Below, piece after piece: positions 1 through 64,000 of a stretch of 64,000 bases of DNA. Under the pieces are notes generated by a model. It saw only the letters and a list, made by a program, of their open reading frames with translations, had not been told where the DNA came from and made no database searches. The position numbers and the translations under genes were made by a program. Each line of letters starts with the position of its first letter. The first letter of the stretch is position 1. This DNA comes from Ciborinia camelliae. Its lineage: Eukaryota > Ascomycota > Leotiomycetes > Helotiales > Sclerotiniaceae. Where the stretch lies: the NCBI GenBank assembly GCA_025890175.1, contig JANPYM010000022.1:188575-252574 (forward strand), written 5' to 3'.

Positions 1-787
1 CCAAGTATATCAGAGGTTATTCCAAACAGAGGCGGGCTGTACTTGTAAATCTCTACAACTTGTATGCGGTCTGGTAGGTTGGAATCATGAGCTTCTTGTT
101 TATTGTTGGGCAGCCGTGGCTTTGAATTAGAGGCACGGAAACTTGAAAGGTCTTACGTATACTCCGTACGTACGATTACTACAATACGACCTCAATTCCC
201 TGTTTGTCAATAGTGATAACTTATAAGGTGCTAAGCCTCCCCTGTTGAGCTATTTCAGGATCGTAGGGTAGCATTCAGGGGTACTGAAACCCTACAAAGG
301 CTGGGGGATAAGCTCCACCAAATTACGAATTACAGGGTTAGAATTCCATCTCCACCCTCAGATATCACCAAACAAACAAAAGGATCCAGTAATTTCTTGA
401 GGCGAATGAAAATTTGTTCCCTCAACTCCTCAAGTTCCAAGGTTTCCGTTGTTGCGATACAAATAGATGGGAACATTACTTTTCGTACAATTCTCCCCAA
501 TCACAATCGACTTTATACATTATCTAACGCAATAATCTAGTGATTATTCCCAGCCACAACCATGGGTTGGTAGTAAGTAGGCTTGGGCCCTTTGTTGGTG
601 TTGTAGTTTGCTGCAGGATTCGTACATGTAACACGAAATGTGGCTAGGTATAAATTGCGGCTGTGTGACATTGACAAAGTGTTACTTATAAGTCCATTAC
701 CAGTCATTCCCACCTCCCTCTTCATCCTTCAAACACACATTCATTCCTGCTTTTAGATTTCCTAACAAAAATAATCTCAATTTCAAA
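1..787. other. Intergenic, upstream of the GPI-protein gene
   Basis: I recognise no gene here. The last 80 bases before the ATG at 788 are pyrimidine-rich and then A-rich (CAAAATG start context), as is usual in fungal 5' leaders. Confidence 0.5.
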
Positions 788-1405
788 ATGCGTTCTTCCA
801 CTGTCGCTTTCGCCATCACGTTGGCCTTGGCCAACTCCGCATCAGTTCTAGCTGCCGGTGGCCCTGAGTCCGCAGCTACAGTATCCCATTCTTCTTATTC
901 CATTCAACAAACTGGGGATAGTGAAGATATCGGTGTTCCCTCAGCGACTTCCAGTGCGGTTTCTTCCTCATCTTTGGCTGTTCTCCTTCCAATAACCACT
1001 GCTATCTCCGTTTCAGCAAGCAGTGCTTTGCCATCGGACGCATCATCCTTCTCCTCCTTCTCCATAAGCTATGTCTCCCACACCGTATATCCATCTGGAT
1101 CCGCATACTCATCTGGTTCCGTCTCAAGTTCCAGTGTATCCGGTAAACCAAGTGGATACAGCAACTCGACCATCGTCTCTACTGCCACTGCCTCCGGATC
1201 TGGCGCCAGAACATCTACTGCTACCGCGATTACCGAAGTTCCTGGAGCTACGACCGGAGCTAGCAAGACTGCAGCTTCGGCAAGTGCAAGCCCGAGCGCC
1301 ACAACATCGCACTCTGCTGCCGATGCTTTGTCATTGAGTGGAACATCTTGGAGTGTTGGAGGTCTCATGCTTGGTGGAATGGCAGTTGTATTTGGCTTCT
1401 TCTAA
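788..1405 (+). CDS. Secreted serine/threonine-rich GPI-anchored-type protein
   Basis: This single-exon gene encodes 205 aa. The N-terminus is a clear signal peptide (MRSSTVAFAITLALANSASV, cleavage probably after VLA near residue 22). The rest is a low-complexity Ser/Thr/Ala-rich stalk with no recognisable catalytic domain, such as is usually heavily O-mannosylated. The last 20 residues are hydrophobic (GGLMLGGMAVVFGFF at the very end) after a small-residue stretch, which is the expected layout of a GPI attachment signal. The start was chosen because the signal peptide begins at this ATG, with a good CAAAATG context. It is probably a cell-wall or plasma-membrane surface protein. No family more specific than fungal serine-rich GPI protein can be named. 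Signal peptide and tail are seen; localisation is inferred. Confidence 0.8.
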   Translation: MRSSTVAFAITLALANSASVLAAGGPESAATVSHSSYSIQQTGDSEDIGVPSATSSAVSSSSLAVLLPITTAISVSASSALPSDASSFSSFSISYVSHTVYPSGSAYSSGSVSSSSVSGKPSGYSNSTIVSTATASGSGARTSTATAITEVPGATTGASKTAASASASPSATTSHSAADALSLSGTSWSVGGLMLGGMAVVFGFF

Positions 1406-1778
1406 TTGCCTTGGCATTTTTTGATTGGGTTCAGGGTGTAATAATTGTATGATGGAGTTTAGGATTTGCGGATTCGGATATGGATATGGATATGGATATC
1501 GATATCTAAATGGGAGTTAATGAGAGAGGATATCATATTTGAGTTTGGCATTCTGCTGCATACATCATTTTTGGATTTAATGTTTCGATTCTGATTGCTT
1601 CTGGTTGTTATGCGAATACAATTTTTGGCATTTTAGATACCAGGCCCTGTCTCTATCGAATGGAAATTTAGCTGACTTGATTAAATTTATTTTGACAATG
1701 TGCATGCATATGTTTAAGTGAAACAGCTTTAGGTTGTGATTAGTGAAAAATTGTTACATGTCCCAGAATATCTCGTGT
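1406..1778. other. 3' flank with short GATATG repeat
   Basis: This is the likely 3' untranslated region of the upstream gene. A short run of GATATG units occurs near 1475-1508. Nothing else is recognised. Confidence 0.4.
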
Positions 1779-2030
1779 TTAACCCGTGTTGTCTCGAGCC
1801 AAGATCATTTCCATACCCATGAAGGGCTTCCAACCAGATACCTTCCTCGCCATTATCAACTCTGCATCCTCCATTGTGAGCTTCGAAATTCTTTCGATGT
1901 CTCGAGCCTCTTCTACAAGATTTGTTCTGATAAACTTCGCAGACGTTCGAGGATTTCCTGCCACCAGCCTAATGCATACCTCTGCCCAGCTCCTCATGCA
2001 TCGGATAGATTGTGGGCCATAAATGACAAA
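1779..2030 (-). CDS. Possible terminal exon of an unrecognised gene
   Basis: An open frame of 84 codons ends at 1779 and can start after a plausible 3' splice site (CCTGACTTTCCAG, with a CTGAC branch-like motif) at 2031. The peptide is not low-complexity and has a helical, charged middle (NLVEEARDIERISKL), so it may be a real exon or a gene fragment. Upstream exons are not obvious. A frame containing MTQATSSWEENARCDIF at about 2060-2110 is one candidate, but the join is uncertain. I recognise no family. Confidence 0.2.
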   Translation of the reverse strand, partial: FVIYGPQSIRCMRSWAEVCIRLVAGNPRTSAKFIRTNLVEEARDIERISKLTMEDAELIMARKVSGWKPFMGMEMILARDNTG

Positions 2031-2307
2031 CTGGAAAGTCAGGTCTTAAGAAACTGGATTCGCCACCAGCAAAGATATCACATCGCGCATTCTCTTCCCA
2101 AGAAGAAGTCGCCTGGGTCATATCAAGTCCATCACTCAGGGCCGGGACACCTACAGGTAACAGGATGCTTTGTTTAAATTCGTGTGTTTGAGTCTGTTTG
2201 TTGGTAGAGAGTATCAATTGGATTAATGCCAATGATAAAGTCGCTCCAGCACTAAAAAACCTACCAGGAAAGTGTATATCTGAAAATAACCTGACTCGAT
2301 TGACCAA

Positions 2308-2886
2308 AAGCTCTGGAGGTAAAGTTTCCGACCCAGCCTGTTTTTATTTTCTACCAATACTAACTACCATTACCTAGCTATAGGCACTTGGCACTACTGA
2401 AGTTGATGCGTAAGTGTGTGGATAAGATGCAGATTTGGACTGGAAACTAGCTCAATCTTCAACTCGTCAAGGAAAAACTGTAAGCCTTAGGCTATCCAGT
2501 ATGAATCACGCTTCTATCAATATGTTGTTGAGCTTAGCCTCCATATAACTATCAAATATATTTTATTATGGATTGAGGTTAAGTTTAATGAAAGGTGGAA
2601 TGTTTCAGTTCACTCTCAGATCTTCAATTTATACATGCAACCGCGCCTCTGACATCCTACGTGAAATTTCCATCTAGTTGATATAACTTGTAGTTCTGCT
2701 TTATAATCCTCACTCTGGAGCCTAATTATGGATTGATCTTTGTAGGTTTACAGGAAGAAATTTGGCACATATTGCTACCTCCATATTTGTAAACGTCAAA
2801 AAATTGATTCCTGTACCATTAACAAATTACCTTTGGTGGGCATACAGCCAGTATCATACTAATATGAAGTCCCATACATATAGAAA
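2308..2886. other. Intergenic
   Basis: AT-rich spacer. No gene, RNA or repeat is recognised. Confidence 0.4.
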
Positions 2887-3745
2887 TCAAAACCCGATCA
2901 TATCAATCCACTCTGTATATCTTCCTTCAGATAATACCTTTCTAGCTTCCATAAAGGTTCCAATATCATGAAAATGTTTTTGATGAGCCTGCCAAATCCG
3001 AAACTCCTCCCAGGTCTTGACCCAGGACCCAATATATTTGTGTTTCAACAAGTCTCGTTCAATAATCGCAATCGCCTCGTCGTCCCACGCGTATCCCTTG
3101 TTGAATGGATTTGGTAATTGACTCGGAACAAGGTCCCCATCATTTCCGTCGACTTTAATGGGTCCCCTCATAATGGATCTATCAAAATCCCGGTATCTAC
3201 TTTCCAAATCGAGTTCCGCCGAAGTAGGTTGGTATCCATGATTTTCTCCATACACGGATCGACGAAGATAATGCCGCCTAGAACTGAGGCTCAACAAGCT
3301 TGCACATCGATATTGAGGTCCCATCCAGGTTTCTAGGAGTTCGTCTAGATGTGTAGACCATTCATTGTCGGTTGATAGGGAAACGATGGCATCAGGGTGG
3401 GAAAATTTGAAACATGCTTACATCTTTCTGCACGTAACCCCAAGACAGACAGACATACAAGGTGTAAGGTGGCTCATGATTTCGTGAATAAGCTCAGGGG
3501 CTAGCATGGTGATGCTGGCTGAGCCCTGCCTTCGGGAGGCCGGAATGCCTAACAGAATTAGTTGATACAAATCAATCGGAAGTGACATATAAATGGAACC
3601 TACCAACTTCCTGCTCAGAATTATTCTGCTCAAGATAAGAATCCGCATTAATGACTTGAGACTTATCGTCAACGCCGTTTTGATCAGTATGCAGAGCTGT
3701 TGCCATGCTTTTCGAGTCGTGCTCCATGTCGCCCACGTTTGTCAT
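2887..3745 (-). pseudogene. F-box protein gene interrupted by an in-frame stop
   Basis: Two exons can be read: 3745-3604 and 3548-2887. They are joined by a 55-bp intron (GTAGGT...CTAATTCTGTTAG) that keeps the frame. The start of exon 2 gives an F-box-like segment (APELIHEIMSHLTPCMSVCL followed by GVTCRKM). Immediately after CRKM, at 3420-3418, there is a TAA. The same frame then stays open for 176 more codons to a stop at 2887 and reads as the usual C-terminal part of fungal F-box proteins (for example HLDELLETWMGPQYRC, WVKTWEEFRIW). A GTAAGC donor overlaps the stop, but I found no phase-compatible acceptor that does not delete conserved-looking sequence. A nonsense mutation in a recently lost gene is the simplest reading. 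F-box proteins normally recruit substrates to SCF ubiquitin ligases. A sequencing error at one base is the main alternative. Confidence 0.6.
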
Positions 3746-3959
3746 GATAGACCATTCGTTGATATGGTGAGTTGTGATGGAAAACCTGGATTTCAAGATG
3801 GTTTGCCGGGAAGTGTATGAAGAGAAATGATTCTCAAGATGGTTTGTCGAGAGATTTGTGTCTAAAGGGAGTCCTCGGAAGGACGTTGATAACTTAAAGT
3901 GCGACATTGTGCCATGGTGCTTGAAGGGATTTCCGGGAAACTGAGTCACAAATGATATC

Positions 3960-4440
3960 TCAGTCACTCGTTCTGCTAAAATCTGGGATGTTTTTCCTTA
4001 GATAAATTTTGCAATATTGGTGAATATAGACACGTGATAATGCCCAAGGCATATCACGCCAGTATAGCTCTTCTCGGAGTCCAACCCTAGAATCCACCCA
4101 ATCAACAAAGTCAGAATCATCAAAATTCATCATCAATAGTTTTTGAACTTTCAATGGACTCGAAAACCCAGCAGAGGACTTGGTGGTCAAAAGATCCTTG
4201 ACCGAGAAAAACCTCAGATCGGAAACTCGTGAAGACAAATGATCCTCCAGACAACGCTCATGGCAGAGAATTTATCTCTAGATCTAGCAGGTTCTTGGGT
4301 AGTCTCATTTTCGGAAAGTTGGCCCATCCTCGATGTTCACAGCAATTTGTATAGGCCGCAGCAGCTGCAGTGACAATATTGGTTTGCATAGAAGGAGCTG
4401 TGGAACGTGCGAGAAGTTCGAGAGTCATAGTAAGTCTCTC
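3960..4440 (-). pseudogene. Possible frameshifted gene fragment
   Basis: Two open frames abut with a shift of one base near 4260. The upstream frame ends in RLPKNLLDLEI and the downstream frame begins ILCHERCLEDHLSSRVSDL and runs to a stop at 3960. Dropping one A from the ATAAATT run would fuse them into one continuous, non-repetitive peptide of roughly 150 residues, with sequence such as YWRDMPWALSRVYIHQYCKI near the end. I do not recognise the family. It lies just upstream of the broken F-box gene on the same strand, so the pair may be a decaying neighbourhood. Confidence 0.3.
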
Positions 4441-4479
4441 AACCTCAGGCTCTTCTCCTAGCATAGCATAGCATAGCAT

Positions 4480-6464
4480 ATCATAGATTGATGATATAAA
4501 TGCCGGTGCGAGCAGAAATCCTGCCGAAAATTGCCATGATGAATCAAAAAAGTGATTCCTGAGCGGAGTCTATGTTGAGCATATTTCATATAACCTGGCT
4601 GGTATCTTACTCCAAGAGTCCAAGCTACAGTAATACAGTATTGTATCACGCTTTCATGCGTTATTGGAATAAATATCATATATGATGAGGTTGCTCGGCC
4701 ATCAATCCTTCAAGACAACAACAGTGCTCCCATCTCCTAAAGTGGATAAATAATACCCCCACTACCCCGCAAAATACAGGGCTCATATCGCTAATCGATA
4801 GGCTGTCTGAGCGCCCCACGGTTGTGGGGTTAGGTTGCTGTGGCGGGTAAGCTTTTGATATTGAGAACGATAATACATGAAAACTTGAGGTCCGAAGACA
4901 AAGCCCAACGTTATGGTATTATCAAATAATATGGCCACTCGAATTATATGTTCAGAACTTTGGGTTAGGAATTTCTGCACATTGGGGGGATCATATAATG
5001 TGTTATCACCTACTTGTATTCCGAATAGTTCAAATGATGTAAATTTATGTCACGGTTGCGTCGTTTCTACATGATGATGGAAATGCCGATTGGGAGGTAG
5101 CATTATGGTACAACGGCTAGAAAATACATGAGCTGGAGACAGCTTGGTCTTCGTGATTGGATTCCAATACTAAGTATATCGGATGAACGGTATGAGATTG
5201 AATTGACAAAAAGCAGAGCTTGCTGAAGACCATCACGGTTCCGCTGAATCAGCAATTGACGGAAAGGAAAGGAATTTATTATACTATCAGATACAGGAAA
5301 ACAGGATAATTGACCTGGAAATGGGCGAATTATGGTCTCAATACTATTGGTGATGGAGAAATCATCTTTTGAGGATCATCATCCATTATATCATTACCTA
5401 CCTTCAATGGAAGGATACATCTACAATCTATCGGCATCCCTTATTATCAGATATCATGGACTGCACCAAGTAACTACCTAACTCACCCATATGGACTCTC
5501 GCCTACTTGATTGCTTCCCAAGTTGCTTGAGCCACCGAACCTATAATTCAACGCATCAGCATATCATTTCCAGCAGATTTAATCAGATACTTTGCCGTGG
5601 TGAAGCGAATGAATTCCTGGATACTACTCTGCCATGGGATGGAAAGCATAAACACGAATTAGTTGAAGATATTTGTCAATTGTATTCCCTACATGACAAA
5701 CCAGGGACAGAAGAAGCCATAGCCATTCTGACATCATTCTGATATCATTTCCCAGACGTATTTTGCGTTCCTTACATTGAGCACCTATATAGATATTGTT
5801 GCAACGAGTTTCACATATTCTTTCAATAGGGAAGAATGAGAATGAGCAAGAAAAGCATGCAATGCAATTGTGATTTTTGCCGTAGCAGAATCTATGGAGG
5901 AGAGTATCATGGCTACAATAGACTGTGCAAAACGCGTCGTTCTGGAAAACTTTCAAGTTACATCAATTACTAATTGAAGAAATAAGGAGCTGTCAGAATT
6001 TCTGGAGCCCAAACACAAGCCCACTTCAAATCGTACCTCAAATCCTAGTTTTACCTTTCTTTATTAGATAGCTTTATTAATTAGATAGCTACGAGGGCAA
6101 ACAAGCAAACAAGCGAGGAAGAGAGCAAGCTACAATGATATGGGATATGGGATATCCCTATGTAATAAAAAGACGACAAGATATAAAACACAGTTAGAAC
6201 AAAGGGGTAATCATTTCTATAATATATGATATGATATACATCATCAAAAGTATGATCTACAATCGCAACAATGAACCCTATTGTACAACGACAACCCCCA
6301 TTTCTGCAATGATAATCCCGATATGTGTATGCTGTACTGCGGCTACGAGAAACCCAGTCGTAAGCCAGCCCGCGAGATGATGCAGGGAAGCCATATCGAA
6401 TTGAGTGCAATTGAGTTTCGAGACTATTGACGCATACCCCAGCCCAGGACAGGACGTACGTCCA
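4480..6464. other. Long intergenic stretch
   Basis: No convincing gene. A short open frame on the plus strand at 5491-5742 begins at an ATG but has no recognisable domain and no supporting context. The last part (6060-6464) is the likely 3' region of the diflavin reductase gene. Confidence 0.4.
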
Positions 6465-9025
6465 CTACCACGTCTCCTGTATATACCTCTTCAGCCTCTC
6501 CAAATCCGCCAAGTAGGCCTCGGCCTCATCGTCACTCAATCCCCCATGATCCCGCAAGATATTTAAGAAAGCGAATCTGACCCCCTTCGGCATACCACCC
6601 GAACTTCCACACACATAAACCAACGCATTATGCTTCATCAACAACTCGCAAAACCCCTTTCCTCGTCTCGTGATCTCATCTTGTACGTAGACCTTCTGCG
6701 GACCATCTCTTGAGAAAACTGGAAATGCAGAAAGCTCCCGGCTAAGCCTCCCCCATTCCATCTCATAAAAGTAATCTGCTGCGCGATTACGTCCACCATA
6801 TATAAGGTAGGACATGCCAAATAATGCTTGCTGTTCTTCTGGACTTTGAGTTCTTTGCTTGGAGCGGTCCCAGAGCAATGCCCGGAGAGGTGCGATTCCC
6901 GTACCCGCTCCGATCAAAATGAGAGGAGCTTCTGTGAGTATTTTGGGTTTTAGGTAGAAAGATTCATTTATGTTGTGCTTGATAGTGAGTTTGGATCCTC
7001 TGGTAACGGCGGCTAGATAGCGGGAACAGAGACCATTGCGGACCTTTTGGAGAACGGTGCGGTATTTAACGATGGCGACAAGTATTTGAAAGTGGTGGAA
7101 TTTGTTTCCTGCCTTCGGGGGATGGTGCATGATGCCGCCTGAGCTGATGCTGAATTCGCGACCTCGGATCACAGGGAATATGGTGGAGGCGTGTTTCCAT
7201 GGAAGCTTGACGCTTGGGAAGTCTTGAAGAACTTCAAGTATACTGCGGCGAGGGCGCGTAGTATAATCGTAAAATTCGTCAGTGTAGACAGGGTCTTGAA
7301 ACTCGAGAAGGCGTTTCTTGTGCATCGGGTCATCTGTATAATTTGCCATGATTTCGAAGAAGTGACGCTTAGGAATGGCTTGAAAGTCGAGATTATGGGT
7401 CAATAGCTCTCGCAGTGTTTGATCATCATCGATTGGATGGAGGCCGGGCTGTGACGATACCAAATTTTGGTCGCCGAACCAATTTGGTGATCTTGGATGG
7501 AAATGTAATTTCGAATTCGCAACATCATTCCATCCCATCAAGTCAATCAGAGTCTGGACATCTCCAGGAAAATTCTTTGGATAAATCGTTATGGTATCTC
7601 CAGCAGTAAAAGTCGATTGCCTGAGGTGTATCTTGAAGGTTATTTCGCGAACATCCTGCCAGTGATCAATGGGAGTGACGCGCCTGTTGTCTGTGACATG
7701 TACATCAATCGCGCCTTTAAGATCTGGGAAAGGTGCAGTTTGAGGCAATTTCTCATCAATACTTTCTGGTTCATCGTTAGAGGAATCAGTCAATCGATGC
7801 GTTGATCCTTCATATCCGTATCCGAGCCCAGAATTATCTTTCATTGTTGTTGTTGTTGTTGATGATGATGCTCTTGCCTTGTTTGAGATAGAAGATTGCT
7901 GATGCTGAGATTGATCATCCACTTGACCGATAGTAAGATTACCTTGATCCTGATCTTGATCTTGATGGTTAAAAGAAGTTGTAGGTAAATTGAGAGTGTT
8001 TAAATCGTCGGTGGGAGGAATTTTGTTTTTTAATGACTTAAATGCTGTTTGATCAATTTGGCCCTCCTCATTGTTTTTTGGTGGTGAATTTAACTCATCA
8101 GTAACCGGAGAAGATTCATTTTTTAACTCTAACCAATATTTCGGAGGTAGAAGAACACCATCGGGAATTTGGTCTAAGCCATCTGGTAATGGATATGATT
8201 CGAGGAGTTTCTTTCTAAGGTCAATGTACCAAGATAGGAAAGTTCCATCAACACTATTTAATGTTAGGAAAGAAGGCGACGGGTGATTTAAGTGATAGAA
8301 AGGAAAGAGAGAAAAACATAGAACAGCGCAGCTTCTCCCACAAAACCAATAGGTGAAGGGGTTTCAATGTACATTGCACATAGAAGGAAGCTTCATTATG
8401 CGATCCCACTTACCCTTCTTCATGTTGTTCATCACCCTCACCTCGAGGATATATTTCTTTCCCACCTAGTTGTTCCAACCTTTTATGTAATTTACGAGCT
8501 GCAAAGTTAAACCTATCGAAGCATTAGTATAGTATCATTTGGGTAAACACATCTACCCCAGAGACAAGAGAAAAGAAAGGAAACTCCGAATGGAACAAAA
8601 TCCATCCCAGCTTGAAACCTACTTTGCGTATGAACTATCACCAAGACCAAAGGTGGTGAAATTCACGTGACTTAAATAATTCGGAGGCAAACGCTTTCTC
8701 AAAAGACTAGTCCAAAACTTCCTTGAATTCTTGGGAAATTCCCCTTGCCCGGTGGTTGATACGGTAAATATAACAAATGTATATTTGGATAATTCTCTCT
8801 GTTTGATAGATTCCCATAAGTATATTTGAACCAAAGGCTAGGAAAGGAAAGGAAAGAATTACATACAATGTCGACAAGATCCATCTCGGACACCCTTGTT
8901 ATGAAATGAAGTCTTTCCATAACACGTCCCAATTCTTCGGCCACATCTTGAGAGTTTCCCGTTTCACTTCCATACAGAATGAGAGCATTTCTATCGTGTT
9001 GTTTGCCATTGATAATTTCAGACAT
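6465..9025 (-). CDS. TAH18: NADPH-dependent diflavin oxidoreductase (Tah18/NDOR1)
   Basis: Tah18 passes electrons from NADPH through FAD and FMN to Dre2 in the cytosolic iron-sulphur assembly machinery. Four exons keep the frame: 9025-8867, 8798-8623, 8512-8414 and 8253-6465, giving 740 aa. The FMN/flavodoxin domain (residues 1-150) shows YGSETGNSQDVAEELGR, STTGQGEFPKN and FGLGDSSYAK, which continues as FNFAARKLHKRLEQLG across a splice. A long hydrophilic linker (about 160-300, with a DQDQDQ run and poly-Ser/Thr) follows. The FAD region has GREFSISS. The NADPH-binding part has GAGTGIAPLRALLWDR and YVCGSSGGMPKGVR, and the chain ends with an aromatic Trp (YIQETW), as cytochrome P450 reductase relatives do. 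It is longer than typical Tah18 because of the linker. Domains and splices are read from sequence; the CIA role is known for the family. Confidence 0.9.
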
Positions 9026-11368
9026 TTGGTAGATTATTCTGGGGATGTTTGTGGCAATGGCAAATATAAATGTTCATTTTCAGGATTATCATAATTCATT
9101 ATGGATTGATAAAGTCAGTTGGTCGGTCGGTCGGTCGATAAGAAAAGAAAACAATTTCAATTTTTTTGCCTACTAGGGACCCTATCAAAGAAAGGCGGTT
9201 AAGTGTGAGTCACGAGACATGCATGCACATGCAAAGGCGATTTGGTAAGGGAAAACATTCACCAAATTATTATCAATGCTTCCTGGCAATGGTGGAATTA
9301 TTGAACAATAATATGGATGATTGATTATTAAGAAACCTTCACCTCATGGATTGAAGCAGTTATATCTTCAAGGTGAATCCTTGTAGGTTAAGGTTACTTT
9401 TGAGAAGCTTTGTTACATGTACCTGAATGGTTTGGATGATTATCAGATACAATATAGGCCTAGTACAGGTAAATGGGATATAATATATGTATGGATGCCA
9501 GAAGGAAAGTTGAAACAAACCCTTTGTTTGATGGAGGGTCATTTTTACCAGTGAATGAAATTGATGGATCATGGATCGATCCCTACAATGCAGGATAATA
9601 ATGCGTCGGGTACCAACAGAAAGCTAGAAAGCTGTAGAAGAAAGAAATGTTGTTTTCAATTATGTAAGCAGAGGTGGCTGCCATGTACACTGTTCGAGGT
9701 ACCACCTGGTACACTTATGAGTCAGTCCTGCTCCTGCTAGCAATATGATAGATACATGATGACAACATTAGTGTTGGGCAATGGGAATGGGAATGGGAAT
9801 GAGAGTGTATAGTGAGTGCATGCATTATGCATTTGTAGTACATTTGTAGTATTGTAATAGAGAGCAATAAAGATATTGGATTCATTTTTAGAATTAACGA
9901 GGCCAATAATGAGGACAATAATGAGGATATTAATTCTGATACCTACTAAAGATACATGACATTATTGTAGGTCCATACTGTCTATACCTGATAATACCTA
10001 TAAAATATCAATCAATATAATGATTGATCTACTCCAGTAAATATTTTAAGTGGTTCTAGAATCTAGATCCCCATCTCAAGCTTGATGTCATTATGACATA
10101 TTGATTGTAATAAGTACCTGGTAAAAGTGTGAATCATCAATTAAATAAATACTGTATGAAGTACCCGCCACTATATAAATTATTCACTTCATAACTAAAA
10201 ACCTTTCTTAAAGGAAATGCATATATATACAATCTCACTCATAATACCATAATACCCCTTTCCTCTCTTAATACCTACCGAGGTCCCTAGTAGCTATCAT
10301 GAATCCTTCCCCTTTTATTATTACGCCATGACTCCTTTACCTTACCTTACCTTACCTTTCCTTTCCTTACCTTACCTTTCTCGCTATTTCCCCATGTTAC
10401 AAGTTGACTAGGTAGTACCATAGGTATGGATGTGATTTATCCCAACATCAAATCTCTCTCACCGTGCCACCTACCTACCGTACCTTATCAGCTCGATAAA
10501 GAAATCTTGTCCCGGAGTACGGTGTATCTTGACTTCCCTAGGTACTCGATCCCTCGATTTTCTTTTCCCATGATTGAATATATATTGAAATATAGTACAG
10601 TAGATAGAATAGTAGTATGGTAGTATAGTCGTATGGTAGTGTAGGTAGCTGTGAATGAAACTATTTGATCCAAGCCAATATCAATTCATCAATCAAATCC
10701 CTTCTCCTTTTACGCCATGAGATGACTCTTGAGGTTCCTCCTTACCTTGCCTTCCTTACCTTCCATTACCTCCTATCTCGCCATTTCCCCATGTTCTTTA
10801 TTTATGATCCGATCCCATATATCCCATCCTCCTCCTCTCACCGTGCCACTTCCCACGACCGTACTTGCCACCTCCCACCTCCCACCTGCCACCTTATCAA
10901 TTCTTCTGATTCTTCTTTCCCTAGTCGATTTCCTTCCAAGGTTTCTGATGTGGATTTTCTTGGGTTGAACTTTCTCTAATCAATCTCCAATCGAGTGAAT
11001 TCCCCGTTCCCAGCCCTGTTCAGCCACCCACCTTAATCCAATTACGGTAAGTGCCACTCGCTAAAATGCGGCTACCCAGCGATTCAATGGAATTTCGATA
11101 TATTCTACCCACTGCGCAATCCCGACTTTCTTTCTCCCTTTCCTTTTGAACACATCAACTTCAAGAATCCCGATCAGTGTCAACCACAACTTCAACCTCA
11201 ACCAAAATTCCCAAACCAGACCACTAGGGCACCTAGCTACCCTTTTCCAACTCCCCCAAATTTGTTTAGAGAGTATTTAAAACACTCCCAGCAAACGTCG
11301 ATCAATTTACACATCAATTCAAGCTTATACTCAGTCTTAACTACCACACCACCAAATCAATCATCATC
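9026..11368. other. Long intergenic region between TAH18 and the RRM gene
   Basis: No gene is recognised. It holds a (TCGG)n run at about 9120-9137, a GGGAAT run near 9780-9800, and CCTTA/CCTTT pyrimidine repeats at about 10330-10378 and again near 10740-10770. C/T-rich promoter-like sequence (CTTTCTTTCTCCCTTTCC) lies about 240 bases upstream of the RRM gene start. Confidence 0.5.
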
Positions 11369-12733
11369 ATGTCTAGCATCGTGGAGAAAGTTTCTGACGC
11401 CGTCAACGACGTTACTGCCTCTCTTGGCAACACATCCATCTCTGACAAGCCCGCCGAGACCACCACTGGTGAGAAGGCAGCCAACACCACCACCGACAAG
11501 GAGGCCGTGTTGGCTAGTGCTGCAGAGGGAAGAAGACTCTACATCGGTAACCTCGCATATGCGACCACCGAGGGGGAGTTGCAAGCCTTTTTCAAGGGAT
11601 ACTTAATGTAAGCATTACTTCTCTTCGCTTTCACATGTCATCTCTGTCGTGGCATTTGTTTTCGATCGAAAAATCATCTGCGACTGCAAATCTGCAGATT
11701 ATAGGAAGTCACGCATTTCTTCGCACCTTCCATATATGGCCAGTTTGTACAACTTCAACTACACAAGCTAACATGTTTTACACAGTGAATCCACCTCCAT
11801 CCCCAAGAACCCACGTACTGACCGCCCAGTCGGATATGCTTTCGTCGACCTTTCTACCCCAACTGAGGCTGAGCGTGCTATCTCTGAGCTCTCTGGAAAG
11901 GAGATCCTTGAGCGCAAGGTCTCTGTTCAACTCGCACGCAAGCCAGAGACAAATGAAAAGACTGAGGGTGCTGCAAGCGGAGGAGAGGGACAATCTGGTG
12001 GTGAGGGTGGACGCCGCAGACAATCTGGCCGAGGACGTGGTCGTGCTCGTGGCCGTGGAGGACGCCGTGGAAACGCTGTAAGTTCCGAGAGTTATAGCCC
12101 TTCTTCCATAACAGCTATTAACTTTAACGTAGTCCCGTACTGAGGAGAGCGCTGCTGAGGCACCTGCCACCACTTCCGAGGTCTTACCTTTGACCGAAAC
12201 CACAAACCAGGCTACTTCCGAGACCAAGGAGGCCAAGCCACAAAGCACTCGTGCTCCCCGTGAGCGTCGTGAGCGTGGCCCTCCAGCTGATGGAATTCCA
12301 TCTAAGAACAAGGTCATGGTTGCTAACCTTCCATATGATCTCCATGAGGATAAGGTATGTTCAAAAGCAGCTTCTTTCCAAAATTTTACTAACAGCCTGA
12401 TAGCTCAAGGAACTCTTCGCTACTTATGAGCCAACTTCCGCCAAGATCGCCCTTCGACCAATCCCCCGTTTCATGGTTAAGAAGCTCCAAGCCCGAGGTG
12501 AACCCCGCAAGGGTCGTGGCTTCGGCTTCGTCACTCTTTCTAGCGAGGAACAACAACAAAAGGCCGTTAACGAGATGAACGGAAAAGAAATTGAGGGTCG
12601 TGAGATCGCTGTCAAGGTCGCTATCGACAGCCCAGACAAGACCGATGATGATGTCAACGCCAACGCTGCTAGCGCCGCCACCGCCGAGACTGCCGCTGCT
12701 CCACCAGCCGGTGCCGAAACCGTTTCTGCTTAA
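11369..12733 (+). CDS. Two-RRM RNA-binding protein with RG-rich linker
   Basis: Four exons (11369-11607, 11786-12077, 12133-12354, 12404-12733) join in frame to 360 aa. RRM1 has RNP2 LYIGNL and, across the first intron, RNP1 GYAFVDLS. A basic RG-rich linker (SGRGRGRARGRGGRRG) and an acidic, alanine- and threonine-rich spacer lead to RRM2, with RNP2 VMVANLPYDL and RNP1 GFGFVTLS. The tail is Ala-rich and ends ETVSA. The introns are short with GTAAGC, GTAAGT and GTATGT donors. The layout (RRM, RG box, RRM) resembles the fungal Rnp24-type RNA-binding proteins, which act in nuclear RNA metabolism; that match is from memory of the family and is moderate. RG boxes are typical arginine-methylation sites. 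The ATG follows an A/C-rich leader (TCATCATCATG), and no upstream in-frame alternative is better. Confidence 0.88.
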
Positions 12734-13754
12734 GCAGTAAACGTTGTATGATGTGAATGAGGAGAGATCTGCGGTGTGCAGACGATATAATAATGCATTG
12801 CTATGCGTTGCTTTTGGACCATTGTCAGCGCCTTGCGGGAGCTCTGAGGGAGGACGATGGATTTGTTCCCTTGACATGCTCAATGGATCGGCCATCTTCT
12901 TGACGATTTTCTTTTAGGTGGACATATGAATACTAACTCGGTGGACTTGTTGATGGCGTCTAAATAGATCTTCGGGCTTACACGCTCTCTCTTTCTGACA
13001 GACTTAACTTTTTCATTCCCGAGTAGGGATTCATAGTTCTTCATGACTCTTTTTCAAACACTATGTCTTATTATAATTTTGCTGGCATTCTCTGGGTGTA
13101 CATTAGATTTTTTTCTGACGTGCTTCCATATGGGATGGGTGGGCATGGAAAAGTTATTGATTAATGATTGATGACACCCCTATCATTATCAATGATAATA
13201 AAGTGAACGATTTTACCAGCAGAATTACAATCGTTCCGTGATCGAAGATGAGATGCTTGTGATGTGACCTACCATGCCTCCAGTTCATTATTGTTACCAT
13301 AATCAACCATCTTTCAATCTACGGAGATTCTCTTCATGAATTTCGAATACTTCATTTCAGTAACTTCTGTGACCCCTTTTCCAAAATCTCGAGCCTCGAT
13401 ATTTAACCTTCAATATTGATTGGTCTAGATTTCCCTTAGCGCGGTTTGGCCTCCATTGCCCAGACACCCCCAAATTTAGAAATCCAATTCCCCTTTGTAA
13501 AGCCCCACCACAGCAAGACGAGAGACGACCAATACCCGACGACATACATACAACTTATCATTCCGATTTCATTTCCTAGACTCTGAAAATTCGCACAAGC
13601 AGCCCTTCAAAATCCGAGATTACGTCACCGAGAACTTGGGCCTTGGAATCTTGGAACGCGAAAGGATTGGGAGATTCCATCGACGATAAGACTCTAGAAG
13701 TACAGAGGAGTAACACACACACAATCAGCAATTGATCGAGCGACAACAGCGAGG
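12734..13754. other. Intergenic
   Basis: 3' region of the RRM gene followed by the promoter of the ArfGAP gene. I see a short hairpin-like ATTATCAATGATAAT near 13181 and no gene. Confidence 0.4.
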
Positions 13755-15133
13755 ATGACTTCGAAGGCTATGTGGGAGGTTGACCCGGAGACCAGGTCAA
13801 AGGTAGTCTATGCTCTTCGCAATACCCATTCGCGCGGCCATTCATTATTGCAAAAGATCTCATGCTAACCGGGTCTCGAATCCCAGCTCCTGGACATCTC
13901 CAAAACCAATGGCAACGACCGTTGTATCGACTGTGGTGCGCCATCTCCTCAATGGGCTTCCCCAAAATTCGGCGTATTCATATGCTTATCATGCGCCGGC
14001 GTTCACCGCGGATTGGGAGTACATATCAGTTTTGTTAGAAGTATTACGATGGATGCTTTCAAGGCGCAAGAAATTGAGCGGATGAGGGAAGGAGGGAATA
14101 AAACTTGGAAAGATTTTTTCGATCAGGATGAGAGAAATGTTATGAGCGGTATTACGTATGTTGACGCTGTCTTTGCGATAAGATCTTACGAGGGAGAGTG
14201 GGAATCGGCAGATTACTGACAACTTCACAGTTGGGATGATGCAACAATCGCGGAACGATATTCTGATGAAGTTGGGGAAGAATACAAAGAACGCCTCACT
14301 GCCAAAGTCGAAAAGAGAGAATACGTCCCCGTACCTAAAGCCCCCGCCTCGAAGTCCACGACGGCTACTAAATCCATCTCAAACCATAGTTCTAGCAATT
14401 CCCGATCGCAAACCCCTCTTGGAGCACGAGTTTCTAGCCCTACTAATGGAAAAGTAAAGGTCGACGATAGATACTTTGCTGGATTGGGGGCTGCGAATGC
14501 AAATCGATCGGAGGATCTACCACCTTCACAAGGAGGCAAATATGCAGGATTTGGAAGTCAACCAATCGAAAGAGAAGAAAACAATGCGAAATTACCGGGC
14601 TTTGAGGATTTGCAGAGAGATCCTGTGGCGGCGTTAACGAAGGGCTTTGGATGGTTCACAACAACTGTGGGGAAGACGGCGAAGACTGTTAATGAGGGAT
14701 ATATTCAACCTACAGCCGCAAAGGTAATTTTTATTCCCTAAAAACCAATGCTCATCTAGGCCCCTTGATGTCCGCGGAATGAGTATCAACTAACAATGGC
14801 ACCTCACAGATCGCCGAATCCGAAGTAGCCAGACAAGCCCAACTTACCGCCGCCCAAGTTGCCCGAAATGCGCAAACCGGGGCCAAGAACGCGGCCGATG
14901 GGTTTAATCGATTTGTTGAGGGTAGTGGGGGTGGTTCCTCGCGCGATGTGCCGATTGATGAGAGCAAAAAGGATTTCTGGGATAGTTTTGCGGATGCGGG
15001 GGCTAAGAGACAACATGCCCCGAGTGCATCGATCGGGACGGCGGCGGTTAAGAGGAACGGGGGTGGTGGTGGTGGTGCTGCTGGTGGGATCGCTAGTGGG
15101 GCGAAGAAAGATGATGATTGGGATAAGTGGTAG
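13755..15133 (+). CDS. GCS1: ADP-ribosylation factor GTPase-activating protein (Gcs1/ArfGAP1 type)
   Basis: The protein stimulates GTP hydrolysis on Arf at Golgi and endosomal membranes during COPI and related coat cycling. Exons 13755-13802, 13887-14155, 14231-14723 and 14810-15133 join in frame to 377 aa. The first intron (84 bp) has a GCTAAC branch site. The ArfGAP zinc finger is complete (C29-x2-C32-x16-C49-x2-C52, starting [17 protein letters not shown]), followed by the arginine finger R57 in [13 protein letters not shown]. The region after about residue 140 is disordered and Ser/Thr-rich. It then has Trp/Phe-bearing segments ([20 protein letters not shown]) like the membrane-curvature-sensing ALPS-type helices of ArfGAP1. 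The chain ends in a glycine-rich run and DDDWDKW. The TWDDA codon run across intron 2 confirms that splice. Gcs1 is preferred over Glo3 because of the WEVDPETR start and the zinc-finger wording. Confidence 0.9.
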
Positions 15134-15605
15134 AGATCTCAATATGGGTGGGGAGATGGTAGATTCATGCATGCGTGCGTACGTGCGTGCATGGATGGAT
15201 GGGTGAATGAATGAATGTATGTATACATAGACTCACTACAGCATCGTCACAATAGACGTTTGTTTTTAGCCACATATAGGTGTTGATGCGAAACAAGAAG
15301 ATGATTTGTATTTATCGAGATATCATGTTCTTTTTATAATTTATTTATTTCCTCCTGAGCCGGCAGTGGGGACTGCGGTTCAGGTGATTGTATTGTATGT
15401 ATCTATCTGTTTCTTTATATATATAGATATTATGAAAAAATAAAGATTGGTAGGTAGATTATATAACTAGCCTTTTTATATTATAATTATGGCAACAGCA
15501 ATAGTATAAAACATAATATTCAGCAAACTTTATATAATACTCACCGTCCATCACATCATTCCACACCCCCCCCCCCCCTCTCTCTCCTTCGCCAATGGCT
15601 ACACG
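15134..15605. other. 3' flank ending in a poly-C tract
   Basis: AT-rich 3' region of the ArfGAP gene with GCGTACGTGCGTGCATGGATGG-like purine/pyrimidine alternation near 15172. It ends in a C homopolymer, a CTCTCTCTCC run and the sequence GCCAATGGCTACACG right before the N run. Confidence 0.4.
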
Positions 15606-15615
15606 NNNNNNNNNN
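15606..15615. other. Assembly gap (10 N) with duplicated flanks
   Basis: Ten N bases. The poly-C, CTCTCTCTCC and GCCAATGGCTACACG sequence to the left is repeated immediately to the right (15616-15659), so the two contig ends overlap and were not merged. Confidence 0.95.
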
Positions 15616-15752
15616 CCCCCCCCCCCCCCCCCTCTCTCTCCTTCGCCAATGGCTACACGCTACACCATACCCTCCCTATCTTCCCATTCTCCATCCACCC
15701 ATCCCAATCAATAGTAAGGAATCACCTTCGCCTCTCTTGAAGATGACTATCA

Positions 15753-15810
15753 ATGGTATGGCCATGGTATGGCCATGGTATGGCGATGGTATGGCGATGG
15801 TATGGCGATG
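15753..15810. repeat. 11-bp tandem repeat (ATGGTATGGCC/G)
   Basis: Five perfect or one-mismatch copies of ATGGTATGGCC or ATGGTATGGCG in head-to-tail order. Confidence 0.9.
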
Positions 15811-17937
15811 TATTTATACGAAGAACCGAATGTAAAGGGGAAGAAATATTGAGATGAGGCAACGGGAGCCGGAATGTGGAATCGAGATCAAGATCGGTAC
15901 GGGAATTTGTAAGTTTGGAGAATGGTCATCAATCATTGGTGTTGTGGATGGATGGATGATACTACATAAGTTTTCCTCTCGATGCCTAAACGTCCGGAGA
16001 TAAGTATCTCGAATCGTCACCCGCTCTTCCCCCCAACTTAAGAGTTTGGAGGAGAGACTTCGTTCCGAAAAAGTCCTCATCCTCATCTGGCAACACCAAA
16101 CCCCGACGCTGGACAACCCCTCCTTTACAAATGTACACGTCGAAGTGCGAGATGGGGAAATAGATGGGTTGTTTGCGGTGATGATGTGGGGGGTATCGGC
16201 GCCTAAAGTTATGGCGGCGATATAATTTCGGAGGAGCGGGAATGGGGAGTGCTTATTATGGTGAGCGTGGTGTTGAAGAGAGAGAGGGAGAGGCAGAGAA
16301 AAGATGGGAAGGGGACGGTTGGGATGTGGCTGGGGATGGGGATGGGGATGGGGTGATTTGTGTTCTATTTTGAAGGTATGAGGATTGTGAAGATAGAATT
16401 GGAGATGGAGTAAGTGCGTATGAGGAGTAAGCAAATGCGTGGGGACTAATTAGTTTTATTGTCATTGCTGCACGCATCTACCGTAACAAATACACAATTA
16501 CAATGTACAGGATTCCATCGCCGGAAAATGCATATTCTCAAATGAAAGTTTTTACAGCATGACTCGCATGCACATTGTTCCAGTTGCCTTGCCTGCACCT
16601 GATTTCGTATTTCTGAATCGCCTTTCTTGTTTAATGGAGCCCAGAAATAATTGTCGGTATCATTAGGAATCCGGAGTCTCAATTATATATATGTGATTCA
16701 TTACCTACCCTTACGCATAACACGAAGGCTAGACCTGGATAATCGGATTTCTCCAATCCTTGAGGTTTTCAATACACCAAGAGTCAAACTTCCATCTATT
16801 TGCCGTATGAAAGACATCATTCATTTCGCGCTGGACCCCATGAGAAAGACAGACCCAATACCCAAACCGGCCCAAATGCGAAAACGTCATATAAAGATTT
16901 CCTTACTTCAAAGTCCAATAATACCTAATTAGTTTCAACATTTCGATTTTTTTGAAATCCAGATGAATCATATATTAGTAGATATTATTTATCCATTCCC
17001 AGATTTCGAATACAAATGTTGGTCCATTGATTCGATATCGAATTTCCATTGAAAAGGATGATGTTGATGTTCGGCCATGGCGATAACACGTGATCTCGCC
17101 TCTTCTTCAGGGGAATCTTTCTTTAGATTTTCCATCGGGTAGATTAGATGACTGGTGATTTTTTCGAATTGATGACGCGGGGTGGAAAAGATTTGAAGTT
17201 ACACCGGTTTCCGATGGAATGAAGCCTCGACGTGAAAATTGTACGAGAAGATGGTTATTCGGGGTCTTCCGATCGCTTGCTTTCTGCACAGGTGATGATG
17301 CTATGGGATTATCGCTTATTGCGGTTCAATATTCTGTAATAGAAGGTGTTGAATGAAGTATTGAGAACGAAGGGACTCGATATAGAGAATCTTGGCTAGT
17401 TCAAACAAAACTTCCAGTGCTTGTTTATGACTCAGGGGGATTATAGTAGAACACCCATCAGTCCCGAAGACATTCTGACCGTTGGTTTCAATCATACTTT
17501 CTACTGCCTACAGTACTGTTTTCTCATATCCAGTCGATATCGACCGCGGAAGCCTTCTCGGAAATGATTTTCAATGCAACTTTTATTAAGCCGATCTTAT
17601 TGTGATTATGACCGAATGCTTCTCCATAATTTATATCTATTACAATGTAGACATTTAAACCAATCGTAGCCATAGCGGTCATTATATACTATACTATACT
17701 ATTCTATACTGCAATGCAATCGACCTTGTAGCGAAGGAAGCTATTCCTGCCGATGTGGATGTCAATGTGGGCTCAAGTGTATTGTGATAGTAGAGCAAAT
17801 GTGGAGTTCAAAGAGTTGATTCCTGAAAAGGTTGATGGATTCCATGGAAAATGCTTTGTGATATTTGTGTATAAATCAATGTAAAAAATATTGCGCTATT
17901 ATTATGAGTTAGTGTGGAGGAAAATAATGATGAAAGG
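15811..17937. other. Intergenic
   Basis: No gene is recognised on either strand. The minus-strand open frames at 15814-16434 are low-complexity His/Pro/Ser translations of simple sequence. A GGGGAT run lies near 16330-16355. Confidence 0.4.
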
Positions 17938-17941
17938 TCCT

Positions 17942-18032
17942 ATTGATATAAAGTAGTTCTACATACACTAGCTTAGTCATCGAGCTAAGTTCTAATTCCA
18001 TAGAACTTGGCTCGATACAACAATACAATAAG
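17942..18032 (-). repeat. LTR-like fragment at the truncation edge of the MFS relic
   Basis: The sequence TTGATATAAAGTAGTTCT and the following ACATACACTAGCT match, in inverted orientation, the end of the 194-bp repeat at 25828-26021. The similarity resumes at CTCGATACAACAATA after about 38 extra bases that can fold on themselves (AAGTTCTA...TAGAACTT). It lies about 20 bases before the surviving part of the transporter relic, so this repeat may have been involved in the 5' truncation (inference). Confidence 0.6.
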
Positions 18033-18626
18033 TTCAATACAAGTGAACAACCATGGAGCTTTCATCGCGGGTGCTTACTAGTCATGCAGCGTTTGGTGCA
18101 ATCGCAGCAACTCTTCTCTTCCTCGATTTTCATAAACCAATACAGACGCCATCGACGCTAAATTTCAAGCAAATGCTTATGGCACTGGATATACCCAGGA
18201 CAGTTTTCTTCGTGTCTAGTATGACAAGTCTTTTCTTAGCTCTTCAGTGGGCTGGTACCAATTACTTATGATCGAACCCGAGAGTCTGGTGACTTATCTT
18301 ATCATCCGGGCTTATGTTTATATCATTCCTCGCTCTACAAATTTGTTTGGGCGATCGGTATATACCAACATTTTCCACATCTGCAACTGCATGTTTATAA
18401 TTAATACGTTCACAGAGCTACCATACCTCTTCCAATTTTCCGAAACCGCAGTCTCACGCCTAGTCTTTGCACCTCAGCGCTGCTTTCTCTAGGCACACCT
18501 GTTCATATCTTCCATCTCCCATTTTATTCCAATCTGCAAAAGTAGTATTAGACTGCGCATAAAATACCCGCCCCGTACGGGTACCCGTGGGTTATTTGCC
18601 CCGCGGGTTACCCACAAGACCTTCTA

Positions 18627-19546
18627 TAGTCAAGGACAAGCAAACCTTATCTAAAAATATTTTTGTCTTTAAATTTGCTTTTTTTGAATACAAAATATAT
18701 AAAATAATTTAGGGATTCTAAATATATAATAAAAAGTAAAATTCGATATATATTTGATTTAATATTTAATATATAGAAAGTTTGGGAACGTTATATAATA
18801 ATAGTTGTTATACGCGTTATATAGGATTATAAAGGTGAAATCGTAGATATACAATCTAATAAAAGAACTATGCTGAAAAGGAAAGGATCCTCTTAGAAAG
18901 AATACTATTTAATATAGACGTTGATCATGTGATCATAGTGGTCACATGATCGATCACGTGACTGTCATCTACTAGGCAGGGGCCTTGGCGGCGTGACAAT
19001 AGTTGAAGAATTAAAACTATCATTCAAATTTATATTATATTAGTATTTTAATTTATTTTATATTATTTTATATTATATAGAATAAAATATTATCGTTTAA
19101 AATAATTAAACAAAATAAAAAACCTTGAAATAAAGGTTGAAAAAGAAAAATGTTTAAATAATAATTTAAGAAAAAGACAAAAGAAAATTATATAATATTA
19201 TTTAATGTTTAAAAATTTAAATGGTATAGAATGATATAGAATGATATAAAATGATATTTAGATAAAAGAAAACTAAACGAATCGAATAATATAATTAGAT
19301 TATATGTAAATGGTGTTATCAAACTGATATAGTTGATACAATAGATTAGACGGTTACGTGTAGTATGTGATAATAGTTTAGATTTTGGAATTTTGTTTTT
19401 TTGGGATTTTAAAGTTTTTTTTGATAGAATTTTAAAAATATTTTTATATTATGAGAATTAGTATAGAATTCTATATATTTTATATTAAAAAAAAGCAAAT
19501 TTAGAGGTAAAAATATTTTTAGGTGAGGTTTGCTTGTCCTTGACTG
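18627..19546. mobile_element. Nested TA-flanked inverted-repeat element (Tc1/mariner-pogo type), 920 bp
   Basis: About 75 bases at each end form an imperfect inverted repeat. The left end reads TAGTCAAGGACAAGCAAACC and the right end, reverse-complemented, reads CAGTCAAGGACAAGCAAACC; both continue through a matching AAAAATATTTTT and AAATTTGCTTTTTTT. TA dinucleotides border it (18625-18626 and 19547-19548), the target duplication of Tc1/mariner/pogo elements. The interior is extremely AT-rich and has no transposase frame. It is either a MITE or a copy eroded by RIP-like mutation. Confidence 0.75.
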
Positions 19547-19596
19547 TACCCGCCCCGCAGGGCTCCGTTGGGATTTTAAAATTACCCGCCCCGTAC

Positions 19597-19913
19597 AGAT
19601 TATTTGCAAATTATTTGCAAATAACCCACTTACCCGCAGGTTTTATAAATATTCATAAATATTCATAAATATAATATAAAAATTAATATAAAAATTATGA
19701 ATAATATAAATATTAATATAAAAATTGTAAATAACTTCAAAAAAATAAGCGAGATCCACAAAATCCACTAAAAATCCACAATTTTGCAAATAACCTGCAC
19801 CGTACAGATAAATAGATTATTTGCAAATTATTTGCAAATAATCTGTACAAAACACAAGGTACTTATTGAAATTTAATATTATCTGTTTCGCATACGGGTT
19901 ATTTGCAAATAAC
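19597..19913. repeat. Repeated palindrome TTATTTGCAAATAA near the right end of the hAT element
   Basis: The self-complementary 14-mer TTATTTGCAAATAA recurs at about 19609, 19829 and 19894, often in the doubled form ATTATTTGCAAATTATTTGC. Repeated subterminal motifs like this are usual transposase-binding sites in hAT elements; that function is inferred. Confidence 0.7.
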
Positions 19914-20584
19914 CTGTCAGCTTTAATACCCGCCCCGCAGGGCCCCGTTGCGCAGTCTAAGTAGTATCAGCTGGTACATCTGGTATTCGTATAATTCCAT
20001 ATGCGGTGACATTTTCAATGGTTCAACTTGCGGTTGAAGCTACGGTTGCGACGAAGGGAGTGTATCTACCATTTATGTGGACAGGCTCTGCAATCTTCGC
20101 AGTCGGTTCTGGTTTGCTTTCCACGCTCAAAGTTAATACAAATATCGCACACCCAATTGGCTTTCGGATACTCAAAGCCTATGGATTTGGTTCTAGTATG
20201 CAGCTCTGTGCCACAGCGGTTCGAGAATCCGTCAAAGATAGGAAAGATTTGGTATTAGCCAGCACCCTGACCATATTTGCACCAAATTTTGGGAGGTCTT
20301 TGGCAGCAGCTGTAGCAGAGAACATTTTCCGAAAGGAGCTTGTCAACTATCTTCAAGATTCAGTTGTAGCCAATAGCACCAGTGTGATCGTTTCAGCAGG
20401 CGCAACAGGTGGAGTGGACGTAGTGTCGGAATCTTTGAAAGGAGTTGTTCGGGACGCATATAATTCTGCTGTATCGAGAACATTTCTGATAGGAGTAGTA
20501 GCCGGGGGTCTATCATTTCTTTGTACACTTGGAATCAAATGGAACACCATCAAGAAGCCCAAAGCAGCCAGTGGGAGTTCTTGA

Positions 20585-21529
20585 AAAGGAGGTTTTTGCT
20601 CAGCATACACAAATCTGTACTATATAGGCCAGGAATAACGTCACTTCCATAACCCGCAATAGGTAGACAAAGTATGTTTGAACCATGATTTTGTTCTCGG
20701 TGCATCTAAATTAGTAAGAGCCCGTTCGGCGTCTAACTCATATAGCTCACGTATTTGTTAATCCGATCATATAAAAGTAGGCAAGCAGATATGTAAATTT
20801 ATAAACCAACACCTAAATGTACTAAAATGGATTTCCTTATGGGTAAAACGATTTTTTGGGTTGAATTTAAATCGACTTTTGTGATTTCGATTTTTGGTAA
20901 AAGTGATTTGTGTGTTTGCTTATAAAGTTGATATTTTAAAGCGCCTATATTTCAAATTGGATTTGTAAGTTAAACGCTAAACAGTATGTTACAAAATGAA
21001 ATCTAATTTTGATAATATTCTGATCCACTTTTCAAATTAGATCACTGTGAGCGGGATTCTAAGCTCTGAATACGACTTCAGTGTAATACGCATAACCCTT
21101 TGTAGCTTAGTGCCGGGGCTTGGACCTCGAAATAAGTATAATCACCGATTTTGAAGGATTGGTTCACTTCTTAGATACTAAAATTTAGATACAGCTAACT
21201 GTTTTCGGATCTATCACACTGCAGTCAGGAACGGCCCATGTTCCTTTATATTCATATTATTGATGTCATTACTGCTGATTGCATGCATGAGAAGATTAAC
21301 TAAGCAGGGGTAAAGCTATATGAACCAACCTGATTTTCCTGTTTCATATCATGCCACTGGTCCCATATCGCATTCCTGTATTTCACTGTCTATCTACTTA
21401 AGTGCAGCTTTTTATTAAACATATTGATTCGCCAACTACAAGCTTTGCAGCAGTGTCTTTCCTGCAGATCTTTTGGCCCCTGTTTAAAGCATAAGTTTCA
21501 TTTCGTCTCGTGCTCAGGCTTTTTCAAAT
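20585..21529. other. Spacer between MFS relic and CMD-like gene
   Basis: No gene is recognised. The 100 bases upstream of 21530 look like an ordinary promoter/leader (TTTCATTTCGTCTCGTGCTC). Confidence 0.4.
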
Positions 21530-22181
21530 ATGTCTGGATGCTCTGGTGCAACCCGATTTCCCCCTCTCACTCCTGCCAGTGACCTGAACGACACCCAACT
21601 TGCCACCTACAACTATCTTCTGGCTGGTACACGGGCGGTGTATTCCGGTGTAGTAGTTACAGAGGATGCCGATGGCTCACTTCAAGGCCCCTTTGGCTTC
21701 TTGATGTAAGTGTTCCTTTGACAGATCATACTTTAAAGCTTGATGATTGATTAATAAAAGGAACACGCCGACAATTGCAGAGAAATGGATAAATCTCCAA
21801 CTTGGTGTCACCGGTTTATTAGCCTCAACTGAATCCGAGGCTGCAATTCTTGGGGTCTTGTCGGTCACGAAAGCGGTGTATGGGATATACGCGCACACCA
21901 TTCTGGCCGAAAAAGCAGGTTATACCGCGGTCCAAGTTCAATCTATGTTGGCGGGAACTTGTCCTTCCGATATAACGAAGCGTCAGGCGGCATGTTGGAC
22001 GTTGGCTGTTAAGCTTGCTCAGACAAAAGGTCCGCTTGACTCGGTCTCTTTCCAAGAAGCGAGCTCTGTTTTGGGCACAGAAAGTGTTGCGGCTGCTATT
22101 CATCAAGCAGCTGCTTTTCTGTACACTTCTATCATGCTAAATGCTGGAGATGTGTGTTTGCCTGCAGGTGTCTCATTATAA
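21530..22181 (+). CDS. Carboxymuconolactone-decarboxylase-like (AhpD-fold) protein
   Basis: Exons 21530-21705 and 21761-22181 join in frame through a 55-bp intron (GTAAGT...AAAAG) to 198 aa. The N-terminal part has PFGFLMNTPTIAEKWINL across the splice, matching the start of the CMD helix bundle. AILGVLSVTKAVYGIYAHTI follows at the position of the usual LR..AIL.VAR....YEW..H segment, with the His retained. The Cys-x2-Cys of AhpD peroxidase reductases is absent, so peroxidase activity is unlikely. Fungal members of this family often sit in secondary-metabolite clusters, as decarboxylase- or cyclase-like helpers. The gene appears intact while its neighbours on both sides (MFS relic, PKS relic) are broken, which suggests a surviving member of a decayed cluster (inference). 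The exact substrate cannot be said. Confidence 0.75.
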
Positions 22182-25100
22182 TGTTAATTTAACAGTGATA
22201 GGAATGTCACCTCAGGCTATTTTCGATACACTTTGAAGAACTTTTGCGTAGAGTTAAGCTGTATGTACTACACATGGTATGATCTTGATCATAAACAGAT
22301 CCAAGTTGAAGGAAAGCAAATTAGTAGACAAATTTTCTTCATCAAAGCACTATGCACATCTCACTCACCTAAACTACCTGCACTGAAATAATTGTAGAAC
22401 TCTTTATCGATTTCATCGTGTCCAGGTTCTTAGGTAGTGACAAATATACCTGAGGGAAAGAATTTGTGAAAATTTGTATGACACATTTGAATGTAAGCAA
22501 AGGTGACGTTGACCCGACAGTTTGGTTGCAGATGAGCACGAACCTTGATAGGTTACAAGTTACGAATCCTTCAAGGGGTTGACAAGATTGGATGTTCCAT
22601 AGTTGGTTGGTACGGTTAGCAAACACATCTCCGGAGGTGAAAAAGGGGTGGGGCTGGCAATGGGTATGCACTGTGCAGGCAACAAACTCACAAAGATTTT
22701 CTTCGTCTTCGAAGTTTCAAATTGATTCTGACACTGATGATCTCTCCAAGTATTGATTATCGTAGGAAGAAGTTTGCCCGATTCGATAGCTTCCAGGCGA
22801 GTGCAACACAACACATAGTTGGGACGTTAATTTACGGTACACAGCATGCAGGCATGTGGATAATTCAGACCTTACCGACTCATTATATTTGGTCTAAGTT
22901 TTAATGATAAGAGTACTCTTTAGGTGTACAACGGTTCATCGGGATCGAATCGTGATTGGAAAAAATATATACTGTATAAGCATATATACAGAATAAGATT
23001 TAGTAGTATTATAATTTCATTAATACATTCTTCGGAGTAATAGCTGCAGAAGAATATGCTACGCCTTATACATGCTTAAGCGCTTACCTCAGACTAGGTA
23101 GAAGGCGATAACCAGACCACTTTAAAGAGGGGCGATGTCCCTAGATGTCAATCGCCGAATAAGCGAGAGTGGCTGATTTTGTCGAGGTAGAAGGTGCTTG
23201 ACAACCCTAACCCTAAGCTCTACAATAAGGAAATCCATCCTAATATAGGTATATACCTTCGTCCAATAAGTCCCATTGCTCCCACTGCCTCCCACCAAAT
23301 GGAATCGGTGGGACTTGGTGGGAATCCACGGATCACGTAATACTTTCCTGACTAAGCCAGAGGTTCTACTCTATTAAGCCTACAAATGTCCTCGATCAGA
23401 AGCTACACCCTGGCTACTAGAAAGTCTAGATGAAACTATTCTTCAGCATTTCATTTTAAAAATGTGAAGCATTAGATCTTCAAAATCGAATTGAATTTGA
23501 AGTGATATGCAAAACATTAAAGAATCTTGATTTACCTTTAAAATATTAATATTTTGTTTAAATATCTATATATTACTTAGTAGGAAACGGTTTTACAATA
23601 GCGTTTGATCAAATCTTATATATATTTGATTTGCGGAGTTATAACATTAAATACCTACATTGGTTGCTCTAAAAGTATAGCGGCAATTTCCCAAACTTGT
23701 TACACCAAACTTTTTAAGGCTTGCGACCTGGAGAAATACAACTAGTAGTAGCAGATGTAGTCAGTCTGGTTATAACTCCTGATTCGATGGTTCAATATGT
23801 AAGATAGATATAGTAAATCAATCTTCTTTACCTCTCAAAAACCACTACCAGGCCCATGGAACGTCTTAAAGCTAACAATAATCAAGGTACTGAAAAAATA
23901 CGGCAAATACTACTTCTTTGATAGTCGAGGTATTGGGTAATTATAGTTATGAAGAAAGTTGAGCTATAGTAGTTCTCAAACGCTATTCAAGATAGCAATA
24001 ATATCCAAGCTACCATTTCCAATTCTGAAATAGGTCACCATGGCAAAACCTTCGGTATAACAATTCCCAATCAGAATGTATAGTGTATCAACCGGTCAAT
24101 CTTCATCCTACAGATACGAGATACGAGATATATTAAAGCACATGGCACTAGAACAAAACTGGAAATAGCAAGTGCGACTATTGTTTTAGGTATATAGAAC
24201 ACATCTTGTCTATTTATACTGGCGTTAATTAGAAATTAAATCGACTGCAATTCTAGCAATTTTTACCAGAGATATCTTTCCCATGTATGTAGGATTACTC
24301 AAGAGTCAAGCCAAATATGGGTCATTTGGAAAGCGTTCGTGGTATCATCAGTCCGTCTAATCAAAGCAATTTTGAAGTGAGAAAACGATGAGACTCTCCC
24401 AATTTAAATTTGATCTCTCTTAAATCTTAAATAGAGCATCAAAGAAAGTGATATCGATATCGCCGTGAGAAACAGTGAGGGCATTAGTATTTTCAGTATT
24501 TTGTTTACGCCCCACTCTAATAATAGATATAATATTTTTTGAAAATATTTGAATAAGTAGTATAAAATATAATATTACTAATAATATTAATAATATTTTG
24601 AATATAATTTATTATTGAAAATATACTGAAATATCGGAATTTGCATATTTTGAAAACATTCCAAAAATATTCCAAAAGTATTTTAACATATTTTAAGTAT
24701 TTCATTAGTTAATGTTATTAGGAATTTATAAAAATATACAAATTCCAATATTTTAATATATTTTTAATAATAAATTATATCAAAAATATTATTAATATAT
24801 ATAGTATACATAAATAGTATTAAAGTTTATACATACTTTAATTAATAATATAGCTTTTATATTAGCCACCGTTTCATTATAGTATATTAATGCCTACACT
24901 GGTGAGAAATTCTAAATGAAAGCCGTGGTGAATGTTACAAAGATCAATTCCACATCAATACCAACCAAGCAAGAAGATGGGACGCCCAAGCATTGCATCG
25001 CGTCTCTGTAAATAAATATAATTATAGAGAAACAAACCGTCACGTTATTTTCGATTCGCCAACGTGGAAAACGAACTACGATGCCAATTTAGCATATCAA

Positions 25101-25827
25101 ATTGAATGGTTTTCCTCGATCTGAAGATCACATTGGATGTTCAAGACAGCGTTACTAGTTGATATAAGAATCTTCTCTACAACTGTTCATATATGAAAAC
25201 CGAGCTTCTCGATGATAATCGTATTAGTAACGAACAGAGCTGGAATATATATACATATACATCTCAACAAAGATCTTCAAATCCCACCCCTCATCCCAAA
25301 TTCCAATACCAACCATCATATACAAAAGCCACTAACTACCTAGTACTAACTAGGAGAATCAAAGTCGAGACATACCTAGTAGTTATTTCAGCAACCCCAT
25401 AGATCGCTTAAACTCCCAGTACTGAAACCCGAACTCCTGAGCAGCCTTGCAAGTTCTTTTGCAGAATCATCAGTAGTAGAGATATTATTAGACTCTCAAA
25501 TAAAGATACCGGTAAAAGCATCCAGGCTTAACTTTAAAGAAGCCCTAACAGTCTTCGCTTAAACCAACCAGGACAAACAACCCAATATCAGCTTCATAAG
25601 ACTTTCCGCCAGCCAGCCAGCCACATCCGACTTCCTCCGTGATTTCATTTCGCGACATCTTTTGATGTTTTCCATCCTCTCTATATCTATCCATATCTAA
25701 ATTGTCGCAAATTCGCTCACGTTTATATCTTTTAGATTCGCTGAACCCCATTACCAATTTGCTTTGCATTATGAAAATGTCTTTGGCATCGGAGCTCGCG
25801 TTTATAGTTTATATTAATCATTATATT
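22182..25827. other. AT-rich, gene-poor spacer with possible coding relics
   Basis: No intact gene. On the minus strand at about 22500-22900 there are non-repetitive peptide-like stretches in two frames (for example SGDVFANRTNQLWNIQSC) separated by stops, suggesting an eroded gene of unknown family. Base composition becomes very AT-rich from about 23420, and 24500-24880 is almost pure A/T. A hairpin-prone segment (CCCACTGCCTCCCACC against GGTGGGACTTGGTGGG) lies at about 23292-23333. Confidence 0.4.
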
Positions 25828-26021
25828 TGTTGTAAGAACACGTGAATGTTATACATTCACTGTGTGGGGAATATGCTACGGATACAGGACTAGCGTGAAA
25901 CGCTAGTTCCGTATCCTGTAGCATATAATCCCTATACGATTAATGTAGATTATTATATACAATAATACAACAATATTATTGTGTATCGAGCTAGTGTATG
26001 TAGAACTACTTTATATCAACA
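25828..26021. mobile_element. Putative solo LTR, 194 bp
   Basis: The repeat begins TGTTGTAAGAACACG and ends TTTATATCAACA, giving the TG...CA and TGTTG/CAACA ends of copia-type LTRs. Related partial copies occur at 17942-18032 and 34351-34401, which supports it as a dispersed family. It contains two hairpins: GTGAATG/CATTCAC at the left, and a longer imperfect one (GGATACAGGACTAGCGT against ACGCTAGTTCCGTATCC) at 25873-25925. No target duplication is visible (ATATT versus GTTTA), so the borders are tentative. Confidence 0.5.
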
Positions 26022-26257
26022 GTTTAGGCGCAACACCATTCGCGCGTATAAACAAACCCGATAATTAGTCAAAATGCAAACCACATCCCACCGTATTATC
26101 CATATCCTTTAAGCTAGCTCAGCTATATCGATCCTACCTACCTAGTTATATTCACAAGTTACAACAGTATTCCACAGACAAGTAGGTCGAGATTACAAGA
26201 CTGCAGTCTCATCAAACCGTTTTGATTCATTCAGCCGCTGCAGGAATCGGTTAAACG

Positions 26258-26577
26258 TGTTGGAAATGTATATAATGCTAAGCAGAATAGCTTAGTATAA
26301 CTATTTTTCCACAGGTTATGAGCCCGACTAGCGCAGTGGTAAAGTGTACAATTCTTGTAGCTTATTGCGTATAGCTGAAAGCTTTCTATAAAATCTACAT
26401 TTAGATTCACTTTTCTAAGTGAATCGCAAGTAGATGAGCGACCTATCAGGTGGGATCGAAGCTACGGGCTTGATCCGGAACGTGCAAGATTCTAGCTTGG
26501 ATATGCTTAGCATAGGGGGAGTGTTGGAAATGTATATAATGCTAAGCAGAGTGGCTTAGTATAACTATTTTTCCACA
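26258..26577 (+). mobile_element. Complete miniature LTR retroelement (TRIM), 320 bp
   Basis: Two 56-bp direct repeats at 26258-26313 and 26522-26577 begin TGTTGGAAATG and end TTTTTCCACA, differing at two positions. Directly after the left copy is GGTTATGAGCCC (26314-26325), the exact complement of the anticodon arm GGGCTCATAACC of initiator tRNA-Met. That is the half-tRNA primer-binding site known from copia-type elements. AGGGGGAG (26514-26521) directly before the right copy is a polypurine tract. A perfect 5-bp duplication AAACG flanks it (26253-26257, 26578-26582). The 208-bp interior codes for nothing and contains a tRNA-like A-box/B-box pair and a perfect 9-bp hairpin (GATTCACTT/AAGTGAATC at 26404-26425). 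Every structural hallmark of an LTR retroelement is present in minimal form, so it must have been moved by enzymes of another element. Confidence 0.92.
26314..26325 (+). other. Primer-binding site of the TRIM (initiator tRNA-Met half-tRNA type)
   Basis: GGTTATGAGCCC, immediately 3' of the left LTR, is complementary to the conserved anticodon stem-loop of eukaryotic initiator tRNA-Met (GGGCTCATAACC). Confidence 0.85.
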
Positions 26578-26708
26578 AAACGATTCAAATTGCCAAATAT
26601 ATGGGAGCAGAAACATTTGCTACGGATAACAGTGCAGAGAAGCAACAACTTCTCACCAAGGAGTGTGATTTGATATTTGACGAGCACTTATTTTCCAGCA
26701 AGCTTTAA

Positions 26709-27481
26709 GGTTTAAGGTATATTAAGCAGGGAATTCTCCGACTGGGAAGTCGTATTACAAATCGCAGTCTTGCTCTTACTCTTCCCATCGCGCTATAAAG
26801 CTATAAAATTTCCCTCGAATTCGAATGCGGCTCCGCAGACGCTCTACGCTTCCTCTATCTATCAATCAATCAATCTATCAATCTATCTATCTAGCTCTAA
26901 TTTTCACACGCCACCTTTCGAGAAAAACAGAAACAGAAACATGACATACCTATTCATACCCATCCATACCCATCCATACCCATCCATACCTCTCCTTCAA
27001 TAAACTTAGTTGGTACTTAGCTCAGACCCAAACCGACCCAAACCGACCCCAGGAAGCCACAGCCATCCCTCCATCCCTCCATCCCTCCATCCCTCCATCC
27101 CTCCATCCCTCCATCCCTCTATCCCTTCATCCCTTCATCCCTCCCTTTCTCTTTTTCTCCATTCCTTCATTCTTCCATCCTTCCCTCCCTCCATTCCTCC
27201 ATCCCTCCATACATCAAACAATTCTGAGAATTGTATCGATTCCTGTCTCCACAGTATCTCCCGATCAACCGAGTTCATCACCATCACCCACCATCTTTTC
27301 CAATCAACCCATCAACCCATCAACCCATCAACCGAGTTCATCACCATCTTTTCCTACCTAGGTATATAAAGCTCATTCAAAGCCCATTCAAAGCCGAAAA
27401 CACATCGATCGATCGATCAGGAAAATCGTTTCGTTTTGCAGTGTGAGTGTGACGCTCGCTGACCGAAGCTTTCCTCGACGC
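26709..27481. repeat. Cluster of simple repeats
   Basis: Contains TCAATCAATCTATC repeats (26859-26896), a 10-bp CCATACCCAT repeat (about 26956-26993), an 8-bp CATCCCTC repeat with variants (about 27062-27210) and a 10-bp ATCAACCCAT repeat (about 27299-27336). No gene is seen; the Ser/Pro/His translations are products of the repeats. Confidence 0.8.
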
Positions 27482-27660
27482 GCTTGCGTGGAAGAATGCT
27501 TGCGTGGAAGAGTGCTTGCGTGGAAGAGTGCTTGCGTGGAAGAGTGCTTGCTTGAAAAAATGCTTGCTTAGAAAAATATTTACTTGAAAAAATATCTGCT
27601 TGGAAGAGTGCTTGCGTGGAAGAGTGCTTGCGTGGAAGAATGCTTGCGTGGAAGAGTGCG
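27482..27660. repeat. 16-bp minisatellite (GCTTGCGTGGAAGAGT)
   Basis: About eleven head-to-tail copies of a 16-bp unit. The outer copies are nearly identical, while the four central ones (27546-27605) have diverged to A/T-rich versions such as GCTTGCTTGAAAAAAT. Confidence 0.9.
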
Positions 27661-28567
27661 TGACGATTGGATGATTTTCGACGACGAAACGTGTTTAATA
27701 GCTGGTCGACTCGGTAGAACAAGTTTTGCAAATCCCTCGTATGTTTTAAAGAGAGTAGAGAGAGACCTGTCATTCTCTAAGAGATCCATACTCCCGAATA
27801 AACTAGGCCGGTTTTCAGTATGTGATAAATAAAAGTCAATTATCGATTACTTCCATAGATATAAGAAATCTGCACCCCAATTCAATTCACACAAGTATAA
27901 TCCACGTCATGTGAATAACTTCAAATGGCCCGTCAACAAATTAGTTGATTCTTACTATTTAATATTGTACGTCCACGTTTCGCTGGATGTTCCAGGAACC
28001 ATATTCCTATCCATCTACACTGATCCCAGCAACTCACTGACAAGCCAGAAGTTGTTCCCGAGATGAAATATTTGTCAACCCCAATGTAGTATGTACAATC
28101 CGCCATCTGCTTTTTGTCCTATTCCCCTTCATCACCCACCTGGCACATATGTGCATCTCAGTGACCGGGCCAAAGAATAGATATCTCTTTTTGAGTATCT
28201 CATCCAAATTAGAACAAGGCCGTCGCGTATGCGAGTAAAATCTATGAATACAGTTTGAAAAGTAAAAAAAAGAAATTGTCGAAACTACCCGCACCAAGAA
28301 CTGCTAGCCATATGGTGATGATCATGATTTGGTTGGGAAGTGCCGAACATGATGTTTTGGTGCAGGTGTTTCGCAATAGGGAGACCTTGATCTTTCAATT
28401 AACCTCCAGTTTTTTTGAGAAGGGTATTATGCGAGATGTTTCGCTGAAAACTCCAACGTTCTACCTAAATCATGGTGAAAACGTGCAAATGCTGTATGTT
28501 TTTAAGGGGAAAACAAGAGAGGTCATGATATCGTGTGTGGCGAGAAAGGAAAGTATGAAATTTATTG
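27661..28567. other. Intergenic
   Basis: No gene is recognised; the later part is the expected 3' flank of the WSC gene. Confidence 0.4.
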
Positions 28568-29983
28568 TTAATCGGGATCAGGGTTGACTGCTCGAAGTAT
28601 TGGTCCTTGTTGATGGACACGCCTGGAATAGTCGTGGTCATCCCGTATGGTGTTGATGCTCTCCCTACTCTTATTATTATCTGAGCGTAGATAGACAGCG
28701 GCGAAAGGATTTAATCTTGGATCCACAGGCATCAATGGACTTTTCCTCGATCCTGGTGTATTTAGTTCGGGTTCCCATGTTTCCACCACACGTCTTCCAT
28801 CAGTACCGAGAACATATCTTGAATTCTCGCTCATGGTTCTCGATGGAATTGGTCCACCCATACCGTTTGCCAGGCTTTCCCTTCGACTATTGACGGCAGC
28901 ATATGCTTCGGCTTTTTCTTGCTTTCTTTTTCTTATGCAGAAGAATATGATACCAGCAATAATTGCAAACAAAGCCACCAGTCCAATTGTGAGGCCCACC
29001 GCACCTCCAGTTGTCAAGCCACCTTCACTACCTTTCGAGACTGACGAAGTGTTTGATTCGCTTGGTGGTGAGGTTGGTGTAACAGTAACGGTACGTACTT
29101 GTCCGGTGATGGTTTCGAGGGATACGACTGGGGTTGGTGTCCACGTAGAACTTGTTGAAGCAGATGTAGATGATACTGTAGTTTGTAATGTTGACGGAGT
29201 AGTAGTGTCCGAGGCACTGGTCGACGCAGTAGTTTTCTATACAAGAAAATTAGCTGGAGAACTTTATGTAGTCGCTATATCAAAACAATTTGGAAATTCT
29301 CTAAATCAAAGAAGAGCTCGTACGGGTGGATCGGTGGAAGAAATAGCTTCAGTGACAGTCGAAAAGATTGTCACAGCATCGGGACTCGAGCTCGAAGCAA
29401 TTACCTAACATTGAAAGAAGTCAAATGGGTTGCCAGTAAAGGCACGCTGCAAACAACGGAGAAGCGGACATAGACTGGCAGAGCAGAGGAGACAAGAAAA
29501 AGGGCGAAATTATGTTTGAGTACTAACCTTTGAAGATGAGCTCGAAGCGGTCGTCGCTGAAGCCGTTTTCGTTCCCGATGGAGATAGCGTCAATGATATG
29601 TATCCGTATGTACCATCTCCACCACAAGTATCAGACGGGTAGCCTGGACATGAGGTATTGCAGTCACTGATGGATGTTGTGGTTCCAGGCACATAATTCG
29701 AGCACCAGCAATATTGTCCTTGCACAATAGCAAAAGCATAATCAGCGACACAGGTATTGTAACATAGTCCATCGGATTGGTAGATAGAGGAGTCTGCACA
29801 GAGGTCAATATCAGTATGGTACACCCCGGACTAATTCACTCATGTTGACCTACTTCCATCCCCAGAACCGGTATTTAGGCTGGAACAATACTCCATCGTC
29901 AGTCCATTGACATGTTCGATGAGGGCGAAGCCGAATATTGCAGCGACTCCATATGGATAAAAATGCAGCAGCGAGTGAAACAT
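28568..29983 (-). CDS. WSC-domain cell-surface sensor-like membrane protein
   Basis: Exons 29983-29854, 29793-29528 and 29236-28568 join in frame to 354 aa. A signal peptide (MFHSLLHFYPYGVAAIFGFA, to about residue 27) precedes a WSC domain (about 30-115) with the family's cysteine pattern: EYCSSLNTGSG, SIYQSDGLCYNTC, YAFAIVQGQYCWCSNYVPG and CNTSCPGYPSDTCGG then YGYISL. A Ser/Thr-rich extension (about 115-205) leads to one transmembrane helix (VGLTIGLVALFAIIAGIIFF, about 210-231), a basic stop (RKRK) and a cytoplasmic tail of about 120 residues. This is the layout of the yeast Wsc1-3 sensors that feed the Rho1/Pkc1 cell-wall-integrity pathway; signalling is inferred. The second intron (291 bp) is long for this window but has a GCTAAT branch and CTTGTATAG acceptor. 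The first splice is supported by GNSSIYQS across the join. Confidence 0.85.
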
Positions 29984-31177
29984 CGTGGGTTACTTTTGAG
30001 GAGGAAGTATCTCCGTGTCGACTATGATTTTGTATTCAACGTCGTATGTATGATATCGATGAGCATATATGTCTTAGCTGTTGCTGGACAACCGTTAACG
30101 GAATGTTGGGGAAGGTGAAAGTTGGAATGCGGGTTTGCAAACGAACGGGATCAGAGGATGAGCAATCAAGGTATCCCATTGAATTGAATGAATGAATTCG
30201 ATCAATCCATCAACCAGTTAATTAATCAAACCAATTTGTCATCGAGTGAAGACCATAATAGCCATTTCACTTCACTATTTTGAATTACTAAAAAGATTGG
30301 AAAGTCCTGCTGCCCTCTGTAGAAAAGTGGAAGTGATAAGAACGAATGTCAAGTTGAGATTTTGTTGGATATTTTGTTGGTTGGATGTAAAAACGAAAGA
30401 AGACCAGAGGCAGAGGGGGAGAGAGGTGCAGGTGGTGAGAGGTGAACAAGACGAAAAAGGAAAAAAGGAAGAAGTAGGAAATTGAGTTTAATGTGGAGTT
30501 TAAAGAAAGTTAGTGGGCGTAGGTCCGTAGGAGTGGGAGGGGGGGAGAGGAGGAGGAGAAAACAAATTGATGGATTGAGAGAGAAGAGAGAAGAGAAAAG
30601 AGAGAGATACGGCAGCGGCAAGAAAAAGTCCTTAGTACAGTAGGTACTTAGCAGGTAGTAGGTGGTAGGTACTTAGTACATCGGACATCGGACCTAGTAC
30701 CTAGCTAGTACCTTGGAAATAATAATAATTGTCTGTCAAATTGACGGACGGTAGGGTCGGGTAGGTAGGTAGTTCAAGTGTGATTGACTGACACTGACTG
30801 AGAGTTCCAATTGCCTTTCCGTCTTCCGTAGGTTGTGTGATTGATAGGTCCTTATTACCTAGGGTAGGGACCGTAGACCGTGGTCCGTAGGGTACCTAGG
30901 TAGTGTAGGAATCTAGGATGCGTCGTGTACAAATGGTGACATGAAAGCGGCAAGCAGCAAGAGATGTGATTTTTTAGGCTAAGAATGGTGAAACTGTGAA
31001 ACTGCGAAATGACTGTTTTAAGTTTAGTTCCGTGACGAACGTGTTGTAATTTCTCATCGACGGATATCATTGGTTCAATCTTTCCCATTTTGGTCTCTTT
31101 TGGGCATCATCTTTTTATAAATGGCTCGTCTCGTCCCGTCCGGCTTTTTCAAGCTTCATGGATCTGACATTGGATGA
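29984..31177. other. 5' flank of the WSC gene, purine-rich
   Basis: Contains a long purine-rich block (about 30405-30610) and several GGTAGGT/ACCTAGGTA motifs (30640-30910), including a perfect TACCTAGGTA palindrome at 30893-30902. No gene is recognised. Confidence 0.4.
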
Positions 31178-33682
31178 GGCTGAGGCTGAGGCTGAGGTGA
31201 AGGCGAAAATTAGCTTTCCGATTCAATAGTTTCAATTAAAGTAGAAATTGAGGTGATGTATTCGTGGTAGTTAAAGAAATTACTTTCCCTCAAAATGTCT
31301 TGAAAATTCAAGACCCCAAGAGTTGGATGGATACAACATCTCATGATTGAAATGAATTGTGAATTATGAATTACGATTTGTGAAGTGTGAATTGTGAAGG
31401 GGGTGGATGAAAGGGTCGAAACCTTTTACTGTACCAATAATATTGTTATTATTGGTGTATTGATTTCTTATCAATCAATACCAACGAACCGCAGGGTCTA
31501 ACACCACGCGGGCATCGTACAAAACCAACCACCCTACCTCTCCAACCCAACCTGACCTACATTATCTTATCGTTTCTTGCCCATGTGCTTGACGCATGTG
31601 GTACGTCGTATGAGAGAGAAGTCGTATCGGAAAAGAGGAGGGAGGATAAACCGACACGCTTTGACAACCTGGGACCGGCAAACCGTTGGAAAGTTTTCTT
31701 GGACTCGTGAATCGTGAATCGTGAATCGTGATTGATGGTGATGGTGATGGTGATGGGTATCATGATACCGTAATGCTTATAGACCTACCTATCTAACTCG
31801 GTCAAGTTGAAATGAGAAAGGAGCTTTTTGCTTTCTTGGTGATTCAGGACTTCAAGACTTTTAATATATCAGTCAACGTACTCACTCTACCGGTAGTCTC
31901 GAATATATTCTTCTATTCTTATGAATTCGAAACAAAGTCGCTGTTGTACAACTTCTCGGTATGAAATGTTTCTAAAAGTGTATCTGTATTTAGATTTACT
32001 ATTAGATAGGATAGTGAAGTGAGTGCTACCGAGCACTGAGTCTGTACCAAATATACCTACAAATAGTACGGGTAATAAATAGGTAGGCGGGTAGGGAAGA
32101 GGGGAAGTAGAGAAGAAACGGGAATTGATGGGCTCAGATGTAATGCCGCTTTTACATTGCATATCTAGATGCATAAGATGAACCTCCTAGGTAGGTAGTT
32201 ATCATCTACCTTGCTAGGTATCAAACATCAAACATATGGAGTACAGCACTTGGCAAGCGTATCACCTCCCCATTTCCGCCATATCAATCCACATCTTTTT
32301 TCCCATCCATCTATCAACCACCGCCACTCCACAATCAATCTCCTGGCACATTTCACGCATATCTCTAACATTATACCTCCTTCCTTTGATGAATCTATAT
32401 TCAACCATCAATGACTTCACAACTTCACAACTTCCATAGAGCAAATGATATACCGGTCCTTAAATTACTTCGATATTTTATTACCTATGGCATCACATCA
32501 CATTACAATACATCAATACATCGATCAACATCCCAAACATCCATCCATGTACAGCTGAAGTTAACTACCTACTAGGTACCTAGTAGGTATCTTAACGCCC
32601 GAGACGCCGAGAGCAAAACTTGATTCTGATTCTCTATCATTTCCGAATTTCCTTCCCTTCCCTTCCCCAATTCTCAATCCAATGCAATCATAGGTAGGTA
32701 ATCCACCCACCTCTTTTTTTTCCAAACAATCTCTTCTACCCGATAATCTCTTCCATTTCCAAATTTCAATCATTCATTCATTACCTATCTACCTATCTAT
32801 CTATCATTCATCAATCAAGCTGAATCAACACATCAACATCAATATAAACATAAACATCAAGATCCAACACCGCGCACAACTACCTACCTATCTAGTAAAT
32901 AAACTATCAAATAAGCTAAGCTAGCTAATTCATAGTCAGGAACTACCTGCAGAAAAATCCACCCACCCAGATGCTATTTAACACTAGGTATCTACGGAGT
33001 ACCTGTGACGATATGCAAATCCGGACGCTAATCATTATATATACATATACACCCCATAATAATATATTACAATTAATATATTACAAGCAATATTAATAGA
33101 CAGATAGCATCTTAGCGGCGATTTGGTATATTGATTATATATCTAGGTAGGTAGCTGGAGGTATTAGAGTCAAGTAAATTTTAGAGTGAGTGAGTTTTTT
33201 TTTGGGGGGGGAGAGGGGGAATTAATAGATAAAATCTTCGATTTATATATATCTAGATAGCTACCTAGGTAGCTAGATAAATATCACACAAATCTAATTC
33301 AGTATCTTCAAAACTTTACTTAAGAGTCTATGTAGATAATAAGCGTAGTGAAAGTTTAGCTACCTAAGATCTATTTATACATTTATACATTTATACATTT
33401 GTACCCAGGTCAGGATGGATGAAGAAATGAAGAAATGATACGATGAAGATCATTCATTCATAAATACGTATCTAGTACCTACCGGATGGAGTCGGTAGGT
33501 AGATATGAGTTTTTGATTTCCTTTATTTATTTATAGATCTCTCTTTCTCTCTCTCGAATCTCGATAAACTGGCCTTGGACTTGAACTTGGACTGATTTTA
33601 TCTATCTACTTATATACGGAGGACAGGACACACTATAGACCTTAGAATACGTACGGTACTATATATATAATAAATTGTTGAT
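31178..33682. other. Gene-empty stretch with short repeats and palindromes
   Basis: Holds GAGGCT repeats (31178-31198), CGTGAATCGTGAATCGTGAA and GGTGAT repeats (about 31705-31757), a 24-bp perfect palindrome centred on CTAGGTACCTAG (32566-32589), and TACCTAGGTA at 33262-33271. Open frames here are short and simple-sequence; I support no gene. Confidence 0.5.

Positions 33683-33723
<41 letters not shown>
33683..33723. repeat. (GATA)n microsatellite
   Basis: About ten uninterrupted GATA units. Confidence 0.95.
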
Positions 33724-33865
33724 GATGGTGTAATGTAATTTTGCCCAGCTCTCTTGAAACTACCTAGGTACTTAAATGTAATGATGATACAGAACCGATT
33801 CCCGATTCTCGATTTTCAATCTATTGATGAAGAAAATAAGAAGGAAATGTCGGGTCGAGGGAAAT

Positions 33866-34292
33866 TGTTGATGAATTGATAATAAATTAATAATAAATTG
33901 ATAATAAATTAATAATAAATTGATAATAAATTAATAATAAATTAATAATAAATTGATAATAAATTAATGATAAATTGATAATGAATTAATAATAAATTGA
34001 TAATAAATTAATAATAAATTGATAATAAATTAATAATAAATTAATAATAAATTAATAATAAATTGATAATAAATTAATAATAAATTGATAATAAATTGAT
34101 AATAAATTAATAATGAATTGATGATAAATTGATAATAAATTGATAATAAATTAATAATAAATTAATGATAAATTGATGATAAATTAATAATAAATTAATA
34201 ATAAATTAATAATAAATTAATAATGAATTAATAATAAATTAATGATGAATTGATGATGAATTGATAATGAATTGATAATGAATTAATGATAA
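33866..34292. repeat. 11-bp AT minisatellite (AATTRATAATA)
   Basis: About 38 copies of an 11-bp unit, ATTGATAATAA or ATTAATAATAA, with occasional ATGATA variants. The G/A difference alternates irregularly between copies. Confidence 0.95.
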
Positions 34293-34350
34293 ATTGTTGA
34301 TGCTTTTAGGATAGGAATTATAGGTAGAAAAAGAATAGGTAGGTATTATA

Positions 34351-34401
34351 ATTGTTGTATTATTATATATAATAATCTATATTAATCGTGTTCTTATAAC
34401 A
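34351..34401 (-). repeat. Internally deleted LTR-like fragment
   Basis: On the minus strand it begins TGTTATAAGAACACG and continues ATTAATATAGATTATTATAT. This matches the first 15 bases of the 194-bp repeat at 25828 joined directly to its middle. The deletion ends share ACG. Confidence 0.6.
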
Positions 34402-34665
34402 ATAATAACCCTATCTAATGTTGGAATTTTATGGATATATAGAAATATTTCCGGTGATGGATGGTCTTGATAGTATACTCTGTAGTTTTATAAATGAAGA
34501 AGAGAGAAAGAGAGAGAGAAAGATAAAATAACTTGGAGTATCTATTTACCATCTAGATATTTTCATCACATGCAAATAATATATACAAATCATATATACA
34601 CTGGTATATTTCCGAATCATCTATCTACGAAGTACAGTATCTATTTACCTATTCTCGGATCCTTC

Positions 34666-34818
34666 ATCCTCCATCCTTCATCCTCCATCCTTCATCCTCC
34701 ATCCTTCATCCTCCATCCTTCATCCTCCATCCTTCATCCTCCATCCTTCATCCTCCATCCTTCATCCTCCATCCTTCATCCTCCATCCTTCATCCTCCAT
34801 CCTTCATCCTCCATCCTT
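34666..34818. repeat. 14-bp minisatellite (CATCCTCCATCCTT)
   Basis: About eleven nearly perfect head-to-tail copies. The Ile-Leu-His-Pro-Ser translations across it are products of the repeat. Confidence 0.95.
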
Positions 34819-36127
34819 AATCCTCATGAGATCCTTCATTTTATATCTTCTCTTTTCTCTTCTCTTCTCCTCGGATCGCCCGATCTCATGAGCATCGCTG
34901 CTTTCATGATTTATTGACTAGGTAGATATCGATGGATTGATATGATAAACTATACTTACCGCCCTCCCTTCCTGCATGAGTGAAATTCGAAGTTCGAAGT
35001 TCGAATACCGTTGATCCTATCATATGATAGGTAGGAAGGATCCCATGGATGGAATTATTACTATCTACCTATCTATCTATCTATTGTGCATAGGGAAACA
35101 TATAACCCTAGGTATGCATATGGATTTTGATTTTGATTTTGATCTACACAAATAAATCTCCGACTAGATCTTATTTCTTCTCGTGTAAAATCCGCATCCT
35201 ACGGGGTATAGATGGTAGATGGTAGGTAGATAGATATAAACCAAACCAAACCTTATGACATATATAAACGTATAACCAAACCTCCCATCTCAAGTGATCT
35301 TTTCCATGATATCCATATTCCATCCATCGATACATCTCACCAATTAAATCACATTACATCACATCTCCAATATCACATCTCCAACATTACATCTCCAACA
35401 TTACATCATATCTCCAATACCACATTCCTAACCATTTAGAACTCACACTCCATACTCCATACCCCTAATATTTATTCCAAAAGCATCTCTGCGAACGTAG
35501 GAGGAGAGGAGAGGTAGGGAGGGAAGTTCGAAGGTCTGTACGACTTCACATGAATACTACCTAGACTAGGTAGGTAAGCTCGTATTATCAGATATATTGC
35601 ATACTTACCATCTCATCAATAGGGAGGACTGGTATAAATCTAATACAATTCAATCCCGCATATATATATATAGGTATACGATGTGTGCGGTATATGCGGT
35701 ATGATGTGATGTGATATAGTATGATATAGTATAATGAGAAGTAAGTAATCCCACACAACGAATTATTAAAATGGGAAATACAGTAAAGGATAATGGAAGG
35801 AAAATAAAAAGAAAACTACCTCAAAAAGATAGAGAAGCAAGCAAGCAAGCCAAACAAACGAACAAATCAAGCCCTCCATTAAGAATCACGAATCCCGCAA
35901 AGCGATCGGGGAGTTTTCTATCCCTCATGATCATGGATGATTACGATCCATACATACATGCTAATATGGCTATTTTTGGTATCAATGATCGTTCGTGTTC
36001 GGGGTGCATGGATGGATGGATAGATGGATGGATGGTTCAGCATCTTGGTCCGGAGCAGGTTTTCTCGTATGTAAGTATCTAAGTACGCACTCTTTCTCAA
36101 TCTCGACTCTCGAGTGATATGATGGAT
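34819..36127. other. Gene-empty stretch
   Basis: Short repeats such as TTTTGATTTTGATTTTGAT (35126) and ACATCTCCAACATTACATC (about 35360-35400), but no gene. An open plus-strand frame at 35771-36082 has no recognisable domain and is not supported. Confidence 0.4.
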
Positions 36128-36312
36128 ATTTGGATTTGGATTTGGATTTGGATTTGGATTTGGATTTGGATTTGGATTTGGATTTGGATTTGGATTTGGA
36201 TTTGGATTTGGATTTGGATTTGGATTTGGATTTGGATTTGGATTTGGATTTGGATTTGGATTTGGATTTGGATTTGGATTTGGATTTGGATTTGGATTTG
36301 GATTTGGATTTG
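36128..36312. repeat. (GGATTT)n hexanucleotide array
   Basis: About thirty uninterrupted copies of GGATTT. Different frames give Trp-Ile or Asp-Leu dipeptide strings, so open frames across it are not evidence of a gene. Confidence 0.98.
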
Positions 36313-39300
36313 TGTGGGATCGGGTCCGTTAGTCAGTCAGTCAGTCTATTGGGTGTTCGATCCGATAGATTTGGATCGGTGTCTTTTCTTTTTTTTTTAT
36401 AATATGATACGATATAATACGATACGAATTCTTTCGTAATCTCATCGATCTTGCAGGATAGGGTTAGTAGAGTGAAGTAAAGGTGAGTATCGTGGTTTTC
36501 ATCTTAAATCTGTATATTTATATTATATTACTTGTTGTTATTTATTGTATTCTATATATCGGGATGCGAAGTTTCTATCCCCCCCCCTCTCTCTCCTTTC
36601 TTTCCTCTCAGATGCAGATGATCTCATCTCCGTATGTTTTTTCGATATTTCTCTATTTCTATATTTCGATTCGTGGGTCGAAGATTGGTAAATCCAGCTC
36701 GTAATGTTTAGTACATAGGTAGTCTCTACGTACGTATGTTGTAAAGCATCCATCCATCTCTTCATCTTCTTTCTCTTTTTTCCTGGCAGCTCACATACAT
36801 ATAACTGGCACCTCTGGATCGAAGAAATGATACCTAGGTAGATAGGTAGGTAGGTCTAACTAGGTACCTATCTAACTACCTCGCTAGATATTAGCTAGCT
36901 AGCTCGCTAGGTAGCTAGAGGGTCATCTCACCCCTCTCAAGAAGTCGAGTGACTAGACTAGGAGGACATTTCTTCATACCCGTCCATGACTTAATCTCAG
37001 ATACTTGGTTTCGATATTGATATTGATATTGATATTGATATTGATATTGATATTGATATTGATTCCGAGGCACCCACTAACCAACCAAACAGCCTTCAAA
37101 AAACACAATTTCTCTTGCTATAATCGATATCCCCAGCCTAGCCATATGTTTTGAGAGATAGACCCTTCCGCCTATTTCTATTTCTCCTCGGTGGATGGAT
37201 GGATGGATGACTTTAGAATAGAGCTCCCAGTGAGGTTCATGGCACCGCGGATATCTAGATGGCGAGGACTTATAGACCGGTTCGCGCCCCTGATAATGAT
37301 TTACGATGCACGAACATCTATATATACTAGGTATCTATCTCTCCTTAAAAATTTCTCGGCTATTTTCCCGCCATCTTTGATGCTAATCCAGAACCTCGAA
37401 TATTTACCTTAATTATGTCTTTCCCACTATTAATATCCTGGACACTGGCAAATACAATGGTTCTCTAGAATAGTATCCCTTTATAAATAAAGTTCCCCCG
37501 AATTAATCGGAGATTTATGGAAACGGAAAAGGGTACTGTTGATGATAGGAATACTCAAAGGTCGGAACTCATAGCGAGCCCTATCTGCACTTAGTTTAAG
37601 AGATGGCTGACTTCATATATCGTGTTTTATTTAGGAAACGGAACCAGGAACGAACGGGGCAGCCATGTAGTCCGGGATTGTATACTAATGTGCGGGAAAG
37701 ACGTCATATTTTTCACCATACTGAGGATTTGGGGATCCAGATATCCCGCTTTTGAAAAAAAAACCAAGGGGCAAACTTCATGTCCTCCTATAAATCTCTT
37801 GCCGATCACAGAAAGGTGGAGGCTAGTGGTGTCAATTGAGTTCCAATAAGACAACCTATGGCTGAAACTCCACTTGCTCTAGGTAACAGTGGTCTGGAAC
37901 AAAAGAGACACTGGTTTAGAGAGGTGAGCTTAGATAATGGAGGGTATGCATATTGGCGACGAACTTTTCAAGTTTTGACGGCAGGAGGGAGAGATTATGG
38001 AGGAACATGTTATCAAAAGTAGAATATATTTATTATCAATCGAATTTTCCGAAACAATCTTGTCGTTTATGAGATGGTAATGCGGTACAATGAATTAATC
38101 GTCATATGAATCCGTTGAATTCTTTTTTGTATTTTCTAAAAGTTCTGTTAGTATAGTATACATTTCGAAAGCTCTGAAATGTTGTGACGAGGATTCCGTA
38201 GTTCAAGTTATTGGAACATGATCGGAGTCGAAGATTTATATCTTTATATACTATTGCACTCGAAGTAATTTTTGAGGGTGAAAAATGACGTGGATGGACG
38301 TTTGATACAGAGCACTGGCAAGGCTATAGACGCAGAACAAATTCAATATACAGAGTATTGCTATTCACTTGTATTAGCAGGGCTATACATTCAGATACAA
38401 GTATAAAAGCTTTTCTGGCATGGGTTTTTTTACTTTGAGGGCTATTCAAATGACGGAAGCACAAAATGCTCAGGCGGACTGATGGGTCACAAAAATGGAT
38501 TTCCTGCAAGGAATCGCTGTCGGATAATAAGATATATGAAGTTTCAATGACATTTCATAATACTTCTCTGACTTTATTGTTGTTTTAGCTAATTTGCTAC
38601 TGCTGTCACTTTTTTTTCTAACGGATGTTGTCAATTGTCTTCCTTCATTCGCTATAAGTATAAACGATCCGAATTGTCATATAAGTAAAGAAGTCATATA
38701 TGGTGAATCTAACTACGGTACATAGCAACAGAAGTCCATGATACGAAGCTACATGTTCAGGAACTTCAAGTATCATCCTGCTCTTCGAGATTATCGTTTA
38801 CTTTTATTTTGCTTGGGAGTTGATGATGGAACTGTAAGAGTTTATATATGGGGATTCGGAAATTTTGAGTTGACGTATGGTTCGGATGAGCGTATCGATG
38901 CGTATTGCACGTTTCTTCGATCTGGTATTAGCATTATTGTGGAGATAAAAGCGCGTGATTGGGTTAGCTGAATCCAGTATTGGTAGAGTGAGCTTCGTCC
39001 GAATCTTCAATTCTGGTGTGTTTATGGCAAGAAGTATAAAATTGTATAGACTTTTCTTCGCCTTGGGCTGTAAACATGAAGATCATGTAAAATAGGCAAA
39101 TTAAGGGCTATGGATCGAGCTAGTAGATGGTATGATGATCTCTGGTATGAAAACCGCCTCACGCTACTATTGATGCTCGACCTTACGATATGGTCATATC
39201 TAGTGCGACTTTTGGAATATGAGATAATAAAATGATAAATTAAAACACGAGAGAACTTTGATGGCGATGCTTGAAGTATTGTTGTCAAACGTGACGATGA

Positions 39301-40125
39301 TAACGATATTATTATTCTACTGGAAATCAAAATGGATATTCGACGGCTCTACATTTGTTCTGAGAAGATCCAATTTCTTCCGATAAATAGTACGAATATT
39401 GTTGAAGCCCTTAGATCGTTATATCTCTATGTTTTGTAGAGCTATCTGTGAAGAAAGTTTCAATACAGGTCTCTCTTCAATTTATATACATATGCATTAA
39501 ATTAGAAGTGGCTTGATTATTCGGCTATCAAAGCAGAGGTGTTGAGAAGAGCTGATTCACGTGTGTTGGTGATTTTATCTTTAAGTGTGTAAAACGAATT
39601 TTATGAATCAACAGGAGTCGTTTTGAGATGAGTAACTACCTATGAATTGATCTTGTGAGTTAAGTCGAGGTTGGTTCTGTGATGATGAGTTAGACTACCA
39701 GTAAAGTAATCTTGTAACATTGATGTTGTTGATATATCATCATCCTCCCACAACTCATACGGTTTATTTGTCATTGAGATGCTTAGTTCCAAGTTTAAGG
39801 AATCAAATGTTTTGCTAAAGTTGGATAGTCGATCCTGCTTGACAGTTCTGGGCAACAGTGTTAAGAGTCACGGTTTGAGTGAGATGGAGAAAAAATGTGA
39901 TTATACATTCTCCTGACGCGGAATTGGTGACTTTGGTGGATTCAAAAAGTTTCTGAGTCTTGACTGTACTTTAGTGAATGCGTGAATGCAAAATTGTGAA
40001 CTGTTGTGGAAAACATGACTGGAGAGTTCGTATCAACATATATAAATGCATCGAATAGTACAGCTAGGTTTTCTTGGGTCATACTCATGATTCAAATATT
40101 TGCATTATCTACTCTATCGATGCCT
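36313..40125. other. Long gene-empty stretch
   Basis: Contains TACCTAGGTA (36831-36840) amid GGTAGGT/CTAGCTAG motifs (36830-36920), and a (GATATT)n array at about 37012-37063. Short frames, for example 38738-38971 plus and 39640-39855 minus, have no family resemblance. I support no gene here. Confidence 0.45.
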
Positions 40126-41301
40126 TCACTGATAAGTCCTATCCTTAAAACCAGCAATAACCTCCACAGTTCTCGTCCCATCTTCCGAATCCTTATACAA
40201 CCTCCTCGCCACATCCGGATTCAACTGCAACCTCTGCTTTGCTCTAACCCACTCCTCCATAGTAACTTCCTTTTCAAACCTCGGCTTAACCCCCGCCTCT
40301 TTCAATAACGGGGAATCCAAAATTGGTTTTAAAACGGTATCATTATGAGGACGCGCAAAATACAAAAGTCCCGTGCGGTCATAATCCCATTGATCCCTAG
40401 GCGGCGCAACCACACGATGGATAGATGATTTAAGCCAGCCATCTGTGAGATGCGAGATTGTATCCGCAAGGTTTACGGTGATAGTGCCGGGTTGTGCGGA
40501 TACATAAGTCCAATTTCCATCGTCGCCGAGGATTTGAAGACCAGCAACTGGTTGACGGAAGAGAAGGGTCACGGTGCCGAGATCGGTGTGGCCGGTCGAT
40601 TGGCCATAACCGCTTGCTTCGTGTTCTTCGGGGGTTCGGGTATGGTAGATCATGTAGCGGAAATGATCTTCGCTTTTCTTGTCATAGGTGTGTTGTTTGA
40701 CAAGATATTCTTCATCTGGGAGTTGAAGGATGATGGCAAAGAGACGGAGTAAAGGGAGAACCACATTTGAATGAAGAGCTTTGGAGAAGACTTCAATTTC
40801 AGGAAGGTGGGCTTGGAGTAATGGGGGTTGAGCATATTTTCCTTCAAAGTCTTTGGTAAATTTGGGAATGTTGTAGATTTCGATATTGTCTTTTACGGTT
40901 CCGGTGGTTCGATGACCGCTTCGCCGCCAGCCGTTGTAATCAGCGTTTGCATAATCAACTTCATATTTGGCTTTCTCATCCACGGGAAGAGTAAAGAAGT
41001 TCTTAGCGAGTGTAAATTGGCGATCTACTTGATCTTGAGAGAGTCCAAAGCTCTTTACGTAGAAAAATCCGACATGATGAACGGCGTGTTCAAGTTGTTT
41101 AGCGAGACGTTCCTTTCCCCCTTGATTGTTGAAATCTGAGAGATCAAGTGTCACGAGTTCAGCCCATGGGAGATCCTCCTTAGTCTCTGGTGGGTGGGTG
41201 TAGGTTGGGAGGTGCTCAAAGTCGTATTGCTGTAGATCTTGGAGAGGTCGAGCAATTTCTGGTGCTAATGCCGCGATTGTTTCGGTTGTGGCAGCAGACA
41301 T
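40126..41301 (-). CDS. 2-oxoglutarate/Fe(II)-dependent dioxygenase (isopenicillin-N-synthase-like)
   Basis: This single-exon gene encodes 391 aa. It is an oxidase of the DIOX_N plus 2OG-FeII_Oxy family, coupling 2-oxoglutarate decarboxylation to oxidation of an unknown small molecule. The N-terminal part has the usual VTLDLSDF start and HHVGFFYVKSFGLS. The iron ligands are H238 and D240 in GHTDLGTVTLLF and H295 in HRVVAPP; R309 in RTGLLYFARP is the expected 2-oxoglutarate-binding arginine (RTG replaces the usual RxS). The ATG at 41301 is used because a longer in-frame extension begins only at TTG. It is transcribed away from the MFS gene starting at 42102, and the shared 800-bp promoter suggests joint regulation and a catabolic or transport-linked role (inference). 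Substrate is unknown. Confidence 0.9.
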   Translation of the reverse strand: MSAATTETIAALAPEIARPLQDLQQYDFEHLPTYTHPPETKEDLPWAELVTLDLSDFNNQGGKERLAKQLEHAVHHVGFFYVKSFGLSQDQVDRQFTLAKNFFTLPVDEKAKYEVDYANADYNGWRRSGHRTTGTVKDNIEIYNIPKFTKDFEGKYAQPPLLQAHLPEIEVFSKALHSNVVLPLLRLFAIILQLPDEEYLVKQHTYDKKSEDHFRYMIYHTRTPEEHEASGYGQSTGHTDLGTVTLLFRQPVAGLQILGDDGNWTYVSAQPGTITVNLADTISHLTDGWLKSSIHRVVAPPRDQWDYDRTGLLYFARPHNDTVLKPILDSPLLKEAGVKPRFEKEVTMEEWVRAKQRLQLNPDVARRLYKDSEDGTRTVEVIAGFKDRTYQ

Positions 41302-42101
41302 GGTGTGTGGATTCTGATCATCAATGATGGTTATGATTTGATTCAACAGCGAGACATGATAATTGACCCTTTGTTGAGTTCTTAAGTGTTGTTCATGTCT
41401 TTATTCTCGGAATTTCGGCACATCTGTTGAATCGCTGGTTCGTGGCTGTTGGATATCCCCAATATTCCGTCATATGCTACCCGCATGACACCATCACCAA
41501 ATCGAGCCTTCAACCCATATGAAACGATGATCGTCCACAACATGTGCGGCAACTAGTAGATTGTCCTGCAGCTTTATCGTTTTTGCTTATCAATCTGATA
41601 GCTTTGATGAGGTCCATTGGCTTGTTACTTTCTTAATATTCTCCCTCCCGGACATAAAATTGCGGGCAGAGGGGAATTTTGCTAACTGAGGGGTTCTTAA
41701 TGCAACACAACGACAATAAGTCCCATTGTCACGTCAGTTGAACTTTGATACGGAATAAATTGTCAGAGTGGGATGAATGTTCAGCACTCAATACGCATCA
41801 ATGGAGCACGATGCATACCCGCAATATTTACCTTCAAATTTTACAAAGCCATGCCACAAGATAAGAATAGCTCTTTTGATTGGAGCGAGTACGAAGGGTA
41901 TCATCAAGACGAATGAATTCTGCTGATTTCGTAATAAATGTCTATTGAATCGATGCAGGTTCTGGATCTAATCTGAATGACGATGATAGTTTGTTTAGAC
42001 TTGACGAAGTGCTTGAGAGCCGAAACATATGTTAAAAAGCAATCGAACTCCGACAGTAAATTTGGAAGTCGAGGTCCATCGATTTTTGAAAGGAGGCCAT
42101 C
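41302..42101. promoter_or_regulatory. Divergent promoter of the dioxygenase and MFS genes
   Basis: This 800-bp spacer separates two divergently transcribed genes. I cannot assign specific transcription-factor sites with confidence. Confidence 0.5.
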
Positions 42102-43643
42102 ATGTTCGAAAGCAAAGAAAAGGGCCTCAAGGAAGATATCTTGCCTACAGATGTAACTTCAACAGATGTCTCGACATCATCCCAAACTTCGTACCAAGAC
42201 GCAAATAACGAAGCGCCATTGAAACCATGGGAGAAACCTGGATTCAAAGGTTCTACTCGTCGTTTCTTCCGAAATATCCAAGGCTACATCTGGGATGACC
42301 CAGACAAACCCGCCATCGAAAGGCGCTTCCTTCTCAAACTCGACTTCTTCCTCCTCTCCTACGGCTGTCTTGGATACTTCTGCAAGAATCTCGATCAAGC
42401 CAATCTAAACAATGCCTACGTCTCTGGAATGCAAGAAGCCATCAACATACAAGGAAGTCAGCTGACATATATGGGAAACGTTTTCACAGCCGGTTACGTG
42501 ATCAGTCAACTCCCAGTTGTGATTCTCGTTACTCATGTTCGACCTTCGATTTTGATTTCCACTCTTGAAGTTCTCTGGTCCATCCTAACTTTCTGTTGTG
42601 CGGCGGTTACTACAGTGCCACAGTTGTACGCATTGAGATTTCTGATCGGGTTGTGCGAAGGGGCTTTCTTTCCTTGCATCATCTATGTAATTGGTTCTTG
42701 GTACACGAAACAAGAGCGGGGAAAGCGCGTAACATTGTTTTATTGCACTGCAACATTAGCCCCAATGTTCTCTGGCTATCTGCAAGTAGCCGCATATGAT
42801 AATCTGAGCGGGCATCTTGGTCACGCCGGATGGCAATGGCTGTTCATAATATGCGGTACCATCAGTCTTCCCGTGGGTGTTCTTGGATATTTCTTCAATC
42901 CCGATTTTCCCGAAACAACTCGAGCTTTCTATCTTTCGAAGACTGAGATCAAGTTGGCTAAAGAGCGACTCGTGCTTGGTGGATATAATACACTGGGTTC
43001 ATCAGCTTGGGATAAGAAGAAGATTTTTCGAATCATGGCTCAATGGCAATTTTGGGTCTTACCTTTAGGCTACACATTCATCCAGTCTAGTCTCCCGTCT
43101 CAGCAACCGGCATTCTCTTTATGGTTGAAGTCTAAAGAGAATTCAGTCTATGACAGAAATGTTCTTCCCACAGCTCAAGCTGGCATTGGTGTCATGGTCC
43201 AGGTTGTAGCTGCCATACTCTCCGATTCCAACCTTTTACACGGAAAACGTTGGCAACCGATCATAGCAATGCAGCTCGGTACATTTTTTAGTGCGGTTGT
43301 GCTAGCTATCTGGACTGTGCCCATCAAGTTGAAATTCGCTGCATTCTATGTTGCATATTTCTCGGCTGGCGTTCCCGGTATTTGGTTTTCTTGGTATCCC
43401 GACCTTATGGCTCACGATCATGAGATGAGGGGGTTTTTGATTGCAACGAGTAACATGTTTTCATACATTATGCAAATTTGGTATTCAGATGCTGTATGGA
43501 GAACTGCAGAGGCGCCTGAATTTCGACCGGGCTGGATTGCTGCAGCGACCTTTGGAGTTGCGGTTGCTTTAACTGCACTGTTGACAAGATTTCTTGAGAG
43601 AAGAGATGAGAGGAAGGGCGTTAAACCACTTGGAAGAGTATAG
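42102..43643 (+). CDS. MFS transporter, anion:cation symporter (allantoate permease/Dal5-like) family
   Basis: This single-exon gene encodes 513 aa, the usual length for the ACS family. The cytosolic N-terminus carries the family's IERRFLLKLDFFLLSYGCLG entry into the first membrane helix, then YFCKNLDQANLNNAYVSGM. The diagnostic loop and helix LRFLIGLCEGAFFPCIIYV precedes GSWYTKQERGKR. The middle has the family's PDFPETTRAFYLSKTE linker. The second half includes WFSWYPDLMAHDHEMRGFL, corresponding to the W.N....HT.R region. Substrates in the family are small carboxylates and vitamins such as allantoate, nicotinate, pantothenate and ureidosuccinate; which one applies cannot be read from the sequence. 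The divergent dioxygenase suggests a paired uptake-and-oxidation function (inference). Confidence 0.9.
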   Translation: MFESKEKGLKEDILPTDVTSTDVSTSSQTSYQDANNEAPLKPWEKPGFKGSTRRFFRNIQGYIWDDPDKPAIERRFLLKLDFFLLSYGCLGYFCKNLDQANLNNAYVSGMQEAINIQGSQLTYMGNVFTAGYVISQLPVVILVTHVRPSILISTLEVLWSILTFCCAAVTTVPQLYALRFLIGLCEGAFFPCIIYVIGSWYTKQERGKRVTLFYCTATLAPMFSGYLQVAAYDNLSGHLGHAGWQWLFIICGTISLPVGVLGYFFNPDFPETTRAFYLSKTEIKLAKERLVLGGYNTLGSSAWDKKKIFRIMAQWQFWVLPLGYTFIQSSLPSQQPAFSLWLKSKENSVYDRNVLPTAQAGIGVMVQVVAAILSDSNLLHGKRWQPIIAMQLGTFFSAVVLAIWTVPIKLKFAAFYVAYFSAGVPGIWFSWYPDLMAHDHEMRGFLIATSNMFSYIMQIWYSDAVWRTAEAPEFRPGWIAAATFGVAVALTALLTRFLERRDERKGVKPLGRV

Positions 43644-46148
43644 GAAGTATACTTGATATAGTAGATGAAATACAGTGCGGCGACTTTTCAAGCCTCTATT
43701 TACACCTTTCTTTTCGCCCATTTCTTTGAAATCTCGGTGAAATTGTTATCGGGGAATCCAATGGCTCAAAAGATGACCAATTACTTGAAGTTGAGTGCAA
43801 AGTCCCACGCAGTACGCACAAATCGATAGTCGCCGTATATTCTCTCACAAAATATTATATTGAGCACCGAGTTCCAAAAGTCGGCATAGCAGAGACTATG
43901 TTAATTATGAAACACTCAAATGTCGTATTCAAGGATCGTGGGCTTGGTTGAGTGATTTGTCCCGACGATTGATTCACCATAACCTGAAAGTCCTTAACGG
44001 AACAAGTGTGCCAATTGCGTAATCATGATCCGGATACTCTTCAAAACAATATTCGTAGTAATCTTTCTAGACTGTTTTGTCGACGCTCGTTATGTCGACG
44101 CTCGTTATGTCGACGCTCGTTATGTCGACGCTCGTTATGTCGACGGTGTCTCCTTCGCCGTTTTTTATACCTCCCTTGGAAAGGGCATAATGAGAATTCC
44201 GATATGGGGCACCGAGTAACCAGCCACATTCAATCTGAGAGCAGTTCAACTTCAAAAGATCGGTAACTTCCACACATTTGCTACAAAATCCAATCTGCTA
44301 GCTCAGGCGTCGATTCCCCCCATGGATGTGAGCAGCTCGTGTACAATATCATCAAATTCAACGGGGCCAACAACTGATGCCTACGACCAACTATGAAATT
44401 TAATATCTTGTTCATGGTCACATCATCGACTTGACTACTTCCAGGAGCCTGTCTGTCAGAATAAACACGAATCAAAAAATCCCCAAGGCATTCCTGTTCT
44501 ATTAAGAACACTAAAAGGCATGTCAGTCTTATATGTCATTTCTCTTGTTGTGAAGCCCATAATCATTAGGTGAAGGTTGAGATTGCTAAGACAAATCGAG
44601 GCTACAGTGACATAAATGGGTTGTAAATTCAAATTTCATGTTGTAAACGCCAGCACATGCGTAGTCTGTTCCAGAGTCCGAAAAGATTGACATCCTAGAA
44701 CTAAAAACCGCTTCTTTATAAGTCCATTTTATTTTTAACCCATTCTTTTCTGGGCTCGGATGTGAAAGAAGAGTCTATTTGCCCCGTTAACGTGAACTTC
44801 TCCAAGTGTATGACAAAGGGTGCTAAGGTGGTGGTTTCCAGAAACCCTGGGAAGCATCTCGTATCATCGCCACCCGCCACTTTCGTCAAGAATAAGGATG
44901 AATATATATTCCCAATTTTCCCTATTTAATGTTCCTGTAAGGTGCTATTATCACCCTGAACTATTTACACCAGCCTCACTACAATAGACGAAATGCCGTG
45001 AACGCAGAGGTTTGAAAATTTCACAAAGTTGAATAGCTGCATTACTATCGAAATCGCAGACGGTACATATATCGTGGAAGACCTTCTCTCGGAACTTTGA
45101 AAGATTGGCTTTCGCCTGTAAGCTCTAGATGGAGACTATCACATAGAGCATAAAAATTTATTCATTTTCATTGTCAAGTGATGGGATTTAGATTGGCGAA
45201 AGAAAATCCAACCAGTGCTTGAAATGGGAGTAGCGTGAAAGCTTGTATCCTTTGGGTCTGAAGTCAAAATTGCATCAAGATCGTGAATTATATCCCACCT
45301 CGCTACGCCGCTTGTATGCATTAGTACGTGTCGATCAGAAGAATGGCACTAAGCGAAACAGTCCCGTAGTATTCGGCCAATCGTTTCAGACATTCGTTGC
45401 GCAGTTACATAGAGAAAAGGATTGCCGCCAGGTTGTAATGAATGGGCGCCTAATTTTTCTTTTTTTAAGCTCAAAAGGCTCAAAAGTTATTGCGAGATGT
45501 GCTGGCATCAGCCTAAATTGATAGAAAAGCAATTTTCAACGTAGAAGCATGGAATTGTAGCTCGATTAATCCAGTGGTCAAACCATTTATCAATCTCCTA
45601 TAATAGGGTTGATTAATCGGAGATGGAAAAAGGGATCCGATATTCATGAAGTAGTTGCTGAACGATATGCTTCATCAAGGTATAATCAAACTAGTAGGAT
45701 AAATGTAATTTGTATTGATGATGGCTGAGAAAGCTTTAGATAGAATTTGATAATCATGGATGAAAGCAAGAAAATCCATCTGTTTTGTGAAGCTCTGGAG
45801 AGGGTTACTTGGAGGATGATACTCCTTGGACTATATTGTAGTTGAATGAAACACTCGGAATACTCCTGAGTACTCAACTGATAACTATGTCTTTGAACAG
45901 CAGTTTACATACAAAAGAATTCCCAAAAGTACAAAAAAAAAGAAGAAAATGAGCCTGTCATCTAGGAAAATTCTTTCAACATAGTGAATACTTTCACCAA
46001 TCGGTCATTTTCCGGAACAGCCCAACAACACTACAGGACACTCGAACCTTCCAAAAGTGGAAGTTCAAGATGGGAGCAAAAGAATAGGGAAGATCAAAAT
46101 CAAGATAGAGATGAAAATGAAGAAGTCCAAAAAAAAAAGGATGCATCT
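43644..46148. other. Long intergenic region
   Basis: Apart from the 15-bp tandem repeat at 44081-44145, no gene is recognised. Short frames at 44281-44511 and 45243-45521 lack domain resemblance. Confidence 0.4.
44081..44145. repeat. 15-bp tandem repeat (CGACGCTCGTTATGT)
   Basis: Four perfect copies plus a partial fifth. Because 15 is divisible by 3, all frames stay open through it, giving false RRSLC or VDARY repeats. Confidence 0.95.
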
Positions 46149-46239
46149 TGCTTGATGGGGAATTCGAATCCCCGTTTCCTGCACACTCGAAATTATATCT
46201 TCTGGGGGGCAGACAGGTTAACCACTACCTCAATCAAGC
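46149..46239 (-). tRNA. Intron-containing tRNA-like gene, anticodon uncertain (CCC?)
   Basis: Read on the minus strand, the acceptor stem GCTTGAT pairs perfectly with ATCAAGC. The D arm is AGGT-AGTGGTTA-ACCT (4 perfect pairs) and the T arm GGGGA-TTCGAAT-TCCCC (5 perfect pairs) sits exactly next to the acceptor. The anticodon stem TCTGC pairs with GCAGG (one G-T pair) around a 26-base loop, fitting a 7-base loop plus a 19-base intron. The loop starts CCCCCA, so the anticodon would be CCC (Gly) but position 33 is C instead of the nearly invariant U. The discriminator base is A. It is either a functional unusual tRNA, a base error in a C-run, or a tRNA pseudogene. Confidence 0.55.
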
Positions 46240-46240
46240 T

Positions 46241-46262
46241 TTCTACCACTGAACCACGAGGA
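46241..46262 (-). other. Isolated tRNA 5'-half-like sequence with canonical A box
   Basis: Directly upstream of the tRNA-like gene, the minus strand reads CCTCGTGGTTCAGTGGTAGA. This looks like the acceptor and D arm of a second tRNA and contains a perfect A-box match (TGGTTCAGTGG), but no matching 3' half follows. Confidence 0.5.
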
Positions 46263-48261
46263 CATTGATGCAAATTATTAATGAGAGAAAGTTATTCTGG
46301 TATATATATCGGATGAAGGAAGGAATGAATCATGGATGTGTTTGAAAAGTCAAGGTGAGAAGGAGGTTGGCGATAGATGACGTAATGAAGGGATGATTGA
46401 TAGAATTGCTGGTCACTTGAATGGAAAGCATTAGTTTCAATGAATAATGGAGAAAGAGCTTTTGCTTTCTGAACGTTTGATGGAGTGTTCTTGCCAAATT
46501 TCGGAAGGTTTGTGGTTGGGGAAGGAGGGAGTGAGAAGATGAGGGGTGATTATCTAATCTAGCGGGCACTTAACTTTTGGCTTATTTTGCCAACTGTTGT
46601 TTTTAATCAATCAATATCCAGGTAGTTAATGAATCAACAAAATAGCCTGTTTTTATAAATTTAGATTCAAGATTCAAAGTGGCTTAGACCTACCTACCTA
46701 GTAGTTATGATTCAACCTCTTTCTCAGCTGATGGAACTTGAAAGGTCCGGGTATTGAATATCCAGCGCCTCCACACTAATTTGTAATATCAAGACTACCT
46801 ACCTACCTTAGTCTTCTCTCGTTTATCTGTCACTTGATATCAAGCAAATCCATGGATTGATACTATTCTGGAAACAAGTAACAAACTTTTACTTGTTTGG
46901 TCTGGTCTTTCTGAAAGGTTTTGATCCGTCAAGATCCAATCACAGTGACACACAGACATGTTGTCTGAGGTAATACCATGCGGTAAGGTTTTATCTGAAA
47001 TGCAGTATCTTTCTTGGATAATAACTCACTGGTTCCTCCACTTTTCATACCCAAGGTATCTATATCTATATATTGAGACAAATATACCATCTTCATATAT
47101 TTGAGTATCGATGCCAGTAATCCCCGATGTGAGAAACTGCTTATAGGAAACCAACCCCATATCTCATTTGCAACCCGGGGACGAAATAACGCTGAATCCT
47201 CGTTCAAAATCCTTCAACACATATAATCTCGCACCGCATGTTAAACAAGATTCATTGACAAAACTCGCATTTAAGATGTTATCGCTGCCAGCCTTACAAG
47301 TCAAAAGTTCCCTAGACTCCCATCACCCCCATTACCCCTTTACCCCCTTACCCCTTACACTCTCCCCATCACCACCGAAACCCACCCTCAATAACAGCAC
47401 AACCAACTTCATAAAGCTTCACACCATAACCCCAAACTTCCCGAGCCACTTCCTAAACACCCCCACCCAAACAATCCCCATCTCCAACCCATCCACAGGC
47501 ATCCTCAACACCCATTAAAGCCATGATACGACCGTAGGTAAGACCAAAGACGCTCCCCTCCCTCTGTGCAACGAATCCCACCCAACATCCTCCTCCTCCA
47601 TGCAAGCTAGATAGGTATAACCAACCACCTAGATAACATCCCCTCCAACTTAAATATCCACATTGAAACTTCCGATAATCCCATCCAACATCCCAGATAT
47701 CAGACAGAAACTCCATTGCGACTTCATTCACAGCACTAGCTGGATAGGTAGTGTTCACCCAGTGGCATGATGATTATAAAAATCGAATATTCTTTGAGTT
47801 TTTCGTCATTTTTAATGATGCCGCAATCCAATCCAATCATCACTACCATTACTGTAATACATACCCCAGCCAGCACCCCCTTTCAATTACAACAATGTAT
47901 ATTCCCCATCCCCATCCCCCCCCCCCCAAAAAAATAGCCCAAGAAATTGCAACGTCATTAACAAACGAGAAAGAAGAAAGAAAATTAAAAATCCGAGTAT
48001 TAAGACTCAAGGTACCTACCCCCCCCCCTACCTAAGTAGAACCCAAACTCCACCGAGTGAGTGAGAGGCAGAACCCCAACATCATTCTTTTGAATCTTTT
48101 CTCCCATGGAAAACTTTGCAGGTGTTGAGATTTTCTGGTATATGAGTACCTATCCAGCCCAAAGCAATCCCAACAATCCAATCCAACCCAATCAACCCAA
48201 CCCAACCCAAACCAAGCCAAAGCAAACAAAATCTCATCTCATCTCATTCCCGAACACACAA
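46263..48261. other. Intergenic
   Basis: No convincing gene. A plus-strand frame ending near 47518 (MLSLPALQVKSSLDSHHPHY...) is Pro/Ser/Thr/Asn-rich simple sequence. A C homopolymer followed by A occurs near 47918-47935. Confidence 0.4.
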
Positions 48262-48271
48262 NNNNNNNNNN
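48262..48271. other. Assembly gap (10 N)
   Basis: Ten N bases between CGAACACACAA and ACCCCCCAAG. Unlike the first gap, no duplicated flank is evident. Confidence 0.95.
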
Positions 48272-48849
48272 ACCCCCCAAGATGACTTATCCGACTTATC
48301 CGATCAAAGATATGGATATATATAGGTATATATATATATCTAAACAAACAATAAACATACATTGACATGCATTAACATCAAATGAAATCAAATGAAATTA
48401 AATAAAATCAAATAAAATGATAGGTAAGGAAAGTAAAGTAAGGAAAGATAAATAATCCTCAGAGTCGAAGCCCAAAAAAAAAGCAAAGTCAAGGTAAGAA
48501 GCAATCCCACATCAACCGATAAATATGATCTATTGTGATTGACGAGAGATCAACGATTCCCACTCCACTGACCCCGAGAGAGAAAAAAAGACATATTCAT
48601 TGCATTGTACTAGGGGGCCGTTTATCTTATCATATCATATCAATATCATTTCGTGCATTCGTTATCCATCCTTCCTTGCATCCTTCCATCCATCCTTCCT
48701 TCCATCATTTCATCATTTCCCCAAGCATCATCAATAGACATCCTCCATCCCTACGATTCCGACATATCCAACCTCCTATCCTCCTATCCTCTTACCCCCC
48801 GTCACTCCCCTTCACTCCCCTTCACTCCCCCTCAACCCCCACCACCCAT
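48272..48849. other. 3' flank of the annexin gene with simple repeats
   Basis: Contains ATCAAATGAAATCAAATGAA-like repeats (48380-48420) and CATCCTTCCTT/CACTCCCCTT pyrimidine repeats (48665-48840). No gene is seen. Confidence 0.4.
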
Positions 48850-51174
48850 CTAAACCTCCCTAACCCGATCCACCTCCCTCCACAAACAAAGCGCCTCCAA
48901 GAACCTTCCCAAATCGCCCCTCACCCCCTGACCGACCGCCTCCTGCATCTCAATCCCATAGCGACTACGATATTCCCTCTTAATCTCCTCGAGATGTTTG
49001 CGATCCCAATGATACCTCACCAAGCGACTGATCAAAAGTTCCGTGCGCAGCGCGTCGCGGGTCGAGAGCGTGAGCGCATGGTGCACGAGGATGGCGTCGC
49101 GGACCGGTTTGTTGATGATGCCATTGAGGATGTGCGCGAGGAGTTCGCCCTGCGGTGTGTGGTTAGTCGGGGTGGGAAAAGAAAAAGAAAGATTAGTGAG
49201 AAGGGAGGCAGGGAGACGTACCACAAGATTAGTGCTCTTTCTTAACATTTCCCGGGCGAAATTCCTCTCGTATCTATCCTCATATCCTCTCAAAACCTCC
49301 CTTAGATGTGTATCACTCCTCGTACAAATAATCTCAATCATTTTACTCTCGCCGCCCCTCTCGCTCGTGACGCATTTCTCGAGCTGTCTAATATCCTCCC
49401 TCAATAAGTCCCCATCGATTCTCCTACTCTCCTCCATGCGTTTCTCTTCCAAAACCAACAAGACCGCTTTCTTAAACTTGTCTTCTTTGAGTTCCTTTTC
49501 CATGCACTGCCTGAGCGAATCGCGATATTTCTTATCACTAAATCCATCTTTGATATTCTGAATTTCGCGATTGGAACGTCCCATTAAACTTTCGATCAGT
49601 AATTCCCTGCGGGATTTCTCCCCCTGGTACCAGAAATTCGCCCAATAAGCCTCACTCTCCCATCTTCCCAACGCCACCGCATAACACGCTTTCATCAAAC
49701 TCGGGTCTTCATCTTTGAGACGTAACTTTATATGTTTAGCAATATTGACTCCCTTCCTCTCGTGGCCAGTTTTAACAATTTTCTTATATTCGACCCGGAG
49801 ATCAAGTATTTGCTCATGTGTAAGACCCGGGAGAATGGTGATGAGAGGTTGAACATCCGGAGCACGATGTTCGCCTTTAAGTGCTTCGCAGAGGGTTTCT
49901 GCTTCATCTTGGGAATCGTGGAAGCGGGCTGTGCGACGGAAAGATCGATCTTCGCCTGAAGGAGATAAGGGGGAGAAAGTCTCTGATATGTCGGAATGCG
50001 ATGTTACGACGAGCATTGGGGATGGCATGGGTGAGATAGATTGGTAAGTTCCCTTGTAGGATTCGAGAAGGGGAGATCCGGGAACATTTGCTAGGCTAAG
50101 GGAACCTGATGGAGAATGGCCACCAGGGGATAAGCTGAGAGAGCCATGAGAAGAATGCCCACCGACATGTCCACCAGTGTTGATGCTCAAGGCATTGAGA
50201 CGATCGCCTAATCTAGCGGGATTGGGTGAAGCGTCACGACGACGAGAGCCAGGATCAACAGTCACCACTTGTTCCGCAACCAATCGGGAGCTACTGCTTC
50301 GAGCGGATGAACTTTCATGTCTCTGATGACGAGGTGGTGATGAATCTCTACGCCCAAGAGGGCGAGCTGAGAGTGGAGGGCTTCTTTCATCTGGATATTC
50401 ACTTCCCCCGATTGTTGTCTTCCTAGTAGTGCTTGAATATGTGATCTTTTCAGCATATCTATTGTGCTCATCTTCTCTCCTGCCATATCCCGAGCTTACC
50501 CATCCACCACCTCCGATAGGACTGGCGGGTGTCCCATATCTCGCACCTGGTGGTCCTGGGCTAGGGAGATCCGAGAACTGCGATCCAACGGCAGATTGAG
50601 GATAAGAATGATCATGACCCATGCTCAAAGCACCCGAGATAGACCCATGATGTTTCCCAACCCCTGCGGAAAGATTGAAACTCGTTGATCTTTGACGGCC
50701 ATGGTGATCATCTTCATATCTTCCCGTATCTCTCTCATGTTCGTCGTGGCGGGGTGAGTCTCGTCGGTCGCTGTAAGTACTGTATGTCGGGGTATGAATA
50801 TCCTTTTCATACGCTGCACTTCGAGGAATAGCAGCTGGCGACGGTTCGCGAGATCCATAAACATTGATCTTCGCCGGGGTACCTGGTTCATACCCCTCAC
50901 CATACGCCAAATTGTCATACTGGGCAGGAGTATGCAATCTCTCATTGTCTCTATCCCTCTCTGTATACTTCACCTCATCAATCTTCAACGTGTCTGGTAT
51001 TCCAGTTGCTCCGCCTGCACCACCATATCTCGATGCACCGAATCCAGTTCTGCCAGTGCGAGACTCCTCATATTCATATTCTCCTTGTTCATATCCAGAT
51101 CTCGAACGCGATCTTTCCCGTCCGGGACTCTTACTCCTATCCCTCCGTTGTGAATCTCGCGGATCGAGCGACAT
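48850..51174 (-). CDS. Fungal annexin-like protein with long disordered N-terminus
   Basis: Two exons, 51174-49222 and 49149-48850, encode 750 aa. The 72-bp intron between them (GTACGT donor, GACTAAC branch, CACCGCAG acceptor) is a multiple of three and contains no stop, so the unspliced frame is open and would add 24 residues. Residues 1-420 are disordered and rich in Ser, Arg, Tyr and Gly (RDRSKSPGRERSRSRSGYEQ near the start). The C-terminal third has annexin-type helical repeats: DEAETLCEALKGEH, then ILPGLTHEQILDLRVEYKKI, ANFWYQGEKSRRELLIESLM and EIICTRSDTHLREVLRGYED. Annexins bind acidic phospholipids, usually with calcium. The canonical GxGT-type calcium loops are not obvious, as in other fungal C4-like annexins, so calcium binding is doubtful. 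Role in membrane organisation is inferred. Confidence 0.85.
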   Translation of the reverse strand: MSLDPRDSQRRDRSKSPGRERSRSRSGYEQGEYEYEESRTGRTGFGASRYGGAGGATGIPDTLKIDEVKYTERDRDNERLHTPAQYDNLAYGEGYEPGTPAKINVYGSREPSPAAIPRSAAYEKDIHTPTYSTYSDRRDSPRHDEHERDTGRYEDDHHGRQRSTSFNLSAGVGKHHGSISGALSMGHDHSYPQSAVGSQFSDLPSPGPPGARYGTPASPIGGGGWVSSGYGRREDEHNRYAEKITYSSTTRKTTIGGSEYPDERSPPLSARPLGRRDSSPPRHQRHESSSARSSSSRLVAEQVVTVDPGSRRRDASPNPARLGDRLNALSINTGGHVGGHSSHGSLSLSPGGHSPSGSLSLANVPGSPLLESYKGTYQSISPMPSPMLVVTSHSDISETFSPLSPSGEDRSFRRTARFHDSQDEAETLCEALKGEHRAPDVQPLITILPGLTHEQILDLRVEYKKIVKTGHERKGVNIAKHIKLRLKDEDPSLMKACYAVALGRWESEAYWANFWYQGEKSRRELLIESLMGRSNREIQNIKDGFSDKKYRDSLRQCMEKELKEDKFKKAVLLVLEEKRMEESRRIDGDLLREDIRQLEKCVTSERGGESKMIEIICTRSDTHLREVLRGYEDRYERNFAREMLRKSTNLVVRLPASLLTNLSFSFPTPTNHTPQGELLAHILNGIINKPVRDAILVHHALTLSTRDALRTELLISRLVRYHWDRKHLEEIKREYRSRYGIEMQEAVGQGVRGDLGRFLEALCLWREVDRVREV
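49150..49221 (-). other. In-frame 72-bp intron of the annexin gene
   Basis: GTACGT donor, GACTAAC branch sequence and CACACCGCAG acceptor. The length is 3n with no stop codon, so only splice signals reveal it. Confidence 0.85.
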
Positions 51175-52134
51175 TATTTGTTTATTGAATTCTGTAAGGA
51201 CTCGTCAAATGGCGATGGTAAACTTGCGATTTTGCGATCGTCGAAAATGCGATTTGTGTAGTTGTCGTGTGCTTCGTAAATATATTCTTTCCCCGTTCTA
51301 CATATAAGTATATCGAGCTTCGCTCCCAACAATTCACTCAATCGATGAGCTGAAGCACACAAGTCCCAAGGTTCGAAATGTAGCTCTCTCGTCTCGTAAG
51401 AATATTCAATATAGTCCGTCGGATCAAAAAAAATCAAATAACATTTACAACACCGTGTACAAATCCTACCATCCTCAAGTTCATCCCACTAGAGTTTTTC
51501 AGCTCCCCACCCCTCTTTACTGGGTCATTCTCTTTACTGGGGCTCCTTTTAACCTTTTAACCTCTCCTCTTTAACAGCGGGCGCTCATAGGGTGGCAGGG
51601 GACTCCCCCCTCACATCTCACAGCCCTCATTCGTTGTCAGCATCTAAGAGGCTGAGAAACTGCTGTGATGCATGCATGACAACTAGCTTAATTGGGTGCC
51701 GCCGCTAATTCATTGTACGAAGTACGAGAGGAATGGTGGATGTGATTTGTTGGTTCAACTTGGTTGGAGTTTTCTTCATCGCATTTTCCGCGGCAAATTA
51801 TTTGAGGCTGTATTACGATGAACGGGCCCGTCCAGCTAATAAATAATGTTGTGGGCCCTGTGGCATAGGGAGTTTCAGCCACTCTTTACTAGCGATAGTG
51901 TCATTTTTCACGCATTCCATTCTTAACCTTATCAACATCATCGATTAGAATCAACCATGGCCATAATACAAAATTGAAGGATTATTATCATTATTCGCTA
52001 TTGAGACTTAAACCCTAGACCTGGACTTAGCCCTGGGTACAATTTTGGATATCCGCATTGCACGCCATATTCCGTCCCAAACCAAACCAAGCTATGCTGC
52101 AAAATTCTGTTCAACCTCGTTACAATGGAAACCC
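51175..52134. other. Intergenic between annexin and glyoxal oxidase genes
   Basis: Annexin promoter on the left and 3' flank of the oxidase on the right. No additional gene is recognised. Confidence 0.4.
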
Positions 52135-54944
52135 TCAAACCGTAACAAATTGTCCTATTGCGGGAATGCCGTCTGCAAGAACATAAATAACATATGGTCC
52201 AGGTGGTGCCACATTGTTGTTTGGTGGTCGAGTAACAGTCAACTTCTGCTGTGTTGCACCAGCAACGAAGCCTGTGTTATCCAAATACAGCATGCGATGA
52301 CCCATGTGTACTGAATGAGTGACGAATCCACCGTGATACAAAGTCACAGTCACAGCCTTCACGCCAGCTGGGCAATTGAAAGTAATGGTGAGTGTGCTGC
52401 CATCTGCTTTGAAGCTACCTGACGACAAGTTCACATTAGTAGGTCGCTTATTTGCATTGTCACCTCGGAGATAAGGGGGAACAAAGTTCTCCACTCGGAA
52501 CTCGGTAACATATTCATCTTTTGCATCAGGCTTGAGTTTTGGCATCTCAACAGGATTTGATCCGGCGACCATGAGTGTGCCATCAAGGAGGAGAAGAGAT
52601 ACAGAATGATAGAGACGTGGGATGGTTGAGCTGGCCAGAGTGGAGAATCTTTGGCCCTTGGGTTTGGTGGAATCGTAAAGAAGAGCTTCCAGAGTTGGGT
52701 TTTTTGCCAGTCCAAAACCTTGAGCACCTAAATTACCCCCATTAAGCCAAATGACGGTTCCATCTGGAAGTAAAGTCCCTTCGACCATTCCACGACCTTC
52801 AGGCATAGAATCCAACTCCCATTGGGGGTTGCTGCTCAATGGCTGAATTCTACCACAGCTTGGATCTGTTGGACTGGTGATATCTTGGTATGCACCACCA
52901 CCGCAAATGACGATGTCGGGATTCCATTTATTCGCGCTTGACAAAGGAAGCAAAATACTTCCACCAGTGTTGGGATATGTACGATAGTCTCCTGCGAGTT
53001 CCGGCAATGCCTTGACGACAGTATTGGTACCAACATTGAATATTTCGCAAGACTTTGAGACGAAGATGAACAAGGTTCCATCGTTGAGGAGATGGACGAA
53101 AGGATACATGTAGTATGGTTGATTTTTTACCAAAATGTCCAAGGGAATGTTTTTACCTTGTGAAACTGCGGTAGGACTGAGGATCTCGTACGTAGGATTG
53201 TTGTTCGAGTTGACAGTTGGATCGAGGCCATTCAAACTTCCAGAAGCGACGAAGATGGTTCCATCAGGCATAGTTTGAGCAGTAGCATACCAACGAGCAC
53301 TTGCGAGCTTGTTACCAGGCTCACTCCAGTCTTTGCCTGTGAGACTAGCATCCGTAGAAGATCGCTCAAGGTATCGAATGGCAGTGAATCCATCGCCAAT
53401 GGTTGGATCAAGCCATGACAAAGGTGCATTACCTCCAAGAGAGACAACACGGCCGTCTGCGAGGAAAGTACCTCCGGAGCAGAATGCGTTTGTTTTGTAA
53501 GCAAGAGGAACTGCAACACCGTTGGTTGCTGGATCGTATTCCGAAGACATTGCGTAATATCCGTTTGGCAATTTCAATTGAGTGTAGTTCTCCAACTTGT
53601 CAAGGAACATGACACGCCCATTTTGCATGAGTGCTGCGTGCATAACTGGGACTCCAGATTGGCCAACGATATTGAAAGCACCTCCCTCTGGGGCAGCAGG
53701 GGCAGGACTTGGACCAGGGGCTGCAACCACTGGTGCGTTCAAACAATTGCCTGATTGACATCCGGCACCGCAATGTGCACTGGTATTTCCGCTGTATTGT
53801 GTTAGACTTTTGAAATTTTGTGAGTGATAATTCAGCTTACCAAAATCCATACATGGAACAACAATTTCCATTAGGCCAATTGCCACAAACAGTACCGCCG
53901 TTAGAAACACCGCATGATCCATCAGTAGTTACCGGTGCATTGCTGGCTGCTGCAGGTGTAAGTGTAGTAGTAACTGGAGCAATTTTTGGCTCTTGGGTTG
54001 TGGATGTAGAAGCAGAACGTGGAGGGGTGGTTGTGGATGCTGCTCCACCTGCTCCACCTGCAGCCGTTGTAGATTTTGCATCTGTGCAACCACTCTGGCA
54101 ACCATTCGCGACCAAGCAGTGACCAGCAGTAGAGCCGCAATAGCTAGAAAAGTAGAGTCAGTATTCACTCACAATAAGCACTTCCGAGAAGAATATATGT
54201 CAAAGTGATATTGGATCAAAGTATCACTCACCCATATGAAGAACAGCAACCACCAAATGCACCTTTTGGATCGCATGTAGCACCACCGAAAGCCTATCAT
54301 AGTCAGTATATAATCATTACAAGAGAAGTTTGTAGGGGCTTACAGTGCCGCATCGACCATCAGATCGAGGAGCGGTACCACTTGGAGCTGTAGTGCTGCC
54401 ACCGGTACATCCAGATAAACATCCAGTTCCACAGTGGCTATAAATACATCAGTAAAATCTCAAGAAAAATAAGGATACCTGGTGTACTCACGCATCATCA
54501 TTTCCGCACCACCCGTATGACTATTATACGAATCAGTTGCCGATCTTCCATTGTTTATTGGCGACCTACCGAGCAGCATGTTCCTTTGTACACAGTACTA
54601 TTTGGGTCGCAAATAGTGTTACCATTGGCAGGACCGCAGGTGCCATCTTTTGAGTATGCAGCTTGTCTTGGTTCAAGGGGACGATTTGCCATTGCGACCG
54701 GGTAATAACGGGAGGGCATTGGAGTGCTTGGGACATAGCATCTTTGTGAATGGTTAGCTTATACTTTTGATGCACGAGCCCAAGTGACTTACTCTCCAGT
54801 TCCATCGTCAGTACAGTTCTGACCCTCGAGACATCCATAGTACAAATTCTTGCTGGTGATATCACAACTTAATGGCACATGATTAAAGATGATATTGGCG
54901 GAGACGGCGGCGATAAAGCCCAGGGAAATCAGGGTAGCCTTCAT
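52135..54944 (-). CDS. Secreted glyoxal-oxidase-like copper radical oxidase with three CBM18 chitin-binding modules
   Basis: Seven exons (54944-54793, 54741-54570, 54520-54492, 54437-54344, 54293-54232, 54143-53841, 53791-52135) join in frame to 822 aa. A signal peptide (MKATLISLGFIAAVSA) leads to three hevein-type CBM18 modules: about 85-125 (CCSSYGWCG), 144-187 (CCSSYGYCG) and 246-284 (CCSMYGFCG). They are separated by Thr/Ser/Ala-rich linkers. From about residue 300 comes a glyoxal-oxidase-type beta-propeller plus C-terminal domain. The candidate cofactor cysteine lies in NAFCSGGTFLADGR; copper-ligand region sequences are YRTYPNTGGSILL, RLYHSVSLLLLDG and THSVHMGHRM. AA5-family enzymes oxidise aldehydes or alcohols and release H2O2. 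Chitin-binding modules would tether it to chitin-containing walls, its own or those of other fungi or insects (inference). Each CBM18 is cut by an intron at or next to its CCS.YG.CG core, which suggests module duplication. Confidence 0.92.
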
Positions 54945-57307
54945 GGCTCCTAAAGTTTACTTGTAATGAAATCAGTATAACGTGCGTAAAAATCAAGAAC
55001 GATATCGAGGAGGAAATATTGTTATCTTGAATAAAGTTGAAAAGTAGAGGGTACAACAGAGGATTATGTATGGTAGAAGTATCATGAAGTACTGTTTCCC
55101 AGCCGCACACTTGCATGGCAAGTTGCAAGGCTGTGCAGATTACCGACATTATTTACCCCATTCACTGGGTAACCGCAATGCCCTGCGCCGGGAGGTGACA
55201 CGAGTGACAAAATTGAATACATTAGGTAAATGAAAAGGGCGAAGTGCTAAAATGAGAAGTGCTGATAAATGAGATACGAGACATTTTGACAACTCACCTC
55301 GTATGATGGGTAGGGTTTACACAAAAAAAAGCAATTTGATGCGATTGCTCGTTTGAAGGTGATTGTTTTGACTAGGTGAATTAATTCGAAATGGTGAGGA
55401 GAAATATAAACAATCTTTAAAAAGGAGTGAACAGCAAGCCCTTGGAAAGATCAAGTCTTGTGAATAGGAGTAATAGGGAAAAATGAATGTGAGGGCTTGC
55501 TAGGAGTGAAGGTTGAGGTGGGAGAGGAGATGAGAGGTGAGAGATGAGAGATGAGAGATGAAGGTTGAAGGTTGAAGGTTGAAGGATTGTAGGTAGGTTA
55601 CCTTAGGTAAAGATGGCGGATAAAAGAAGGTAAGAGGAGAAAAACATTGGCAAAGATAGAAGAAGAGATAATATATGTTAAAACAAGTAAGAACCCACAT
55701 AGCACTTGCCTTTCTCCTTTCTCTTTCTTTCCTTCCCTTTCCTAAGGTTTATTTTACTTTCCTTTACTTTACTCACCTTAGATATTCATGCAAAATATCG
55801 GGAATCGGTTTGGAGTAAATGGGCACTAGCCATTGTAGGTATATTTTTATTATTTATGGTAGTCACGAAGGAGTTATTTACCTATATGAAGAGCGGACTG
55901 AGAAAGTAATGTAACCAAATAGGAAAATAGGAAAATACGAACGACCGGGAATCAATAAAATCCATGTCCACGGGTCTGTGAGTGCAGGTGAGTTTGATGA
56001 AATGCTTCTTCCGTTGGATCTGACATTTGTTGCAACTTGCAAGGCCGTTGTTACCGGCTGCTTGACCCAAGGTACCTTACCACCTACCAATAAGAGTTAT
56101 TAACTGAACCATCCATCATGTTAGACTTTGTGATTCCTGCGGTTATTTACAAAAATACCATACATAGAATGGAATAATTGTGGGCTTCGAAAGACCATGA
56201 ACCATTTGAATTGCATCGCCAGTTGCCATTCGCTTTGATACCCACGAGGTACCTTACGTATGGATGAACATATCCTTTTTTCTGTTTGTACATCATACAG
56301 CCCAGTTATTTCAGGTATTTGTTACTATTTGTTGGTGCATTTGAAGTCTTTTCTTAAATATTGGATACTCTGTGGTTAATTTTAGATAAACACGGACAAT
56401 AAAATCATGTAATTGGTGGGGGATAACCATGCAGATCAATAAATTATTTGGTAGATCTTTTTTATCTATCTCTTTAATTGGTTCGGTGAGTTTAAGCTTC
56501 TTTTTTATCTGAATCATCTTCCAATGGCGTGTTTCAAAACAAACGCCCAAAAGTTGAGAAGGCTGTGTGCATTTAAATGCTTAAGTGTATGTAAATATAG
56601 GCCGATCCCTTGTAGGTACATAAAAATCCCCGGCAAACAGATCTTTTAAGCGCTCATTCTTATAGGGTGGGATGTTTGGTTTAATAATGCAGAAAAGAAA
56701 AGAATCAGGATATATATCAAATATCTTGAAAATGAGTTGCATGAATTTGCATCGTGGAACACACAACGGGATGCCCCGTGGCGGAAGATACTATTGTGAA
56801 TTGCTGCACGAACACCCAAAGTGGGATAAAAACGTGGCAGGGCCCCAATTGATTCTCGTTACTTTAATTTGGCGATAAAATTCGGTGCACGCTTGGATCC
56901 CTTCAGGTTCATAGTACCACTCCTATTTCCGAAATGCGTGGATTTAGGGTTGAATTTGTGATCCCGAGGTCTCGTTCATTACACAACAGCCAGTGCAAAA
57001 TTTGAGAGGCGTCGATGCAGGGACTGATCAATCTCATCATTAGTCTGACTTGCATAGAGAGGTCAACAAAAGAGGAAGGGATGTATGTCATGGTGTCCCG
57101 AGCACACGAAGATTTCCTCGTTAGGTCTCTGCCAGACACCAAATTGTCCATCTCTTTTGATATCTGGATACCGGTACTTGACTGGTATCTTGTTATGAGG
57201 TTCTTGTGTTTGCGAAATGGCATCTGCTGGCCATAACTCGTATATGCCGTAAGAGTTGGATTGTCTCCCAAGTTGATCATTTGATTTCCACCTGGCCAAT
57301 CCTCTTT
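54945..57307. other. Long intergenic region
   Basis: The left part is the promoter of the oxidase gene, with GAGAGATGAGAGATGAGAGA and GAAGGTTGAAGGTTGAAGG repeats at 55520-55585. No gene is recognised to the right. The right end is the likely 3' flank of YAE1. Confidence 0.4.
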
Positions 57308-58039
57308 TCACCAGTTCAAGTCTGTGTTGACTGTAGCAATTTTTTGTTCCACGGCATCAGCTTTCGTCTGCTGTCCCACCGGCACAGCATCCTCCTCATT
57401 TCCCTCCATCAATTCCATGTCCAACGACCACCTTTGTATTTCCTCTCCCACAATCCCTTCCCATTTCTGGAGTAAAGGATGTGCTGCCGCAACATCCGGA
57501 AATACGACTTCCTTTCCTTCCTTCTCCCCCGGAACTTCAAACTTCCATATTCCATCCTCACCCCACCACTCCCTTGCGAACACCTTTTCTGTCTTTAATT
57601 CCTCCTTCGCTCTCTTCAATAATTCTTCCAGTCGGCGCTTTTCTTCCAACAATTCTACATCTCCGGATTTGTTCGCGGAAGCGGAAACTGCTCCAAAAAT
57701 ACCTTCAATAATTCCTATAAATTTTCCAATCCTCAATCCGACCACAGCACCCAACCCATATCCCTCATCAAATCCCTTTTGAACACTCTCGGCTTTCCCT
57801 TTTGTGACACCATCTCTATATCCTTCTGTTTCATGTTTCTCCTTCAATCTTGGTATATCTGAAATTTCTATATTTCCAACCCCAAAAATATTTCCATCGT
57901 GTCTATCTCTACCATCAAATGTAGGGGAACCTGGTTCGGAACCAAAAACATCGTCGAAGTCGCCATTATGAATGGTGGGTTCGGACTGTGAAACAGGAAA
58001 TGTGCCAGAAGACATTGAAAATTCGTCGTCGCGAAACAT
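57308..58039 (-). CDS. YAE1: Yae1-family protein (Fe-S target adaptor for ABCE1/Rli1)
   Basis: This single-exon gene encodes 243 aa from the first ATG (MFRDDEFSMSSGTF); a longer in-frame extension has only a TTG start. The diagnostic Yae1 N-terminal signature of Gly-x3 repeats is present: EKHETEGYRDGVTKGKAESV, then QKGFDEGYGLGAVVGLRIGK and FIGIIEG. A coiled-coil-prone Glu/Lys/Leu stretch (ELLEEKRRLEELLKRAKEEL) follows, and the chain ends NTDLNW. In yeast, Yae1 with Lto1 links the cytosolic iron-sulphur targeting complex to Rli1/ABCE1, a ribosome-recycling ATPase. The terminal Trp fits the C-terminal aromatic targeting tail seen on clients and adaptors of that complex (known from the family, inferred here). 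It connects functionally, though not positionally, with TAH18 in this window. Confidence 0.85.
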   Translation of the reverse strand: MFRDDEFSMSSGTFPVSQSEPTIHNGDFDDVFGSEPGSPTFDGRDRHDGNIFGVGNIEISDIPRLKEKHETEGYRDGVTKGKAESVQKGFDEGYGLGAVVGLRIGKFIGIIEGIFGAVSASANKSGDVELLEEKRRLEELLKRAKEELKTEKVFAREWWGEDGIWKFEVPGEKEGKEVVFPDVAAAHPLLQKWEGIVGEEIQRWSLDMELMEGNEEDAVPVGQQTKADAVEQKIATVNTDLNW

Positions 58040-59058
58040 TTCGATCGTGGAATTCGTGGAACTCGGATTATTCGGATTTGGATATTGGGATAGGAATCGT
58101 TGTTGCAAGTATTAATTCAGAAATTTAGAGATGAACGAATGCTTATCTAATCTAAATGGGCTCTGGTTGGGTCACTCCCCATAGCGGGGTGGCAGAAAAA
58201 GTCGGTAAGATAAACCACTACCGCACCACTGCCGCACCACTCCGTCAGTGCTTGATGTTATATTTTGTTACCTTCCAAAACACCAGCTTTACTTTATCAC
58301 CATGCAAAGATACTTGAATAGGTGTTAGGTTCCAATCTTCTGATTTTAGGGAACGGTGCATTCCATATGCAGAAGTTATGTTGTCTCATCATATCTGATA
58401 TTGCAAGTGCGATATAAGGATTGAGATGCTTCTACAGCTTTATAACTGCCCAATCTAAGAATTAAACATGATGAACGAGATGAACATGATAATGGTGTGA
58501 GTCTCACATTGGCAATCACAAATCTCCAGCTTCTCAATGGGTATTCCTCTTTCTTCCTACGGATCATTGTCACAATCCTATCTTCCCCGAGGAAAGCAAC
58601 CAGTACTCTCATTCCACATTGGACGGATATTTACTACATGCTACATTGTACAGGCCTTTTTTTCATATATTCTTTTTGCGATTACGATCGTAAACATCAA
58701 TTGAACCACCCTGTAACCTCAAATCATATCCAAGTTAGACGGCAGGAGATACCTGACCACCGTAACAATTCATCCTATGGGGCCATCTGTGTGCAGTCCA
58801 AGGTCTTCTCCCAGTGGGATGCAGACTACATATCAAAACTAAATTCGAGAACTGGGGTGGGACGTGCCAAGAGAGAAAGCCACGCACCCAAGGGATTTCT
58901 CAAGCCAAAGCTAGACTTGAGGCATGGAATATCTGAGAAAGGAAATCAAAGACAGTCCAAAACTGGAAGATCTCCTATTTAACGGATCTTCATGTTCTTT
59001 ATCACCCAACATATGTTATTTTCGCTTCGCTATAATGTCAACTTCATTCAAAACTGAC
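58040..59058. other. Intergenic
   Basis: No gene is recognised. An open plus-strand frame at 58497-58982 shows no domain and is not supported. Confidence 0.4.
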
Positions 59059-59177
59059 ACATACGACCATAGACTGAAGAGAATTGGGCATCCCGTCCGC
59101 TCTGCCATACACAAGCTTCAGATCGGTAGATTAGTAGTTGGGTGGGTGACCACCAGCGAATCCCTACTGTTGTATGT
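59059..59177 (+). rRNA. 5S ribosomal RNA gene
   Basis: The 119-nt sequence begins ACATACGACCATAGACTG and ends TACTGTTGTATGT, whose ends pair as helix I. It contains the strongly conserved fungal blocks GGGCATCCCGTCCGCTCTGC and TAGTAGTTGGGTGGGTGACC followed by ACCAGCGAATCCCTAC. The helix near CTGAAG/CTTCAG is also intact. It is a single dispersed copy, as in most filamentous ascomycetes, and an oligo-T terminator follows at once. Nothing suggests that it is a pseudogene. Confidence 0.95.
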
Positions 59178-59202
59178 ATTTTTTGTCTTTTTTTTTTCCT
59201 GG
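59178..59202 (+). terminator. RNA polymerase III terminator of the 5S gene
   Basis: ATTTTTTGTCTTTTTTTTTCC: two T runs directly after the 3' end of the 5S gene. Confidence 0.8.
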
Positions 59203-59618
59203 CATGGTTTTGCTGGCTAGTGCGTGATGGGGTGTGCTATGCTGTGCTGCTCAGGTGAGACGAAACTAGGGTAAGGGAACCTCTGCCTCATCAAATTAAG
59301 CACCAATCCAAACACGATTTCTCAAGAAGTATTGTAAATATGTGAATTGCTTTTATTGAACTTTGCCAGCTACCTAACATATGTAAAGAGAAGTCCTGCC
59401 GCAAAGGAATGTCATAAGTTTGCCAAGTCTCGCCGTACCTACGATCGTTCCCTTGAAATTGCCCATTCCCATCCAAATAGAACCCTTATTAACGCGATTA
59501 GAAGAATCCAAGCATCCCGTAATTATTACATCCTCCTTCATTCCCTTACCCACTCGTACTGCAGTAATACAAAAAAATATACAATGATGCATTGTGTTCA
59601 AGACTGGAATAAAACCAT
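59203..59618. other. Intergenic, 3' flank of the CFEM gene
   Basis: No gene is recognised. Confidence 0.4.
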
Positions 59619-60271
59619 CTACAAAATAGCGACCACACCGGCGAGAAGCCCGACCATGGCCCCAACACCCGCAAATCCAACAGATGGCGCAGCATTCTGG
59701 GTCACTTCTGAAGCGGTACTAGAAGGAGTTGGAGAGCCCGTGGTAACCGACGCATTGCTAGGCTGAGAAGTTGTAGCAGGCGACGTAACTGCCGAGCCCG
59801 AACTAGTCGTCTCCGCAGAACTTGAACTAGTCGTCGAAGCAGGACCCGAGGAAGAACTTGAACCTGGCTCCGCCGAGCTGGTGGTAGAACCTGCTGGGAC
59901 TGCTGCACCTGCCGTGGCAGAAAATAGAGAACATTGACTAGGGCCCGCTTGGGAGGCCTGTTGCAGTTCTCCGGATCCGGTGCAGGCGGACAGGATGCAG
60001 GGGATTACGGCGTTGGTGATACCGTCGATGTTGGAGGATTCGCATTGACAACCTACATCTTCGATATTACAGTTGGTACCTTCGGAGATGGCTTGGCTGA
60101 TACAGGGACTCTGTGGTTTGAGTGGTTAGTGTTGTGATTGAGGATGGAAGAATAAGCAGGCCGATTTCTAACGGAAGCGAAAGGACTTACAGCGCAAGCA
60201 GGTTGACCTGGGAATTCGACGGCGGAGACAAATGTGGCAGCGGCGGTCAAAACGATGACGGAGAACTTCAT
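59619..60271 (-). CDS. CFEM-domain GPI-anchored surface protein
   Basis: Exons 60271-60191 and 60110-59619 join in frame through an 80-bp intron to 190 aa. A signal peptide (MKFSVIVLTAAATFVSA) is followed by a complete CFEM domain (about 20-95). It has eight cysteines, in the pieces QPACASPCISQAISEGTNC, NIEDVGCQCESSNID, IPCILSAC and PSQC. A Ser/Thr/Ala-rich stalk (about 100-165) and a hydrophobic C-terminus (VGFAGVGAMVGLLAGVVAIL) give the GPI-anchor layout. CFEM proteins are fungus-specific surface proteins; some bind haem (through an Asp just before the fourth Cys, here DVGC) or act in adhesion and host interaction. Haem binding is possible but not shown by sequence alone. The exon join falls inside the domain between Cys1 and Cys2, a common CFEM intron position. 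Confidence 0.92.
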
Positions 60272-62640
60272 ATTGAAATAGTTTTCTGGTTTGTATTTTG
60301 AGAAGAAGATTGCGCAGATGATTTTAATGAACTTGGGGAGAAGCTGAAATCAATTGATGGGAATTGACTTGTAGATGAGAACGATAGAGAACAAAAGGGT
60401 AGAAGAGGGGTAAGAGGGTCAAAATATACAGCAGTCAACAAAGGGTTGATTCCTAATGTATACATCATTTCCTTTCAATGGGGTAGGTTGATACGCGGCC
60501 ATGGCAGCTTCATTCCAGCAAGGAGAGAAAGAAAGGAAGTCTCTCACTGGAAAGTGTTAATTTACATCATTTTCTACTATTTTTATCTATTTTATTCTTC
60601 CAGCAAATGAGCAGCAGGATCGCCTGGCCATCCGCGCATATAATTACATATAACCGCGAGAGCGGGAGTCGAGGCATGCGAGTGTGGAGAAATTGGGACA
60701 GCACGCCGGAAAAGGTAATTTCACATGGCAAACCAGGATCACGACCGCAATTGGATTGCAGGTTGGGAAATGGTGTCGATGTGGCTATGAACTGACAAGT
60801 TCCTTTGTGAGATTACAAAAAAATGGAAAATGGTGCGCAGAAAGTTGAGAGAGCGAAAGGGTTCTTCAAGCGACATTCCACACGGATCGGAACATGGCTT
60901 TGAAAAATGCGAGGCGAGAATCATTCTCGAGGCGACTGATCGGTTGATAAAAATAAGTATGAATCTCTTGCTTGCCATTGGCAATTGAAAATTTCTATTG
61001 AGAATTATACTTACGCTTGCGAAGTTTTCTTCATGCTTGGTGGGTATGAAAGTTATCATGGAGATGGGAAGCGAGTGTTAGCTGCTCGAGAGGAGAGCTT
61101 TCCCACTCCCAACTCTACCTAGGCATTTTACTTGAAAGAACTTTGGCTTTTTTCTGCAATCCAACCTCAATAAGTTATTTTAAGATAAGGATTACGAATC
61201 TTTGATCTGGACCCCTTTGATCATACAAATAAATTGGGTGGATGAGTAAATTTTTTGCGGGTGTTGTGGCTCATTCATTGACCTGACCTATGTTTCTTGA
61301 CCTGAACTTGACCTGAACTTGACCTGACCTGACCTGACCTGACCTAAACTGAACTTGCACTCAAAACTTAACTGAACCCAACCCGATCATAAAAAAAAGC
61401 AATTCAGACATGCAACAAAACAAAAGTTGCAGGTCACAGGGATATTGGTTGGCTGATCGGAGGAGGGAAATGGTTGTTCCGCTAGAGATCCGGAGATGAA
61501 CCGGTGGCATTCCGGGGTTTTGCCGATAACGTCTTTTGTGTGGGATCTCTGGAACAACTCTCTGTCGTATGGATTGCTAGGTTGGGGCCTTGATGTCTTC
61601 AGGCAGGAGTCTTTTGTTATGTATCTTTATAGAGGGATTGATGGATAGATGTGCTGCCTGTTTGTTGTAGCTATATTTTTTTTTCAAAGGAGAGGACAGT
61701 CAGAATGGTGATTTGATTTGATTTGATTTGATTTGATTGACTTAGTAAAGAGAAGGATGGGCCAGTGATAAGGAGATTGGGAGCTTCAATGAATTTCTAA
61801 ATCTCATTCAGAACGTCGGGAGATTCTTTGAATATAGTGCAGGAAACTTGTTCGTCATTTGGATGGTTACATATCAGTATTCTATAATTAAGAATCTTTG
61901 ATTACCAAAGATCCCACTCACTGGGAGCTTTATACTCCAGAAATTCTTAAACTTCGCTGCTGAGGTCTCGAATGTTTCCTTCTTACCCAAAATTGAGTGT
62001 TTTTGTGCAGTTGCTCAACTCAATACGTAGGTAGTAACAGCAAAACACATAGCCATCTAACTTCCATCTCATTCATTCTACCCTCCTTCCCAATTCATTT
62101 ATCCTCTCCCTATACCCTTCCGAAAAAGCACATCTCTTCCAAAATTGTGGGCCATATTTTGACGAGAAAAAAAGGGGTTTGGACTTAAAGCGAGACGAAC
62201 AAATCCAACAAACTGCAGGCCCAAGGCACACAATGTATCGTACATTTATAAGTTCCCAGTGTGATGATCAAAGCTGTCATAACATCACTGCTACTACTAA
62301 AAAGTGATTAAATAAGAGAAGAACAGGATTAAATACCATATACATTTGTTACATAATTGTCCGGGGCCATGAAACTTAGGATCGATGCCTGAGAGAACTG
62401 ATCCGCATCCTTGAGATACGGGAATTACAATATTCCTCTTAGCAAAATGGATTTTATATAGTGTATACTACTCGAGCATGCCGTCCCCGCAAACTTGGAA
62501 AGAGAAATTGCGTATATTGGATTCCTGACACAAGCATGAGATATCATCTTCATCAGTAATCTATTCTACAAAAATATCCACCGGTATCTCATGTATAACG
62601 CATCAAGAAATTTCCCCGTTCATCAACGTTCAAAACAACT
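60272..62640. other. Long intergenic region
   Basis: No gene is recognised. Contains GACCT/GACCTGAACTT repeats (about 61300-61345) and a GATTT pentamer run (about 61711-61739). Confidence 0.45.
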
Positions 62641-62961
62641 CTACCACTGCACTTCGTTGCTGATGACTTTCTTCGCGGCTTCATCTAGGATTCTTTTTAA
62701 TTCATCGGTGGTAATAACCTCAACGGTGTGCAAGGCCCCTTTAAGACCCCCTTTCAGGAAGCCGAAATTCTCGCTAGGAGCGACTTTGCTTATATCACTA
62801 TAATCGGGTGATGGATTGTTCTCAAAAAATATACATACATAATCATTGTTTGAGGTCCTCGAGCCAATAACTTCCGAGTGAACTAGTTGATGAAATTAAC
62901 GTGATGCATTCCATCCTACAAGTGTACCGAGTTGGGTCATAGTTACGCAACCATCTCCCAT
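62641..62961 (-). CDS. Small hypothetical protein, two exons
   Basis: Exons 62961-62928 and 62882-62641 can be joined in frame (GTACAC donor, GTTAAT branch, CAACTAG acceptor; a 45-bp intron, near the fungal minimum) to give 91 aa. The peptide reads like real protein, with a mix such as DYVCIFFENNPSPDYSDI and a helical C-terminus (TTDELKRILDEAAKKVISNE) ending VQW. I do not recognise the family. A longer gene with further upstream exons, or a relic, are both possible. The start ATG is preceded in frame by a TAG two codons upstream. Confidence 0.35.
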
Positions 62962-63724
62962 CCACTAGCCATGTGCTGGGAGAAAAAGAAAAACGAAAAA
63001 TCTCGTAGTATTGTGGCATTCAATGGATCGACATCAAACTGATAAAATAACGTTATTTAGCATCATCTGGTGAAGCATTGCGGAAGGTATCCACCACACA
63101 TCGCAGTCATGAACGAGTATCATATGCGCCTCCGTGACAAGAATAGTTTCTTTTTTCCCTGGTAGCCGGTTATGAGAAGTGGTGAACTGGCTCGTAATAA
63201 TGTTTCGATAGCAGATTCGGGCAATAAACCAGGCGAGATTATAATTGGATTATATTCTTCCATATCCTACTCCGTCGACATCAAATTCTCTACCATAACT
63301 TCCCTCGTCCTAGAGAAATACACAGGACCCTTCGGATCATCATTCGCAAACTTAGGGTTAGGGTAACCTTAAGTAATTCTCTTTTGTATGTCCTTGAATC
63401 ATCGCGTCAATAAGATTGAGAGTTAGATGATCAGAATATGAATATGCTTGTACGCCAAACTATTCTTAATTTAATACAGCATGGACTTGAGAACACCAGA
63501 TACAGGATATATCCACCAGAGCATCGAAGAATGCATCGGATACCATGGCTAGCAACTTTTCGATTTTCTTAACGATCCATGGAATTGATCCCAACGTCCA
63601 TTTCTTTTGATTCCATCTAAAGAACCAATTGAAATTCAAAAACGGATTGCTCAAAATGAAATAAATCCCCATCCGAAATGCACAACTTTGCACCCCTCCG
63701 GCCCCTTTCTAAACCTATCTATGT
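62962..63724 (-). other. Spacer with a possible eroded coding segment
   Basis: On the minus strand near 63345-63125 the frame reads PVYFSRTREVMVENLMSTE, a TAG, then DMEEYNPIIISPGLLPESAI, continuing to a stop. The stop could replace a Trp codon. It faintly resembles the C-terminal region of MYND/Mss51-type proteins, but I would not rely on that. A TTAGGGTTAGGG doublet lies at about 63353. Confidence 0.2.
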
Positions 63725-64000
63725 CTACAAAGAATAAAGTGTAGTCTCTTTCGCCCCGTTTGCTCTCAGCTTTCTATTGTGGTACACAGACAACAAGCCA
63801 TAGAGAATGCAGGCCCCTGCGCAAATACACATAGCCCCAATGCAGATAGAATAGCCCGTATGATAAAATGGAGCATCTGTAGCCAAAAAGGCAAACGTCG
63901 CAACAATGCCACCAGAGTTACCGAATCCAATCATCCAAGCCGTGCCGATTGCTCTTTCAACATGACCTTGTAGATTCATTACATACCAACAAACAACAGC
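63725..64000 (-). CDS. MFS transporter, ACS (allantoate permease-like) family, 3' end only
   Basis: The gene runs off the right edge; only the last 91 or so codons are visible. The frame is open from the edge to the stop at 63725. It reads GHVERAIGTAWMIGFGNSGG then IVATFAFLATDAPFYHTGYS, which is the standard last-two-helix region of allantoate-permease-type transporters (T.RA...A......GNIIG......DAP.Y..G). A final helix and a short basic cytosolic tail (YHNRKLRANGAKETTLYSL) follow. An ATG inside this stretch (63979) is internal, not the start. It belongs to the same family as the complete transporter at 42102 but is not obviously a tandem copy. Substrate cannot be inferred. Confidence 0.85.
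   Translation of the reverse strand, partial: AVVCWYVMNLQGHVERAIGTAWMIGFGNSGGIVATFAFLATDAPFYHTGYSICIGAMCICAGACILYGLLSVYHNRKLRANGAKETTLYSL

Follow-up and report, generated by a model that had tools for sequence, protein, structure and literature searches.

Helenus elements (TRIMp3, tRNA-bearing TRIMs; Kojima 2024, PMC10886601) are defined by a tRNA-derived sequence inside the LTR, and the fungal ones were reported from Pucciniales and three named Agaricomycetes, all Basidiomycota. The 320-bp element described here, found in a window of 64,000 nucleotides from Ciborinia camelliae (the whole stretch of DNA that was analysed), resembles Helenus as portrayed there in being a short non-autonomous LTR element with solo LTRs and with the 5-bp duplications that Helenus makes in fungi. 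The dominant PBS of fungal Helenus is likewise the anticodon loop of the initiator tRNA-Met, with a proposed dependence on Copia, and tRNA-derived sequence is present in both, threonine being among the Helenus types (PMC10886601). The two differ in layout, since the tRNA part lies in the LTR in Helenus whereas here it belongs to the internal domain and is fused to the PBS; they also differ in host, Basidiomycota there as against a Sclerotiniaceae ascomycete and a 56-bp LTR here (PMC10886601). Because the tRNA-like part is outside the LTR, the TRIM was not filed as Helenus. The Sclerotiniaceae placement agrees with a single protein of the window, the annexin at 48850-51174, which is 97% identical to one from Ciborinia camelliae, the next best being Monilinia fructicola at 81%.

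Other small LTR elements offer partial parallels. SMART (FRetro129; Gao 2012, PMC3281118) is a 292-bp LTR element with 5-bp duplications that has a PBS, a PPT and only an 11-bp LTR motif in common with its putative autonomous partner. It is, however, a grass element with 85-bp LTRs and an internal sequence 96% identical to that partner (PMC3281118), whereas the present element is similar to its Copia relatives (family A, below) in the PBS, the PPT and the LTR tips only. The TRIM CcaRetroS9 (PMC4717578) is comparable in size (233 bp, 52-bp LTRs, 10 complete copies), but it is a plant element, and a tRNA head goes unmentioned in the accessible part of its description. With 52 bp published there, 56-bp LTRs are no size record; the preliminary description of this DNA, which had called them shorter than usual even for TRIMs, was fair on this point, except that the length is not exceptional. 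Drosophila copia and Ty5, cited in PMC10886601 for their 3'-truncated tRNA primer, resemble the TRIM in its predicted priming from the tRNA anticodon region and differ from it in that the TRIM encodes no protein. Among the matches listed from the open-access literature, no title or abstract start described a TRIM whose internal domain carries a tRNA head. Judged by its sequence, such a head appears to be a variant that departs from the Helenus layout.

Structure and insertions of the element

Reading of the sequence delimits a 320-bp LTR element at window positions 26258-26577, with the following features.

26253..26257, + strand: 5' target-site duplication AAACG (sequence and duplication test)
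26258..26313, + strand: 5' LTR, 56 bp, TGTTGG...CCACA (direct-repeat comparison)
26269..26275, + strand: TATATAA, TATA-like, in the LTR; present in 18/18 LTRs examined, with a putative function
26278..26295, + strand: palindrome CTAAGC(6)GCTTAG in the LTR, exact in 14/18 LTRs examined
26314..26325, + strand: primer-binding site (PBS) GGTTATGAGCCC, abutting the 5' LTR; complementary to host initiator tRNA-Met nt 28-39, extending to nt 27
26514..26521, + strand: polypurine tract (PPT) AGGGGGAG, abutting the 3' LTR (sequence and aligned copies)
26522..26577, + strand: 3' LTR, 56 bp (direct-repeat comparison)
26578..26582, + strand: 3' target-site duplication AAACG (sequence and duplication test)

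This anatomy bears out the preliminary description, which had read the locus as a complete TRIM with two 56-bp repeats differing at two sites, a PBS and a PPT each touching an LTR, and a perfect AAACG duplication. The LTRs are identical at 54 of 56 positions, and the two mismatches (LTR positions 30 and 32) are A in the 5' LTR and G in the 3' LTR; among the six other aligned copies, the 5' LTR has G at these positions in 4/6 and 5/6, respectively. The interval 26258-26577 is overlapped by no ORF of at least 90 aa. The only Rfam match on the element, to a riboswitch, was below threshold (15.3 bits vs 35) and was taken as chance. By eye, ATGCTTAGCAT at 26503-26513, immediately ahead of the PPT, and ATGCTAAGCA at 26539-26548, in the 3' LTR, are complementary, and this predicted pairing could put the PPT and the LTR edge in a hairpin loop.

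A whole-genome search detected element matches at no fewer than 37 places in the 46.2-Mb genome, 30 of which were classified. Both LTRs and the internal domain are present in seven copies (L001-L007), L005 having a damaged 5' end; one further copy is split by a nested insert into L009 and L013, and L028 is a damaged two-LTR copy. Fragments account for L008, L010, L011, L018 and L027, and LTR-only loci for 15 of the 30. One of the remaining seven places falls in L085 (G000:C23:222900-228000), where a 181-bp insert (TGTTGG...CGACA, with CTATA on either side) interrupts a TRIM copy and is probably a solo LTR from a different family that became nested there; some 4 kb upstream of the interrupted copy is another, decayed LTR of the TRIM.

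Perfect 5-bp duplications flank 6/6 tested two-LTR copies (AAACG, AATAT, AAAAC, AAAAA, AAATT and ATTTT), L005 and L028 being left out as each is without an end; the AAAAA of L004 sits inside an A-run and is little informative. No perfect duplication was seen by eye around the split copy L009/L013. Among the LTR-only loci, 14 of 15 were tested (L029 has no left end) and 10/14 have perfect 5-bp duplications, nine of them scored by script and the tenth, L026, read from the sequence; L012 and L014 have one with a single mismatch, and L022 and L030 have none. The flanks of the tested copies differ and their duplications mostly differ, so that the copies with other 5-bp duplications expected from the preliminary description do occur in this genome. 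Across the aligned copies, 85/114 variable columns are pure C/T or A/G. In Sclerotinia sclerotiorum, Copia and Gypsy elements are reported to show an excess of solo LTRs (PMC3158057). A pattern search allowing one extra base between LTR and PBS missed the TRIM and matched the host initiator tRNA genes L036-L038.

The flanks of 16 copies, each pair fused at the duplication, were put to the genome in a single query, and 40 of 96 candidates were scored. Among these, 31 or more other places carry the joined L006 flanks without interruption (82-98% identity), and seven or more carry the joined L002 flanks (84-88% identity). When three sites for each were aligned base by base, the junction was crossed and no second copy of the duplicated bases was found; L006 and L002 have paralogous empty sites in the same genome, their targets being repeated, AT-rich DNA. 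The other 14 copies gave no empty site among the matches listed, which is no evidence of absence because most of their own flanks are likewise missing from those matches.

The single occurrence without an empty site that the preliminary description had set against its own reading is not what this genome holds. With at least 37 places, differing flanks and duplications, and two paralogous empty sites, a chance origin is excluded. There is next to no probability that the element is a genomic repeat or segmental duplication with chance direct repeats and not a retrotransposon, an account in favour of which nothing was found and which is at odds with the independent 5-bp duplications, the LTR-only copies and the empty sites.

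Primer and Copia relatives

The host initiator tRNA-Met gene was identified with ARAGORN (L037, 72 nt, without intron). The first PBS base pairs with nt 39 of this tRNA and the pairing covers nt 27-39, in agreement with the PBS assignment of the preliminary description. Drosophila copia uses a 39-nt half-tRNA as primer. The PBS begins opposite tRNA nt 39 in the TRIM and also in L065, L075 and L067, and the genome holds further elements with an identical or one-base-different PBS. One group of them (L065, L066, L068, L069, L072 and L074, plus L079 with one PBS change) has a common LTR, which matches LTRs downstream of the RVT_2 matches L041, L042, L055, L056 and others. This family, referred to as Copia family A, has LTR tips TGTTG...CAACA and the same PBS as the TRIM (GGTTATGAGCCCGG). 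Its PPT, AGGGGGCG in L042 and L056 and decayed in L041 and L055, resembles that of the TRIM. Since PBS, tips and a similar PPT occur in an RVT_2-linked family, this genome houses, or once housed, a Copia family equipped for such priming. These sequence features support half-tRNA priming by a Copia-type system, as the preliminary description had suggested when it pointed to a Copia-type partner.

The autonomous Copia with the same PBS and similar LTR ends that had been anticipated is thus represented by family A, but only in part: the RVT_2 matches of L041, L042, L055 and L056 all carry stops, and no Copia with the TRIM LTR body or LTR start was found in the genome. The TRIM internal domain matches the genome at 11 places only, all of them TRIM and all among the places counted above, so it was found in no Copia; nor was an intact helper with a common LTR or internal sequence found in the genome. 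Of the 26 RVT_2 matches, 25 contain stops. The exception, L044, was rejected as partner: its partial terminal repeat differs, beginning TGACAAAAA, and it has no such PBS. L039 and L046 have the start of the family A LTR upstream, where no PBS was recognisable, and the direct-repeat comparison was swamped by AT-rich sequence. A search for an autonomous element with the PPT plus TGTTGGAA gave 14 places (7 with the reversed control), five of which are this TRIM; none of the other nine is within 20 kb of an RVT_2 match. With no internal domain found common to both, stops in 25/26 RVT_2 matches and a different terminal repeat in L044, the Copia donor of the proteins is putative. Mobilisation in trans by Copia proteins is the most likely interpretation of these sequence relationships.

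Other small elements with the same kind of PBS were seen. L076 (G000:C1:2707230 region, locus 1327-1740) is a 414-bp element with TSD AAATA and 177-bp LTRs (TGTTGAGAG...TTCAACA, 99% identical); its 60-bp internal domain has a half-initiator-Met PBS with one change and no visible polypurine tract. L078 (about 0.56 kb) and L083 (about 1.27 kb) both have LTRs roughly 150-168 bp long and an altered initiator-Met PBS.

The tRNA-like head of the internal domain

Besides the PBS and the PPT, the internal domain has three further features, the first of which was missed by the preliminary description.

26322..26348, + strand: tRNA-derived head, corresponding to the acceptor 5' strand and the D arm, with 21/27 identities to host tRNA-Thr(TGT); its first four bases fall in the PBS
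26329..26339, + strand: box A-like TAGCGCAGTGG, ranking first among such sites in the internal domain of 7/7 copies
26453..26463, + strand: weak, uncertain box B-like GGATCGAAGCT, the top site of this kind in 4/7 copies

The head is found in all seven aligned copies, directly after the PBS, outside the LTRs and in register with the PBS 3' end. The comparison set comprised 21 tRNAs (20 of the 61 listed tRNA matches and one initiator gene), including the host tRNA-Thr(TGT) gene L102, called by ARAGORN with a 10-nt intron. Over tRNA nt 7-27, all outside the PBS, the window head matches tRNA-Thr(TGT) at 17/21 positions. In the copies, 17/21 was reached by L001, L002, L004 and L006, with 16 for L005 and 15 for L003 and L007; the seven copies are not independent tests because their ancestry is common. 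Background positions came from the remainder of the window, on both strands, and from one strand of 26 RVT_2 loci; 0/219,809 of them reached 16 of 21 against any of the 21 tRNAs and 14 reached 15. The box A site ranks within 2e-5 of window positions in 5/7 copies. An origin of the head from the initiator tRNA was rejected (14/27 vs 21/27 for tRNA-Thr(TGT)); the isotype is uncertain because several other tRNAs among the 21 compared reach 18-19/27.

A whole tRNA was not recovered. ARAGORN called none in TRIM loci L001-L011 and none in the seven copies at default stringency when introns of up to 200 nt were allowed, forced low thresholds giving inconsistent results; Rfam found no tRNA on the element. 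Moreover, the distance from the box B-like site to the acceptor-like CGGGC is too short for a tRNA. Given the register match of the head and the weak, misfitting 3' side, the sequence comparisons support an internal domain that probably opens with a tRNA 5' segment, and they show no convincing tRNA 3' half. A tRNA-derived SINE (SINE2) was considered and rejected, since LTRs flank the element and the 11 internal-domain matches are all at TRIM places.

If the head has a function, it might be a working internal Pol III promoter of the TRIMp3 type, in which boxes A and B after the PBS would recruit TFIIIC; we consider this rather unlikely. Equally doubtful is the accompanying view that the LTR TATATAA would fix the start inside the LTR and the LTR T-run would end the RNA, leaving a very short R. 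The rank of box A in all seven copies agrees with such a promoter, as do the TATATAA of every LTR examined and a T-run of four or more in 16/18 LTRs, although 2/18 have none. In the alignment of the seven copies, 46/46 columns of the head and box-B blocks are free of transversions and gaps, vs 132/142 in the remainder of the internal domain (PBS and PPT excluded); the columns are those of the window copy, so that extra bases in other copies go unseen, and this conservation is only suggestive. By itself, a tRNA-type start would be expected at the LTR/PBS junction; the resulting RNA would lack R and U5 and be of no use for standard reverse transcription, unless the TATATAA were to set the start farther upstream. 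The weak box B, which is the top site in only 4/7 copies, the 124 bp between box starts and the T4 at 26411-26414, between the two boxes, also argue against this promoter.

A tRNA-like element near the HIV-1 PBS has been proposed to act as a tRNA mimic, and by analogy the head might help bring the primer tRNA, a synthetase or packaging proteins to the PBS, a role to which we give a low probability. Its direct, in-register fusion to the PBS is consistent with such a mimic. Against it, the head is closer to tRNA-Thr than to the primer, the internal RNA has an unremarkable fold energy (z -1.14), and in Copia family A nothing comparable is seen by eye after the PBS.

That the tRNA similarity is a coincidence and the element an ordinary TRIM is likewise improbable. 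Scores from local alignment to the 21 host tRNAs stand out only moderately: of 2000 random fragments, 41 (window copy), 78, 736, 142, 736, 78 and 72 score as high as L001-L007, respectively, which puts 4/7 copies in the top 4% and L004 at about 7% and leaves L003 and L005 unremarkable, and the best tRNA is not Thr in three copies. An earlier control gave 8/400, its pool including TRIM and tRNA sequence as well, and 3/400 with shuffles. The register test tells against coincidence, as 5/7 copies, related by common ancestry, reach the 16 of 21 that no background position does.

Proposed copying cycle and meaning of the layout

Taken as a whole, the element is very probably a non-autonomous LTR retrotransposon (TRIM), copied by Copia proteins in trans, with an internal domain beginning with a tRNA 5' segment. 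Its RNA would be packaged and reverse transcribed by Copia-superfamily proteins from elsewhere. The minus-strand primer would be the 39-nt 5' half of initiator tRNA-Met, presumably released by cleavage, and the plus strand would be primed at AGGGGGAG. A Copia-type integrase would insert the DNA and make the 5-bp duplications; LTR-LTR recombination would later turn many copies into solo LTRs, and the copies would decay mainly by C/T and A/G changes. The internal domain would start with a 5' segment from a tRNA gene, most similar to tRNA-Thr(TGT) among the 21 sampled and in register with the PBS 3' end, perhaps joined by a template switch at a common GCCCG.

We propose only tentatively that a tRNA 5' part was captured at the PBS through such a switch, GCCCG being present in the PBS and at some tRNA 5' ends, that it founded the internal domain and that the head is used for copying, as a box A promoter or as a primer or packaging mimic, in a layout unlike those of Helenus, Cassandra and Ajax. 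The small-RNA-bearing TRIMs in the excerpted part of PMC10886601 carry that sequence in the LTR. If true, a tRNA head at the PBS would be a second route for small-RNA genes into LTR elements, and it would make roles in transcription and in primer recruitment testable against each other. In a tRNA-bearing, half-tRNA-primed TRIM of an ascomycete, the promoter, R and 3'-end signals would all have to fit within 56 bp.
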